Shown here one piece after another: positions 1 through 64,000 of a stretch of 64,000 nucleotides of DNA. A program made the position numbers and the translations under genes. The stretch covers positions 32,832 to 96,831 of the forward strand of contig PKDY01000014.1 in assembly GCA_002862755.1 (NCBI GenBank), given 5' to 3'. The stretch comes from Flavobacteriaceae bacterium (GTDB taxonomy: Bacteria; Bacteroidota; Bacteroidia; Flavobacteriales; Flavobacteriaceae). The notes below the pieces were generated by a model. It was given only the letters and a program-made list of their open reading frames with translations. It did no database searches and had not been told where the DNA came from. Each line of letters begins with the position of its first letter. Within the stretch, counting starts at the first letter, position 1.

Positions 1-240
1 CCTACCCTTCAACATCGAACGAGTAGCTCTTATCTAACCGAAGCTAGAGTTGTTGATATACTTGGCATTTCACCGCATAGAGTTTACCTGGTTTCACTAC
101 AGCATTACCTGTACATACTTTCTGTTGCACTTGTCCTCACCTCTCGGTGGATGGGCGTTACCCATTATGCTACTCTTTGGTGTCCGGACTTTCCTCTCCT
201 AAAATTAGGAACGATAAGGCGGTCTGCGGTGCAAACTTAC
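1..240 (-). ncRNA. rnpB: RNase P RNA (class A), 3' end truncated by the window edge
   Basis: Reverse complement contains GAGAGGAAAGTCCGGACACC, GTGAGGACAAGTGCAACAGAAAG..ACAGGTAATGCTGTAGTGAAACCAGGTAAACTC, matching the RNase P RNA conserved core. Confidence 0.9.
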
Positions 241-349
241 AATAATTTTAATTCTGAAAATAATAAAATCTTTCCTACTTTAACATTACTTTAAAAGTTA
301 TTGGGCTTAAAATTGATAACTTTATGAAAACTATAAAAAAACAAACGCT

Positions 350-643
350 ATGTCAGAAAGATATCATTACGCTTCCGTATCAGAAGCATTAGAATTATTG
401 AAAGAAAAAGGATACGACTATGATTACAATATCAATGAACAAGAAATTGAACGAAATCCAGATCATTTCGAAATTCATCACGTCTATCGTTACGAAGGAA
501 ATACCAATCCTGATGATGAATCTTGGGTGTATGGAATTCAATCAAGAGAAGGTAAAAAAGGTGTATTTGTAAATGGTGCTTCCTCCGATTCTTCAATTGA
601 AGTTATTAAAATTCTACATAAATTGTCAATTAAAGGACAATAA
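350..643 (+). CDS. hypothetical protein, 97 aa
   Basis: Intact ORF, followed by strong bidirectional terminator. Confidence 0.7.
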
Positions 644-652
644 TAGAAAAAC

Positions 653-680
653 AAAAAGTGAGCCAAAAGGCTCACTTTTT
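653..680. terminator. Bidirectional intrinsic terminator
   Basis: AAAAAGTGAGCC-AAAA-GGCTCACTTTTT perfect hairpin between convergent genes. Confidence 0.85.
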
Positions 681-687
681 TATTATA

Positions 688-2271
688 TTACTTCGTATTC
701 GTTGCTGGTGTTAAGGGTCTTGGTATTTTTTCATCCCAATGTGCTCTTTGCGACAACAACCAACTAAAATCTCCTGATAATTGATCACCTGTCTTAAATT
801 TTCCATTTTCAATTTTATTGTAAATTCCTGCACTGGAATGGCAACCCATACAACTTTCAGTTCCAAATATAGTAATGTCACTAGCTGGATTGGCTTCCAT
901 TAAATTAGAAGCAGACTGATTTCCGCCTTGAAAAAAGGTTTCCATTGTAATGTTTGTTAGTAAGGCAATATTAGGTTCGCCACCTGGTTTATTCGTTACT
1001 GATGCTGGCAATCTATACCCGTCTTCAGTATGGGAACTAGGTGGTACATTTTGATTTAAAGGATATTGTGTGTCAATTAGTTGATAATACTGAAACACAC
1101 TATTAACCGATTTAAAATATTTTTGAATTCTCTGATTAATTTGTTGTACACGCACTGGAATATCAACCATTCTTTTAGCTTGCGTTTTCATAATATCAGA
1201 ATTGGCAAAATACCTGTCAGTAGTATCTCCTGAAATCGTCCAATAATCTCCATGATTACCTGTATGATGTGTATAAGTAGTACCTCCACTAGTAACATCA
1301 ACATTCACAGGACATATTTCACACTCTGGATTGGTCAAAGAGGGATGTATAACTGATCTTTTGCCCTCTTTTTCAACGACATTTTGATCTAAATTATCGA
1401 TATGTTCAAAAGTAGACCACACCCATTGTTTGCCTGTTGGTGTTTTCTGACTGATATGAAACCCAATCATTCCTAATTCTTTCTTTGCTAAAATGCCATT
1501 TTCATCAATAACATAACCAAAATTTCTATAGTAACGCTCTTTGTGGTCACTATCGGTTAATATTTTCCATGCAAATTTAATTTCCACCGCTCCAAGTTGG
1601 GTAGTAGCAAAGTCACCCGCAGGAAAATTGGCTATCGCCCCATTTTTTGAAAAATCAATTTGACCGTTGATATTGTATAATTTATTGGCTACCAAATAAT
1701 CAAACTCTTCTTTATTCATTAAAACTTCATAATACACCACATTCCCATTTTGATCAAACAGCTGCCCCGCAAAGGCTTGATCGGTTTCATCAGCAACGTT
1801 TTTAGAGTGTATTCTTTTTGTAGGGGTTTCAGAAGATAAAAATACGCGTACTGTATTTTCTTCTAACATGGTCGGACTTAAATTATATCCTGCTTTTACT
1901 CTCGGACTTTCCCAAGGTGCAGGTACACCTCCATCTTTTCGATACACTTGAGCCGCTTCTTTCCAGCCTAACCAAGTAGATTTTCCTTCATCTGTAAAAT
2001 TCGGCATTGGTTTTCCTTCTTTATCTCTAGGCCAAAAAATGGCTACCATGGCTTTCCAACTGAATTCATTAAAAGCTTCGTTCAATTGGTAAATATCTCC
2101 TTGTTTTTTTAATTTATCTTGCAATTCTGGGTTTACATCCACTGGAATTGAGGCAGATAATTCAAAGGGCTGTTCTATTTTTTCATAAGAATCTCCTTTT
2201 TTATTACAGGAGAAGAAAAAACTTGCCAACCCTAAGAGTGCAATCTTAGCTACTAATTTTTGTTGTTTCAT
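688..2271 (-). CDS. Lipoprotein with a CxxCH (heme c-type) motif, 527 aa
   Basis: Lipobox-like SFFFSC near N-terminus; ESCMGCHSSAG near C-terminus; last gene of the LodA/tyrosinase cluster. Confidence 0.75.
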   Translation of the reverse strand: MKQQKLVAKIALLGLASFFFSCNKKGDSYEKIEQPFELSASIPVDVNPELQDKLKKQGDIYQLNEAFNEFSWKAMVAIFWPRDKEGKPMPNFTDEGKSTWLGWKEAAQVYRKDGGVPAPWESPRVKAGYNLSPTMLEENTVRVFLSSETPTKRIHSKNVADETDQAFAGQLFDQNGNVVYYEVLMNKEEFDYLVANKLYNINGQIDFSKNGAIANFPAGDFATTQLGAVEIKFAWKILTDSDHKERYYRNFGYVIDENGILAKKELGMIGFHISQKTPTGKQWVWSTFEHIDNLDQNVVEKEGKRSVIHPSLTNPECEICPVNVDVTSGGTTYTHHTGNHGDYWTISGDTTDRYFANSDIMKTQAKRMVDIPVRVQQINQRIQKYFKSVNSVFQYYQLIDTQYPLNQNVPPSSHTEDGYRLPASVTNKPGGEPNIALLTNITMETFFQGGNQSASNLMEANPASDITIFGTESCMGCHSSAGIYNKIENGKFKTGDQLSGDFSWLLSQRAHWDEKIPRPLTPATNTK

Positions 2272-2286
2272 GCTAGTTGGTTTTAG

Positions 2287-3396
2287 TTATAAATTATTTT
2301 CATGTCTTCTTTTCCAAAAAAGAGTATTGGAAAAGCGGCTTTCTTGTTGGTAAAATTCTTTTCTTTTCTTTTCATATAATTCAAAATCATGGGCTACTAA
2401 ATTTTGATATTTTCGCAAACCATTACGCTCTTTCTTTAAGAAATCTTGGATAGCAAAACTCGCCCATTGACTCATGACTAAAGCTTTATAGATTCCCAAA
2501 GAAGAAATCGGGTCGTAACTGGAAGCCGCATCACCTACTGCTAACCAACCTTCTCCAACACACGATTTTAAATATTGGGTTTGAGCAGCTACTAAAAAAG
2601 GCGCTGTTGTATCCGATAATGTTGCTACTCTTGTCGCGGTTATAGCCGTTTGTTGTAATTGGTCTTCAAAATGAGAAGAGACCTTCATTTTTAAATTGGA
2701 AGCAATATCAGAATCCGTTAGGTACCCCAAAACTAATTTCTGGTTGGGTAAAGTGGCACTATACCACCAACCATTAGCATCTGTTTCCACTACAATACCT
2801 TCTTTTATTTCAGTTGCATTCGCTTGTTTTAAATCATAAAAACGATACACGCCCACCTGTTTGTCCTTTTTTATTTTTTCCGTGCCTTGTAGCGCAGAAA
2901 AAGCGGCTTTTTTACCAGTAGCATCTACTACAAAAGAAGCGTTTAGAAATAGTTTATCATGGTTGTGCTCACACGCCAATATCCATTGTTCGTTTTCCCA
3001 ATGCGAATGGATACAACTCGTATTCCAATGCATTTCAACTCCTTTTTCTTTGGCTTGATTTATCATAAACTGATCGAAAGCATTTCGGTCTAAATTCCAA
3101 CCATAACCATAAGGAGAAAAAATATATTCATTGGTATAAACCGTTTGGGAACCCCAAACCGAGGACGTTCCATAAGAAGAAGAAAAATTACAGGCTAAAA
3201 AAGCCTCCCAAATCCCTAAATTTTGAAATTGTTTAGAGGCTTGGGGTGGCAATGTTTCTCCTATTTTAAAAGTATTCTCAGATGATGCACTGCGTTCCAT
3301 AATAGCAATACGCAAGTCTTTATTGACCTTTTTTAAAGCCAATGCGGTAGCACAACCTGCTACTCCTGCTCCTATTATGATTACATCATACTTCAT
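2287..3396 (-). CDS. FAD-dependent oxidoreductase, tryptophan-halogenase/LodB-like
   Basis: N-terminal GAGVAGCATALAL Rossmann motif; GEGWLAVGDAASSYDPISSLGIYKAL; adjacent to a LodA-like gene. Confidence 0.8.
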   Translation of the reverse strand: MKYDVIIIGAGVAGCATALALKKVNKDLRIAIMERSASSENTFKIGETLPPQASKQFQNLGIWEAFLACNFSSSYGTSSVWGSQTVYTNEYIFSPYGYGWNLDRNAFDQFMINQAKEKGVEMHWNTSCIHSHWENEQWILACEHNHDKLFLNASFVVDATGKKAAFSALQGTEKIKKDKQVGVYRFYDLKQANATEIKEGIVVETDANGWWYSATLPNQKLVLGYLTDSDIASNLKMKVSSHFEDQLQQTAITATRVATLSDTTAPFLVAAQTQYLKSCVGEGWLAVGDAASSYDPISSLGIYKALVMSQWASFAIQDFLKKERNGLRKYQNLVAHDFELYEKKRKEFYQQESRFSNTLFWKRRHENNL

Positions 3397-3398
3397 TC

Positions 3399-3842
3399 TT
3401 AGGCTTCATCTTGTTTTACAGCTATCCATTGGGCCACTACACCAGCTGGTGCTGTGGAATCTCCATTTGCTCCTGTTGGATGTGGAATAACTCTTACTAT
3501 GGTTCCTACCAAAGCTGGTCTTTGATTGACTCCATTTACCCAATTTGGTACAAAATAACCCACATAATTGTAAATCCATTCAGCTCCACCTACTACTCCT
3601 TTTCCTTGAAATTGAACCGTAAAAGGATTGCCATATCCAATGGAACCGGTTAATTTTAACTCCCATCCCGGACCAAATATTAATCCGTCAAAGGTTTGCA
3701 TCGGACCTTCATTAATTTTAATGGTACCTCGACCAAACTCCAAGCTGTCAAAATCAGCTGTTACGTCTGGATTACTTAAAAAACTTCTATACGTCCATAG
3801 TCCGGTAAGAACTTCTGGTACGCCATTTATTGTAGTACTCAT
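3399..3842 (-). CDS. Small protein of unknown function (MSTTINGVPEVLTG...), about 147 aa
   Basis: ORF within the cluster; the listed upstream start at 3878 overlaps the previous gene, internal ATG at 3842 is more plausible. Confidence 0.65.
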   Translation of the reverse strand: MSTTINGVPEVLTGLWTYRSFLSNPDVTADFDSLEFGRGTIKINEGPMQTFDGLIFGPGWELKLTGSIGYGNPFTVQFQGKGVVGGAEWIYNYVGYFVPNWVNGVNQRPALVGTIVRVIPHPTGANGDSTAPAGVVAQWIAVKQDEA

Positions 3843-3846
3843 AGTT

Positions 3847-6048
3847 TTATTTTTTTGATTTTGAACGGGTATCCCCAAGCCCTAAGATGCGGTTTCCAGG
3901 TTGTACGGGTTCACCTAAAGCTTCGTTATTGCGTTCTACTTGATAAAATTGTTTGTTATTGCCTTCTCCACTCGATACGATGAAACCTAAGTCTTTCCAA
4001 GCTTCCACCATTTGTAAATCTCCTGCATTATTATCTGGAATTCCTGAAGCCCAATACACTTGTGCACCATTCAAAGACTCAAATACCACCATAGGTCGGT
4101 GTGCTGGCCACCACGGAATGTTGTACGCAATTTGCTGTTGCACCGGATCTCCCGTGGAATCTGGATAAATGGTATTCCAATTTTCATAGGTAACATCTAC
4201 ATTTTGATCCGTACATTCATGGAAATCAGCTTGCCAAGGCACGCCTATATATTTGGTTAAATCTCCTGGTTCTAAACCTGCTTTTAAATTCGGTGCCGTA
4301 CTACCATCTTTATCTGCAATTGGTTTGGGTATACTTAAAGCTCCTGGAACATAAGTTGCATGTTTGATACGATACGGTTCACTATAAATAGCTGGATTTT
4401 TCATAATCCATGTCATTTCTGCACCCGGACAAAAAGCACCTCCAACAGCATTTCCTAAAACGCCTCTATCGATACCAATTCCGGTTGTAGGTGGTAATGC
4501 CCAAGGATTTGAACAATTAGGGTTGCCTTCCTCCCATTCCTGACATTCATTAACGAATTTACCAGCTGCCCATTGTCTTAAAAAGAACAATTGGGTAGGT
4601 CGCATCGCTAAAAACTTATCGGGAGAAACATTGGTTAACGGATTATTACCACACAACATCGGCATTAAACGAGGTTTGTTTGCTGATTTTGCGTTGCCTT
4701 CCACAGTATATTCATTGGTTTGCGAACTTTTTCTCATAATACCCAATACAAATTGGCGCAACTTGAAATTAGGATCTTCTCCATTTTGTGGTGGTTGGGA
4801 TAGCGCAGCCTGACTTAAATTACCGCCCGTACCTCTATTGTGAGGATCACCTCCATCACTTGGGTCGAATACCATCGTAAATGTGGTTTGTTCGTAAGGT
4901 CTTCTCAAAATAGGCCAAATATCTCTGTAGAATTTAGGATAATAATCCGGATTAAAACGCGCTGCATTTTTCCATAAATCCAATTCTTCTTGGGTTGTAG
5001 GACTATTATTTTCCATAGTAAAAGGTGGCACCCCAAAAAGCCTTGGTTCGTAAGCCATATTACGTACAAAAATATCGTACATGGTTTCGTCCATGGTAAT
5101 CATATCTTCCAGTTCTGGTGCATATCTGGGATAACCTACCACTACCCAAGCTGGAACTTGAACTTCCATAGTCGCTTTAGTTTTGGTTTTGATCTCTTTA
5201 TCTCCGTCATAGCTAATGTTGATAAACGTATATTCTATTTTTGCCGTAACTGGTCCGTCTGAAATATCATCAAACCAACCGTCATTATTCACAAAATTAT
5301 CTATTACAGGAGTTTTAGTAGAACCCGAATTTCCATTACCACCAAGGACTAACAAACGAATGTTTTTATCTTGTTCGTTGACCAAAACACTTCCCAAAGT
5401 CTCAATCGAATTGGGTTGAATATCTGCTGGAGGGAAAGTTTGCGGATAGGCAACTTTTTTATTTTTACTGTTGTCATTTCTTTTACTTTCCGAACCAAAC
5501 TTAGCAAAAGCACCTTGATTGTTCTTTAAGTTCACCGTTACAGGCCCTGGATCAATAATCAATTGTCTTCTTAAATCGGGTTGGGTAACTTCTGGGTTTC
5601 TTAACGGATGATCGGGCGCATAACCGTGTTGGCCATTGGTCTCCTGAAACTCATACCAAGAAGCCTTTTTATTCGCTAAATGTACGGTCCAATCAATATC
5701 AGTTACGGTTCCTTCTACTATTCTTGGAGCCGTTACAGCCGTTTGATAAATAAAATTATATTTGCCACCTACTTGAATTTCTTTGCCTTCGCTATCGCCT
5801 TCATCAGCGTAAGCAAAAACACGAAAACGAGCCGCTTGCTTTTTGATTTTTGATAAATCGTTATCGTCTTTAAAGGAAGAAACACGCACCGGATTTCCGT
5901 TGGCATCTTGTTTTTCTTTACCCGAAGTATCACACGCAATCGGTAAAGCACCCGGTTGTTCAGGGGCGATGTAAAATTGGTCTGAATTACCTAATCTCGC
6001 AATTCCGATACTAGGATGTATTTTGAATGTCGTATATGATTTGCTCAT
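3847..6048 (-). CDS. LodA/GoxA-like protein (CTQ-dependent amino acid oxidase family), 733 aa
   Basis: N-terminus IHPSIGIARLGNS typical of LodA-like proteins; GGAFCPGAEMTW and VPWQADFHEC regions hold candidate Cys and Trp for the cysteine tryptophylquinone; LodB-like gene downstream. Confidence 0.8.
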   Translation of the reverse strand: MSKSYTTFKIHPSIGIARLGNSDQFYIAPEQPGALPIACDTSGKEKQDANGNPVRVSSFKDDNDLSKIKKQAARFRVFAYADEGDSEGKEIQVGGKYNFIYQTAVTAPRIVEGTVTDIDWTVHLANKKASWYEFQETNGQHGYAPDHPLRNPEVTQPDLRRQLIIDPGPVTVNLKNNQGAFAKFGSESKRNDNSKNKKVAYPQTFPPADIQPNSIETLGSVLVNEQDKNIRLLVLGGNGNSGSTKTPVIDNFVNNDGWFDDISDGPVTAKIEYTFINISYDGDKEIKTKTKATMEVQVPAWVVVGYPRYAPELEDMITMDETMYDIFVRNMAYEPRLFGVPPFTMENNSPTTQEELDLWKNAARFNPDYYPKFYRDIWPILRRPYEQTTFTMVFDPSDGGDPHNRGTGGNLSQAALSQPPQNGEDPNFKLRQFVLGIMRKSSQTNEYTVEGNAKSANKPRLMPMLCGNNPLTNVSPDKFLAMRPTQLFFLRQWAAGKFVNECQEWEEGNPNCSNPWALPPTTGIGIDRGVLGNAVGGAFCPGAEMTWIMKNPAIYSEPYRIKHATYVPGALSIPKPIADKDGSTAPNLKAGLEPGDLTKYIGVPWQADFHECTDQNVDVTYENWNTIYPDSTGDPVQQQIAYNIPWWPAHRPMVVFESLNGAQVYWASGIPDNNAGDLQMVEAWKDLGFIVSSGEGNNKQFYQVERNNEALGEPVQPGNRILGLGDTRSKSKK

Positions 6049-6061
6049 TTGTTTTGTTTTT

Positions 6062-8389
6062 TTAATCCATAAAATTTAATGAAACCCCTTCTATGAATAC
6101 CGCATTTTCTACTGGTTTCCCGTTTAAACCTACGATTACCAATTGCACGGTAATGTTTTTCGCTCCATTATTTAAAACACGTTGTACCGCATCCGAAGCA
6201 TCGATTTTATAATTTCGAGGTTCGTGATTGTGCAACGGTCTTCTATCGAATGTACGTGTATTGGGTAAGGGTAAATTACAATGTCCTGGACCACCAAAAC
6301 AACTGCCATTAAAAGTAGAAAAGGCTTCTACAAAATTGGGATTATCGGTAATAGGCGTGTCTACAGAAGCATCAGGTGTGTTTAAGAAAACGCGAATACT
6401 GGCATTTTGCAAATTCCCCATTTGAACACGGTGCAATACAATTTCCGCTTTGCGGTGTGCTTGTAAAGTCGTCTGCGACACTTGTGCTGGAGCTGCTTTA
6501 AATTGGGTTAAACCCACCGCATTAGAAACCGGATAAAACACGGAATCTCTCATATAGGTATAACCTAATTTCTGAATGCTCATCGATTCTTTAACCGTTA
6601 AGGTCCAAGGTGCCATAACCGCATCCATTTCTAGTGGCGTACCATTATGTTGTTCTTGCCATTTGGCCCAAATACGGTCCACGTTTGAATGATGTCCCCA
6701 AAACAAAGGATCAAATGCGGTAGTACGATTATCGGTCATCCAACCGTAAATAGGGTTGTCTAAATTTTGTGGATCTGGAGTCAGGTTTAATTTTTGGTAT
6801 ATCTTAACCCATTCTTTGTTATTATCAGGGTAATTCGGATTGGTTCCTCCTGAAAAATTATGCATGCCATTGTGGACTTTTTCCAAAGCGCCAAAATAGT
6901 GGTCGTAAGCCGAACCGCCACCCATATCGGCAAAGTTATTAATGTCTAAAATTAAGGCAATATCGTCTTTGGTTGGGTATTGTGAAATGGCAGCCGTACC
7001 ATTTAAAGAACCCGGCCATCTATTCGGGAACCATAAGGGATTGACTTCTTTTAAAACCGTATACAAGGCATTGATTTTGGGTGACCAAATAGCAACATTA
7101 TTCTGATTGATAATTTCATAATCGATACCTGCTGCTTTTAAGAAACGTAATCCCGAATTGAAAATCGTGCCTTTTTTGGTTAACGAAGCCAATGCGGTGG
7201 TTTCTTTGGGTGAAAACAATAACGAACCGTCAGCGGCTTTCATCGTACTTAGTTTTTCAAACCCTTTGGCAGTTAAAAAACAACCGTATGCATCGGGAAT
7301 AACTCCTAAATCGAATTGAGAATTGTTAAAGGTATTGGTATTCACGTCTGCATAATCGGTCCAAGACCAATACGGCAATGATATGTTGGGATTGTAATCT
7401 TGTAATTTTTGTTCGAAGAAATACAAATACAAACGGTGCCAAGGTAAGAATTGCTCCCAACCGTGCTGACACGAATTGGTATGAATGCGTGCCCAATAAT
7501 CGAAACTTCTATCGTCTTGCCAATAGTCGTTGTATTGATTCATGCAATTAATGGCTTCACGAAAGGTTTCCAATTCTTCAGCAGTTAACGAACTCACCTC
7601 TTTACGAACGGTTAAGCCATTCACACTTGCTTTGCTTTCATTGGTAGGTGCTTGTGCTTGTGCATGCAACATTTCACCACGAGCTAAAGCTACTAAATTG
7701 CTGACTTTGGCTGTGGAAACCAATTGCAGTTTATTCGTTTGCTCCTCTTCTAACGTCAACGGGCAACCCGAATCGATCCAATTGGCAATAAACTGAATTT
7801 GTTCAGCAGTAGCTTCATTGGTTGTGTCCCATAACAATTTAGGAAACATACTTCCATCGAAAGGATATTGGCCTTTTAAACCAATGATAATACCCGATTG
7901 GTCGCTTCTTTTCACCGTTGGAAAAGCACCACCTCCACCACTACTGCCACCCGAAGGCCAACAATCAGTAGTTACTTTAGGTGCCGCTAAGTTAGCCGAA
8001 GAAGTCAGTTTCGGTTGACTATCGATAGGTGCAGTTGCGGTTTCTTGAGAACCACAGCAGCCTTCTGTTTTTACGGGACTCATGGTTTTATCGGGTGTAT
8101 TGCTTGCGGGAGCACTACTACCACAACATCCTGAAGCCGTCGTTTGGGTCGTAAGACCGTCTTGAGGAGCAATTAAGCGTTGCCCATACAAAGACGCATT
8201 GAGGAATACCTCTGGATTTTGCCAGAAGGCATACAGGCCTTGATAACTGGGAATGGTATTTCCTTGTACAGTATCTAAAATAGAAACCACCTGGTCATAC
8301 ATTGCCTTTTGATTTTTGGTACTAGCCATATTCGGGTTGTTTATTGTTTGATTAGTTACACCCAAAGTAACAAAGAATACGGCAGGCAT
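6062..8389 (-). CDS. Tyrosinase-family copper protein with unusual Cys-rich N-terminal extension
   Basis: CuA ARIHTNSCQHGWEQFLPWHRLYLYFFE; CuB KVHNGMHNF..FDPLFWGHHSNVDRIWAKW; start may be the internal Met (MASTKN) at 8329. Confidence 0.85.
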   Translation of the reverse strand: MPAVFFVTLGVTNQTINNPNMASTKNQKAMYDQVVSILDTVQGNTIPSYQGLYAFWQNPEVFLNASLYGQRLIAPQDGLTTQTTASGCCGSSAPASNTPDKTMSPVKTEGCCGSQETATAPIDSQPKLTSSANLAAPKVTTDCWPSGGSSGGGGAFPTVKRSDQSGIIIGLKGQYPFDGSMFPKLLWDTTNEATAEQIQFIANWIDSGCPLTLEEEQTNKLQLVSTAKVSNLVALARGEMLHAQAQAPTNESKASVNGLTVRKEVSSLTAEELETFREAINCMNQYNDYWQDDRSFDYWARIHTNSCQHGWEQFLPWHRLYLYFFEQKLQDYNPNISLPYWSWTDYADVNTNTFNNSQFDLGVIPDAYGCFLTAKGFEKLSTMKAADGSLLFSPKETTALASLTKKGTIFNSGLRFLKAAGIDYEIINQNNVAIWSPKINALYTVLKEVNPLWFPNRWPGSLNGTAAISQYPTKDDIALILDINNFADMGGGSAYDHYFGALEKVHNGMHNFSGGTNPNYPDNNKEWVKIYQKLNLTPDPQNLDNPIYGWMTDNRTTAFDPLFWGHHSNVDRIWAKWQEQHNGTPLEMDAVMAPWTLTVKESMSIQKLGYTYMRDSVFYPVSNAVGLTQFKAAPAQVSQTTLQAHRKAEIVLHRVQMGNLQNASIRVFLNTPDASVDTPITDNPNFVEAFSTFNGSCFGGPGHCNLPLPNTRTFDRRPLHNHEPRNYKIDASDAVQRVLNNGAKNITVQLVIVGLNGKPVENAVFIEGVSLNFMD

Positions 8390-8462
8390 TTATAGGTAGA
8401 AATACCTGTTTTGGTGTCACCTATTGAAATTAATGATTGGGAATTGAGAATGGTGGAAATAA

Positions 8463-8559
8463 AAATAATATATTTGAAAAACGCTAGTTTGTAGCGCCTA
8501 TATATCTAAGATTAGATAGATTGGAGCTACGTAGTAGCTTATATATACTAGTTGGTGGC
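8463..8559 (+). promoter_or_regulatory. Leader-like element upstream of the first cassette run (TATATTTG box plus hairpins, ends GTTGGTGGC)
   Basis: AAAAATAATATATTTGAAAAACGCTA...TATATACTAGTT shared with the copy at 13655-13750; each precedes a run of cassettes. Confidence 0.5.
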
Positions 8560-8601
8560 AAGCTTAACACCAATCGGTAGACAAACAAAAAACAATTTAA
8601 A

Positions 8602-9369
8602 ATGGCAATAAGTACAAATTCAATAATTCACTATACGAAAAGTTTAGATAATTTATTGCAAATCTTAAAAAAGGGTTTTTCTCTTAAATATTGCAAGGAA
8701 GATTTCTTTTGGAAACAGAAAAAACTAAGATATGCGTATCCAATGATTTGTTTTTGTGACATTCCACTTTCTGAAGTAAAAAAACATCTTGACTCTTACG
8801 GTCATTATGGAATTGGATTAAAGAAAGATTGGGCTGTAAATAAAGGTTTAAATCCAGTATTATATTTAGAAAAGGAATCATCATTATCTGAAACATTAAT
8901 GCAACAAATAATGAGATTTGACAAGAACAAAAAAGAATTGAAAACAAACCCAAATACTCCAAAAATCGACGAGGTTTGGAGACAAGAATTAATTACACTT
9001 TGTTCTCATATTAAAAATTATGATGGCGATTTAATTATTAATGGTAAAGAGATTAATAATTATCGGTTTTATGATGAAAGAGAATGGAGATATGTACCAA
9101 CAGAACTAGAACTTAAAGGTAATAAAAGAGCTATTTTACAAGACATATATATTGCTGACAAGGAAAAATACAATAAAGAAGTTGGAAAAATCAAACTTGA
9201 GTTTGATATCGCTGAAGATATTTCATATATCATTGTTAAGGAAGAAAATGACATCCATAAAACATTAGACTTTATAAGTCAGAATTTCAAAAAAACTCTT
9301 TCTGCTTCTGATATGGAAATTCTAATGACTAAAATAATTAGTACTGACCAAATTATAAATGATTTTTAA
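8602..9369 (+). CDS. AbiGi-family abortive infection antitoxin-like protein
   Basis: [71 protein letters not shown] matches the AbiGi-like family as remembered. Confidence 0.65.
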   Translation: MAISTNSIIHYTKSLDNLLQILKKGFSLKYCKEDFFWKQKKLRYAYPMICFCDIPLSEVKKHLDSYGHYGIGLKKDWAVNKGLNPVLYLEKESSLSETLMQQIMRFDKNKKELKTNPNTPKIDEVWRQELITLCSHIKNYDGDLIINGKEINNYRFYDEREWRYVPTELELKGNKRAILQDIYIADKEKYNKEVGKIKLEFDIAEDISYIIVKEENDIHKTLDFISQNFKKTLSASDMEILMTKIISTDQIINDF

Positions 9370-9382
9370 ATAAAAGCCAGCC

Positions 9383-9512
9383 GCTAACAAGCGTTTGGTA
9401 AGATTGCGAATTTTGTTGTAAATTCACGTTTACATTTCGCAAGAAATTTTATCTTTAACAGAAAATATTCAGTTCCGTAGCTCGCAACTGCCACAAATAG
9501 CAAAACGTTAGC
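9383..9512 (+). repeat. attC-like imperfect palindrome, family alpha copy 1 (130 bp)
   Basis: GCTAAC...TTGCGA...TCGCAA...GTTAGC; near-identical to 10379-10508 and 18007-18136. Confidence 0.65.
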
Positions 9513-9540
9513 CGTTATATTACCAAAAAATCTGCAAAAA

Positions 9541-10383
9541 ATGAAATTTTCGAAAATATTCATATTACTAATTTTACTTAATTATTTTGAAATATATTCG
9601 CAAGAAAAGGTCATTGAAAAATATGAAAACGGAAATCTAAAATTTGAAGGATACGCAAGAAACAATGTACTTGATAGTATTTACAGAGAATATTACGAAA
9701 ATGGAAAAATAAAAGCAGAAGGGTTTTACAAAGATTGTAAGTATGAAACAAACAGAATCAAAATTTATGTTGCTGGTTGCGGAGTTGGACAAAAAACTGA
9801 TAGCTTAACTTTGGGGACAAGACACGGAAAACTTAAAACATTTTACGAAAATGGAAAATTGAAAAGCGTTTCAAATTTTCACTGCGGTTTACGTCAAGGT
9901 AACTTTTATGATTATTATGAGAATGGAATTATAGAAACTCAAGAGTTTTACTTTGAAGACGAACTTAAATCTTCTCAATATTACAATGAACTTGGAATTA
10001 TTCAAGAAACCGAAAACATAGAATATAATTTCAAAAAAACTCGTAATTATAAAACGACACTTCATAAAGAATTTTATGAAAATGGAGATTTGAAAATAGA
10101 AAATAGAATTGTCGAAGAAGAAAATGATATTGAAACTGAATATTATAAAGAGTATTATCAAAACGGCTTTTTAAAAATTGAAAAAACTCTAATTAACAAT
10201 TCTAAAAATGACGTTTACCGAGAATACTATGAAAATGGAAATGTAAAATATGAAGGTAAGTTTAAAAATGACAAACCAATTGAAAAGCACTATTTTTACA
10301 AAGAAGATGGAAGAATTGACAATATAGAAATGTGGAAAAAGAATAAACTAATTCCATTAAAAGAATATAAATACAACGGCTAA
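9541..10383 (+). CDS. Secreted MORN-repeat (YwqK-like) protein
   Basis: Signal peptide; repeated YYENGxxKxEG motifs. Confidence 0.75.
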   Translation: MKFSKIFILLILLNYFEIYSQEKVIEKYENGNLKFEGYARNNVLDSIYREYYENGKIKAEGFYKDCKYETNRIKIYVAGCGVGQKTDSLTLGTRHGKLKTFYENGKLKSVSNFHCGLRQGNFYDYYENGIIETQEFYFEDELKSSQYYNELGIIQETENIEYNFKKTRNYKTTLHKEFYENGDLKIENRIVEEENDIETEYYKEYYQNGFLKIEKTLINNSKNDVYREYYENGNVKYEGKFKNDKPIEKHYFYKEDGRIDNIEMWKKNKLIPLKEYKYNG

Positions 10384-10508
10384 CAGGCATTTAGCGAGAT
10401 TGCGAATTTTGTTGTAAATTCACGTTTTCATTTCGCAAGAAATTTTATCTTTATCAGAAAATAATAGGTTCCGTAGCTCGCAACCTCACCAAGTACTAGA
10501 ACGTTAGC
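10379..10508 (+). repeat. attC-like imperfect palindrome, family alpha copy 2 (130 bp)
   Basis: GCTAAC...ATTGCGAATTTTGTTGTAAATTCACG...TCGCAACCTC...GTTAGC; same length as copies 1 and 3. Confidence 0.65.
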
Positions 10509-10529
10509 GGCAAGCTTAAACCGATAAGA

Positions 10530-11153
10530 ATGATTAAAAATATTATCATTACTATTTCTCTTCTTTTAATCTCATGTTCGAAAGACAAACATAAGATTGA
10601 AATATACACATCACCTTATAGATTCAACAATCTAGAAGGAATTCAATTATCGAAACACTTTGAAAATGAGATTAAAAATGATGCTGATTTTTTAAGAAAA
10701 TTTGGCGCTAATACAACTTTTGATACTTTAAACAATGATATTATTTTTGCCGGGAAATTCAATTTTGTCAGTACTAAATTAAATAAAGAACCGACGATAT
10801 CAGACGAAGAAATCTTGATGTTAGATTTAGACAAAAACGAAATTATTTTTTCTGAATCAGGTAGAAAACAACTAAGTAAACTAAAAGGAAGTTTATATGG
10901 TATTCAATTCATTATGACCGACAATAAAAAACCAATAATGACAGGTTACTTATGGAATGATTTTTCACCTTATTGGTCTAATTGGAATACTATTTCTTAC
11001 TCCACAGATTTTAATAAAAAAAAGAAAAATAGAATTTTTAAAGGAATTGGAAGACAAGATTTGTTGGGACAACCTATAAATTTCTCAAATTATACAGATC
11101 TTTTGATTGCATTTAAAGAATCTAATCGCTTAAAAGAAAAAGCTAGCCGCTAA
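10530..11153 (+). CDS. Putative lipoprotein, unknown function
   Basis: SLLLISCSKDK lipobox; single-gene cassette. Confidence 0.65.
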   Translation: MIKNIIITISLLLISCSKDKHKIEIYTSPYRFNNLEGIQLSKHFENEIKNDADFLRKFGANTTFDTLNNDIIFAGKFNFVSTKLNKEPTISDEEILMLDLDKNEIIFSESGRKQLSKLKGSLYGIQFIMTDNKKPIMTGYLWNDFSPYWSNWNTISYSTDFNKKKKNRIFKGIGRQDLLGQPINFSNYTDLLIAFKESNRLKEKASR

Positions 11154-11309
11154 CAGTGGTTTTGCTAAATTTGGACTTGAGTGTGTGTTTGGAAAAGTTT
11201 GTGCTCGCACTTTTAGTATAAAAATTCACGTTTTTCTTTCACTCTTTTCTATATATTTGTAAGCAACAGTAACAAAATTCGCACAACATAAAGTCGATAG
11301 TACCTTATC
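11149..11309 (+). repeat. attC-like element, family beta copy 1 (about 161 bp), degenerate right end
   Basis: CTAACAGTGGTTTTGCTAAA...TGCTCGCACTTTT...TATATTTGTAAGCAACAGTAACAAAA; related to 16424-16585 and 18625-18782. Confidence 0.5.
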
Positions 11310-11326
11310 GACAAGTTTAAAAATCG

Positions 11327-11863
11327 ATGAAAATAGAACTTCAATTTAATGAAGAAATTTACAAAAAGCAGATAGAATTGCTTTATAAAATAGGCTATGG
11401 GAGAAAAAGAAAGTATCTTAATAATTCTAATTATTTAGGAATTATATTTGTTTTTTTAGGCACTATTGCAGTTTTAGGTAATGGAAATATTGGATATCTT
11501 TTTATCTTAATTGGTCTATATAATTTGATTGCTTATTATAACTTTTATTTTAAACTGAAAAAAATAAATAGAAATGTTGAAGCTGAAAAATTAAATACTA
11601 TCAGAGAATTTTCGAAAAATCCAAGAGTAGTATTTGAATTTAATCATGATGATTTTATCTATTCAGATTATAAAACGAATCTCAAAGTTAATTGGGATGA
11701 ATTTTTAACTTTCTTTGAAAAAAATGAAAACATATTCCTTATGTCTAAATCTTTTCAACCTTTTATTTTTGGAAAATCTGAAGTCGGAAACGAAATGTAT
11801 CATGAAATTATAAATTTTGTGGAAACAAAAATGAAAAGACTACCCCATAATAATCTTTTTTAG
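11327..11863 (+). CDS. YcxB-like membrane protein
   Basis: Two central TM segments followed by FEFNHDDFIYSDYKTNLKVNWDEFLTFFE.. Confidence 0.55.
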   Translation: MKIELQFNEEIYKKQIELLYKIGYGRKRKYLNNSNYLGIIFVFLGTIAVLGNGNIGYLFILIGLYNLIAYYNFYFKLKKINRNVEAEKLNTIREFSKNPRVVFEFNHDDFIYSDYKTNLKVNWDEFLTFFEKNENIFLMSKSFQPFIFGKSEVGNEMYHEIINFVETKMKRLPHNNLF

Positions 11864-11925
11864 CAATTACTAAACTCTTTCAAAGAACTCCTTTTCCTAA
11901 AACATCTAAATTTTTACCCCAATAA

Positions 11926-12090
11926 CCTAAAATTTTACCTCAAGGACCTAAACGTTTAGGTTGGAGACCTAAAATTTTAGGTAAGAGACCCAAAATTTTA
12001 CGTAGGGAGACGTAAAATTTTACGGTAGCAGACGTAAAATTTTACGTTCAGGACCTAAAGTTTTACGTACAGGGACGTAAAATTTTAGGT
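11926..12090. repeat. Phased array of about 8 TAAAATTTTA-core palindromes, 21-22 bp period
   Basis: CCTAAAATTTTACC / CCTAAACGTTTAGG / CCTAAAATTTTAGG / CCCAAAATTTTACG / CGTAAAATTTTACG (x2) / CCTAAAGTTTTACG / CGTAAAATTTTAGG starting at 11926, 11947, 11968, 11989, 12011, 12033, 12054, 12076. Confidence 0.9.
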
Positions 12091-12184
12091 TTTTTCATGT
12101 ATTTAACATATTTATAACACATTTCTTACAATTTATGGCATATCATTTGTAAATAGTTTCTTATAACAAATTAATAATACAAAT

Positions 12185-12682
12185 ATGTCATTAAACAATT
12201 TAGGAGTATACCACATTACTCCAGCACAGAAACAAGCTATTGACGATGCTTTGGCGAGCATTGAAGCGAATTTAACTTCGGTTACTCAAAACTTATCTAA
12301 CGATGACCGTCAGAAGTTTGGTAGCATTAATGAAACCAATAAGTTATTGGTAAACAAATGCCGCGAATTTCAACAAACGCAAAGTAGCTTGGCTTCTCCC
12401 GATGTGGATTGGGTAGAATTTGAAGCCGATTTTCAAGATCGTCTTTTTGCCGATACCCGTTTAGACCGTTTGGCAACGATTACACGCATGTTGAGTGACT
12501 TTAAAATTGTACACGATTACGACAATTACCAAGATGCCCTCACCGATTATGATTTTAGTAAGTACAAATCCACAACTAAAACTCCTGGTTTTACTGGAAA
12601 AGTGGACGAAATGAGACAGTTTTTCCCAAATACCAGTGCAAGTAGTACATTGGTTACCAAAAATAATACTACTACCGAGTAA
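12185..12682 (+). CDS. hypothetical protein, 165 aa
   Basis: Intact ORF downstream of the palindrome array. Confidence 0.65.
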   Translation: MSLNNLGVYHITPAQKQAIDDALASIEANLTSVTQNLSNDDRQKFGSINETNKLLVNKCREFQQTQSSLASPDVDWVEFEADFQDRLFADTRLDRLATITRMLSDFKIVHDYDNYQDALTDYDFSKYKSTTKTPGFTGKVDEMRQFFPNTSASSTLVTKNNTTTE

Positions 12683-12819
12683 GGGTAGTTTTTAAATAAT
12701 CCTGTTTACTAGTTTGTTGTTGAATTATTTGTAAAGGAGTGTCGTAAAGGCACTCTTTTTTTGTTTGTACAACTTTTAATTTGTTTTTGAATTCTTACTA
12801 ATTATTTGAACTGAGAGGT

Positions 12820-12965
12820 ATACCAGCTAATGGGATGCTTATACTTCGACAAGCTCAGTACAGGCTTTATGACAAGATTGAGAATAGTATTTTATTAAAA
12901 AATATACTACTTAGTCACAAATTTTCACTACAATAATGTCACCCTGTAAGGGTCTCATAAGTAAA
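12820..12965. repeat. Interspersed repeat, copy A (TAATGGGATGCTTATACTTCGACAAGCTCAGTACAGGC ... TCACTACAATAATGTCACCCTGTAAGGG)
   Basis: Shared blocks with 13340-13475, 13490-13560 and 22053-22210. Confidence 0.75.
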
Positions 12966-12978
12966 GTAAAAACATGAG

Positions 12979-13320
12979 CTATTCTTTAATAAATCGATGA
13001 TTTAAAAATTCGAAATTATAATTATAAGAACGAATCAATTCTATTTTTCTTTCTCTTTTCCAATTTTTCAATTCTTTCTCTCTTTCAATAGCTAAATGAA
13101 TCCATGAAAATTTTTCGTAATAGACTAGATTACCTACAGAATATCTAGCTACAAAAGTATTGGTTTTGTTTTTTATTGCTTCTAAATGTTGTTGCAGTCT
13201 TACCGTTAAATTATTGGTTACTCCAATGTAAAAAGTATTTCGATGTTTATTCGTTAAAATATAAACATAATAGGTGTATGATCCTTCATTAAAATGTTGC
13301 ATGGCGAATAGAATAAGCAT
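12979..13320 (-). CDS. GIY-YIG nuclease-domain protein
   Basis: YYVYILTNKHRNTFYIGVTNNLTVRLQQHLEA. Confidence 0.85.
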   Translation of the reverse strand: MLILFAMQHFNEGSYTYYVYILTNKHRNTFYIGVTNNLTVRLQQHLEAIKNKTNTFVARYSVGNLVYYEKFSWIHLAIEREKELKNWKRERKIELIRSYNYNFEFLNHRFIKE

Positions 13321-13339
13321 TAAATATAATACTTTTTTT

Positions 13340-13475
13340 GATCTTCTAATGGGATGCTTTCAGCATGACAAGATGGTGGGGAATATTTTTTTATTAATAT
13401 AAACATAGTTTAACCACAAACTTTCACTACAATATTGTCACCCTATAATCCCGAAGCTTCGGGATCACGTAAGAT
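13340..13475. repeat. Interspersed repeat, copy B
   Basis: CTTCTAATGGGATGCTTTCAGCATGACAAGATGG...AACCACAAACTTTCACTACAATATTGTCACCCT. Confidence 0.75.
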
Positions 13476-13489
13476 TTTAAATATACGTT

Positions 13490-13562
13490 TTACCAGCTAA
13501 TGGGATGCTTATACTTCGACAAGCTCATTACAGGCTTTATGACAAGATTGTGGGGAATATTT
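13490..13562. repeat. Interspersed repeat, copy D (partial)
   Basis: TACCAGCTAATGGGATGCTTATACTTCGACAAGCTCATTACAGGCTTTATGACAAGATTG nearly identical to copy A left half. Confidence 0.75.
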
Positions 13563-13654
13563 TTAGAAACACAATTTCTGATAATTATTTTATTACCGCT
13601 AATTATAAAATACATATTGCTGAATACATAAATTACAAGATGATTTGTAAGTAG

Positions 13655-13750
13655 AAAAATAATATATTTGAAAAACGCTATTTAGTAGCGCCTATACACC
13701 TAATATTAGGTAGATTGGAGCTAAGTAGTAGCGCATATATACTAGTTATG
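13655..13750 (+). promoter_or_regulatory. Second copy of leader-like element
   Basis: AAAAATAATATATTTGAAAAACGCTATTTAGTAGCGCCTATA...GGAGCTAAGTAGTAGCGCATATATACTAGTTATG, homologous to 8463-8555. Confidence 0.5.
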
Positions 13751-13762
13751 TGCAAGCTAAAA

Positions 13763-14266
13763 ATGAACAAATTATCCATACTCATCATTTTCATATTTTC
13801 AATCAATTTCTCCATTGGACAAACTGTTAATTTTGAATTAATTCAATTTAACGGACTAAATTTCAAATCTTCTAAAAAAACAATCACTGATTTGTTCAAA
13901 GAAAAGGCCCAAGTATTTGAACCTAATTACGAATGTGGATTTTTGTCAAGTGCTGAACAGGGAGTGGAATATCAAACAATAGATTTTGGATACATAAAAT
14001 TTACCGGCAACGACCAAGAAAACTATTTAATTGAAAAAGTCGATTTTGAATTGAACAAATTAGCTACAATTAAATATAATGGACATGAATTAAGTGGGCA
14101 AACTAGCCCTGAGCAATTGATTGAAATTTTTGGAAGTGAATTATCGGAAAGGTTGGCTGACTTTGACGATGTGATAATAATTTTTGGAAAAAATTCTGAC
14201 GATGGAATCAGACTTGAATTTAAAAATAACAAACTGATTACATTTGAATACTGGTCTCCATGCTGA
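13763..14266 (+). CDS. Secreted hypothetical protein
   Basis: ORF with signal peptide MNKLSILIIFIFSINFSIGQ; listed start 13715 lies inside the leader element. Confidence 0.65.
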   Translation: MNKLSILIIFIFSINFSIGQTVNFELIQFNGLNFKSSKKTITDLFKEKAQVFEPNYECGFLSSAEQGVEYQTIDFGYIKFTGNDQENYLIEKVDFELNKLATIKYNGHELSGQTSPEQLIEIFGSELSERLADFDDVIIIFGKNSDDGIRLEFKNNKLITFEYWSPC

Positions 14267-14280
14267 AAATAAAAAGCCAG

Positions 14281-14412
14281 CACATAAGACCGTATATAGT
14301 TTATTGCTACGGAATTTTCTGCCGAAAATTCCACGCCAATTTGCTATCTTCGGTCTCAGCGGCAGAAAATCATAACTGATTTTCCGCAACGAGCCATACA
14401 CAAAACATTAAC
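14281..14412 (+). repeat. attC-like intercassette element
   Basis: CACATAAG at left complements TTATGTGC at the 5' end of the same cassette; internal inverted repeats. Confidence 0.45.
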
Positions 14413-14421
14413 CATAAGCAT

Positions 14422-14928
14422 ATGAATAAACTTAAGGCAAACCTAAAATATTTAGGGTCATTTTTTAAATCTAATTGGGAATTCAAAGATTATCCATTAG
14501 AAATTTGGAAAAATACAGAATCTGAGCAAAAAGAGTTTAATTATAGAGCTAAGTTTACAAATTGGTGGAATTTAATTGCTTTTGGTGAAACCAAATCTAT
14601 CGCTATTAAAAACTTAAAAAAAGAATTTGAAGAATTTAAAAAAAATAATTCCAAAATTCCAAGACCTGGAGCAAAGGTTCCTATTGTATTTTCCAAATCT
14701 GATAGGATTGAAAAATATGAAAACATAGCAGTTAATTTTTTTGATAAAATAATTGGATTAAGTTACTATGATTGTTTTGTTTCAGATTTAACTTCATTAC
14801 ATGATTTCGATTTAGCAAATGAAGAAATTTTAAGAAAAATCAAATTAGAATATAGAATAACTCCTAAAAATGAAGATTATTTCTTATCAGACATTTTTGA
14901 ACAAATAAATGAAAAAGCCATTGATTAA
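14422..14928 (+). CDS. hypothetical protein, 168 aa
   Basis: Single-gene cassette ORF. Confidence 0.6.
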   Translation: MNKLKANLKYLGSFFKSNWEFKDYPLEIWKNTESEQKEFNYRAKFTNWWNLIAFGETKSIAIKNLKKEFEEFKKNNSKIPRPGAKVPIVFSKSDRIEKYENIAVNFFDKIIGLSYYDCFVSDLTSLHDFDLANEEILRKIKLEYRITPKNEDYFLSDIFEQINEKAID

Positions 14929-15000
14929 CATCGGCTAATATATTATGGCTTGGTAATGGTCTACGCCACTACTTGTAGCCGCAAACCGTTGGCAATAATT

Positions 15001-15699
15001 ATGAAACAAATAACCATTATATTAATACTATTGTTAGCAAATTCAACTTTTGCTCAATTCCGTTTTTCTGACTTGGATTACATTAATATTGAATCAAGCT
15101 ATCTAAATGGGGAATTTGGTTTTAGTAAAACATCCGAATTCCAACTAATTAATAAGTTTTGTAATGACTCAATTGATTGTTACAAATATGATGATCCGAC
15201 TACTTTAATCGGATATTGGAATGTTAATGATAAAGTCAAAATTGAATTTCATTACACTGAAGCACCAAGTGACGACCCAACATTCATTGCTATCTTTAAT
15301 GGAAAAATAATCTTAGAAGAAGCTGGATCAACTCTACACTTTAAAGGGAATATACTTTATATAGAAGGGAACGCGAATTCATACTTTAACAAAAAAAGAA
15401 AATTTCAATTTATTGATAATAGTTACCAAGAAGTAAATCAACCTTTCTACCACATCGGAATAAAAGGATTACTCAACTATCCCATACAAATTTATAAGAC
15501 GGATAAGTTTATAGAAAAGGTTGCCAATTTACCTAAAGGCTACGAAATAGAGGTGTTGATAGGTCAGACAGGAGGAGAATATAATGACTTAGAAAAAGTA
15601 TTAATTAAAACAGAATTTGGTTTAATTGGTTGGTTTAATTTTAAAGAAGTAGCTTTTGGGAAACCTCTTATTGACGGACTTCATTATCACGGTGATTAA
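15001..15699 (+). CDS. Secreted hypothetical protein
   Basis: Signal peptide MKQITIILILLLANSTFAQ; listed start 14950 is in the preceding element. Confidence 0.65.
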   Translation: MKQITIILILLLANSTFAQFRFSDLDYINIESSYLNGEFGFSKTSEFQLINKFCNDSIDCYKYDDPTTLIGYWNVNDKVKIEFHYTEAPSDDPTFIAIFNGKIILEEAGSTLHFKGNILYIEGNANSYFNKKRKFQFIDNSYQEVNQPFYHIGIKGLLNYPIQIYKTDKFIEKVANLPKGYEIEVLIGQTGGEYNDLEKVLIKTEFGLIGWFNFKEVAFGKPLIDGLHYHGD

Positions 15700-15708
15700 A
15701 AAACTATT

Positions 15709-15860
15709 GCCAACAATGTATAAGCGCAATAACGGCAGATTCGACTACCCTTCGACAAGCTCACCGCTTGCTAGAATCCTCTTGGAATTGCTAACGCCAG
15801 TGCTTAACCGAAAATTATTAACTTCAAACCCGTAACTGACAGTTATACGATACCGTTAGC
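15709..15860 (+). repeat. attC-like intercassette element
   Basis: GCCAAC...GTTAGC; left arm TATTGCCAAC is the exact complement of GTTGGCAATA at the start of the same cassette (14988). Confidence 0.55.
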
Positions 15861-15883
15861 AGCAACCTTAAACCGAATCTTGG

Positions 15884-16411
15884 ATGAGAAAATTTATATT
15901 AATCTTGCTTATAGTTTCCATTAATTCATATGGACAAAAATGCGGATTCGAGATTGACAAACAGAATATAATAGAAAATAAAGACTTAGATTATTTTCTT
16001 GAAAAATTTGAAAAAGAGAAGTTTGAAATTACCAATAAAAAAGAAAGCATTCCGAAACATATAAACAAGCAGTTAAAGTGTTTAGCAAATGGCTTTACAA
16101 TCGCAAATCCAAATAAAAAATATCAAAGTAGCGATGTTGTTTATGGAAGTAAAAAATTAGCCGACCGAGGTTTAGTGTTTTTAGCAAAAAGTGAAAATAC
16201 TTTAATTCTTTATTATGGAATTTCTTCTGGGCCCGGAATAAGTTCCAAGTATCTTTTTATAGATTATGATTCAAAAGGAATTAGAAAACTATGGTGTGGA
16301 AATGAGTTGGGAATCTATAGAAATATGAAAACTCTAGAAGATATTACAAGGCAAATTAAACTATATCGAGATAATTTTTTAGGGTTGCAAAGTGGAATAG
16401 TTTCTTTCTAA
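15884..16411 (+). CDS. Secreted hypothetical protein
   Basis: Signal peptide MRKFILILLIVSINSYGQ. Confidence 0.65.
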   Translation: MRKFILILLIVSINSYGQKCGFEIDKQNIIENKDLDYFLEKFEKEKFEITNKKESIPKHINKQLKCLANGFTIANPNKKYQSSDVVYGSKKLADRGLVFLAKSENTLILYYGISSGPGISSKYLFIDYDSKGIRKLWCGNELGIYRNMKTLEDITRQIKLYRDNFLGLQSGIVSF

Positions 16412-16423
16412 GAAGGGCAGCTA

Positions 16424-16585
16424 CCAACAGCGGTTTTGTGAAAGCGTTGTTTGGGTGTTTATCGGGAGGAGCCGGTGCTTGCACTTCTCTCCTTTTATTC
16501 AACATTTTTCTTTCAAACTTTTCGGTATATTTGTAAACAACAGTAACAAAAATCCCCAACTTCTTAAAGCTTCAAAACGTTATGG
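16424..16585 (+). repeat. attC-like element, family beta copy 2
   Basis: CCAACAGCGGTTTTGTGAAAGCGTTGTTTGGGTGTTTATCGGGAGGAGCCGGTGCTTGCACTTC..TATATTTGTAA..AAAACGTTA; near-identical to 18625-18782. Confidence 0.65.
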
Positions 16586-16610
16586 CTCATTTTAAAAGAC
16601 GACACGACCA

Positions 16611-17303
16611 ATGCAAATTGACAAAGAATTAAGACATAGAATCGGACTTGCACTAAATGAAGCAACCTTACTTGGAGTTGAGTTTGACAAGGAGAAAAAT
16701 TTGGTTGCTTGTTCATTTGCGTTGGTTGCTATGGACAAGGATGGAAATGTTCCAAAAGACAACCATTTTTTGTTTATTTTCAAACCGGTTGGACGATTTG
16801 TTACTTCTTTACGAAATGGACATTGGGATGATAAAGATGCTACGATTGATTATTTTGAACCTAACGATATTTTGACCAAGATTAAAAGTTTTAATGGTCA
16901 GTCGATTTATGGGTGGGATTTTGTCAATTGTGGAGATGAAGATTTTAATAAATGGAAAGATAGATTAAGCTTCGATTATTCAACTGGTGAAACTATAGGA
17001 CTAGCTAATACAATTGATTTATTTCAAGAAGGATTTGAACGGCATATTGATATTAGAATATGGTTTGATGACTTTGAAATTTTGACACCAAAGTATGAAC
17101 CAGTTGACTTGGAAGAATTCTTAGAAAATGGGAAACGTGGTTGGGATGCAGTTTACGCAAATAACAACAAAATGGGCAATTTTGGGATTATTCCAGCGAC
17201 AACAGAAAATGAGCAAAAGTTAAAGACTGTAATGAACAATTTGACAGGAGAACAGCAACCAAGAAGTTGGTGGACAAAACTAAAAGACAAATTTAAAAGC
17301 TGA
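16611..17303 (+). CDS. hypothetical protein, 230 aa
   Basis: Single-gene cassette ORF; no recognised motif. Confidence 0.6.
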   Translation: MQIDKELRHRIGLALNEATLLGVEFDKEKNLVACSFALVAMDKDGNVPKDNHFLFIFKPVGRFVTSLRNGHWDDKDATIDYFEPNDILTKIKSFNGQSIYGWDFVNCGDEDFNKWKDRLSFDYSTGETIGLANTIDLFQEGFERHIDIRIWFDDFEILTPKYEPVDLEEFLENGKRGWDAVYANNNKMGNFGIIPATTENEQKLKTVMNNLTGEQQPRSWWTKLKDKFKS

Positions 17304-17477
17304 AGATGGAAAGAAAAACGATCAATGTCACGGGTTTTGTTGCGTTAGGCGCGTTGACTTACACACTTGAAGCATTGTGCTTCTATTGAAATTTAGTAAT
17401 AAATGAAGCTTTGTGCTCCTAAACCCGCCCGAATGTAAATCCCGAAAACGTTACCAGTAATTTTAAAAACCCGTAAA

Positions 17478-17999
17478 TTGAAGAAGATATTTTACCCAAG
17501 AATACTTTTCCCGACCATAAAATTTATTTTTGCAATGTCTAGCGTAACGATGTTAGGTTATGTATTTTTAAAAATATTTGGAAAGTCAATGACAAATCTA
17601 AAAACAAGTGTTTTATTTTCAGCATTTTTCTTCATCTTGTTTATTGGTTATTTTACATTTCATTTATTATACTTCTTTTGTTTCTATTTTAAATATGTTG
17701 TTATTGAGAAAAACACTCTTTCAATATTTGAGCTAAAAAATTTAAAAATAACTAAAGTCTATTTTGATGAATTGTTAGGTTATTCAAAATCTGAAGTCTA
17801 TTTTGGAAAATATACATGGAAATCTAAATCAATAATAATTTATTATAAATCAGGAAAAGTATCTGAAATAACTAGTAGTTTTGTTTCAAACGTACAACTT
17901 TTGGAAAAAGAATTAAAGAATAGAAAAGTAAAAAACTTTGGATTTGAATCCTATAATACTGGCTGGTTTTATCGGAAATATATGTTTACAAAAAAATAA
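17478..17999 (+). CDS. hypothetical membrane protein
   Basis: Two N-terminal TM segments. Confidence 0.6.
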   Translation: MKKIFYPRILFPTIKFIFAMSSVTMLGYVFLKIFGKSMTNLKTSVLFSAFFFILFIGYFTFHLLYFFCFYFKYVVIEKNTLSIFELKNLKITKVYFDELLGYSKSEVYFGKYTWKSKSIIIYYKSGKVSEITSSFVSNVQLLEKELKNRKVKNFGFESYNTGWFYRKYMFTKK

Positions 18000-18006
18000 A
18001 ACTACT

Positions 18007-18136
18007 GCTAACAGACTTTTGGCAAGATTGCGAATTTTGTATTAAGTTCACGTTTACATTTCGCAAGAAATTTTATCTTTAACAGAAAATAATCGGTTCC
18101 GAAGCTCGCAACCTCACCAAGCGTGGGAACGTTGGA
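18007..18136 (+). repeat. attC-like element, family alpha copy 3 (130 bp)
   Basis: GCTAACAGACTTTTGGCAAGATTGCGAATTTTG...CGCAAGAAATTTTATCTTTAACAGAAAATAATCGGTTCCGAAGCTCGCAACC...AACGTTGG. Confidence 0.65.
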
Positions 18137-18185
18137 AGTAATGCGGTCAAATGTGCGAAAATGAGACTAATAAACCTGAGAAATA

Positions 18186-18614
18186 TTGAAATACAATTTT
18201 TTAAAATCTACTTTAATCTTTTGCGTAGTCGGATTTTTTATTCCTGGATTTACTGCAATTTTATTATTAGGAACCCAAATGTTAATTACTAAAATTGGAA
18301 TCGAATGTTCCGATTCGTGGATAATAATTTGGTTTATAACTTGGATTGGAATGTTACTTTTACCTTTTTTGTTTATTAAAAATCTAAAAAACATTAAAAC
18401 GCAACAATCAATAAAGACCAAACTTATACTCTTTAATTTATTAGAATACATTTTCATCCAAGCGAGTCTCGCATCATTTTTTACAAGTGGCAAAACTTTA
18501 TGCTATGGCTCTGATGGACAAAATGGATTAGAATTTGCTTTCGCAGGTTGGTTAGCTTTGCCAATATTATTAATTTTTAGTTACATCTTTAAAATTTTAT
18601 CAGACAACAAATAA
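18186..18614 (+). CDS. hypothetical membrane protein
   Basis: Multiple TM segments; single-gene cassette. Confidence 0.6.
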   Translation: MKYNFLKSTLIFCVVGFFIPGFTAILLLGTQMLITKIGIECSDSWIIIWFITWIGMLLLPFLFIKNLKNIKTQQSIKTKLILFNLLEYIFIQASLASFFTSGKTLCYGSDGQNGLEFAFAGWLALPILLIFSYIFKILSDNK

Positions 18615-18624
18615 AGCACTACTA

Positions 18625-18782
18625 CCAACAGCGGTTTTGTTAAAGCGTTGTTTGGGTGTTTATCAGGAGGAGCCGGTGCTTGCACTTCACTCCTATTTTA
18701 AACATTTTTCTTTCAAACTTTTCGGTATATTTGTAAGCATTAGTAATAAAACTTCTCGCCTTCGCAAAGTGGTAAAACGTTA
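18625..18782 (+). repeat. attC-like element, family beta copy 3
   Basis: CCAACAGCGGTTTTGTTAAAGCGTTGTTTGGGTGTTTATCAGGAGGAGCCGGTGCTTGCACTTC..TATATTTGTAA..AAAACGTTA. Confidence 0.65.
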
Positions 18783-18803
18783 TTTAATAAGATTTGAATC
18801 CGT

Positions 18804-19373
18804 ATGAAAATATTCATTTTAATCATTTCTTATATTGCAACAATATGTTGCAAATCAGAAATAAAAAACCCGAATAACATTAAAGAAAATATTGTTCAAA
18901 AAAATAAAGAAACGGAAAAAGGTAATATTTTTTTTGACTATGATGAAATTGACTTTTATAATATTAATTTCGAAGAAGGCAGAGCTATTGAACTCATTGA
19001 AAATAAAGAAAAATCAAACATTGGTAAACTTAAATATGAGATAATCCTTGGTGAAACTCCTGAAAACATTAAAGATACAGCCTTCCTTAAACATATAAAA
19101 GAAGTTGGATTCATACACACGAAAATTGAAACTGATAAATTTAAGTCTATTAATAAAATTTTTATTGAAAAGTATATTAGTGACGATTATGCTTTTGCAT
19201 GTGCTCCTGTATATAGAGATATTCTGATATTTAAAAAAAAAGGTGAAATTATTGGAATTGCAAAAATATGCTTTAGTTGTCAGCAAAATATCATAATTGG
19301 GACTAAAGCAAATACAATAAATTTTGGACATAATGGAGATTATGGAAAACTTCGAAGAATTTTATACCATTAA
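18804..19373 (+). CDS. Putative lipoprotein, unknown function
   Basis: N-terminal MKIFILIISYIATICCKSE lipobox-like. Confidence 0.6.
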   Translation: MKIFILIISYIATICCKSEIKNPNNIKENIVQKNKETEKGNIFFDYDEIDFYNINFEEGRAIELIENKEKSNIGKLKYEIILGETPENIKDTAFLKHIKEVGFIHTKIETDKFKSINKIFIEKYISDDYAFACAPVYRDILIFKKKGEIIGIAKICFSCQQNIIIGTKANTINFGHNGDYGKLRRILYH

Positions 19374-19381
19374 AAACAACA

Positions 19382-19543
19382 GCTAACTGGGGTTAAAGTA
19401 AATGGCTAGGTCAGTACTTTTCCGAAAACTGTTGCACCAGTTCGCGCAAAGTGCTCGAGTCTCCTAAAACTCCATGAGTAGTTTTGTACTTGTAATCTTT
19501 TGGCTTAAATTTACGCAACTGATACAAGCGGCAAAACGTTAGC
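19382..19543 (+). repeat. attC-like intercassette element
   Basis: GCTAACTGGGG...GGCAAAACGTTAGC. Confidence 0.55.
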
Positions 19544-19646
19544 AGTAATTTGAGAAATCACTTTACTCAACGAAAAGCATACCTTCCAAATTTTTATTTT
19601 TAAGATAAAAAAGGCAGAATTATATTTGAGAAATTACATACAACTA

Positions 19647-20531
19647 ATGAAATATCTACTAATTATATCCATTTTTCTTTTATGCAAATTCAGTTATGGA
19701 ACTGGACAAGTCCCTGATTATTTGGTTTATAAAGGCGATACAATTGCGATCTTTTCAAATCCGCTTGAAAAGTATTTTGAACTAACTGGGAAAAGAGAAT
19801 TAATAGATTTTGTTGGCTGTGGTTCAACTGCTTGTTGGAGAGGCTACAAAGCTATTTGGGAATTAAAAGACGATAAACTCTATTTAGTACAAGTAACCAG
19901 TTGTCACAAAAGTTGTGGTCTCGAAATAAAAAACGCTAACTTAAAAAAGATGTTTGGAACTGAGACTGTGTTTGCGGATTGGTTCACGGGAAAAATAATA
20001 GTTCCTCAAGGAGAAAGAGTTCAATACATTCATATGGGTTATGCTTCAATTTATGAAAAGGAACTTCATATTTCTTTTAAATCTGGAATTAGAACAAGTG
20101 AGAAAACGATTTCAAACGAAAAAATCGTTAACAAAATCAGACTTGCAATAAGACAAAGAGAAATAGCAAAAAAAATTCAAGACACTCTATATTATCAAGT
20201 CAAAAAGTATATAGTTTGGGACACAATTAAAACACCACGTTTTGACTTATGTGATGAAAAATATATTTTGACTTTTAATAAAAAAGGAAAACTAAAAAAA
20301 GTATGGGTTAACTGGGAAGGAGAAACTTTTAGAGAAAAAATAGATGATTGGTGGTGGAATATTACTGATGATAGGAAATGTAGGAAAATAATAAAAAAAG
20401 CTCTTAAACCTATTAATATTTCACATCTCGATTTACCAAATAAGAAAATAGAAATACCATTTGAAATATTTTACCAAAAAGAAACAGGAGAATTGGAATT
20501 AAGGAAAGAAACGTGGATGGAAGAAGAATAA
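19647..20531 (+). CDS. Secreted hypothetical protein
   Basis: Signal peptide MKYLLIISIFLLCKFSYG; listed start at 19626. Confidence 0.6.
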   Translation: MKYLLIISIFLLCKFSYGTGQVPDYLVYKGDTIAIFSNPLEKYFELTGKRELIDFVGCGSTACWRGYKAIWELKDDKLYLVQVTSCHKSCGLEIKNANLKKMFGTETVFADWFTGKIIVPQGERVQYIHMGYASIYEKELHISFKSGIRTSEKTISNEKIVNKIRLAIRQREIAKKIQDTLYYQVKKYIVWDTIKTPRFDLCDEKYILTFNKKGKLKKVWVNWEGETFREKIDDWWWNITDDRKCRKIIKKALKPINISHLDLPNKKIEIPFEIFYQKETGELELRKETWMEEE

Positions 20532-20537
20532 AAACTA

Positions 20538-20668
20538 TTGCCAAAAATCTGTATAATTCATTGCTAATTAGAGCTTAATTACGAAAGTGCTCGCGGGCTT
20601 TCTATCTGTGATTTATTTGCTAACTTTAGTACTTAAACACACAACTACTCATAAACGAAACCGTTAAC
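20538..20668 (+). repeat. attC-like intercassette element
   Basis: TTGCCAAAA...AACCGTTAAC, about 130 bp between co-oriented ORFs. Confidence 0.45.
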
Positions 20669-20704
20669 CGTAATAATTCAGAACGAAAACCTTAAAAAGA
20701 ACTT

Positions 20705-21229
20705 ATGTATAAGAAAACCCAAAAAATGGTATTCCTTTTTTGCATTTTAGCAATTTCAGTTTTCTTGCTTTTTAAATTTAATGAGAGAATTAAGATTATA
20801 GAATTAACTTCAATTAATGTAGAAACAGAAAACCAACTTGACATCGAAAAAGTAATCGTTTATCAAGGTTATTACACAATAAACCGAAAAAGTGATGCTG
20901 AAATGTTCGGTAATAAATATCACGAAGTTGTGTTTAACGGAAATGGAACAGGAAAAATCAAAACTGAATATGGTGAAAATGATTTTTTAGTAACCTATGA
21001 CAATAAATACTATTTTCAATTTAGACAAATCTGTACAAACGATAACGATTATTATAAATACAATCTCAAAATTCTAAAGAAAGCTAACAAAATTTATTTA
21101 AAAGCAGACATTGACGGCGGAATGAAATTTGAAAGACAAATGAACCTGATAAGCGATGCTGGAAAATTGAGATGTAATAAAATCATAGATGATGAAAAAG
21201 GTCATTACAATGGATTGGAATTAGATTAA
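20705..21229 (+). CDS. Membrane-anchored hypothetical protein
   Basis: N-terminal TM; single-gene cassette. Confidence 0.6.
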   Translation: MYKKTQKMVFLFCILAISVFLLFKFNERIKIIELTSINVETENQLDIEKVIVYQGYYTINRKSDAEMFGNKYHEVVFNGNGTGKIKTEYGENDFLVTYDNKYYFQFRQICTNDNDYYKYNLKILKKANKIYLKADIDGGMKFERQMNLISDAGKLRCNKIIDDEKGHYNGLELD

Positions 21230-21368
21230 AATTACTAATGCTAAAAGCGGTTTAACTTTATAGTTTTATCATAGGATTTTAAAAGAAAGTTTATATTTGT
21301 TAACTTGTTATTGACTCTGTGCTACTATCTATTGCCTCGGTCACTTATAAACAATTTGAAATCCAGAC

Positions 21369-22058
21369 ATGACTACAATTCGATTAGAAATATTTCCTTC
21401 CTTTAACCCTTGCTGCTATTTTCAGCTGGAGGAACAACAATCTTCATATAATTTGACTGTTCTGATTAGCTCAAGTGACAAAAATAAATGGGAAGTCAAA
21501 CTCAACAATTCAAACGAGCATACTACTATTGAAACCATTTCTAAAAAAGTAGTTACTGATAAAATTAAAGATGACAGAATTATTCTCGATGGAATTGGAC
21601 TTAAATGTACAGTTGTTGAAAATGGTAAAACCCATCAACATGAATTTAGTAATCCCGAATTTGGAACTGATGAGTTAACACTTGTAAATTATTTTTTTGA
21701 TTTAGTTCAAAAAAGTATTAAGCATCCATCTTTTATTAATTATATTGAACTTATTGAAGGGTATTTTGTAAATACTTTTCCTGTGAAAATTTTTGAAGAG
21801 AATCCATTAAGGTTACGAATCTATGGTTTTCTTTCAATTAACAATAAAGAGAGTCTAACATCAATAATTGATAAAATACTAGAACAAGATGAACTCACAA
21901 TAGACATGACCAATTTTATTGGAATGGGAACAATTTTATATGAATGTTTTCAACCTTTAAGTAAAATACCCAAATTGACTTTTTTAGCCAATGAAAGTGC
22001 ATTAATACATCTTGAAGCAATGGGATTTGACAAAAACTTAATTTTACTTGTTGCATGA
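21369..22058 (+). CDS. hypothetical protein; 3' end runs into interspersed repeat copy C
   Basis: Intact ORF; stop codon lies at the left edge of repeat homologous to 13300-13475. Confidence 0.55.
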   Translation: MTTIRLEIFPSFNPCCYFQLEEQQSSYNLTVLISSSDKNKWEVKLNNSNEHTTIETISKKVVTDKIKDDRIILDGIGLKCTVVENGKTHQHEFSNPEFGTDELTLVNYFFDLVQKSIKHPSFINYIELIEGYFVNTFPVKIFEENPLRLRIYGFLSINNKESLTSIIDKILEQDELTIDMTNFIGMGTILYECFQPLSKIPKLTFLANESALIHLEAMGFDKNLILLVA

Positions 22059-22210
22059 CGAATTGAATAAGTAATAAATATAATATTTTTTGATCTTCTA
22101 ATGGGATGCTTACAGCATGACAAAAGGGTGTTGAGTACTTTTTATGAATACTAAACATAGTTAAACCACATTTTTTTATCACAATAGAGTCACCGTACAA
22201 AGGTTTCAAT
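22053..22210. repeat. Interspersed repeat, copy C
   Basis: TTGCATGACGAATTGAATAAGTAATAAATATAATATTTTTTGATCTTCTAATGGGATGCTTACAGCATGACAA matches 13301-13370. Confidence 0.75.
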
Positions 22211-22439
22211 GAAATATTTTTTTAAAAAAATTGTCATTGCACAACAGTTTTTTTTTGTCTATATAAGGATAAAATTAATTTATAAGTTGCAATACTACTT
22301 TCTCTTTACTGAAGGAAAATCAGTTGCTACAAGAAAAGGTTTGTTATATTTGTAATGGCTTGGTAATAATTCAATACAACTACATATAGCCGCAAATGGT
22401 TATCTTTAAGCCAAACAAACAACATAAAAACACAAATTA

Positions 22440-23312
22440 ATGGAAAAAACTTATTACCTTAATCTTCTCATCGCATTTCTTTTTTTTTCTTTTTTCACTC
22501 TTCCAATTTCAGCTCAAAATGAAACTAAAACAGAAATTCTTTTAGTTGGATTTGATCATTTAGGCCAAATGGACAACGGAACTCCTTCTTCCAATATTTT
22601 TAGTAAAAAAAAGCAACAAGAAATTATTAAAATAACTGAAAAACTAAAAGCCTTTTCACCAGACATCATACTAGTTGAAAAAGAACCCAGCGAACAAAAT
22701 CAGTTGGATAGTTTATACAATGCATACAAAAACAATAATTTAAAACTCTCTAATATAGATTACGGAGCTTCTGAAACCTATCAAGTAGGCTTCCGATTAG
22801 CAAAAATTTTAAACTTAAAAAGTGTTTATGGAATTGACCATTATGAATCGACTTCGCAATCCTTATTACAATCTGGCGATAATATAGAGGTATTTAAAAA
22901 TGGATTAAAAGAACTAATGCAAACAGCCAGACCATTGAAACAAAAAGTGCAACAAGACAGTTTATCGATTTATGAATACATAAAAATAATGAACCAAGAT
23001 AAACTTATCGACTTAACCCATAACCTAATTTTTAATGTACCTGCTTATGTGGTAAATGGTGAATTTTCTAAAAATGGAACCAATACAGTAGACATTGGTG
23101 CAATTGATACAAAATATATAGGTGCTGAATACATCACTTTATTTTATAACAGAAACCTTAAAATATACTCGAATATTTTAAATACTCAGTTAAAACATAA
23201 TTCCAATAAAATGATACTTATTATGGGACAATTGCATATTGGTGTACTCAAGGGATTGTTTGAACATAATCCAAATTATAAAATTGTTGATATATCGGAA
23301 TATCTAAATTAA
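22440..23312 (+). CDS. DUF5694-like (TraB/GumN-like) secreted protein
   Basis: EILLVGFDHLGQMDN..SPDIILVEKEPSEQNQLDSLYNAYK. Confidence 0.65.
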   Translation: MEKTYYLNLLIAFLFFSFFTLPISAQNETKTEILLVGFDHLGQMDNGTPSSNIFSKKKQQEIIKITEKLKAFSPDIILVEKEPSEQNQLDSLYNAYKNNNLKLSNIDYGASETYQVGFRLAKILNLKSVYGIDHYESTSQSLLQSGDNIEVFKNGLKELMQTARPLKQKVQQDSLSIYEYIKIMNQDKLIDLTHNLIFNVPAYVVNGEFSKNGTNTVDIGAIDTKYIGAEYITLFYNRNLKIYSNILNTQLKHNSNKMILIMGQLHIGVLKGLFEHNPNYKIVDISEYLN

Positions 23313-23548
23313 CATTTACTAAATATGATTATTTAGTTTTTATTGCCTACTTCTATCTGAAATATAAAGTACAAACTGCGAAGCAAAATTCTCGAATATT
23401 TTCAAGTCGCTTTGTATTTTAAAACAATTGCTTAATACTGGCTTCTATTGGTAAATAAACATTTTAAATACCCAAAAAACTTGTCTAAATAAATAGTAAA
23501 CTAAAGTAAAAACAATTAAAGTTTGTTAACTTTATAAATCTACAAATT

Positions 23549-24661
23549 ATGAAAGTCAAAAGAATTTTAAAAAAACTTTTATTAACCTTATTCATTTTAA
23601 TTGCACTATTTTTAATTTATAGTCTTATTCCAAGAGTACGTCATCCGAACAAATCCTTTGCTACCGAATTGAAGAAATCTGACATCTTATCAAAGGATTT
23701 TCAAAAAAATTTACGTCAGTTTATAAAAGACACCGCTACTAAATCAGAAATTATCATTGCGCTTAAGGAAAATGAAGTAATTTTTGAATATGGCAATACA
23801 AAAAAACTTATCAACTGTCATTCCGCAAGAAAAAGCATTATGAGCCTGTTAATTGGAATAGCCAAAGACAAAGGTTTTCTAGAATTGAATGAAACCTTGG
23901 AAAGTTTAGGTATTGATGAACGTAAAACACCGTTAACCAAACAAGAAAAAACAGCGACTATACAAGATTTATTAATGGCTCGCTCTGGAGTATACCTTCA
24001 AGCAGAAGCAGAAGTTCAATCGGCGAAAGAAAATCGTCCACAAAGAGAACAGTACAAACCTGGAAATTTTTTCTTTTATAACAATTTTGATTTTAATGTT
24101 TTAGGCGCAATACTTGAGCAAAAAACTGGAAAATCTATTGGTGCTTTTATGGAAGAATATTTAGCTAAGCCAATAGGACTGCAAGATTTTTCTTCTTCAA
24201 ACGTAGTATACGGCAGCCCTTGGCCCATCCCAAATCAATCATTATCTGATTATCCTGTTTATTGGATATTTATGAGTGCAAGGGATTTAGCAAGAATAGG
24301 TTCACTTGTTGCTCAAAATGGAAAATACAACAACAAACAAATTATATCTTCTAAATGGCTTGAAGAAAGCTTTAGACCTTATTCAAAATTATCAGACTAT
24401 AATATTGACAAAAAACCTTTGAATGCTTATGGATATTTATGGTGGCTTGATACCAATAAAAATTTAATTTGGGCAGATGGTTATGGCGGACAATACATGC
24501 TAATCGACCCAAAAAGCCATCTCGTATTCGTGCAAAGAAATTTTACTGGTAATTCTCTTCTATCATCTGGACTCTTTTTATTAGATGAAAATCGAGACAA
24601 CTCACATAAAATTGATTTACAGCATTTGTATGAAAGGACAAAAAACTATTTAAAAAAATAA
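23549..24661 (+). CDS. Serine hydrolase, class C beta-lactamase fold
   Basis: SARKSIMSLLIG (SxxK), YNNFDFNVLG (YxN), WADGYGGQY. Confidence 0.85.
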   Translation: MKVKRILKKLLLTLFILIALFLIYSLIPRVRHPNKSFATELKKSDILSKDFQKNLRQFIKDTATKSEIIIALKENEVIFEYGNTKKLINCHSARKSIMSLLIGIAKDKGFLELNETLESLGIDERKTPLTKQEKTATIQDLLMARSGVYLQAEAEVQSAKENRPQREQYKPGNFFFYNNFDFNVLGAILEQKTGKSIGAFMEEYLAKPIGLQDFSSSNVVYGSPWPIPNQSLSDYPVYWIFMSARDLARIGSLVAQNGKYNNKQIISSKWLEESFRPYSKLSDYNIDKKPLNAYGYLWWLDTNKNLIWADGYGGQYMLIDPKSHLVFVQRNFTGNSLLSSGLFLLDENRDNSHKIDLQHLYERTKNYLKK

Positions 24662-24690
24662 ATTTTAGTAAGGGCCTTTTAAATTATAAA

Positions 24691-25458
24691 CTACCCTTTA
24701 TGCGTTAGAATTCCTATAACGATACCTACAATTAGGATTAAAAGAAAGAAACTGGCAATCAACAATACAAAGAATAAGACTCGCAGTAACATGGCTTTGA
24801 TGCTGAGACCAAATATTTTTTGGAGCGAATAAGTAAAATAAGCCAGTTGAAAGAAAAACATCAACATATTAATTACTACTATTATCTCTGTATTAAATGC
24901 CGATAATAATAATACAACCGTACTAATAATAGCCGCTTCCGAATACAGATAAATATTGATTATAAAATGTTCGGCCCAATTGTAATCTTTGTATTTCGAG
25001 AATAAGACTTTCGTAAAAAACACATATAACGGAATAAACAACACCGCAAAAGCATTCGAATATTCTACGATATACGAATTGATTTTTAAGGCCAATTCTT
25101 TTTGCATTTCGTTATCATAAGAAGCCGCAGAAGCATTCATTAATTGTCCATAATCGATAAAACCTTTTTGTACCAAATAAAAATACAAACCCGATAAGGT
25201 TAAGGCAAAAGCAAAATATGAAACCGGATTAAAATAACGCACCCGCTTCCCTTCTAAATAACCTGAAATTACTTCCTGAGGTTGTTTCAATAAGGTGAGA
25301 AAGGTTTGGTAGAATTTATTGTCAATATTAAAGAATTTATCCAAAAACTCTTCGAATATGGTTTTAAAAGTAATTCGTTGTACAACTACTTTTCCACCGC
25401 ATTCTGGACAAAACTTTTGATTACTAGCTAACTGGTTCAAGCAATTTTTACACTCCAT
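24691..25458 (-). CDS. DUF3667-like zinc-ribbon membrane protein
   Basis: CKNCLNQLASNQKFCPECGGK; FNIDNKFYQTFLTLLKQPQEVISGYLEGKRVRYFNPVSYFAFALTL. Confidence 0.75.
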   Translation of the reverse strand: MECKNCLNQLASNQKFCPECGGKVVVQRITFKTIFEEFLDKFFNIDNKFYQTFLTLLKQPQEVISGYLEGKRVRYFNPVSYFAFALTLSGLYFYLVQKGFIDYGQLMNASAASYDNEMQKELALKINSYIVEYSNAFAVLFIPLYVFFTKVLFSKYKDYNWAEHFIINIYLYSEAAIISTVVLLLSAFNTEIIVVINMLMFFFQLAYFTYSLQKIFGLSIKAMLLRVLFFVLLIASFFLLILIVGIVIGILTHKG

Positions 25459-25546
25459 GGTTTGACCTATTATTTTTCAAATATATATTAAATTTACTTT
25501 TGAATAATCATAATTTGTACACTATATTTGTAATTCAATTACTGCA

Positions 25547-26632
25547 ATGGAACAATTTATAGTATCAGCTCGAAAATACCGTCCACAAACCTTTAAAGAT
25601 GTTGTGGGGCAGAAAGCTATTACCAATACTTTGTTGAATGCTATTGAAACCAATCACTTAGCGCAAGCCTTGTTATTTACAGGTCCGAGAGGTGTTGGTA
25701 AAACCACTTGTGCCCGTATTTTGGCACGAAAAATCAATCAGGAAGGTTACGATGATCCCAATGAAGATTTTTCATTTAATGTATTCGAATTGGATGCCGC
25801 ATCCAATAATGGTGTGGATGACATTCGTAGTATTATCGATCAAGTACGCATCCCACCACAAACTGGAAAATACAAAGTATATATCATTGATGAGGTGCAC
25901 ATGTTGTCTCAGGCAGCTTTTAATGCTTTTTTAAAGACGTTAGAAGAACCACCAAAACACGCCATTTTTATTTTAGCAACTACCGAAAAACATAAAATTA
26001 TACCAACGATTTTATCGCGTTGTCAAATTTTTGATTTCAAACGTATTACGGTTAATGATGCCAAAGAACATTTAGCAGAAATTGCCAAAGAACAAGGCGT
26101 AACTTTTGAAGACGATGCCTTGCATATTATTGCACAAAAAGCAGATGGTGCGATGCGTGATGCTTTGTCTATTTTTGACCGAGTGGTTTCGTATTGTGGT
26201 ACCAATTTAACGCGTCAGGCAGTAACTGAAAATTTAAACGTACTTGATTTTGAATATTATATTAAAATCACCGATTTAATTTTAGAAAATAAAATTCCTG
26301 AACTGCTTTTAGCCTATAATGATATTTTATCGAAAGGATTTGACGGGCATCATTTTGTTGCCGGTTTGGCTTCACATTTTAGAGATTTACTAGTATGTAA
26401 AAACCCTGCTACTCTAGCGCTTTTAGAAGCCGGAGAACAAGCACAAACCTTATATGCTGCTCAATCTCAAAAAGCCTCTCAATCTTTTTTATTACAAGGT
26501 ATTGAATTAGCAAACGAAACCGATTTAAAGTATAAAACGAGTCAAAATCAGCGTTTGCTTGTAGAACTCTGCTTAATGCAATTGGCCTCTATCACTATCG
26601 ATGGAGAAAAAAAAAAGCTAAGTCCTTTATAA
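25547..26632 (+). CDS. dnaX: DNA polymerase III gamma-like short product (zero frame)
   Basis: RKYRPQTFKDVVGQKAITNTL..GPRGVGKTTCARILA..; zero frame stops just after A10 run. Confidence 0.9.
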   Translation: MEQFIVSARKYRPQTFKDVVGQKAITNTLLNAIETNHLAQALLFTGPRGVGKTTCARILARKINQEGYDDPNEDFSFNVFELDAASNNGVDDIRSIIDQVRIPPQTGKYKVYIIDEVHMLSQAAFNAFLKTLEEPPKHAIFILATTEKHKIIPTILSRCQIFDFKRITVNDAKEHLAEIAKEQGVTFEDDALHIIAQKADGAMRDALSIFDRVVSYCGTNLTRQAVTENLNVLDFEYYIKITDLILENKIPELLLAYNDILSKGFDGHHFVAGLASHFRDLLVCKNPATLALLEAGEQAQTLYAAQSQKASQSFLLQGIELANETDLKYKTSQNQRLLVELCLMQLASITIDGEKKKLSPL

Positions 26633-27285
26633 TTCCAGCTACTTATTTTAGAAACGGAGGTTATTCGATAACGGAAGTTAAAACTCAAAAGCTTGAAGCC
26701 GAAAGTCCGAAGGCTGAAGTAGAAAGTCGAGAGCCTAAAGTCGAAAGTCAAGGTACAGAAAACAAAGTACATTCAACAGAAACCAACCAACAACTAACGG
26801 AGAACAAACCACAAACGGATACCAGTCCGAAAATATCGGCTTTATCTTTGTCGAGTATTCGTGCAAAAAAAGAACTAGAAGCCAAACAAGCTTTACATCA
26901 AAAGCATCATGAAGAATTACCAACAGAAGCTTTTACTGAAACCGATATGCTTTTGTTGTGGAATAAGTTTGCCCAACGCTTAACCGATCAAGGGAAACGT
27001 TTAATGGCAACCTATATGCAAATGAACGATCCTGTACTTAATGGTACAACGATTACCTTAGAATTACCCAACCAAAGTACGAAAGAAGAATTTTTAAGTG
27101 GTTATCATGATCTATTAGGCTATTTAAGAGGCAAACTACACAATCACGACATTACAATTGAAGTTAAGGTAAACGAAGTTTCTGAGACCAAATATGCATT
27201 TACACCACAAGAAAAGTTTGAAAAGCTAAAAACCATCAATCCAAATATTGAATTGTTGAAGAAGTTGTTTGATTTGGATTTGTAA
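25547..27285 (+). CDS. dnaX: DNA polymerase III tau-like full-length product via -1 frameshift at 26607-26617
   Basis: -1 frame is open from the A10 run to 27285 and encodes the C-terminal region; slippery A_AAA_AAG in frame. Confidence 0.75.
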
Positions 27286-27318
27286 ATTTTAATCAAATAA
27301 TATTTTACAAATTAATTA

Positions 27319-27897
27319 ATGAACATTTTTAAAAGAAACATCACTTACATCTTTTTATTTATTGCTTTTGTAATATATATTACTATACTTACTATAAAAT
27401 CTTATTTGTTTCAATTTTCTTATGTATTAATTTCGTACGTGATTATTATTGTGCTTTATGAAATTACGAAAAGGAAAAAAATCAATTTAGAAATCAATTC
27501 TCAAATTTTAAATTATTCTTTGATTAGTCTTACAATACAGCTCATTTCAATTGAATTTGGTATCCATTTCTATTCGGTTTTTATCTTTTTATTATTGTTA
27601 TTACTCTATTTAATATTAATATTAAAAAGCATAGATTGTCTATTCATTCAAAATTGGAAACAATACCATTGGAAAAGTCGTATCATAAACATCTTGGTTG
27701 TATTTCATGTTTTTCCCATATTAATTTTATATTTATTTTTTTTAATTAACTATATTACAACACCTAAAAATGTAGAATCCATTTCTCCTAATGAGCTATA
27801 TTATATAGATACTCAAACTGGTAAAGAAATATCTATAGATAGTCTTGCTCAAAGAACCGTTGATCGCATTATTAAAAGTAAAAAAAAGGATGAATGA
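27319..27897 (+). CDS. hypothetical membrane protein
   Basis: Several TM segments. Confidence 0.6.
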   Translation: MNIFKRNITYIFLFIAFVIYITILTIKSYLFQFSYVLISYVIIIVLYEITKRKKINLEINSQILNYSLISLTIQLISIEFGIHFYSVFIFLLLLLLYLILILKSIDCLFIQNWKQYHWKSRIINILVVFHVFPILILYLFFLINYITTPKNVESISPNELYYIDTQTGKEISIDSLAQRTVDRIIKSKKKDE

Positions 27898-28454
27898 AAT
27901 TAATTGTACTTGATTTGGATGAAACGTTACTACATGCAACAGAAAAGAAAATTCATGAAGAATATTCCTTTCAAGTTTTCAACTATTTTGTATACAAACG
28001 CCCTTTTTTAGACGTGTTTCTTTCGGAATTAAAAAATCATTTTAAAGTTGCGGTTTGGTCTTCTGCCTCTGATGATTATGTAGCTGAGATTGTTGCTAAA
28101 ATTTTTCCTAAAAATTATCCATTAGAGTTTGTTTGGGGACGATCCAAATGTACCTTACAAATAGATTCCCAAAGTATAGATGATTATGGCTATTTTGATT
28201 ATTTTAATCATATGAATTATGTCAAAATACTCAAAAAAGTAGCTAAAAAAAAGTTTGCAAGACTAGAAGACATTCTAATTGTTGATGATACACCTAGAAA
28301 ATGTAAATACAATTATGGAAATGCCATTTATCCAGCAGAGTTCTTAGGAGATTTAAATGACACTGAATTACCTTTATTATTGGACTATCTTATTTCTATA
28401 AAAGAAGTAGAAAATGTTAGAAGTTTAGAAAAAAGAAACTGGAAAAATTTTTAA
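27894..28454 (+). CDS. HAD-family, NIF/FCP1-like phosphatase
   Basis: MKLIVLDLDETLLHATEKK; DDTPRKCKYNYGNAI. Confidence 0.75.
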   Translation: MKLIVLDLDETLLHATEKKIHEEYSFQVFNYFVYKRPFLDVFLSELKNHFKVAVWSSASDDYVAEIVAKIFPKNYPLEFVWGRSKCTLQIDSQSIDDYGYFDYFNHMNYVKILKKVAKKKFARLEDILIVDDTPRKCKYNYGNAIYPAEFLGDLNDTELPLLLDYLISIKEVENVRSLEKRNWKNF

Positions 28455-28457
28455 GTT

Positions 28458-28604
28458 ATGGACGGACAAATAGTAGCAATTTTGATTGTATTTTCAATTT
28501 TTTTATTGATTTTCTTATGGATAGTTCGTTATTTATTGCTTCCTCTTTTTATGAAACCTATTCTATTGCAAACTGAAATACTGACTTTTTTAAATAATAT
28601 GTAA
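28458..28604 (+). CDS. 48-aa single-TM small protein
   Basis: ATG..TAA ORF MDGQIVAILIVFSIFLLIFLWIVRYLLLPLFMKPILLQTEILTFLNNM, tightly spaced after 28454. Confidence 0.45.
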   Translation: MDGQIVAILIVFSIFLLIFLWIVRYLLLPLFMKPILLQTEILTFLNNM

Positions 28605-28625
28605 TTATTCTACAAAGGACATCAT

Positions 28626-28964
28626 GTGATTAGTAAAAATCAAATAGATATACCCAAACCATCATTTTATCAAAAGATGCAATCTATTCATTCCTATTTT
28701 ATTATTATAGGGTATTCCAAAGACAATAATTCCTTTCAAGGATACTATGCAATTGTCACTAAAAATATTGCTATTCCTTTTTCTTTCTTGAAAAATAAAA
28801 AGAGAAGTATCCATTTTATTGAAGAAACCAACTTAAACGTTTTAAAAACTTGGTTACCCAATCAAAAAGAAATTATAGGTATAAGTAATTTTTGTCCAGC
28901 TTGCGGAAATAAAACGAATCCACAAAGTCAGAAATGCGCTTCCTGTGGTTTAGCGTATATTTAA
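28626..28964 (+). CDS. Small protein with C-terminal zinc ribbon
   Basis: FCPACGNKTNPQSQKCASCGLAYI. Confidence 0.55.
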   Translation: MISKNQIDIPKPSFYQKMQSIHSYFIIIGYSKDNNSFQGYYAIVTKNIAIPFSFLKNKKRSIHFIEETNLNVLKTWLPNQKEIIGISNFCPACGNKTNPQSQKCASCGLAYI

Positions 28965-28994
28965 ATGTATTTTGGCTTAATTTTTGCAACATTT

Positions 28995-29414
28995 CAGAAA
29001 ACCAAAAACATGAAAAATTATACTTCACTCCTATTTTTACTCTTATTTTCTTTTATTTCCAATGCGCAAAACGACAACTATATAGGTGTGTATGAAAAGA
29101 AAATTAAAACCCAAAAAAATGAAGTTTTTGAATACGAACTCCAAATTCTTTCCGATAGCACGTTTACCTTTCATTTTTTTAGAAATTTAGGACAGTCAAT
29201 AAGTAAAGATGAAAATGTGTATGGCAAAGGCACTTGGAAAGTCATTAAAAATGTGATTCATTTTGAGACCAATACGAATGATTTAGATGAAAAATATACT
29301 TTAAATTTTACAAACAGTTCTGGAAGATTTGATGGTAAAAACAAAAATCAATTTCGATTCTATCATTCAGAAATCCCTTGGATTGAAAGATTGACTTTGC
29401 AAAGAATAGAATAA
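28995..29414 (+). CDS. Secreted hypothetical protein
   Basis: Signal peptide MKNYTSLLFLLLFSFISNAQN (internal Met of listed ORF 28965). Confidence 0.6.
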   Translation, partial: QKTKNMKNYTSLLFLLLFSFISNAQNDNYIGVYEKKIKTQKNEVFEYELQILSDSTFTFHFFRNLGQSISKDENVYGKGTWKVIKNVIHFETNTNDLDEKYTLNFTNSSGRFDGKNKNQFRFYHSEIPWIERLTLQRIE

Positions 29415-29415
29415 T

Positions 29416-29718
29416 ATGGCTAAAAATTATCTTATATATACTCAAATCGTAATTTGTCTTGCTGTCATGGCATCCAATTTAGGTTTATACATTCCAATAA
29501 CTTTTGATATACTACAATCTTCAGGAGGTTCAATGGGTTATGGATATTTCATTCTACCTCTATTATTAGTCTTAATAGTATTTAGTATTCCTGCAATAAT
29601 AGGTAGTATAAAATATAAAACATTTTCAAAGAAATTATTTATCTTTAATATAATTGGTTTTATCTTACATTTATGGGCGTTTATAACATTTTATGATTTA
29701 ATTTTTTACGCACATTAA
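29416..29718 (+). CDS. hypothetical membrane protein
   Basis: Three TM segments. Confidence 0.55.
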   Translation: MAKNYLIYTQIVICLAVMASNLGLYIPITFDILQSSGGSMGYGYFILPLLLVLIVFSIPAIIGSIKYKTFSKKLFIFNIIGFILHLWAFITFYDLIFYAH

Positions 29719-29996
29719 TGAAACGATTTAAAATTACATATTGGCTTACGCTAATTGGTGGTCTTTTTATACTAAGTTTAGGTTATTTAATGGATTATTT
29801 TGAAGTTGAATCAAGTAGCTACGTTTTTACTAGAGGTGGTGTTAGTAATGGCACGCTTACTCCTTTTGGAACAAAACTGATTGGCTATATCGTTTTAATT
29901 ATGTGGTTGTCCCATTTAAGTTTTAAAAAAAAACAAAAATTTAGAAGAAAAAGAATCTCCTTTTATATCAAGAAGAGCACAACTAAAAATAGCTAG
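29718..29996 (+). CDS. hypothetical membrane protein; possible frameshift at A9 (29925-29933)
   Basis: ORF plus plausible basic tail in another frame to 30066. Confidence 0.5.
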   Translation: MKRFKITYWLTLIGGLFILSLGYLMDYFEVESSSYVFTRGGVSNGTLTPFGTKLIGYIVLIMWLSHLSFKKKQKFRRKRISFYIKKSTTKNS

Positions 29997-30076
29997 AAAA
30001 AAATATGAAAAAATAGAACGTAGTAAACGAAGAAAAAAGAAAAAATTTAAAAGTCAACATAAGTAATTTCTACTAT

Positions 30077-30508
30077 ATGAATTTTCCAAATACAGTTGCT
30101 ATTTTCAAACAAGAATTCTATAGCTCAATTGATTTAATTCCTAAATTAGGTGATTTAAGAATAACACAATTCCTCTCCCTTTTAGATAAGGTTTCCAATA
30201 CTATAATTTTCAACAGTATAATAGCTATTTTATCCAACACATTACGACCCGAAACCAATTATTTAGACCAAAAATATGCAGGATTGATATTAGAAATATA
30301 CAATCCAAATCCTGAAATAGATTTGAATGAAATCTTACAACTTACCCTTGAAAACTGGGATAAAAGTATCGCTGAATTTCCACATTGGATTCAAAAAAAT
30401 TATACAATTACAGAAATAGAATTTGTATGCAATATTTTAGAAAAGAATGCTTTATCAACTTTAGAAAGAGACAAAATGCAAACCGTGAAATGGTGGTTAC
30501 AACTTTAA
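30077..30508 (+). CDS. hypothetical protein, 143 aa
   Basis: Intact ORF. Confidence 0.55.
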   Translation: MNFPNTVAIFKQEFYSSIDLIPKLGDLRITQFLSLLDKVSNTIIFNSIIAILSNTLRPETNYLDQKYAGLILEIYNPNPEIDLNEILQLTLENWDKSIAEFPHWIQKNYTITEIEFVCNILEKNALSTLERDKMQTVKWWLQL

Positions 30509-30542
30509 AAAATCAAAATTAGGTCCTTTACTTCTCTAAAAT

Positions 30543-31433
30543 TTAAATCCTTCCATAATACATGGCTTTCACAATACCGTCAGAAAGCCCTATTTTAGGT
30601 ACGAAAATTTGCCTTGCACCACTCCATTTCATCGCACTTAGATAAATACGGGTTGCTGGAATAATTACGTCGGCACGATCTGGATTTAAACCTAATTCGG
30701 AAATTCGCTGTTCGTAGGTTAAACTATTCAATTTTTGATATTGCGAATTGATATACAAATATGAAAGTGGTTTCTCTTGATGTTTTTCCGATAATTTGAA
30801 CAATTTATTGATATTTCCACCAGAACCAATCATCGTAATTTCCTCGTAAGGAGCGGTTACGGTTTTAATCCATTTTTCAATTTCGTTCCAAACAATATCG
30901 TTCACCATATTATTTAATAAACGTACGGTTCCATTTTTAAAGGAGCGAGAGGCTACAATTTTGCCTCCAGAGAAAATTGAAAATTCGGTACTTCCGCCAC
31001 CTACATCAACATATAAGAAGGTTTTATCTGAATTAATAAATTGTTTTAAATCGGAAGAAGCAATTATAGATGCCTCTTTCTTTCCATCAATGATTTCAAT
31101 TTTAATATCTGCTTTTTTCTTGATGAGTGCTAAGATTTCATCATTATTAATCGCTTCTCGCATGGCTGAAGTAGCACATGCTTTGTATTTTTCTACCTTA
31201 TGCACCTTCATAAGCAATTTGAAGGCTTTCATTGCATCTACCATTCGTTCGATATTTTCATCCGAAATCTCTCCTACGGTAAAGGCTTCTTGCCCAAGAC
31301 GAATAGGAACACGTACTAATGAGCTTTTGTTAAATTGAGCTGGTTTTCCTTCTTCTTCAACGATATTGGTCACTAATAGACGCATGGCATTCGAACCAAT
31401 ATCTATAGCAGCATATTTTTTTAATTTAATCAT
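30543..31433 (-). CDS. ppx: Ppx/GppA phosphatase (exopolyphosphatase)
   Basis: AAIDIGSNAMRLLV; VDVGGGSTEFSIF; IGSGGNINKL. Confidence 0.88.
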   Translation of the reverse strand: MIKLKKYAAIDIGSNAMRLLVTNIVEEEGKPAQFNKSSLVRVPIRLGQEAFTVGEISDENIERMVDAMKAFKLLMKVHKVEKYKACATSAMREAINNDEILALIKKKADIKIEIIDGKKEASIIASSDLKQFINSDKTFLYVDVGGGSTEFSIFSGGKIVASRSFKNGTVRLLNNMVNDIVWNEIEKWIKTVTAPYEEITMIGSGGNINKLFKLSEKHQEKPLSYLYINSQYQKLNSLTYEQRISELGLNPDRADVIIPATRIYLSAMKWSGARQIFVPKIGLSDGIVKAMYYGRI

Positions 31434-31462
31434 TTAGTTCTTATTTTGAAGAAAGTTAATTT

Positions 31463-33586
31463 TTACAATTCTTCAATTTTAGTTACTTTATTTTTTTCAG
31501 TAGCAGCCTCCATTTTTTCTTTGTAATAATTATACATTTCTAATTGGGCTCTAAATGGTTTTTCACCGTCTACTTTTCGGTATTCATTTTTTAAGTTTTC
31601 AGAATGAATACGCGCTTTTACATTTGCTTTCCAACCAATTTCAAAGGTTTCAATTAATTCCTTTTTAATATCTTCATCGTAAATAGGACAAGTAACTTCT
31701 ACACGAGCATCTATATTTCTGGTCATAAAATCGGCAGAAGAAATATAAATTTCTGGATCTCCATTGTTTCCAAAAATATACACACGTGAATGTTCCAAAT
31801 AATTATCTACAATACTAATGGCTTCGATATTTTCGCTCATGCCTTTTACACCAGGAATCAAACAACAAATTCCTCTAATAATCATTTGAATTTTAACACC
31901 TGCATTACTCGCTTCATATAGTTTATCAATCATCTTAAAATCGGAAACGCTATTCATTTTCAGCTTAATATAAGCTTCTTTTCCAGAAAGCGCATTCATA
32001 ATTTCTCGATCAATTAACTTCATAAATTTAGATCGTGTATAATGTGGTGATACAAATAAGTGTTTGTAACGATGTACTTTATAATTAATTTCGAAGAAAT
32101 CAAAAACTTTAGCTACATCTTTTAAAATAGGTGTATTCGAAGTAAATAAGGTTACATCGGTATATACTTTAGCCGAATTTTCGTTGAAATTACCCGTTGA
32201 AATAAAGCCATATCTTTTAATCTTAGCCTCTTCAATTCTTTCGATATAACAAATTTTACTGTGTACTTTTAATCCTTTGATTCCAAAAATAAGGTGTATG
32301 CCTTCCGTTTGCATTTGTTCGGCATACGAAATATTACTTGCTTCATCAAATCGTGCTTGTAATTCAATTTGAACCGTTACTTTTTTACCATTTTTAGCCG
32401 CATTAATTAAAGAACTAATGATTTGTGAGTTTTTGGCCAAACGATATAAGGTAATTTTAATTGAAACTACTTTGGGATCCAAGGCAGCTTCTCTTAAAAA
32501 CTTAATGATATAAGAGAACGATTGGTAAGGAGCATTTAACAAATAATCTTTATGGCGGATTTTTTCTAAAATACTACCTTCCAAGTTTAATCCAGGAATT
32601 GATAAAGGTGGATTTTTTTTGTATAGTAAATCGTAACGTCCTAAATTTGGAAAATTCATATAATCTCTTCTATTATGATATCTTCCACCTGGAATAATAC
32701 TATCGGATCTATCGATATGCATGCGTTCCAGTAAAAAAGCCAAAGTATCTTTTCCGATGGCCTGATCGTAAACAAAACGAACCGGTTCACCCACTCTTCT
32801 TTCTTTTACACTATCTGAAACTTTTTCGATAAAACTCTTACTCAAATCACTATCAAACTCCAATTGTGCATCTCTTGTAATCTTAATCATGTGAGCCGAA
32901 ATACTTTCGTAATTGAAAATATTAAAAATATAATTCAAGTTCAAACGGATTACATCGTCTAATAGAATGATAAATTGTTTCTCTGTATTAGAAGGTAAAA
33001 CTACAATTCGGTTAATGGTACTTGGAATTTCAACTACAGCATAGCGTACTTCTTTTTCTTCATTTTCACGTTCAAGTTCTGGCTTCATCACCAATTTGAT
33101 TGCTAAATAACCTGAAGTATCTTTCAACAAAGGAAATTTATCCAAATCATTTAACATGATTGTCACAATAGCAGGACTAACCGTTTGAATAAAATAATCG
33201 CGAATAAACAGTTCTTGTTCTTTGGAAATTTGTTTTTCGTTCAGAATAAAAATATTCTCTTTTTCAAGTTTTTGCTCAATTTCACTTAAGATACGTAAAC
33301 TTTCTGATTGGTGTTCAATTACAATTTCTGTAATTTCTTTTAGTAATTGTTCCGCAGAAACACCTCCTAAAATTTTTTCACTGTCTACGTTTTCAAAACG
33401 CATTCTACGAATAGCTGCATAACGCACTCTAAAAAATTCGTCTAAATTATTTGAAAAAATTCCTAAAAATCGCAAACGATCTAAAAGCGGTACTGATTCA
33501 TCAGCAGCTTCTTGTAAAACTCGAGCGTTAAATGTTAGCCAACTTTTTTCTCTATCAATGTATTTGTTTTGCTGTATGTTGCTCAT
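31463..33586 (-). CDS. ppk1: Polyphosphate kinase 1
   Basis: REKSWLTFNARVLQEA; KVHSKICYIER; GFISTGNFNENSAKVYTD; IRGICCLIPGV. Confidence 0.95.
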   Translation of the reverse strand: MSNIQQNKYIDREKSWLTFNARVLQEAADESVPLLDRLRFLGIFSNNLDEFFRVRYAAIRRMRFENVDSEKILGGVSAEQLLKEITEIVIEHQSESLRILSEIEQKLEKENIFILNEKQISKEQELFIRDYFIQTVSPAIVTIMLNDLDKFPLLKDTSGYLAIKLVMKPELERENEEKEVRYAVVEIPSTINRIVVLPSNTEKQFIILLDDVIRLNLNYIFNIFNYESISAHMIKITRDAQLEFDSDLSKSFIEKVSDSVKERRVGEPVRFVYDQAIGKDTLAFLLERMHIDRSDSIIPGGRYHNRRDYMNFPNLGRYDLLYKKNPPLSIPGLNLEGSILEKIRHKDYLLNAPYQSFSYIIKFLREAALDPKVVSIKITLYRLAKNSQIISSLINAAKNGKKVTVQIELQARFDEASNISYAEQMQTEGIHLIFGIKGLKVHSKICYIERIEEAKIKRYGFISTGNFNENSAKVYTDVTLFTSNTPILKDVAKVFDFFEINYKVHRYKHLFVSPHYTRSKFMKLIDREIMNALSGKEAYIKLKMNSVSDFKMIDKLYEASNAGVKIQMIIRGICCLIPGVKGMSENIEAISIVDNYLEHSRVYIFGNNGDPEIYISSADFMTRNIDARVEVTCPIYDEDIKKELIETFEIGWKANVKARIHSENLKNEYRKVDGEKPFRAQLEMYNYYKEKMEAATEKNKVTKIEEL

Positions 33587-34076
33587 TTTTGTAATGACTT
33601 GGGAAAACGGTTTTTATAGTTTCTCCTTTTTTAAGATGGCTCCAATCATCAATTTCAAATTGCATCGATACAAAACCTGATGTTGGAACATTATCTATGA
33701 AAAGGCTTCCAAATTTATTAACAAAATTTGTAATAGCTTCATTATGTCCAAAAAGAATTAAGTTATCATATCGATTTTCACATTTTTTTATGATTTCTTC
33801 CAATCTTTTTTCATCAAAAGTATACAGCTCATCTTTGATGATAATTGTTTCAAATGGAATCGTTAAATTTTGAGAATAAATCATAGCCGATTCTCTGGCT
33901 CTCTTAGCACTACTCGACCATACAATAAATGACTTTGGTAGACTCGTTTCAATATTTGAAGATATTAAGAGCGCATCATGAATTCCTCTTTTAGACAAAG
34001 GTCTTTCGATATCGTTTACTGGTAAATCCCAGCTTGATTTAGAGTGACGAATAAGGATTAAATTTTTCATAATCAT
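33555..34076 (-). CDS. SixA-like histidine phosphatase
   Basis: LILIRHSKSSWDLP; ILFGHNEAITNFVNKF. Confidence 0.85.
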   Translation of the reverse strand: MIMKNLILIRHSKSSWDLPVNDIERPLSKRGIHDALLISSNIETSLPKSFIVWSSSAKRARESAMIYSQNLTIPFETIIIKDELYTFDEKRLEEIIKKCENRYDNLILFGHNEAITNFVNKFGSLFIDNVPTSGFVSMQFEIDDWSHLKKGETIKTVFPSHYKNEQHTAKQIH

Positions 34077-34224
34077 TTATTTAGTCATATAAAGTAAGTG
34101 TTTTTTTTTTACATAAACTAACATTTTGTTCAAAAATTAGCTAGAAAAATAAATTCTAAAAAAAGGGCTTAAATTTGAATAAATTACTTAAAAAAATACA
34201 AATTAAGTACTCTTTTACTACTAT

Positions 34225-35217
34225 ATGTCTAAAGTAAAGTATTTTATGAAAATTAAATCTTATTTTTATACAACTTTATTAGTAACGAATAAAGAGGTTA
34301 TTACGCCTATGCCAAAAATTGTACTTTTCATCTTTACACTGTTTCCTTTTTTATTTGCTTATTCCCAACAGGATTCGCAATACACGCAATATATGTATAA
34401 CACCTTACAAATTAATCCCGCTTATGCAGGAAGTAGAGATGTAATGAGTGTATTTTTGTTGCATCGTAATCAGTGGTTAGGTTTGAATGGTGCTCCTGTA
34501 ACCAGTAATTTTTCCATTCATACACCCATAGGAGTTAGTAATTTTGGAGGAGGTTTATCTTTTACCAGAGACGAAATTGGCCCAACCGTTACCAATTTGA
34601 TTAGTGTGAATCTTGCCTATTTTGTGCCACTTACTGATACCTATAAATTAGCTGTTGGGTTGAATGCTTCAGCAAGTATATTTAATTTAGATGTAGGTAA
34701 ACTTACGCTTTATCATCAAGAGGATCCTGAATTTCAAAATATAAAGACTAAATTTTCTCCCAATTTAGGTGTTGGTCTTTATTTATTTTCAGAAAATGCG
34801 TACGCAGGTATATCTATTCCTAATTTTTGGGAAAACTATCGATATGATGATAATTCTGTATCCATTTTTAAACAAAAAATGCATTTTTACTTTTTAGCCG
34901 GTAAAGTGTTTAGTTTACATGAAAATTTAGATTTTAAACCCGCTGTATTAACAAAAATAGTGGAAGGTGCTCCTTTGCAAGTAGATTTTACAGCTAATTT
35001 TTTAATTCAAGATAAATTAACTTTAGGAGTAGCATATCGATGGGAAGCAGCGTTAAGTGGATTGGTTGGTTTTCAAATTTCCAAATCATGGTTTATAGGT
35101 TATGGATACGACTCCGAAACTACCCAACTTCGTAACTACAATTCAGGTTCGCATGAAATCTTTTTGAGATATGAATTTAATACGACATCCCGAATTACAT
35201 CTCCTCGATTCTTTTAA
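34225..35217 (+). CDS. PorP/SprF family type IX secretion membrane protein
   Basis: QQDSQYTQYMYNTLQINPAYAGSRDVMSVFLLHRNQW; real start may be 34309. Confidence 0.9.
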   Translation: MSKVKYFMKIKSYFYTTLLVTNKEVITPMPKIVLFIFTLFPFLFAYSQQDSQYTQYMYNTLQINPAYAGSRDVMSVFLLHRNQWLGLNGAPVTSNFSIHTPIGVSNFGGGLSFTRDEIGPTVTNLISVNLAYFVPLTDTYKLAVGLNASASIFNLDVGKLTLYHQEDPEFQNIKTKFSPNLGVGLYLFSENAYAGISIPNFWENYRYDDNSVSIFKQKMHFYFLAGKVFSLHENLDFKPAVLTKIVEGAPLQVDFTANFLIQDKLTLGVAYRWEAALSGLVGFQISKSWFIGYGYDSETTQLRNYNSGSHEIFLRYEFNTTSRITSPRFF

Positions 35218-35229
35218 TAGTAAACCAAT

Positions 35230-37134
35230 ATGAAAAAAATATTTCTTCTTCTCACATCCTTTTTTTGCCTCTATACCGTGGCGCAAAGAAGTGCTATAGC
35301 TATTGCAGATAAGAAATATGAAAAATATGCCTATATTGATGCTATAAAAATCTATGAAAAGGTAGTAGAAAAAGGATATAAATCACCAGATTTAATCAAA
35401 AAAATTGCCAATGCCTACTATTTTAATGGGGATTTACAAAAAGCGGCTCTATGGTACAAATCTCTTTTTGATGAACCGGAAAATAAAATAGAACCTGAAT
35501 ACTATTATCGATATGCGCAAACCTTAAAAAGGGTTGAAAATTATAAAGAAGCTTCCTATTATTTAAAAGTATATTATGAAAAAATAGGCTTAAATGTTAC
35601 GGATTCCATATTTAATTTTAATACTATCGCAACACATAAAAATTCCTTCATTGTTGAAAGTACCAATTTAAATACGCCTTATTACGATTTTGGTCCCACT
35701 TATTATAAAGAGGATATTGTATTTGCTTCTTCCCGAACCGATTTAGCTTTGGTAAAAAAAACGCATCAATGGACCAAGCAAAATTTCACCGATTTATATC
35801 AAGCTTCCAAACAAAATGACACCCTTTTTTCACAACCCATAAATTTTGCAGCCACTATAAATAGCCCATTCAATGAGTCAACAGCTGTGTTTACCAAAGA
35901 TGGAAAAACCATGTATTTCACTAGAAATAATTATTTAGAAGGCAAAAAAGGAAGAGATAAAGGCAAGAATAAGGAAAACACAACGCTACTCAAAATTTAT
36001 AAAGCCAGTTTTAGTAATGGAACTTGGACCAATATTAAAGAACTTCCTTTTAATAGTGATCATTTCAACACAGCACATCCTGCCTTAAGTGCTGATGAAA
36101 AAACACTTTATTTTGCATCGGATCGACCTGGAACTTTAGGAGGAGCGGATATTTTTAAAGTAGCAATAAAAGATAACAATCAGTATGGAAAGGTGGAGCA
36201 TTTAGGAGATTTAATTAATACAGTTGGTAGAGAGTCTTTTCCTTATATAGCACCAAATGGAAAACTTTATTTTGCTTCAGACGGTCATCTTGGTTATGGC
36301 GGTTTGGATATTTTTGAATCGAATTATGAAAATGAATCTTTCCAAAAACCAATCAATATGGGAAAACCAATAAATAGTGTTTCAGATGATTTTGGACTTA
36401 TAACTAAAGATTTAAAAACAGGCTATTTCACTTCAAATAGAACTGAAGGTTTAGGTTATGATGATATTTACCAATTTAAGCCTTGTAAAATCCAAATGAA
36501 TCTACAAGTAACTGATACAAAAACGCAAGAAACGATTTTAGACCCTACGATTACATTGCAAGACGAAGAGGGAAATCAAATTCATAGTGCAGTTACTTAC
36601 AAGAATGGTTTTTACTGGATGGAAATGGAATGTCATAAAACATATTTTTTACGTACGCAACATCCAGAATATGAAACGGTTGAACAACCTATCGAACCAT
36701 TAAACACATCTATTTCAATGAAAATTCAATTGCAGCGAAGCATTTTTCCTTTTGAAATTGGAACTGATTTAGCCAAAGTTTTTGATATTAGTATTATTTA
36801 TTTTGATCTGGATAAATCCAATATTAGACCTGACGCTGCGAGAGATATTCAAAAAGTCATTGAAGTAATGAAAGAATATCCTAAAATGCACGTGGCAATT
36901 CGTTCTCATACCGATAGTAGACAAACTCATAAATACAATGAAGGACTTTCAGACCGTAGAGCTAAATCTACATTTGCCTTTATGGTTGCTAATGGAATTG
37001 AAGCAGAACGTTTAACCGCACAAGGCTTTGGTGAAGTAGAATTAGTAAACGAATGTGCTGACGGTGTGTATTGTAGTGAAGAAGACCATCAAAAAAATCG
37101 CAGAAGTGAATTTATAGTTACTAAAGTGGAATAA
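35230..37134 (+). CDS. OmpA-family protein with PD40/TPR-like region
   Basis: SDRPGTLGGADIFKV repeats; C-terminal IRSHTDSRQTHKYNEGLSDRRAKS OmpA domain. Confidence 0.9.
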   Translation: MKKIFLLLTSFFCLYTVAQRSAIAIADKKYEKYAYIDAIKIYEKVVEKGYKSPDLIKKIANAYYFNGDLQKAALWYKSLFDEPENKIEPEYYYRYAQTLKRVENYKEASYYLKVYYEKIGLNVTDSIFNFNTIATHKNSFIVESTNLNTPYYDFGPTYYKEDIVFASSRTDLALVKKTHQWTKQNFTDLYQASKQNDTLFSQPINFAATINSPFNESTAVFTKDGKTMYFTRNNYLEGKKGRDKGKNKENTTLLKIYKASFSNGTWTNIKELPFNSDHFNTAHPALSADEKTLYFASDRPGTLGGADIFKVAIKDNNQYGKVEHLGDLINTVGRESFPYIAPNGKLYFASDGHLGYGGLDIFESNYENESFQKPINMGKPINSVSDDFGLITKDLKTGYFTSNRTEGLGYDDIYQFKPCKIQMNLQVTDTKTQETILDPTITLQDEEGNQIHSAVTYKNGFYWMEMECHKTYFLRTQHPEYETVEQPIEPLNTSISMKIQLQRSIFPFEIGTDLAKVFDISIIYFDLDKSNIRPDAARDIQKVIEVMKEYPKMHVAIRSHTDSRQTHKYNEGLSDRRAKSTFAFMVANGIEAERLTAQGFGEVELVNECADGVYCSEEDHQKNRRSEFIVTKVE

Positions 37135-37420
37135 TTCATTTTACTTCGCAAAAGACAAAGAAAAAAGGCATTACGTTGGCGGTAGTAATGCCTTTTTAAC
37201 AAACAAATAAACAAACATGAAAAATTTATATATTATAAATATTTTTTTCTTATTTTAAAAATTTATACGATTCAGGGCAAAAAGGTATAAATCGATTTTT
37301 TTATTCTTGTAAATATCTCTTCTTACATATTTACAAGACAAAGATACAACAAAATCGCTTAACTGCAAATAAAATCGATGAAATACACTAAAATTTAACA
37401 TATTTAACACAATTTAGTAT

Positions 37421-38065
37421 TTATGGGGATAATCTATCAATATTCCAGTAGTATTTTTCTGATAATTTATATCGTATTCTATCATGTAAACGATTAGGTC
37501 TTCCTTGCCAAAATTCTACTTCAACTGGTCGTACTAAAAATCCACCCCAAAAATCTGGTCGAGGTACTTCTTTATTTTCAAATTTTTGCTCTAAATCTTT
37601 TAATTTATATTCAAGATAATTCCTATCGGGAATAATTTCACTTTGATGAGAGACTAAAGCACCTAATTGACTACCTACAGGTCTTGATGCAAAGTAATTA
37701 TCAGAATTCTGAGAAGTTGTTTTCTCAGCAATTCCCTTTATAATAACCTGACGTTCCATAGAATGCCAGAAAAAAGACAAACAAACATTCGGATTTGAGA
37801 GTATAGCCTTCCCTTTTTCTGATTCGTAGTTGGTATAAAAAATAAAACCTTCTTCATTGAACTTTTTCAATAAAACGACTCTACTTTTAGGAAAACCATC
37901 TAAGCCTATCGTAGCAACTGTCATGGCATTAACTTCATCTACACCTCCAAAATCTTCTACTTCATGAAACCATCTATTAAAAAGATTAATCGGATCTTCT
38001 GGTAGGTTTGTTTCTAAAAGTTCACTTTTTTCGTAAGATTTTCTATAGTTACTTAAATCTGACAT
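37421..38065 (-). CDS. pdxH: Pyridoxamine 5'-phosphate oxidase
   Basis: AMTVATIGLDGFPKSRVVLLK; FWQGRPNRLHDRIRY. Confidence 0.95.
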   Translation of the reverse strand: MSDLSNYRKSYEKSELLETNLPEDPINLFNRWFHEVEDFGGVDEVNAMTVATIGLDGFPKSRVVLLKKFNEEGFIFYTNYESEKGKAILSNPNVCLSFFWHSMERQVIIKGIAEKTTSQNSDNYFASRPVGSQLGALVSHQSEIIPDRNYLEYKLKDLEQKFENKEVPRPDFWGGFLVRPVEVEFWQGRPNRLHDRIRYKLSEKYYWNIDRLSP

Positions 38066-38142
38066 GATTATAATATTAAATTACAAAGGTAGTAATAAGC
38101 TAAGAATTTGATGCGTTAACAAGTACTAAAAAAGTGATAATT

Positions 38143-38258
38143 TAGCCCTGATGGCAGTGAAAATCCTTTTTTTAGAGGTACAATTTTAAATTTGTTTGGA
38201 CAAAAGTTGGTCTAACAATCTAAAAAAAGATTGCAACGAACAGCAGGAATTGCGGAGC
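38143..38258 (+). ncRNA. Candidate structured intergenic element (possibly a Flavobacteria-type conserved RNA/repeat)
   Basis: AGCCCTGATGGCAGTG..ATCCTTTTTTTAG....CTAAAAAAAGAT..CAACGAACAGCAGGAATTGCGG, nested complementary arms. Confidence 0.45.
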
Positions 38259-38351
38259 CAAGAAAGCACCCAATTAGCGCTACAAAAAAATTATTTCTTT
38301 TTCTTAGTAAAAAAGTTATACAAGAATTTAATAATCTTTGTGAAATATGTT

Positions 38352-39257
38352 TCAGAGTTCGATTTCTTTTCCATCATCTCCTAAAATTACGTTATTAAAA
38401 ATAGTTTGAGCTTCTTCTTTAAATAATTCTATATTTCCATATCTAGTGGAATAGTGTCCCATAATTAAGGTTTTTACTCTAGCTTTTTGAGCTATACTTG
38501 CGGCTTGTTTTGCCGTTGTATGCATGGTCTTTTCAGCTAAATGTGCTTCACTTTCTAAAAAAGTAGATTCATGATACAAAGCATCTACTTCATTTATAAT
38601 GGGAAGAATATCTTCGTTATAAACCGTATCACTACAAAAGGCATAACTTTTTTCCGGATCTGGGTCGAAAGTTAGCTCTTTATTTGAGATAATTGTACCA
38701 TCTTCTAAGGTGATAGCACCACCAAATTTAATCTTTTGATAATAACACGTATCAATTTTATACTTTTCTACAGCTTCAATATTCAGTTTTCGTTGTTGAT
38801 TTTTTTCTTGAAATAAATAACCATTAGTGTAAATTCGGTGTTTCAATGGAATGGTTTTAACCACCACTTTTTCATCTTCAAAAATAATTTCACTTTCGGT
38901 TCCTTCTAATTCGTGAAAAAAAAGTTGGTAACCTGTGTACGAACCTGAAGCTCTTAGTTGCATTAAAATTAATTCTTTAATTCCTTTTGGTCCATATACA
39001 TGCAAGTCATTTTCTCTGTTAAGAAGCATAAAAGTAGAAATTAAACCTACTAAACCGTAAAAATGATCCCCATGTAAGTGAGAAATAAAAATATGATTGA
39101 TTCTAGAGAACTTAATTTTATGTTTTCGTAATTGTACTTGTGTTCCTTCTCCACAATCAATTAAAAACATTTGATTTTTTATTTCTAAGACTTGTGCAGT
39201 AGGATTGGTAATCGTTCGAGGCGTGGCTGCATAACAACCTAATATGGTTAGTTTCAA
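38352..39257 (-). CDS. rnz: Ribonuclease Z
   Basis: IFISHLHGDHFYGLVGLISTF; DTVYNEDILPIINEVDALYHESTF. Confidence 0.93.
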   Translation of the reverse strand: MKLTILGCYAATPRTITNPTAQVLEIKNQMFLIDCGEGTQVQLRKHKIKFSRINHIFISHLHGDHFYGLVGLISTFMLLNRENDLHVYGPKGIKELILMQLRASGSYTGYQLFFHELEGTESEIIFEDEKVVVKTIPLKHRIYTNGYLFQEKNQQRKLNIEAVEKYKIDTCYYQKIKFGGAITLEDGTIISNKELTFDPDPEKSYAFCSDTVYNEDILPIINEVDALYHESTFLESEAHLAEKTMHTTAKQAASIAQKARVKTLIMGHYSTRYGNIELFKEEAQTIFNNVILGDDGKEIEL

Positions 39258-39266
39258 ATTGACAAT

Positions 39267-39470
39267 TTAAGTTGGAGCATTATCTTTCTTACTATTTTTT
39301 AAGGACATAAACATGCTCACTATTAATATTATATTAGCAATAATAGCTAAGTATTTAATTTCTCCTTCTGAAATAGAAAGATAAATATTGATTGCAAGTA
39401 GAACTAAAGCGGCCATACCTACTCCTATTCTTACTTTATTGATTCCTGTATTTTTTTTATAAAAATCCAT
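39267..39470 (-). CDS. Small membrane protein
   Basis: Two TM segments. Confidence 0.55.
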   Translation of the reverse strand: MDFYKKNTGINKVRIGVGMAALVLLAINIYLSISEGEIKYLAIIANIILIVSMFMSLKNSKKDNAPT

Positions 39471-39474
39471 TTTT

Positions 39475-39807
39475 TTAAAAGCCTAAATCACGTTCAATTT
39501 CTTCCATTTCAATAATATCATGCGCTTCCAATAAAGAAGGAACGACAGTTATATCATCTGGCAATTCATTGAATTCAACAGCATCACTAACAATTACAAA
39601 AGACTTTTTGGCTTTTTGATGTTGTTTGGCCAATTTTTTAAAGTTAATAATATCGGAAATAGTAACTTTTTTATCTTGAGTAACATCTAAGATAAGATTT
39701 TGATCTTTGTAAGAAGCATATTGATTGGAAACATTATCAATAAAAGCTAATATATCACCTTTTGTTTCTTTCAATATGGTTGTATGTCCTTTTTTATCTA
39801 CTTTCAT
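39475..39807 (-). CDS. STAS-like small protein adjacent to rnz
   Basis: ORF context and alpha/beta pattern. Confidence 0.5.
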   Translation of the reverse strand: MKVDKKGHTTILKETKGDILAFIDNVSNQYASYKDQNLILDVTQDKKVTISDIINFKKLAKQHQKAKKSFVIVSDAVEFNELPDDITVVPSLLEAHDIIEMEEIERDLGF

Positions 39808-39891
39808 GATATATATTACTTCGTTTAATGACTTTACTTAAATTCGTAACTAAAATACTTGTTTTTTTTAAAAATGGCAAAACAAAAGCTT

Positions 39892-40821
39892 TTATTGTTT
39901 GATTTTACTAGCCAATAAATAAATGACTGCCATTCGTATAGCTACACCGTTTTCTACTTGATTTAAAATAACCGACTGTTGAGAATCTGCCACATCAGAG
40001 GTTATTTCTACTCCTCTATTAATAGGTCCAGGGTGCATAATTACAATTTCTTTATTTAAAGAATCTAAAAACTCTTTGGTGACACCATATTGTTGTGCAT
40101 ATTCTCTAGTAGAGGGAAAATAATTAACGTCTAAACGTTCATTTTGAACGCGAAGCATATTTGCAACATCCGCCCATTCTAATGCTTTACGAAGATTGGG
40201 CTCTACTTTTACACCTAAAGTTTCAATATATTTTGGTAGTAAGGTTTTTGGTCCGCAAACTTTTACTTCTGCTCCCTGTAGTTGTAAAGCAAAAATATTT
40301 GATAAGGCAACTCTAGAGTGGAGAATGTCTCCCACAATTACAATTTTTTTGCCTGCAACATCACCCAGTCTTTCTCTAATAGTATAACTATCTAATAATG
40401 CTTGTGTAGGATGTTCATGTGCACCATCACCAGCATTTACAATGCTTGCATTTACATTTTGTGATAAAAAATGAGCTGCACCTGGGCTACTATGACGCAT
40501 GACCACCATATCAACTTTCATAGATAAGATGTTATTTACCGTATCGATGAGTGTTTCTCCTTTTTTAACAGAGGATTGTGCTGCTGAAAAGCTAATTACA
40601 TCAGCCGAGAGTCTCTTTTGAGCGAGTTCAAAAGACAACTTGGTACGCGTACTATTTTCAAAGAAAATATTAGCAATAGTAATATCTCTTAAGGAAGGCA
40701 CTTTTTTAATAGGACGATTAATGACTTCTTTAAAGTGATCTGCAGTTTCAAAAATTAAATCAATATCATTTTTATTAATGTGCTTAATTCCAATTAAATG
40801 ATTTACTGATAATTCTTTCAT
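39892..40821 (-). CDS. pyrB: Aspartate carbamoyltransferase catalytic subunit
   Basis: FFENSTRTKLSFELA; HPGPINRGVEI. Confidence 0.95.
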   Translation of the reverse strand: MKELSVNHLIGIKHINKNDIDLIFETADHFKEVINRPIKKVPSLRDITIANIFFENSTRTKLSFELAQKRLSADVISFSAAQSSVKKGETLIDTVNNILSMKVDMVVMRHSSPGAAHFLSQNVNASIVNAGDGAHEHPTQALLDSYTIRERLGDVAGKKIVIVGDILHSRVALSNIFALQLQGAEVKVCGPKTLLPKYIETLGVKVEPNLRKALEWADVANMLRVQNERLDVNYFPSTREYAQQYGVTKEFLDSLNKEIVIMHPGPINRGVEITSDVADSQQSVILNQVENGVAIRMAVIYLLASKIKQ

Positions 40822-40846
40822 TTAGGTTGTTGTGTTGTCGTTGTTG

Positions 40847-41389
40847 TTATTTTTTTTGTTCTAATAATACTAAATCTTCACCGTCATTTTCCTTCCATTT
40901 TACTACCACTTTTTCATTATTAATGGCATCTACTTGTCTTCCTCTATAATCAGGTTGAATGGGTAAATGACGACTAAATCTTCTATCTATTAAGGTTAGT
41001 AATTCAATTTCTGAGGGTCTTCCAAAAGATTGGATAGCGGTTAGTGCAGCGCGAATACTTCTACCCGTATATAAAACATCGTCTATGAAAACTACTTTTT
41101 TGTCTTCTACGATACAATTAATTTCGGTTTTATTCGCTTCTAATGGTTTTTCGCTTCTTCTAAAATCGTCTCTAAAAAAAGTAATGTCTAAAAATCCTAA
41201 CTGTACATTTTTAATCTCGTATTCCTCTTTTAAAACGGTTGCTAATCGCTGCGCTAAAAATTTTCCTCGAGGTTGAATTCCTATTAAAATTGTATTGGAA
41301 AAATCAAGATGATTTTCTATAAGTTGGCAAGCCAAACGATGTAATATGATATTGACCTCTTTAGCAGTTAGCAATATTTTTTGACTCAT
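40847..41389 (-). CDS. pyrR: PyrR bifunctional regulator/uracil phosphoribosyltransferase
   Basis: VVFIDDVLYTGRSIRAAL; IDRRFSRHLPIQPDYRGRQVDA. Confidence 0.95.
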   Translation of the reverse strand: MSQKILLTAKEVNIILHRLACQLIENHLDFSNTILIGIQPRGKFLAQRLATVLKEEYEIKNVQLGFLDITFFRDDFRRSEKPLEANKTEINCIVEDKKVVFIDDVLYTGRSIRAALTAIQSFGRPSEIELLTLIDRRFSRHLPIQPDYRGRQVDAINNEKVVVKWKENDGEDLVLLEQKK

Positions 41390-41509
41390 TGTGTTGTATT
41401 GTTTGGTGGGTAAATTTACAATAAAAATCTCAATTTTAATTTGGTAAAAAAAAGTTTTAAAAATGTAAATAAATTCGTATCTTTATAAGGCAATGTAACT
41501 CAGTAAATT

Positions 41510-41929
41510 ATGTATCGAATTATTTATCTAAGTTCTGCTACAACCAAATTTACAAACGAAGAAATTCTAACCTTATTAAATGCTTCTAGAAAAAAAAATG
41601 AAGCAAATGAAATTACGGGTTTACTTCTCTATTCAGATGGCAATTTTCTTCAAATTATTGAAGGCAAACAAAAAAAAATTAAAGCCTTGTATGCTAAAAT
41701 AAATATGGATCAGAGACATCGGAATATTATAAAAGTATTTGAAGGTAAAGTTTCACATCGTATTTATCCCAAATGGCATATGGGTTTTAACTCCATAGAT
41801 AAAGAGTTTGAAAATCAAACTATTGGAACTGACAGCTATCAATCGATAAGTAGCGAAGATGATTTAATTGCTTCAACATTTATAGCGACTTTTTTAAAAT
41901 CCAATAAAGAAAAAATGAATATTAAATAA
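41510..41929 (+). CDS. Stand-alone BLUF-domain protein
   Basis: YRIIYLSSAT; NEITGLLLYSDGNFLQIIEG; KWHMGF; key Tyr, Asn, Gln, Trp present. Confidence 0.88.
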   Translation: MYRIIYLSSATTKFTNEEILTLLNASRKKNEANEITGLLLYSDGNFLQIIEGKQKKIKALYAKINMDQRHRNIIKVFEGKVSHRIYPKWHMGFNSIDKEFENQTIGTDSYQSISSEDDLIASTFIATFLKSNKEKMNIK

Positions 41930-41930
41930 A

Positions 41931-41957
41931 AAAAATCCCGATTTCAATCGGGATTTA
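41931..41957. terminator. Bidirectional terminator
   Basis: AAAAAATCCCGATTTCAATCGGGATTT. Confidence 0.7.
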
Positions 41958-41961
41958 TCTT

Positions 41962-43668
<1,707 letters not shown>

Positions 43669-43740
43669 TTAACGCATCATTAACAAGACCTTTAACATGT
43701 AAAATTTATTTTTGTTCTCTAATAATTAGTAAATTAATAA

Positions 43741-45144
43741 ATGATTCAAAACAATATTAAATACTTTTTACCCTTATCTATCCTTGCTTTAACCACATTA
43801 TTTTCTTGTAAAAAAGCTTTTCAACCTGACAATTATGTGGCTTATTTTGGTGGAGAAATTATTAATCCTCAAGACAATTATGTTGTATTCATGAAGGATG
43901 AAACGGTTATTGATACAATATTTCTAGATAAAAACAATCGTTTTTTACATAAATTTGATTCTTTAGCTCCTGGTCTTTACACCTTCAAACATGCTCCAGA
44001 ATTTCAATACATTTATTTTGATAAAAATGACAGTTTAATGATTCGCTTGAATTCTTTAGACTTTGATAATTCTTTGTCATTTTGCGGAAGAGGTGATGAA
44101 AAAAATAACTTTTTAATCGACTTATATTTAAAAAACGAACAAGATCGCTCAAATTTATATGACATTTTAGACAAAGATCTAGAAACCTATACAAATGCCA
44201 TCGATTCGAGTTATAAAAACAGGAGAACCTATTATCAAAAGAGAAAATCTCAGATTAATTGGAACGATAATTTTGATGCAGTAGCTCAAGCTGGAGTGGA
44301 TTTGCATTATTTTTATAAAAAAGAATTGTATCCCTATGTTCATGAATACAAAACGGGAGAAAATATTTGTCCAAAATTACCCAAAGATTATTATTCCTAT
44401 CGAAAATCACTAAATCTTAACAATCCTGATTTAGGTAGCTTTTCACCATTTATAAAATATGTTTCGGCTTTACTAAATAATGTAACTTATGAGAAAGGAA
44501 AATGTAAACTGGAAACCAAATCGCTAGAAAAAAATATTGCAAAATTAAATATAGCCGATACGTTACTAAAAGATCAAAATGTTAAAAACATAGTCCTCAA
44601 TAATATTGCATACATGTATCTCTTAGAAGATCAAAATATGTATAACAATAAAAAATTTATTGATCGCTATATTGAGCTTTCTTCAGATCAAGAAAAACAT
44701 AGAGAAGTAACTCAAATTTATAATGCAGTACAAAATTTAAAAGTGGGGAACCAACTGCCAAAAATTGATTTAATTGACAAAGATTCTAAGGCTGTTTCAA
44801 TCAATGATTTCCTTAAGAATCAAGAAACTGTAGTCTTTTTTTGGACTACTCATGCAGAATCTCATATTAAATCGGTTCATGAAAAGGTAAATTCTTTGAA
44901 AGAAAAACATCCAAATATTAATTTTATTGCAATTAATATTAATGATTCCAAGGAAAATTGGTTGGAAACTTTTAAAAAATATAATTTTAAAGACGTAGTA
45001 GAATTAAAAGCAACCAATTTTGATGAAATTAAAGAGAATTGGGTGATTACCAAAGTACATCGAACGATTATTTTAAATCCTGATGGTAACATTAAAAATG
45101 CATTTGCTAATTTATTTGATGCGCATTTCGAAAAGAACTTATAA
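43741..45144 (+). CDS. TlpA-like thioredoxin-fold lipoprotein
   Basis: Lipobox TLFSCKK; VVFFWTTHAESH..KHPNINFIAININD. Confidence 0.7.
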   Translation: MIQNNIKYFLPLSILALTTLFSCKKAFQPDNYVAYFGGEIINPQDNYVVFMKDETVIDTIFLDKNNRFLHKFDSLAPGLYTFKHAPEFQYIYFDKNDSLMIRLNSLDFDNSLSFCGRGDEKNNFLIDLYLKNEQDRSNLYDILDKDLETYTNAIDSSYKNRRTYYQKRKSQINWNDNFDAVAQAGVDLHYFYKKELYPYVHEYKTGENICPKLPKDYYSYRKSLNLNNPDLGSFSPFIKYVSALLNNVTYEKGKCKLETKSLEKNIAKLNIADTLLKDQNVKNIVLNNIAYMYLLEDQNMYNNKKFIDRYIELSSDQEKHREVTQIYNAVQNLKVGNQLPKIDLIDKDSKAVSINDFLKNQETVVFFWTTHAESHIKSVHEKVNSLKEKHPNINFIAININDSKENWLETFKKYNFKDVVELKATNFDEIKENWVITKVHRTIILNPDGNIKNAFANLFDAHFEKNL

Positions 45145-45164
45145 TTATTAATTCTTCATAAAAT

Positions 45165-45200
45165 AAAAAGAGCGGTTTTCAATTAAAACCGCTCTTTTTT
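45165..45200. terminator. Bidirectional terminator
   Basis: AAAAAGAGCGGTTTTCAATTAAAACCGCTCTTTTTT. Confidence 0.85.
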
Positions 45201-45222
45201 ATTTTTATATAAAATTTGAATT

Positions 45223-45879
45223 CTATTTATTTCCTTTTTCAAAATCTGCAATAAATTGAGCCAGACCGATATCAGTTAAAGGATGCTTTAATAATCCTAA
45301 AATTGAAGACAAAGGACCTGTCATTACATCAGCTCCAATTTTAGCACAATTTACAACGTGCATGGTATGACGCACTGATGCTGCCAAAATTTGTGTATCA
45401 AAACCGTAATTATCATAAATTTGACGAATTTCATCTATTAAATTTAAACCGTCTGTAGAAACATCATCCAAACGTCCTAAGAAAGGAGAACAATAGGTAG
45501 CTCCTGCTTTTGCAGCCAATAAAGCCTGACCTGCAGAAAAAATTAAAGTAACATTCGTTTTAATACCTTTGTCAGAAAAATATTTACATGCTTTAATACC
45601 TTCTTTCGTCATAGGTAATTTCACAACGATTTGCTCATGTAAATCAGCTAATTCTTCCCCTTCTTTAATCATTCCATCATAATCCACTGCATTCACTTCT
45701 GCACTCACATCACCATCCACAATATTACAGATGTCTACATAATGCTTTAGAATATTGTTTTTTCCAGTTATACCTTCTTTTGCCATTAAAGAAGGATTGG
45801 TAGTTACACCATCCAATACCCCTAATGCTTGTGCTTCTTTAATTTGATCTAAATTAGCTGTGTCAATAAAAAATTTCAT
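45223..45879 (-). CDS. fsa: Fructose-6-phosphate aldolase/transaldolase-like
   Basis: [36 protein letters not shown]. Confidence 0.9.
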
Positions 45880-45959
45880 ACTTTTTTGTTTTATATACTA
45901 AGTGTGTTGTTTAAAAATGCAAAATTACAATTTATTTATTCAGATTTCTAAATTAATTA

Positions 45960-46763
45960 TTACAACTTATAATGATTCATTAATAAGCGTTCATAAACCG
46001 TATCTGGCAATATTCTCTTCAAAACAATAGAAAACTTTTGCATAAAAGCCCCTACTTTATAATGAATTTTTGGTTTTTTGGAAGTTATAATTTTCAAAAC
46101 TACTTCAGCCATTTGTTTTGGATCACTACCTGAATCTACATGCTCATTCATCATTGTTAATGTCATTCCATACGTTTTTTCATATGCTGATCCTTCAATA
46201 ACGGGTGCATGATATCTACCTGCTGCAATATTGGTAGCAAAATCCCCAGGTGCTACATTAGTAATTTGAATACCAAATGATTGTACTTCCATGTTCATTG
46301 CTTCAGTAATTAACTCTAAAGCACCTTTAGAAGCCGAATAAACGCCTCTAAAAGGTAATCCCATATAACCTGCAATAGAGGTTATGTTTATAATTAATCC
46401 ACTCTTTTGTTGACGCATTTGAGGCAAAACCGCTTTCATAGCTTCAATTGGGCCAAACAAATTGATTTCAAAATTATTTTTTATTTCATCACTTGGAATT
46501 TCTTCCAACGGCCCTGTAATTCCTACACCTGCATTATTTATCAATACATCAATCCTATTTTCTTTAGCAATTAATTCTGAGACTGCTTTATGAATACTTA
46601 CTGCATTTCTTACATCTAAAGCTAATAAAGGAATTCTAGAATTGGAAACTCTTTCTGGATTTCTACTAGTACCATAAACAATATATCCTTTATCTAATAA
46701 ATATTCTCCAATAGCTTTACCAATTCCTGAGGAAGCTCCTGTAATAAAAATAACTTTGCTCAT
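45960..46763 (-). CDS. SDR-family oxidoreductase
   Basis: TGASSGIGKAIG; NNAGVG; YSASKGAL. Confidence 0.9.
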   Translation of the reverse strand: MSKVIFITGASSGIGKAIGEYLLDKGYIVYGTSRNPERVSNSRIPLLALDVRNAVSIHKAVSELIAKENRIDVLINNAGVGITGPLEEIPSDEIKNNFEINLFGPIEAMKAVLPQMRQQKSGLIINITSIAGYMGLPFRGVYSASKGALELITEAMNMEVQSFGIQITNVAPGDFATNIAAGRYHAPVIEGSAYEKTYGMTLTMMNEHVDSGSDPKQMAEVVLKIITSKKPKIHYKVGAFMQKFSIVLKRILPDTVYERLLMNHYKL

Positions 46764-46812
46764 TTTTTATATTTAAAGTGCGAAATTAAAAATTTTAATA
46801 GGTTATTTAAAA

Positions 46813-47829
46813 CTATTTCATGCAAATTCCTAACCCAGGTTTTTCAGACAGTAGAATTTTACCTTTATCAATAGTAGTTCCATCAGCTAAATCATTTGCA
46901 ATTAAATTGGCCCCATCTAAATCTACATAATCTGCAAATGGAGTTAGAACCGCTCCTGCAGAAATACCAACAGTACTTTCCGTCATACAACCCATCATAA
47001 TTTTAAAATTATTTTTTTTAGCTTCACGAATCAATTCTAATGCAGGTGTTAATCCACCCACTTTAACTAATTTGATATTGATTGTTCGATAATGAGAAAT
47101 TAACTGAGATAAACTTTCCTTCTCTTGACAATCTTCATCGGCCATCCAATTCGCTTTTTTTGAGGCATTTAATTGTATATAATTGGAATAACCAACAGGC
47201 ATAGGTTGCTCAATATAATGCAATCTTTCAGCAAGAGAAGTATCTTCTAATAGTTTGCAATCTTCAATTGAAAAACTACCATTAGCATCTAAAGCAATTT
47301 CTTTTTCCGTATTTAAAAGTGCTTCAATAGAGTTAAAATTACAAATGTTACACTTTACTTTAAATTTTTGCCAATTTAAGGCATTGATTTTTTCAATTTG
47401 TTTCTCAATTGGAGCGATACTTATGGTGAATGATGATTCTGGAAGTGTTGAATAGGATATGTTATTAAGAGTTAAAAAATTTTTATGTTCTAACTTGCCA
47501 AATAAATCCCAATAAGCACAGTCTAAAGCTGAAGTTAAAAAAGTAGACACATGATGCAGTTTCAAAAAAGTGTAAAACAAAGCAGGATGTTCTATATTCT
47601 GTTTTTCAATTTGAGATTGAATTCGGACGAGCGAAGCTATTAAATCTTTCGATTGGATACCATAATAATCAATTGCAGTGCATTCTCCGTAACCAGAAAT
47701 ACCGTTGTGACTTAAAGTAATAATTATGGCTTCTCTATAACTGTAAGCACCATAACTTATGGTAAAGGTTTCTTTTAATTTCAATCGAACAAGTTGCCAA
47801 TGTAACTTCATAATTTTTAGAATTGGCAT
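46813..47829 (-). CDS. Dipeptide epimerase (enolase superfamily)
   Basis: KVKCN, DANGSF, EQP, ADEDCQ, KLVKVGGL. Confidence 0.8.
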   Translation of the reverse strand: MPILKIMKLHWQLVRLKLKETFTISYGAYSYREAIIITLSHNGISGYGECTAIDYYGIQSKDLIASLVRIQSQIEKQNIEHPALFYTFLKLHHVSTFLTSALDCAYWDLFGKLEHKNFLTLNNISYSTLPESSFTISIAPIEKQIEKINALNWQKFKVKCNICNFNSIEALLNTEKEIALDANGSFSIEDCKLLEDTSLAERLHYIEQPMPVGYSNYIQLNASKKANWMADEDCQEKESLSQLISHYRTINIKLVKVGGLTPALELIREAKKNNFKIMMGCMTESTVGISAGAVLTPFADYVDLDGANLIANDLADGTTIDKGKILLSEKPGLGICMK

Positions 47830-47887
47830 AAAAATAAAAAATCCCCTTAAAGGAGACTAAAGAAATGAAAAAAAGATGCAGAAATAA

Positions 47888-47993
47888 AAAAATGGCAAGC
47901 GACCTACATCGCACCGCTACAACCGCTTACCCTTGCTGCGTTCCCACCCTGGGGGAGTCTGCAGGAGCTGGTCGTGTAGGACTTGCCGGTGCA
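47888..47993 (-). ncRNA. ffs: Signal recognition particle RNA, small type
   Basis: Reverse complement CCCCCAGGGTGGGAACGCAGCAAGGGTAAGCGGTTGTAGCGGTGCGATGTAGGTCGC ending in T-run. Confidence 0.85.
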
Positions 47994-48077
47994 AATATAC
48001 AAACATTTTATATTTTTACAAGGACAATTGTAACTTTAAAAAATCGTTGTATATTGTACTAATAAAATTTTACTCTA

Positions 48078-49151
48078 ATGATGAATCTTAAGCCATTCGC
48101 TTTCATACTATTAAGTCTTTTTATCAATTCGTGTGGAAACAACAAAAATGATGAAAAAAATTTATTTTCTATTGATACTTCTGCTTTAAAGCAGGTTTAT
48201 CAACTAGATGAACGCGTAAATTTGGTCCTAAAAAATGAAAATAAAGAAACAATTGATTCGGTAGTTTATTTTATAAATGACACCAAAATTGGATCTGTAA
48301 AAAACAATACTTCTTTCACATTTGATTTAAAGAATCAAAAATTAGGTTACCAAGGTGTAAAAGCGATTATACACGCAAATGCAACTTCTTATGAAGCCAA
48401 TGCAAATTTTATGGTAGCCTCAAATACGAATCCAAAAGAATTAAAATATAAAATTGTAAATACGTATCCTCATGATAGTAAAGCTTATACACAAGGTTTC
48501 GAATTCTATCGAGATACGCTTTATGAAGGAACAGGAAATGGTGAAGGTAAAGGAACAGGAACTAGAGGAATTTCTAGTTTACGTAAAACCAATTACAAAA
48601 CTGGAGAAGTTTATAAAACGGTACCCCTTGCACAAGAATATTTTGGAGAAGGTATTACCATTTTAAATAATAAAGTGTACCAATTAACTTGGCTGAATAA
48701 TGAAGGTTATGTTTATAATGCAGGCACTTTTGAAAAAATAAAAACTTTCAAATATTTTAAACAAATGCAAGGTTGGGGTTTAACCAATGATGGAAAACAT
48801 ATTTACATGAGTGAAGGTAGCGAGAAAATTTACATATTAGATCCAGAAACGCTTCAAGAAGTAGACTATATAAATGTTTATACCAAGAAATCTAAAATTG
48901 AAGCGCTAAATGAATTGGAATGGATTGATGGAAAAATATGGGCCAATGTATATGGCAGAGATGCCATTGCTGTTATAAATCCAAAAAATGGTGCTGTAGA
49001 AGGTATCATGAATTTGAGTGATTTAAAAACAAAAATCACACAACATCCAGATGTAGATGTATTAAATGGTATTGCCTATAACCCAAAAACAAAAACCATT
49101 TTTGTAACAGGGAAAAATTGGGATAAAACTTTCGAAATTGTTATAGAATAA
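48078..49151 (+). CDS. Glutaminyl-peptide cyclotransferase-like lipoprotein
   Basis: NTYPHDSKAYTQGFEFYRDTLYEGTG; LNGIAYNPKTKTIFVTGKNWDK. Confidence 0.88.
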   Translation: MMNLKPFAFILLSLFINSCGNNKNDEKNLFSIDTSALKQVYQLDERVNLVLKNENKETIDSVVYFINDTKIGSVKNNTSFTFDLKNQKLGYQGVKAIIHANATSYEANANFMVASNTNPKELKYKIVNTYPHDSKAYTQGFEFYRDTLYEGTGNGEGKGTGTRGISSLRKTNYKTGEVYKTVPLAQEYFGEGITILNNKVYQLTWLNNEGYVYNAGTFEKIKTFKYFKQMQGWGLTNDGKHIYMSEGSEKIYILDPETLQEVDYINVYTKKSKIEALNELEWIDGKIWANVYGRDAIAVINPKNGAVEGIMNLSDLKTKITQHPDVDVLNGIAYNPKTKTIFVTGKNWDKTFEIVIE

Positions 49152-49162
49152 GGATTAAGATA

Positions 49163-49858
49163 ATGGCAACTAAAATTAAAATAAACATCCCCTCGCCTTG
49201 TCATGAAAATTGGCAGGTAATGACAAAAGTGGAAAAAGGGCGATTTTGTTCTAGTTGTCAGAAAAAAGTACATGATTTTACAAACGCTTCAGATACTCAA
49301 ATCATAGCAGCTATTGATCGTAATGATAATTTATGTGGTCGTTTTTTGAAAAGTCAATTAGATCGAACAATTGAAAAACCCAATCAAAAAAGAAAGAAAT
49401 GGTTGGCTTTAGCAACCTTAACTGGATTTTTAAGTTTGGGTACACAAGAGGCTTTCTCTCAAGGCGAACCTGTTAAAATTGTCCAAACAGATACGAAAGT
49501 TAATTTTAATAAAAAGAATCTGACTTTTAAACAAGAAATAATGTTTATAGGATTAGTCTATGATGCTGAAGGTGTTGCTTTATCTGGTGCTTCAATAAAT
49601 ATAAAGGGAACTCAAAATTACACTAATACTGATTTTGATGGCAATTTTGTTATAAAAGCTTCCATAGGTGATATTTTAATTATCAGTTATCCAGGCTATA
49701 TGAATAGAGAGGAAGTTGTAATAAAAAGAGAAGAATATAAAATTATTTTACAAAAAGATCATTTTTCTGAAACTGATCAAGTAATTATAATGGGATATGC
49801 AATCAAAAGAAGCTTCTTCGGTAGAATCTTTCATAAAATAGGAAATCTATTTCGATAA
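49163..49858 (+). CDS. Carboxypeptidase-regulatory-like domain protein
   Basis: CHENWQVMTKVEKGRFCSSCQKKVHDFT; GLVYDAEGVALSGASINIKGT. Confidence 0.75.
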   Translation: MATKIKINIPSPCHENWQVMTKVEKGRFCSSCQKKVHDFTNASDTQIIAAIDRNDNLCGRFLKSQLDRTIEKPNQKRKKWLALATLTGFLSLGTQEAFSQGEPVKIVQTDTKVNFNKKNLTFKQEIMFIGLVYDAEGVALSGASINIKGTQNYTNTDFDGNFVIKASIGDILIISYPGYMNREEVVIKREEYKIILQKDHFSETDQVIIMGYAIKRSFFGRIFHKIGNLFR

Positions 49859-49886
49859 TAAAAAAGCCGAGTTGAACTCGGCTTTT
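49859..49886. terminator. Bidirectional terminator
   Basis: AAAAAAGCCGAGTTGAACTCGGCTTTTC. Confidence 0.75.
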
Positions 49887-49893
49887 CTATTTA

Positions 49894-50373
49894 TTAACTT
49901 TGATGCAATTGATACATCTTTGTTACCCATTTATCTGCAAGATTAATTTCATTTGTAATCATAAAATTTTTGGAATCTAATTGAAAAAAAGGAACAGAAA
50001 CACTATTTGCAGTATCATTTAAAGTAATATCAAGAAACAAACCTTTAATTACTTTATTACCATGAGTTGCAGATTGATTTTCAAACTCTTTCCTTGTTTT
50101 ACAACTAATAATATCCTGAACACAAATACTTTGTGAAATAAAATTAGCATCATTTTTTATTGCAAAAAATAATTTTGTTTCAGTTAGAGCAATAATTGAT
50201 TCATTGGAATTCCATATATCATATTCTAATATTGGTTCTGTAATTCCTAATTCATGCTTACAGTTTTGCATCAAAATTTCTTTTTTCTTTTTTGTACTTC
50301 TATTAATTAAGTAGATAGGTAATCCTGTTAAAATTATAAAAACAGAACCTATTAAGGCACTAGATAAATCCAT
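49894..50373 (-). CDS. Membrane-anchored hypothetical, module member A
   Basis: Paralogous layout to 50919-51410. Confidence 0.6.
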   Translation of the reverse strand: MDLSSALIGSVFIILTGLPIYLINRSTKKKKEILMQNCKHELGITEPILEYDIWNSNESIIALTETKLFFAIKNDANFISQSICVQDIISCKTRKEFENQSATHGNKVIKGLFLDITLNDTANSVSVPFFQLDSKNFMITNEINLADKWVTKMYQLHQS

Positions 50374-50430
50374 GTCTTTTTTATTTTTAAAATTATTTTA
50401 AGTTATTTAATCTGAAAAAAAAGAATGTAT

Positions 50431-50847
50431 TTACCAGAATTGATGAAAAGGGAAAATAATTTTTAAAAGATTTAATTTACCAATTAAAATATGAGAATTA
50501 ACAATTGAAAGTGCAATGTTTTTTCTATGAGCTCTCTCATTAGTAACGCTATTTATTCGAACTGCTATTTTGGTAACAAAAAAACGTTTTGTACTGCAGT
50601 GTTCTTGTGATAACCTACGCTCTAAAGCTGTAAAATGGTATTCGGTAAGGGAAAGAGTGGCTTTTTCAGAATGATTAACAACACTTTGTTGTAAAGAAAC
50701 AAGTTTGAAAGATCCAGTAGTTTCATTTTTCTCAATATCCTTTGCATATAAAGAGAACACTAAAGCAACGAATAAACCAATCGTTACTTTAAAAACCAAC
50801 TTTATATTTTTAACTGTTTTAAACATTTTAGGGTGCAAATGTAGCAA
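50431..50847 (-). CDS. Small exported protein ending IIFPFHQFW, module member B
   Basis: N-terminal TM and C-terminal motif shared with 51465-51839. Confidence 0.55.
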   Translation of the reverse strand: MLHLHPKMFKTVKNIKLVFKVTIGLFVALVFSLYAKDIEKNETTGSFKLVSLQQSVVNHSEKATLSLTEYHFTALERRLSQEHCSTKRFFVTKIAVRINSVTNERAHRKNIALSIVNSHILIGKLNLLKIIFPFHQFW

Positions 50848-50918
50848 ATGATACTATATTTTAAAGAAAAATGAGTTTTTAAATAAGTATTTTAAAAGGG
50901 AGTTGAAACTCCCTTTCT

Positions 50919-51410
50919 TTATATGTTATACAATAATATTTTTGGTTTAGGAAAATCTTCCGTTATTTTTGAAACCCATTTTTTAGCGATACGCAATTCT
51001 TCTCCCATTATAAAATCTCTTTTATCCGCTTTAAAAAACTCCAATCGAATGTTTTCATTTTGATGTTCCATTTCCAAAATTAATTCTAAAAGAGCAACGG
51101 ATTTAGTATTATATTTCTGTTGATTGGTATAACTGTTCTTGATCTGATTTACAGGAATTTTAACTTTAGTATGATAGTCATTTTTATCTCTAATAAAGAA
51201 AAGATATTCTTTATCAGTACTCCTACCAATAATTGAATTATCAGTCCAAGTATCAAATTCAATTACTCGTTTATTTTCTTGAGCAGCGAATTCATTTAAA
51301 GTGTTTATAAGACGTTTTCTTTTTTTGTTTAATTTATTATTGATGAATAAGATTGGAATAAAGATTACAATAAAAACCAATATTCCTATTATGCTTCCAA
51401 ATGCATTCAT
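50919..51410 (-). CDS. Membrane-anchored hypothetical, module member A'
   Basis: Paralogous to 49894-50373 (..DxWxxxS.I....KxFF.I..). Confidence 0.6.
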   Translation of the reverse strand: MNAFGSIIGILVFIVIFIPILFINNKLNKKRKRLINTLNEFAAQENKRVIEFDTWTDNSIIGRSTDKEYLFFIRDKNDYHTKVKIPVNQIKNSYTNQQKYNTKSVALLELILEMEHQNENIRLEFFKADKRDFIMGEELRIAKKWVSKITEDFPKPKILLYNI

Positions 51411-51464
51411 TTTATTTAATTTTTGGATTAATTACTCTATTTTTTTCTAAAAAAATAATGTTTT

Positions 51465-51839
51465 TTACCAAAAACTATGAAACGGAAAAATAATTTGGAA
51501 CTTAGAAAAAGTAACAAGATTATGATTTTGTCTTTTTGCATTTAAAGTACTTAAAAAAGAAAAAAACAACTCTTTGTTTACTGTAGATGTAGTAAAATAA
51601 TTTAAAAAAGGGTTATGCTCTTTACTTTCAACAAGGGTTTCACTAGCTTCTTCAATAAAAGAATTTTGATTTTCAACTAAAAGACAAGTAAGAGTACTTT
51701 TGGTAGTGAAATGGTATTGTTCTTGTTCTACAGGAGCAAATTGATTCTGATTTGTAAAAGAAACTTCGCTCTTATTAAATAAAAGCGAAAAGAGACTTAA
51801 TAAAATAAAGTACAACAGATACTTTTTCATTGGAACCAA
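51465..51839 (-). CDS. Small exported protein ending IIFPFHSFW, module member B'
   Basis: C-terminal motif shared with 50431-50847. Confidence 0.55.
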   Translation of the reverse strand: MVPMKKYLLYFILLSLFSLLFNKSEVSFTNQNQFAPVEQEQYHFTTKSTLTCLLVENQNSFIEEASETLVESKEHNPFLNYFTTSTVNKELFFSFLSTLNAKRQNHNLVTFSKFQIIFPFHSFW

Positions 51840-51932
51840 TTAACTAAAGTAAATTTAACCACTTTTAAAAGCAAAAAAGCAAAAATAATGTTAATTTATT
51901 TTTGCTTTTAAAAAATATAGTTGGACTTAATA

Positions 51933-52454
51933 TTATATCGATATTTTCTTTTTCGCTCTTTTCTCTTTGTAATAGGTCTTAGAACTTATATAGATCGTTT
52001 TAGAAATTTCAGTGTAAATTTTTTCATTACTATCCGTAATTACTAATTGTTTTACTAAGTCAATTTCCTTCTCGGCTTCTACTCTTTGTTTGATATATTG
52101 AATCTCATCTGAACTAAACTCAAATCTTACAAATGCATTTTGGTAAACAGGTCTTTTAAATTTAATTTCGGTTGCTTTGTCCCAAACCACATACTCTTTT
52201 CCTAAAATTTGCATTAACTGAATCATATAAATAGGATCTGTTGCAGCAAACAAACTTCCTCCAAACATGGAACCTACATAATTCTTATTTTTATAACTCA
52301 ATCGAATAACAACTTTTACATGATGCAAATCTTCAGAAACCGTTAGAATTTTCCCACAACTTCTTCGGTACATTGGAGATAGATTGAAAAGGGTTTTAAA
52401 TAAAGTTGCTTTTTTAAAAAACCGATTCAAAAATTGAAATAGAGCGTCATACAT
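51933..52454 (-). CDS. DUF4442-like (hotdog thioesterase-like) protein
   Basis: KNYVGSMFGGSLFAATDPIYMIQLMQILG. Confidence 0.75.
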   Translation of the reverse strand: MYDALFQFLNRFFKKATLFKTLFNLSPMYRRSCGKILTVSEDLHHVKVVIRLSYKNKNYVGSMFGGSLFAATDPIYMIQLMQILGKEYVVWDKATEIKFKRPVYQNAFVRFEFSSDEIQYIKQRVEAEKEIDLVKQLVITDSNEKIYTEISKTIYISSKTYYKEKRAKKKISI

Positions 52455-52458
52455 AACA

Positions 52459-53409
52459 TTATACTGTTAAATGTGACACTATATCTTTTACTGGTAAAAT
52501 AGCTTTAGTATGTTCAATACTTGGTCCAGCCACCCAAACCGTTTTATAAGTTACTTGTTTAGCTGCTTTTTCAGTTGCTTTCATTCCAATATAAAAACGA
52601 ACCATTTTTACCCATTTTTTTAAGGATTTATTTTTGTTTAAAATGCGTTCTAACCAACTTTGCTTGGTTCCTACTTTCTGAACATAAGGAGTATTAATTA
52701 CGGTACAAGGAGTTCCTGATATGCGCTCCGTCATGACAATGTCTTTTTCCCCATAGTCCACACATGCTTGTTTGTATTCATCAGATACACCTGCTTCAAT
52801 TGAAGCTATAAAAGGACTTCCCACAGATACACCAATCGCTCCGTAATGCAACATTGAATCTAACTCTTCTTTACTACCTACTCCACCAGCAGAAATTACA
52901 GGTAAAGTAGTACCTTCATTTAACTGTTTTATTAATTCTTCAGGGTTAATATTTCCTCTATGACCACCCGCTTGATTGTTTACAGCAATTAAGGCATCAG
53001 CTTGTAGACTTTCTACTTTTTTTGCAAAATTCAAATCGGTAACATCACAAAAAACTTTTATTCCAACTTTATGTGCTTCTCTAATAGTTTCCTCTGGACT
53101 ACCTAAAGAAGTGATGATAAAATCTACTCCTTCTTCACATAAAACACGAAGTTGTTCTTTATATTTGACGTTAGATTTATTTACAATTAGGTTGTAACCA
53201 AAACTACCACCTTCAATTTTTGCTGCTTTTAATTCTTTAATTGAAGTTCTTAATTCTTCTAAAGTTCTATAATTGAGAGCAGGAATACATCCAGCAACGC
53301 CACTTTTCATACCTTCAATCACCATTTTAGTATTGGATACTAAAAACATGGGTGCCATAATGATTGGATATTTTATTCCTAATATTGTCGTCAAATTTGG
53401 TTTTTCCAT
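52459..53409 (-). CDS. Nitronate monooxygenase-like flavin oxidoreductase
   Basis: GIKYPIIMAPMFLVSN; AGGHRGN; PVISAGGVGSKEELDSMLHYGAIGVSVGSPF. Confidence 0.88.
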   Translation of the reverse strand: MEKPNLTTILGIKYPIIMAPMFLVSNTKMVIEGMKSGVAGCIPALNYRTLEELRTSIKELKAAKIEGGSFGYNLIVNKSNVKYKEQLRVLCEEGVDFIITSLGSPEETIREAHKVGIKVFCDVTDLNFAKKVESLQADALIAVNNQAGGHRGNINPEELIKQLNEGTTLPVISAGGVGSKEELDSMLHYGAIGVSVGSPFIASIEAGVSDEYKQACVDYGEKDIVMTERISGTPCTVINTPYVQKVGTKQSWLERILNKNKSLKKWVKMVRFYIGMKATEKAAKQVTYKTVWVAGPSIEHTKAILPVKDIVSHLTV

Positions 53410-53440
53410 TGTAGTATAATTTTATTCAAATATAGGAAAG

Positions 53441-53478
53441 TTTTATTAAATAGTATGCATGCATACTATTTAATAAAA
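53441..53478. promoter_or_regulatory. 38-bp perfect palindrome (operator or terminator candidate)
   Basis: TTTTATTAAATAGTATGCATGCATACTATTTAATAAAA; 32 bp upstream of the 53409 start codon, just upstream of minus-strand TATATTTG (53427-53434). Confidence 0.6.
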
Positions 53479-53482
53479 AACA

Positions 53483-54115
53483 TTATCTTCTTTTTTTTGA
53501 AGGAGTAGACTTAGAAACGCTTCCTTTTTTCATTTCATATTTGTCTGAAGCTACATTGTAAGCATAGGTATTTTGTTGCGTTTTGTTCTTTAAAATTAAA
53601 TCTCCGTTGGGTAATAGATTAAATTCAAAACCTTCTTTTCTATTTCTTTCCTGAGTTTCTGAAGCGGTTTTATTTTTATCTAAAAAAACAGTTTCAATAA
53701 TATGACTTGATTTTTGAACATTACCAATCAGTAATTCTTTTTTTGCAACATTCCAAATTTGTGACTCTACAATATCTTGTTCTTCTTTTTTTAATTTTGT
53801 ACTTACAGAATTTTTTTCTTCCCAATGAATATGATATAATTTAACATTGCTCGCTGTAAATGAAGTAATTTTAAAATTTAAGGGTGAATAATTTGCATTA
53901 TCAACAATTTTTAAACGTAAAGTATCTTTAACACCTTCATTAACAACAAATAAAACAAGCTGTTTTTGTTTATTAACAGTAATGATTTCAGCAGTAAGAT
54001 TATCCACTTTAGCCAAAACGCTCTTGGCAGATGATTTTTTACTTGTGGCTTTCTTTTTTTGAGAAAAAGTAACAGTACTTACAACTAACAGACAAATTAA
54101 AAATAATTGTTTCAT
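53483..54115 (-). CDS. Secreted hypothetical protein
   Basis: Signal peptide MKQLFLICLLVVSTVTFSQ. Confidence 0.65.
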   Translation of the reverse strand: MKQLFLICLLVVSTVTFSQKKKATSKKSSAKSVLAKVDNLTAEIITVNKQKQLVLFVVNEGVKDTLRLKIVDNANYSPLNFKITSFTASNVKLYHIHWEEKNSVSTKLKKEEQDIVESQIWNVAKKELLIGNVQKSSHIIETVFLDKNKTASETQERNRKEGFEFNLLPNGDLILKNKTQQNTYAYNVASDKYEMKKGSVSKSTPSKKRR

Positions 54116-54383
54116 AATTAAGGTTTGTTTTTTTAAGAGATTGGTGTAAACTAACTTGAATAAAACATTATAAACTAAATATTTAGGATTTTATTGTCTG
54201 TTTTCAAGATTACCAAAATACGAAAAACATTGGAAGAAAAATAAAACACAAAAAACTTCTTTTTTGTAATTAAAATTATCCAAATGTTAAATAAATCTAA
54301 TAATTTATTAATAAAATTATAATTCTGTTTTTTTTCAGATAAATTTGAGAAAACAAAACCAATATAACCTATAATTTTAATTT

Positions 54384-56921
54384 ATGTTAAAAAAAGTAAC
54401 CCTACTAGCCACCTGCTTAGTTTTTCTATTTGCAGTGGATAGTCACGCCCAAAGAAAAAGTAAAAAAAAGAATGCTAAAGCTACTACTTCGGCTCAAGCA
54501 AAAAAACCTGAAGAAAAAAAGGGTCCAAAACCCTATAACAAAGTTATCGATTCTTCAGCTGTAACTCAAAAAGGACTAATTGATGTACATAAAGTAGATA
54601 AAAAGTTTCTTTTTGAAATTTCTGATTCTTTAATTGGTAAAGAAATTATGACCATTACTCGATATTCTAAAACCCCTGCAGGAGGTGGTATATTTGGAGG
54701 AGAGGAAATTAACAGACAAGTTGTAAAATTTGAAAAAGGATTAAATGACAATATCCTTTTACGTTCGATAACCTATGTAATTATGTCTCCAGATGAAGAC
54801 AAACCTATTGCAAGAGCTGTTAAAAATTCTAGTTCCGATCCAATTATTGGTAATTATGACATTTTAGCCTACAAAAAAGATGCATCTGGTAAAGAAAACA
54901 TTGGTTATGTAATTGATATGAACAGTACTTTTGATGCCGATGTTCAGACTTTTTCTTTAAGTCCGATTAATAAACAATTGTTAAGCATTCAATCGTTTCA
55001 AAAAGACAAATCTTTTATTCAAGATATTAAAAGTTTTCCAATTAATACCGAAATTAGAAGTGTAAAAACCTTTACTACAGAACAACCAAAAATCTCTAGA
55101 AACCCAACTCCTAAAATTGGTGTAGATTTACCTTCAGGATTAGATGCTGGTGTGGTAACTTTAGAATTAAACACCTCTATGTTATTGCTTCCTGAAAAAC
55201 CAATGCGAAAGAGAGCATTTGATAAACGTGTCGGATATTTTGCCAATCATTATGATGTTTTTAAGGAAGAATCTTTAAAAGCTGACAAAGAAGTCTTTGC
55301 GGTTAGGTGGAGATTAGAGCCTAAAAATGAAGAAGATGCTCAAAAACAAAAAAATGGAGAATTAATTGAACCTAAAAAACCAATTGTTTATTATATAGAC
55401 CCTGCTACACCTGATAAATGGAAACCTTTTATCAAACAAGGAATCGATGATTGGAAAGAAGCTTTTGAATTTGCAGGTTGGAAAAATGCAATTCGTGGCG
55501 AATATTGGCCCGAAAATGATCCAACTATGAGTTTAGAAGATGCACGTTTTTCTGTTTTGCGCTATTTTGCAGCAGACATACCGAATGCTTACGGACCAAA
55601 TGTACATGACCCAAGAACAGGAGAAATTTTAGAAAGTCACATTGGTTGGTACCATAATGTAATGAGTTTATTAAGAGATTGGTATTTAGTACAAGCTGCT
55701 GCTGTAGATCCTAGAGCTCGAAATAAAAATTTTGATGACAAATTAATGGGTGAATTGATTCGATTTGTATCTTCTCATGAAGTAGGTCATACTTTAGGAT
55801 TGCGTCATAATATGGGGGCAAGTAATGCTACTCCAGTAGAAATGTTACGCGATAAAGACTTTATTGAAAAAAACGGACATACATCTTCCATTATGGATTA
55901 TGCTCGTTTTAATTATGTAGCACAACCTGAAGATAATATTACAGATTTATTTCCAAGAATTGGAGATTATGACAAATGGGCAATCAAATGGGGTTATTCC
56001 TATTTTGATGGAGCTAAAAATGAAGTACAAGAGAAAGCCTTGTTGAATACCATGACTAAAGAAGCTTATAAAGACCGTCGTTTATGGTTTGGAACAGAAA
56101 CTAGTCCGTATGATCCACGCTATCAAACTGAAGATTTAGGAGATAATGCTATGAAAGCTTCTACATATGGTATTAAAAATTTAAAACGAATTTTACCTAA
56201 TTTAATACAATGGAGTAAAGAAGATGGAGAAGATTATACTGAATTACAAGATTTGTACGGTTCTTTAGTAGGCCAATACAGGAGATATATGGGACATGTT
56301 ACTAAAAATGTAGGTGGTATTTATGAAACTCCAAAAACATATGATATGGAAGGACCTCAATATGAAGTGGTGCCAAGTTCCATTCAAAATGATGCAGTAG
56401 CATTTTTAAATGAAAATCTATTTGCAACTCCTACATGGCTACTAGATCAAAATATACTTTCAAAAATTAATCCTGAAAGCGGTGTAGAAGCTATAAAATC
56501 TTTACAAAACAGCACATTATCTAGCTTATTATCTGGCGATCGATTGATTCGTTTAATTGAAACATCTTCCTTAAGCAAAGAAAATTATTCGGTAGATGAA
56601 TTAATGAGTGATTTAAGAAAAGGAATTTTTTCTGAATTAAAAACAGGTAAAGCAATTGATGTATATCGAAGAAATTTACAAAAGTTATATATCAACGAAT
56701 TGATTCAAGCATTAGATGTAGATGGAAAACAAACTGCTAGAGCATTAAATAGAAGAACCGTAAATTATAATGAAACGGATATTCCATCTATTGCTAGAGG
56801 TCAGTTATCTGAATTGAAAAGAGAAGTTAAAGTGGCACTTACTATAACTAGTGACCGATTGAGTAAATTCCATTTACAAGATATTTTATCTAAAGTTGAT
56901 GCTGCTCTAGATCCTAAATAA
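54384..56921 (+). CDS. Zinc-dependent metalloprotease (DUF5117-type)
   Basis: SSHEVGHTLGLRHNMGAS; signal peptide. Confidence 0.88.
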   Translation: MLKKVTLLATCLVFLFAVDSHAQRKSKKKNAKATTSAQAKKPEEKKGPKPYNKVIDSSAVTQKGLIDVHKVDKKFLFEISDSLIGKEIMTITRYSKTPAGGGIFGGEEINRQVVKFEKGLNDNILLRSITYVIMSPDEDKPIARAVKNSSSDPIIGNYDILAYKKDASGKENIGYVIDMNSTFDADVQTFSLSPINKQLLSIQSFQKDKSFIQDIKSFPINTEIRSVKTFTTEQPKISRNPTPKIGVDLPSGLDAGVVTLELNTSMLLLPEKPMRKRAFDKRVGYFANHYDVFKEESLKADKEVFAVRWRLEPKNEEDAQKQKNGELIEPKKPIVYYIDPATPDKWKPFIKQGIDDWKEAFEFAGWKNAIRGEYWPENDPTMSLEDARFSVLRYFAADIPNAYGPNVHDPRTGEILESHIGWYHNVMSLLRDWYLVQAAAVDPRARNKNFDDKLMGELIRFVSSHEVGHTLGLRHNMGASNATPVEMLRDKDFIEKNGHTSSIMDYARFNYVAQPEDNITDLFPRIGDYDKWAIKWGYSYFDGAKNEVQEKALLNTMTKEAYKDRRLWFGTETSPYDPRYQTEDLGDNAMKASTYGIKNLKRILPNLIQWSKEDGEDYTELQDLYGSLVGQYRRYMGHVTKNVGGIYETPKTYDMEGPQYEVVPSSIQNDAVAFLNENLFATPTWLLDQNILSKINPESGVEAIKSLQNSTLSSLLSGDRLIRLIETSSLSKENYSVDELMSDLRKGIFSELKTGKAIDVYRRNLQKLYINELIQALDVDGKQTARALNRRTVNYNETDIPSIARGQLSELKREVKVALTITSDRLSKFHLQDILSKVDAALDPK

Positions 56922-56977
56922 TGATTATTTTATAAAATTAAAACTGGTTACAAAAATTGTAACCAGTTTATAAATTA

Positions 56978-57008
56978 AAAAACCCCAAGTTTCAACTTGG
57001 GGTTTTAT
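56978..57008. terminator. Bidirectional terminator
   Basis: AAAACCCCAAGTTTCAACTTGGGGTTTTA. Confidence 0.8.
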
Positions 57009-57025
57009 TTTCTGGATAAGAAATA

Positions 57026-58912
57026 TTATTTTACTTCTTCAAAATCTACATCTTGAGTTTGGTCACCAGAAGCTTCTCCTTGCGGTTGTGCTTCTTGTGC
57101 TCCACCTTCAGCTTGCGCTTTGTACATTTCCTCTGATGCATTTTTCCAAGCTTCATTAATTTTATCTAAAGCTGGAGTAATTGTAGCAACATCTTTAGAT
57201 TCATATGCTGCTTTCAATTCTTCTAAAGCTCCTTGAATAGCAGATTTATTACCTTCAGATAATTTTTCTCCAAATTCAGCTAATTGCTTTTCAGTTTGGA
57301 AAATCATAGAATCTGCTTCATTTAATTTATCTGCTTTTTCTTTTGCTTGTCTGTCTGCTTCCGCATTCATTTCAGCATCTTTTTTCATTTTTTCGATTTC
57401 TTCTGGAGTTAAACCTGAAGAAGCTTCGATACGAATATCATGAGATTTACCAGTTCCTTTATCAGTAGCAGAAACTTTAATAATACCATTCGCATCGATA
57501 TCAAAAGTTACTTCAATTTGAGGAATACCTCTTGCTGCAGGTGGAATACCATCTAAATGGAATCTACCGATTGTTTTATTATCTTGAGCCATTGGTCTTT
57601 CTCCTTGTAAAACATGGATTTCAACCGATGGTTGGTTATCTGCAGCTGTTGAGAAAACTTGCGATTTTTTAGTAGGGATAGTTGTATTCGCTTCAATTAA
57701 TTTAGTTAAAACACCACCCATAGTTTCAATACCTAAAGATAGTGGAGTAACGTCTAATAATAATACATCTTTAACATCACCTGATAATACACCACCTTGA
57801 ATTGCAGCACCAATTGCTACTACTTCATCTGGGTTTACACCTTTAGATGGTTTTTTACCAAAGAATTTTTCTACTTGTTCTTGAATAACTGGTATACGTG
57901 TAGAACCACCAACTAAAATTACTTCATCAATATCTGAGGTTGATAAACCTGCATCTTTTAATGCTTTTGCCACTGGATCCATAGAACGTTTTACTAAATT
58001 TTCAGACAATTGCTCAAATTTAGAACGTGTTAAAGTTTGCACTAAGTGCTTAGGACCTGTAGCAGTAGCTGTAACATATGGTAAGTTTACTTCTGTTTGT
58101 GCAGATGAAGACAATTCGATTTTTGCTTTTTCAGCTGCCTCTTTTAAACGTTGTAAAGCCATAGGATCTTTACGTAAATCGATTCCTTCTGCAGCATTAA
58201 ATTCATTGGCTAACCAATCAATAATTACCTGGTCAAAATCATCACCTCCTAAGTGCGTATCTCCATTTGTAGATAATACTTCAAATACACCATCTCCTAA
58301 TTCTAAAATTGAGATATCGAAAGTACCTCCACCTAAGTCATAAACAGCAATTTTTTGATCTTTACCTTGTTTGTCTAAACCATAAGCTAAAGCAGCCGCT
58401 GTAGGCTCATTAATAATACGCATTACTTCTAAACCAGCAATTTGACCTGCTTCTTTAGTAGCTTGACGTTGCGCATCATTAAAATAAGCAGGTACAGTAA
58501 TAACTGCTTGAGTAACTGTAGTTCCTAAATAATCTTCAGCCGTTTTTTTCATTTTTTGAAGTGTCATTGCAGACAATTCTTGTGGTGTATACAATCTACC
58601 GTCGATGTCTACTCTAGGAGTATCGTTATCACCTTTAACTACTTTATAAGCTACAGTAGAAGCTTCTTTAGCACTTTCAGAATATTTATTACCCATAAAA
58701 CGTTTTACAGAAGCAATCGTTTTAGTAGGATTTGTTACAGCTTGTCTTTTCGCAGGATCACCTACTTTAATTTCACCACCTTCTACAAATGCAATTACTG
58801 AAGGCGTTGTTCTTTTCCCTTCTGCATTAGCAATTACGACTGGTTCACCACCTTCCATAACTGCCACGCAAGAATTTGTTGTACCTAAATCAATTCCAAT
58901 AATTTTACTCAT
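57026..58912 (-). CDS. dnaK: Hsp70 chaperone DnaK
   Basis: [20 protein letters not shown]; full length. Confidence 0.98.
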
Positions 58913-59114
58913 AATTTTAATCTTAATTTATTGTGTGTTTTTTATTTTATTCTTTAAAACTTGTTTAGTATTTGTCAATCTTTGTGCCAAGACAATTTTA
59001 TTGAATAATTGTCATTTTTTTGACAGCTAAAAAAAACAACAATGACATATTGACATAAAAGTATAAAAAAAGGTTGCCAATTGGCAACCTTAATTGTATT
59101 GAGATTTTTGAAAC

Positions 59115-60020
59115 TTATCTTAAGTTTGTATATTCTTCTTGAGACATTTCTCCACTTGCAATTCTTCCCAATTCTTCCATGTGTGACATCATGAAATCGT
59201 GGAATTGAGCGTCAATACCTTCTGGTTGTGGCATTCTGTAAGTACCATTTAATACTCCATTATAGTAATAGAAGAAATAATAGTCAAAATTAGTTGCTGA
59301 TAATTTAGCATTTTGTGGATCTGCAAATAAGAATCCTAAACGCACAGCAGATCTTCTTTGTGGAGGTGTACCATGGTGACCCGCACTTGTTGTAGAATAA
59401 TCTCCAATTGCATAAGCCGCTTCATAAGCAGTAGCAATCGATGCGAAAGTAGACTTACCATACCCTCTTCTTAAATAGTATCCAGCAAAACCATCTGCTT
59501 CTAACTCAGCTGCTCTTGCAGTAGATTCATTTCTAGTTGGTAATCTATATGCATATTGAAGTTGGTGGCCATATTCGTGAGCCAAAATCATTACATTAAT
59601 TAAGTTAGAGTTGTCTCTGTCGTAAGCCCATTTGAAAATTGCTTCTCCAAAATAAATTTTACCATTACTATAAGAAATAGCATTAAAAGTTGAACTAGGG
59701 TTAGACAAATCTCTTACATAACGAAATGTAGGAGCTGATCTTCCCCAAAAAGATGCAATAGCACTATTTTGTGAAGTAATTAAACTTGAGTTTCTTGTAC
59801 TTCCACTGTTAGGTAAACTTGTATAAAGACTTGCTGATGAACTCCAGTTTCCATCAACATAACCGCATTCTCCTTCTCTGCCGTTAGGTTGTTGGTCAAT
59901 AACTGATAGAACTTCTTCTTGAGAATCAACAGTTGTTTCTTCGTCTTTACTACATGATAGCATAGTAGATAATGCTAAAGCTCCTAAAAATAGAGATGCA
60001 TTTCTGAAATTTGTTTTCAT
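59115..60020 (-). CDS. Putative zinc metallopeptidase lipoprotein
   Basis: Lipobox STMLSCSKDE; ILAHEYGHQLQY. Confidence 0.8.
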   Translation of the reverse strand: MKTNFRNASLFLGALALSTMLSCSKDEETTVDSQEEVLSVIDQQPNGREGECGYVDGNWSSSASLYTSLPNSGSTRNSSLITSQNSAIASFWGRSAPTFRYVRDLSNPSSTFNAISYSNGKIYFGEAIFKWAYDRDNSNLINVMILAHEYGHQLQYAYRLPTRNESTARAAELEADGFAGYYLRRGYGKSTFASIATAYEAAYAIGDYSTTSAGHHGTPPQRRSAVRLGFLFADPQNAKLSATNFDYYFFYYYNGVLNGTYRMPQPEGIDAQFHDFMMSHMEELGRIASGEMSQEEYTNLR

Positions 60021-60282
60021 TGTTTGAAATAGTTAAGGTTATTAATATGACAATATTATGCATTTTTTTAATATTAAAATTACATTAAATCTATATTAAT
60101 AGTTAAAAAAGCCATTAAAAACCATATATCTATAAAAAACAAACTTTAATCGATGTTTCTTGTTAAAATATATTAAAAATTAACAAAAAATAGAAAGTCA
60201 ATCAAAAATGTAACACGTTAAGATTTTGCAATAATTAATCTAAATTTAATTTTCTACTCTATATTTGTAAACAAAAAAACTC

Positions 60283-61704
60283 ATGGAATGTATCTCTGTC
60301 TTTGATATGCTTAAAATTGGTGTTGGTCCTTCTAGTTCACATACTTTAGGACCATGGAGAGCTGCCGAAAGATTTATTAAAGAATTAAAAGAAAAGGAAA
60401 TTTTAGACCATATTAATAGAATTAAAGTTGATTTATATGGTTCTCTTTCACTAACAGGCAAAGGGCATGCTACCGATTTAGCCGTTATGCTTGGCTTAAG
60501 TGGAGCCGATCCTGAATATATTCCTGTGGAAAGTATAGATGTCATCATTTCTGCCATTAAAAATAAAAATGAGCTGTTTTTAGGAAATGAAATTATTATC
60601 CCCTTTCATACAGATAAGGATATTGTTTTTAATAGAGAATTTTTACCTTTCCATGCTAATGGAATAAAATTTACGGCCTATACTACACATTCAGAATATG
60701 AAAATACGTATTATTCTATTGGTGGTGGCTTTGTAGTTGTAGAGGAAAGAATCAATTCTGCTGCTAACGAAGAAATTAAATGTGCCTTTCCTTTTCCAAT
60801 AGATAAAGCTTCAGAATTATTAGCATATTGTCAATCTCAAAATAAAAAAGTTTGGGAAATTGTTTATGAGAATGAAAAATCCATGCGTTCTGAAACCGAA
60901 ATTCATAATGAATTGATGCGTATTTGGGACACTATGTTAGAATGTATGTATATTGGATGTCATTCTGAAGGGATCTTGCCTGGTGGATTGAATGTTAGAA
61001 GAAGAGCCTATGATATGCATAAAAACCTTATTGGAGTATTACCGTATGATAGTCCGTATTCTTGGATGCAAATTATTAGACAAACAGAAGTCAAGTTCAG
61101 ACAAATTTTAAAATGGGTAAGTTGTTTCGCATTAGCTGTGAATGAAGTAAATGCTTCATTAGGAAGAGTTGTAACTGCTCCTACAAATGGAAGTGCTGGA
61201 GTAATTCCTGCTGTTTTAATGTACTATTTGGTAATTGAAAATCATCAAGCGAATGAAGAACAAATCAAACAATTTTTAATGACCGCTGGAGAAATAGGTA
61301 GTATCTTTAAAAAAGGAGCTACTATTTCAGCAGCTATGGGTGGTTGTCAGGCAGAAATTGGAGTTTCAAGTGCCATGGCAGCAGCAGGTTTATGTGAAGT
61401 AATGGGAGGTACTCCTGAACAAGTTATGGTGGCAGCAGAAATTGCAATGGAACATCATTTAGGCCTAACTTGCGATCCAATTGGCGGATTAGTTCAAGTG
61501 CCTTGTATTGAAAGAAATACTATGGGAGCAATCAAAGCAATAAATGCAGCAGAATTAGCACTAGAAACAGATGCTAAAAACACTAAAGTTCCTTTGGATA
61601 AAGTAGTGAATACAATGTGGGAAACTGCAAAAGACATGAACACAAAATACAAAGAAACTTCAGAAGGAGGTTTAGCAGTAGGTGTTAATTTAGCTGATTG
61701 TTAA
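60283..61704 (+). CDS. sdaA: L-serine ammonia-lyase
   Basis: [37 protein letters not shown]. Confidence 0.95.
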
Positions 61705-61708
61705 ACTT

Positions 61709-62137
61709 CTACCTCATTCTTGTATCTATAATATGAATAATTACCCATTGCTCCTTTTCTTTTACCAAAGTAAAGGAGTTGGTTCCTTTATGACTTAAAC
61801 TACCATTAACGTAAAATTCATAAGGTGTCCAAACATGAGCTAACAACCCATCAGATTGCACTTTATAGTCTAAGATTCTTTCTTCAAAAACCAAATTCTC
61901 AGGTAAACTTTTCATAGATTTTAAAAAATTAGAAAAGGATTCTGTGGTAACTTTATTTCCTTCTTTAGTTGTAGCAACAGATTGCATCACTATATCTTTA
62001 TGTGTTGTTGCACGCAAAGCCAAAGTATCTTTTTTATGAAATCCGTTAAAGAAATTCTCAATTACATTTTTAGGTTCTACATCTTGTGCTTGAATAACAT
62101 TGGCCACAAGAAAAAATACAAAAAATAACTTTTTCAT
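61709..62137 (-). CDS. NTF2-like (SnoaL-type) secreted protein
   Basis: Signal peptide; NFFNGFHKKDTLALRATTHKDI..WVIIHIIDTR. Confidence 0.7.
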   Translation of the reverse strand: MKKLFFVFFLVANVIQAQDVEPKNVIENFFNGFHKKDTLALRATTHKDIVMQSVATTKEGNKVTTESFSNFLKSMKSLPENLVFEERILDYKVQSDGLLAHVWTPYEFYVNGSLSHKGTNSFTLVKEKEQWVIIHIIDTRMR

Positions 62138-62269
62138 TGTTTTACAAATTTTAGTTGCTCACTATAAGTAGTTTTTTATTAAAAATAGTTACAATTTCTA
62201 AGAATATCTTAATTTTACAAAGAATTTTGATTTTAAAAACGAGAGTTTCTCAAACTATACTATAATATT

Positions 62270-63088
62270 ATGTCAGTAGCCAAAAAAGATTACAAAAGAA
62301 TTACCACAAAAACATTAATCGAGATGAAAGAAAATGGAGAAAAAATCTCCATGTTAACAGCTTATGATTACACTATGGCTAAAATAGTTGATTCATCTGG
62401 TGTTGATGTTATTTTAGTGGGTGATTCGGCAAGTAATGTAATGGCAGGACACGAAACCACGTTACCAATTACATTAGACCAAATGATTTATCACGCTTCA
62501 TCTGTAATTAGAGCTGTAGAAAGAGCTTTAGTAGTTGTAGATTTACCATTTGGTAGTTACCAATCTGATCCAAAAGAAGCGTTGCGTTCTGCCATTCGAA
62601 TTATGAAAGAAAGTGGCGGTCATGCCGTTAAATTAGAAGGAGGAAGTGAAATTAAAGATTCTATAAAGCGAATTTTACATGCTGGAATTCCTGTAATGGG
62701 ACATTTAGGCTTAACACCGCAATCTATTTATAAATTTGGAACCTATACGGTTCGAGCAAAAGAAGATGCAGAAGCTGAAAAGTTAATGGAAGATGCTAAA
62801 ATGTTAGAACGCATTGGTTGTTTTGCCATTGTCTTAGAAAAAATACCTGCAGCTTTAGCTGAAAAAGTAGCGAAAAGTGTTTCCATTCCTGTAATTGGTA
62901 TTGGAGCTGGAAATGGTGTAGATGGCCAAGTATTAGTATTGCATGATATGATTGGAATGACACATGAATTTAGCCCAAGATTCTTAAGAAGATACATGAA
63001 TTTGTACGAAGATATGACCACAGCAATCAGTCAGTATGTTACTGATGTTAAGGCAGTTGATTTCCCAAATGAAAACGAGCAGTATTAA
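62270..63088 (+). CDS. panB: 3-methyl-2-oxobutanoate hydroxymethyltransferase
   Basis: [48 protein letters not shown]. Confidence 0.97.
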
Positions 63089-63137
63089 GAAAATTAGCTT
63101 TAAAGTTGAAATGTTTAATGTTGTTTAAAATAGTTTA

Positions 63138-63839
63138 ATGTCAAAAAAAGTTTTATCTACAAAAGATAACCTTCAAGTTCTTCACGAAGACAATCATATC
63201 ATTGTGATAAACAAACGTGCTGGAGATATTGTGCAAGGTGATAAAACGGGAGATAAACCTCTTTCTGAGGTAGTTAAAGAATATATTAAAGAAAAATACA
63301 ATAAACCTGGAGAAGTTTTTTTGGGAGTGATTCACCGTTTGGACAGACCTACAACCGGAATTGTTGTTTTTGCCAAAACATCAAAAGCATTAACCCGTTT
63401 AAATGAAAGTTTTAAAAATAGAGAAACTAAAAAAATCTATTGGGCAGTCGTAAAAAACTCCCCACCAAAATCTAATGACACCTTAGTTCATTTTCTAAAA
63501 AGAAATTCCAAAAACAACACTTCAAAAGCGCATGTAAAAGAAGTTCCTGATAGTAAAAAAGCCAGTCTCGAATATCGCCTATTTAAAAAATTGGACAATT
63601 ATTTTGGTCTAGAAATTCTATTACATACAGGAAGACATCATCAAATTAGAGCCCAATTAACAGCTATTGGTTGCCCAATAAAAGGAGATTTGAAATATGG
63701 TTTTGACAGAAGTAATTCAGATGGGGGCATTCATTTGCATGCTAGAAAATTGGAGATTATGCATCCGGTAACCAAAGAAAATTTAGTTTTTGTAGCTCCC
63801 ACTCCAAATGAAGTGATTTGGAATGCCATCATACAATAA
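63138..63839 (+). CDS. RluA-family pseudouridine synthase
   Basis: GVIHRLDRPTTGIVVFAKTSKAL; TGRHHQIRAQL. Confidence 0.93.
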   Translation: MSKKVLSTKDNLQVLHEDNHIIVINKRAGDIVQGDKTGDKPLSEVVKEYIKEKYNKPGEVFLGVIHRLDRPTTGIVVFAKTSKALTRLNESFKNRETKKIYWAVVKNSPPKSNDTLVHFLKRNSKNNTSKAHVKEVPDSKKASLEYRLFKKLDNYFGLEILLHTGRHHQIRAQLTAIGCPIKGDLKYGFDRSNSDGGIHLHARKLEIMHPVTKENLVFVAPTPNEVIWNAIIQ

Positions 63840-63866
63840 AAAAGGGAACTGATTGTTCCCTTTTTT
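63838..63866. terminator. Bidirectional terminator
   Basis: AAAAAAGGGAACTGATTGTTCCCTTTTTT. Confidence 0.8.
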
Positions 63867-63872
63867 ATTATC

Positions 63873-64000
63873 TTAATATTGCATTATTTTTTTTAATTCC
63901 GCTTCAAATCGATTTTTAGGTAAATATTGATCTTCTAATGCTTTTACAAATGGAATAGCCGTTTCAATACTACCTACTCTTTTCACAGGGGCATCTAAAT
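63873..64000 (-). CDS. 2-oxoacid dehydrogenase E1 (beta part), C-terminus, truncated by window edge
   Basis: Reverse-strand translation ..LDAPVKRVGSIETAIPFVKALEDQYLPKNRFEAELKKIMQY*. Confidence 0.8.
   Translation of the reverse strand, partial: LDAPVKRVGSIETAIPFVKALEDQYLPKNRFEAELKKIMQY

Follow-up and report, generated by a model that had tools for sequence, protein, structure and literature searches.

Self-pairing cassette ends in integron-like arrays of Flavobacteriaceae and a XerA-type recombinase linked to such arrays

The two ends of individual cassettes match each other in two gene arrays of a Flavobacteriaceae bacterium, and this own-end matching is confirmed here for a window of 64,000 nucleotides (contig PKDY01000014.1), the whole stretch of DNA analyzed. 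In relatives, the own ends pair as well, the sites form a bottom-strand hairpin with covariation and strand-specific wobbles, the arrays are strictly linked to a recombinase gene, and cassettes are duplicated unit by unit. We consider it likely that the window arrays belong to an integron-like system whose cassettes are moved as circles. On a broader proposal our judgment is evenly divided: that Bacteroidota hold a further type of integron whose XerA-type recombinase, lacking the IntI I2 domain, would recombine folded bottom-strand cassette sites by reading G•T wobbles instead of extrahelical bases, and would maintain superintegron-sized arrays in many Flavobacteriaceae. Own-end pairing itself is already known for integron cassettes; the recombinase system linked to it here appears to be new, and widespread in flavobacteria and relatives.

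Results

Cassette ends match within units

The window contains two arrays, each with an attI-like leader at its start. Arm matches out of seven refer to positions 4-10, and A/G to position 11. Array 1 consists of:

8461..8553, +, attI-like leader 1, start of array 1; palindromes ending ...AGCTACGTAGTAGCT-TATATATACTA before GTT; 87% identity to leader 2
8551..9506, +, cassette U1, gene 8602-9369 (AbiGi family; PF10899, 5.8e-36); arms GTTGGTGGCAAGCT / GTTAGCGGCTGGCT, A/G at 11
9386..9509, +, attC-like site of U1; groups by sequence with sites 10382 and 18010 and those on contigs C25, C10 and C26 of the same genome
9507..10502, +, cassette U2, MORN_2 protein 9541-10383 (PF07661); arms 7/7, A/G at 11
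10382..10505, +, attC-like site of U2; recurs genus-wide, which the gene body does not (24/61 genomes match)
10503..11292, +, cassette U3, gene 10530-11153; arms 6/7
11152..11295, +, attC-like site of U3; GTC at its degenerate right end; resembles sites 16426 and 18627
11293..11863, +, unit U4, gene 11327-11863; own 3' arm not found, no recognizable 3' site

Array 2 consists of:

13655..13747, +, attI-like leader 2, start of array 2; GAGCTAAGTAGTAGCGCATATATACTA before GTT
13745..14406, +, cassette U5, gene 13763-14266; arms 6/7, A/G at 11
14286..14409, +, attC-like site of U5; covariance model R1, 67.6 bits, E 2e-10
14407..14987, +, cassette U6, gene 14422-14928; ATT in place of GTT, A/G at 11
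14927..14990, +, short attC-like site of U6; weak R1 match, E 0.87
14988..15854, +, cassette U7, gene 15001-15699; arms 7/7, A/G at 11
15712..15857, +, attC-like site of U7; R1, 46 bits, E 2.6e-6
15855..16578, +, cassette U8, gene 15884-16411; arms 4/7, A/G at 11
16426..16581, +, attC-like site of U8; 87% identity to U11 site
16579..17449, +, unit U9, gene 16611-17303; arms without match
17317..17452, +, site of U9, left boundary uncertain; assigned by sequence only
17450..18130, +, cassette U10, gene 17478-17999; arms 6/7, A/G at 11
18010..18133, +, attC-like site of U10; about 90% identity to U1 site and to one site on C25
18131..18778, +, cassette U11, gene 18186-18614; arms 6/7, A/G at 11
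18627..18781, +, attC-like site of U11; 87% identity to U8 site
18779..19537, +, cassette U12, gene 18804-19373; arms 3/7, A/G at 11
19385..19540, +, attC-like site of U12; 88% identity over 90 bp to a C25 site
19538..20662, +, cassette U13, gene about 19647-20531; arms 5/7, A/G at 11
20543..20665, +, attC-like site of U13; R1, 63.2 bits, E 1.4e-9
20663..21245, +, cassette U14, gene 20705-21229; arms 4/7, A/G at 11
21369..22405, +, last unit, gene 21369-22058, degenerate site near 22356; site like that of U6 by eye, own arms not found

Units U9, U12 and U4 are decayed.

A preliminary description had quoted six pairs of complementary ends, all of which we found where it had placed them, and had named a permutation of partners as the test that could refute own-unit pairing. 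We ran this permutation with fixed anchors, the GTT after the preceding element and the AAC opening the unit's own element, and shuffled partners 200,000 times among 13 window units. Own ends beat shuffled ones over positions 4-15, with 105/156 matches versus 65.9±6.4 (p≤5e-6; highest shuffled score 94), and did so both at positions 4-10 (64/91 versus 40.0±4.7) and at positions 12-14 (31/39 versus 15.5±3.2). Positions 16-25 were near the shuffled level (38/130 versus 31.4±4.1, p=0.07), and the own-end match therefore ends at 14-15. The seven units outside the good examples quoted, when pooled, gave 45/84 versus 31.6±4.3 (p=0.002). When compared with the following unit's 5' arm, the 3' arm did not exceed background (mean 4.75/12, versus 8.08/12 for own arms). 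Moreover, position 11, which the preliminary description had missed, has A on the 5' side and G on the reverse-complemented 3' side in 11/13 units. Complementarity had been called not evident for four units, those of genes 11327, 14422, 16611 and 18804. This stands for 16611, with 2/7 matches at positions 4-10, and for 11327, which has no recognizable 3' element; 18804 is a poor fit (3/7), and the claim fails for 14422, whose unit starts with ATT (14407) and fits the rule in that register.

In relatives, 14 arrays supplied 147 units, whose own ends paired in 916 of 1029 cases at positions 4-10, versus 438.6±20.3 for shuffled partners, and integrated neighbors matched at 37%. The position-11 wobble was present in 128 of these units. 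Only a circle brings the two ends of a unit together, and pairing is own-unit specific both in the window and in relatives. The reading of the units as cassettes with a circular intermediate is supported; the circle itself we infer.

A XerA-type recombinase is linked to the arrays

The array-linked enzyme is a XerA-type tyrosine recombinase whose best sequence and fold matches among solved structures are XerA, IntI4 and XerH. Array recombinases have invariant catalytic residues and form a clade of their own, separate from IntI. They lack the IntI additional domain, as the KDR-HxLRH spacing is 58-59 aa in 29/30 enzymes, versus 100 aa in every measurable IntI, IntI1 included, and the alignment of IntI4 to the array enzyme splits across the additional-domain region. 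The enzyme also begins with a beta-alpha extension of about 80 residues, for which six N-terminal pieces gave nothing convincing against Pfam; among the Foldseek matches listed for it there were recombinase parts only.

Cassette arrays adjoin the recombinase gene in relatives and on contig C25 of the window's own genome; among Flavobacteriaceae, Algibacter onchidii has an intact recombinase together with a long array. We found attC-like sites in 19 of 20 recombinase-centered loci, and all of them (123/123) lay downstream of the recombinase and in its direction. The stretch from its stop codon to the first cassette holds, in relatives and on C25 alike, a leader formed by a palindrome and ATATA(N)ACTA before GTT (also ATATAAC-A before GTT); these attI-like leaders are near-perfect palindromes. 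The stop-to-cassette distance, 33-205 nt in 19 well-scored loci, is only descriptive because the boundary came from the own-end rule, and loci with unreliable boundaries were not counted (L086, L087, L090, L093, L096, L097, L101, L102, L021, L056, L057, L064 and L074). Beside the window arrays there is no recombinase, and all tyrosine recombinase matches in the genome are on other contigs: the array-type enzyme adjoins a third array, and separate recombinases of 300-302 aa lie on C43 and C1. Sites were present in 132 of 151 family genomes; 99 genomes had both sites and recombinase, 5 the recombinase only, 33 sites only and 14 neither, so that the two co-occur (Fisher p=6e-5). The five recombinase-only genomes are without R1 sites.

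Sites fold on the bottom strand

The sites retain AAC and GTT, and their positions 4-7 are mostly not RRRY, T at 5 and C at 6 being commonest. Their inner stem has 16 pairs, 12 of them with compensatory changes, and includes two near-fixed G•U pairs that are valid on the bottom strand only; 295 wobbles favor the bottom strand versus 8 the top. The extrahelical bases of canonical attC are absent, and fixed bottom-strand G•T wobbles are present. When the bottom strand was folded, 11.7 of 14 arm bases were paired in the circle form and 4.0 in the integrated form, and the circle form was the stabler in 129/140 sites. Within the circle form, the bottom strand was stabler than the top in 137/140. 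An exact two-fold symmetry, with 3+7+wobble in the outer and the inner stem alike, was rejected, as the inner wobble lies one position earlier. For the window genus, an IR-based site finder returned zero sites, and R1 detects only some sites, poorly.

These features bear on the possibility that the recombinase uses double-stranded sites, as Xer/dif does, and that the hairpin is incidental. The kinship with XerA, IntI4 and XerH, the palindromic leaders and the absence of the I2 domain would all suit such an enzyme. However, the strand bias of the wobbles and the compensatory stem changes would be superfluous for double-stranded recognition, and constraint acts on the own ends, whose pairing requires single strands. 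We consider this explanation unlikely.

The arrays differ from canonical integrons

Self-pairing of cassette ends over 9-11 nt has been described for integrons (PMC2727003), and we found it again in class 1 cassettes and, among other Bacteroidota, in arrays with a canonical IntI, with little or no pairing past 7-8 nt in the dfrA1, dfrA12, dfrB1 and IMP cassettes. The window arrays could thus be CALINs built and moved by a canonical IntI, the more so as some IntI-bearing genomes also have R1-matched sites. However, no IntI above the TIGR02249 cut-off was found in the window's own genome, nor in its family or order among 300 genomes of the phylum, and the array enzyme, at 203 bits, is under this cut-off (265), besides lacking the additional domain and falling in a separate clade. 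Furthermore, a left-strand bulge occurs in 4% of sites here versus 86% in IntI arrays. The A/G rule at position 11 was rejected as a general integron trait, being found in 0/64 units of IntI arrays and absent from class 1 cassettes. An ordinary integron is therefore improbable.

Cassette ends are preserved in diverged copies

Cassette homologues from different genomes, with bodies 79-89% identical, retain an unchanged 10-nt end sequence at both ends, and in copies within an array or across genomes similarity begins and stops at or near GTT, as in unit-wise duplication. Although inverted ends of about 14 bp around each gene could be terminal repeats of small transposons, or identical ends copied during cassette formation, with no role in recombination, this is very improbable: transposon copies share ends, whereas here the ends vary between units (87 distinct 7-mers among 147) and match within one, both stay identical even where bodies are only 79% identical, and the mismatch at position 11 stays fixed, which points to selection.

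Discussion

In the integron-like system that we propose, recombination at a single site would let each cassette leave or enter an array in circular form. Closure of the circle would bring the first 14 cassette bases next to the attC-like element, so that the bottom strand could fold into one long hairpin: about 16 bp within the element would form the inner stem, and the outer stem would consist of GTT, the seven nucleotides specific to the cassette, a T•G wobble and three more pairs. The enzyme acting on this folded strand is most likely the XerA-type recombinase, which would join the strand to the attI-like leader that follows its stop codon and precedes the first cassette. The window arrays, which have leaders and no enzyme gene, would be served in trans by the enzyme from another contig. 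Against the model stand these arrays, which have no recombinase and include decayed units, the 33 of 151 genomes in which sites, and no recombinase, were detected, and the five with the enzyme and no R1 sites, although R1 is a poor detector of sites in the window genus.

In IntI, the I2 helix is held to have enabled single-strand recombination of attC (PMC7790495). Its absence here also counts against the model, since some other feature must replace the missing reader. We infer that the strand is marked by G•T wobbles instead of extrahelical bases. The end code of each cassette points to an asymmetry in which circles fold well and integrated sites poorly, and insertion would therefore be favored over excision. 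If the model is true, one of the largest environmental phyla would commonly capture genes in the integron manner, and these arrays would offer a natural test of hairpin single-strand recombination without the domain credited for it in IntI.

Comparison with known systems

The array enzyme resembles XerA and archaeal-type Xer proteins (NF040815, PDB 5hxy, 4a8e), its best matches, in its core-binding and catalytic domains. It differs from them in an extra N-terminal domain without a Pfam match and in being tied to cassette arrays rather than to a single dif-like site; being tied to many sites, it also falls outside Xer/dif chromosome resolution. For insertion-lacking members of the integron-like subgroup of simple tyrosine recombinases, the sections of PMC8138268 consulted describe no arrays or hairpin sites. 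Like CALINs, the window arrays consist of sites and cassettes, with at least two attC-like sites and no adjacent recombinase; unlike CALINs, they have attI-like leaders, and their sites are of the XerA-type rather than the canonical attC design. With IntI integrons, the system shares arrays of one-gene units in a common direction, hairpin sites with AAC and GTT at their borders, an attI-like start, self-pairing past 7 nt in the circle form and a bottom-strand bias. Unlike IntI integrons, it has an enzyme with the N-terminal extension and without the IntI additional domain, an array that follows the recombinase gene in the same direction, a core of GTT and seven variable nucleotides that departs from strict GTTRRRY and from RYYYAAC...GTTRRRY, a T•G wobble fixed at position 11, and G•T wobbles where canonical sites have extrahelical bases.

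Cassette ends in the window pair with their own partners

The window holds two arrays, neither of them adjoined by a recombinase gene, and a third lies on contig C25 of the same genome.

Features of the window and of contig C25
8551 to about 11863: array 1, beginning behind leader 8461-8553
13745 to about 22405: array 2, beginning behind leader 13655-13747
C25 25611-26669, minus strand: tyrosine recombinase (locus L021)
8602-9369, plus strand: AbiGi-family protein in the first cassette behind leader 1, a putative phage-defence function nearest the attI-like site
11900-12090, plus strand: palindrome cluster of the type ACGTAAAATTTTACGT / CCTAAAATTTTAGG, after the last gene of array 1
12979-13320, minus strand: GIY-YIG nuclease gene (PF01541, 1.4e-17) between the two arrays
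Around 12830, 13350, 13500 and 22100: repeated element TAATGGGATGCTT...GACAAGA
38140-38254, plus strand: Flavo-1 RNA (RF01705, 71 bits), which fits a flavobacterial genome

On C25 the recombinase lies directly upstream of the array and is codirectional with it, and the array's sites reach about 90% identity with window sites. The two window leaders are 87% identical and consist of palindromes, then ATATATACTA at the GTT boundary; the C25 leader, which ends in GGTCTGACGAAGTCAGAC-ATATAAACAA before GTT, shares this design.

The preliminary description had proposed that the 5' end of a unit (one gene plus its 3' attC-like element) complements the beginning of that unit's 3' element. We compared these arms in 13 window units, counting the 5' GTT as positions 1-3, with anchors set independently of the match (the GTT closing the preceding element, the AAC opening the own element) and with partners shuffled; the register of the 14422 unit was corrected (ATT at 14407, AAC ending at 14929). 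At positions 4-15, own arms matched at 105/156 positions versus 65.9±6.4 for shuffled partners, beyond the highest of 200,000 shuffles (94). The signal was present at positions 4-10 (64/91 versus 40.0±4.7) and 12-14 (31/39 versus 15.5±3.2), and the shuffle test found none past position 15. Moreover, the 3' arms of window units did not match the 5' arms of the units that follow. The proposal is therefore confirmed, own ends pairing better than those of other units, and it extends to the units first rated weak or not evident, which as a group lay above chance (p=0.002, shuffle test). For the MORN cassette, the site found matches in 24 of 61 genus genomes and the gene body had no such recurrence, as would be expected of cassettes.

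Relatives share the arms, the sites and their linkage to the recombinase

Homologues of the array recombinase were found in 104 of 151 family genomes, and sites matching R1, the array-site covariance model, in 132 of the 151 (site counts per genome being lower bounds); the two co-occur (99/5/33/14, Fisher p=6e-5). We fetched 20 loci and located sites by the inner inverted repeat only; the arm comparison covered 147 distinct units from 14 arrays. Own arms matched at 916/1029 of positions 4-10, versus 438.6±20.3 in within-array shuffles (maximum 517), while arms of integrated neighbours matched at only 37%. These 7-nt arms comprise 87 distinct sequences. Position 11 practically never matched: in 128/147 units the 5' arm has A there and the reverse-complemented 3' arm has G, giving a T•G wobble on the bottom strand and an A/C mismatch on the top strand. 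Pairing resumes at positions 12-14 and ends there.

R1 matches in the 20 recombinase-centred loci (19 with sites) all lay downstream of the stop codon on the same strand (123/123; 0 upstream). In the 19 loci with a clear boundary, the first cassette begins 33-205 nt after the stop, preceded by a palindrome and a short box (ATATAAC-A or TTATCCATAT); these values are descriptive only, because the boundary was located with the own-end rule. Some arrays are about 60-70 kb long. The same arms and A/G rule occur in Algibacter onchidii, Winogradskyella ursingii, Zunongwangia mangrovi, Flavobacterium odoriferum, Arundinibacter roseus and a Carboxylicivirga, so the system extends outside Flavobacteriaceae. 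One relative, G014, carries a second array far from its recombinase gene (contig C1, 2.22-2.26 Mb), as with the window arrays; arrays lacking a recombinase may therefore be served in trans.

Several copies have edges close to the unit boundaries. Near-identical cassettes occupy separate places in an array at L070, where the similar stretch begins 13 nt ahead of the first GTT and extends 13 nt past the next, and at L068 (-3 to +17 relative to the GTT boundaries); one cassette found in two genomes is 86.5% identical, with edges at -12 to +4. Three cross-genome homologue pairs, whose bodies are 79-89% identical, keep the same 10 nt at both ends, which suggests that the arms are under constraint over and above the gene's. 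Separately, L075 (2.8-7.8 kb) has repeat copies, 99.6-99.8% identical, of a block of two cassettes together with their sites.

Sites are asymmetric between strands

An alignment of 54 bottom-strand sites gave a 16-bp stem in which 12 pairs changed on both sides. Two positions of the stem hold G•U in almost every site (43/54 and 53/54), and such pairs exist on the bottom strand only. Among 133 array sites, inner-stem wobbles numbered 295 on the bottom and 8 on the top strand, with a left-strand bulge in 4%, compared with 9, 1 and 86% in canonical integron integrase (IntI) sites of the phylum. The array sites thus carry wobbles in place of the extrahelical base seen in canonical attC. When sites were folded using DNA energies, the bottom strand in circle form was more stable than the top strand at 137/140 sites, by a mean of 4.5 kcal/mol, and more stable than its integrated form at 129/140, by 5.5 kcal/mol; the circle pairs 11.7 of 14 arm bases and the integrated form 4.0. 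The window's own sites folded less cleanly than those of relatives.

The array enzyme is distinct from IntI

The array enzyme scores 220.8 bits against NF040815 (XerA-type; cut-off 220) and 203 against TIGR02249 (integron integrase; cut-off 265). Its KDR-to-HxLRH spacing is 58-59 residues in 29/30 array enzymes versus 100 in all measurable IntI, including IntI1; the additional domain by which IntegronFinder tells IntI from other recombinases (PMC9668308) is therefore absent. IntI and array enzymes form separate groups (100/100 and 98/83) in a tree with long branches and an uncertain root, and catalytic residues are invariant across array enzymes. The Flavobacterium aciduliphilum enzyme model (pLDDT 89) matches XerA, IntI4 and XerH, and carries an N-terminal beta-beta-alpha-beta-beta-alpha extension for which we found no Pfam match.

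Canonical IntI exceeded the cut-off in 86 of 300 phylum genomes sampled, all outside this family, with none in the family or order. This frequency (IntI-centred loci L116-L135) is far above what a RefSeq survey suggests for Bacteroidetes (PMC9024848).

Comparison with integrons

According to Bouvier et al. 2009 (PMC2727003), self-pairing in most integron cassettes runs unbroken over 9-11 nucleotides and reaches past the 7-nt R boxes. We recovered this in 15 class 1 cassettes from plasmids, with boundaries curated by hand (positions 8-12: 50/75 own matches versus 26.1±4.1), and in canonical IntI arrays of other Bacteroidota (median contiguous run 10.5, 64 units). Own-end pairing is thus not new by itself, and the early reading of matching ends as those of circular cassettes was right in kind, since integron cassettes do the same.

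At the sequence level, pairing, covariation, strand asymmetry, linkage and unit-wise copies are established for the arrays. We infer that units form circles and react as single strands cleaved at GTT, and that the enzyme serves the window arrays in trans. The circle's bottom strand would fold into an integron-like hairpin, the recombinase would take the outer stem (the own-end arm) and inner stem as two half-sites, and joining to the leader would occur at GTT. In IntI, extrahelical bases dock on the I2 helix, which also prevents the second strand exchange (PMC7790495). The array enzyme, unlike IntI, lacks this helix; its role must fall to another element, for which the N-terminal domain is a candidate, or else the reaction differs.

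Among published open-licence papers, the scope of the search, we found no earlier description of the system; at NCBI, however, NF040815 already bears the name 'site-specific tyrosine recombinase/integron integrase'. Since the IntI domain, extrahelical base and RRRY core were tested for and are lacking, the system does not belong among integrons in the strict sense; we still hold that it works like one.
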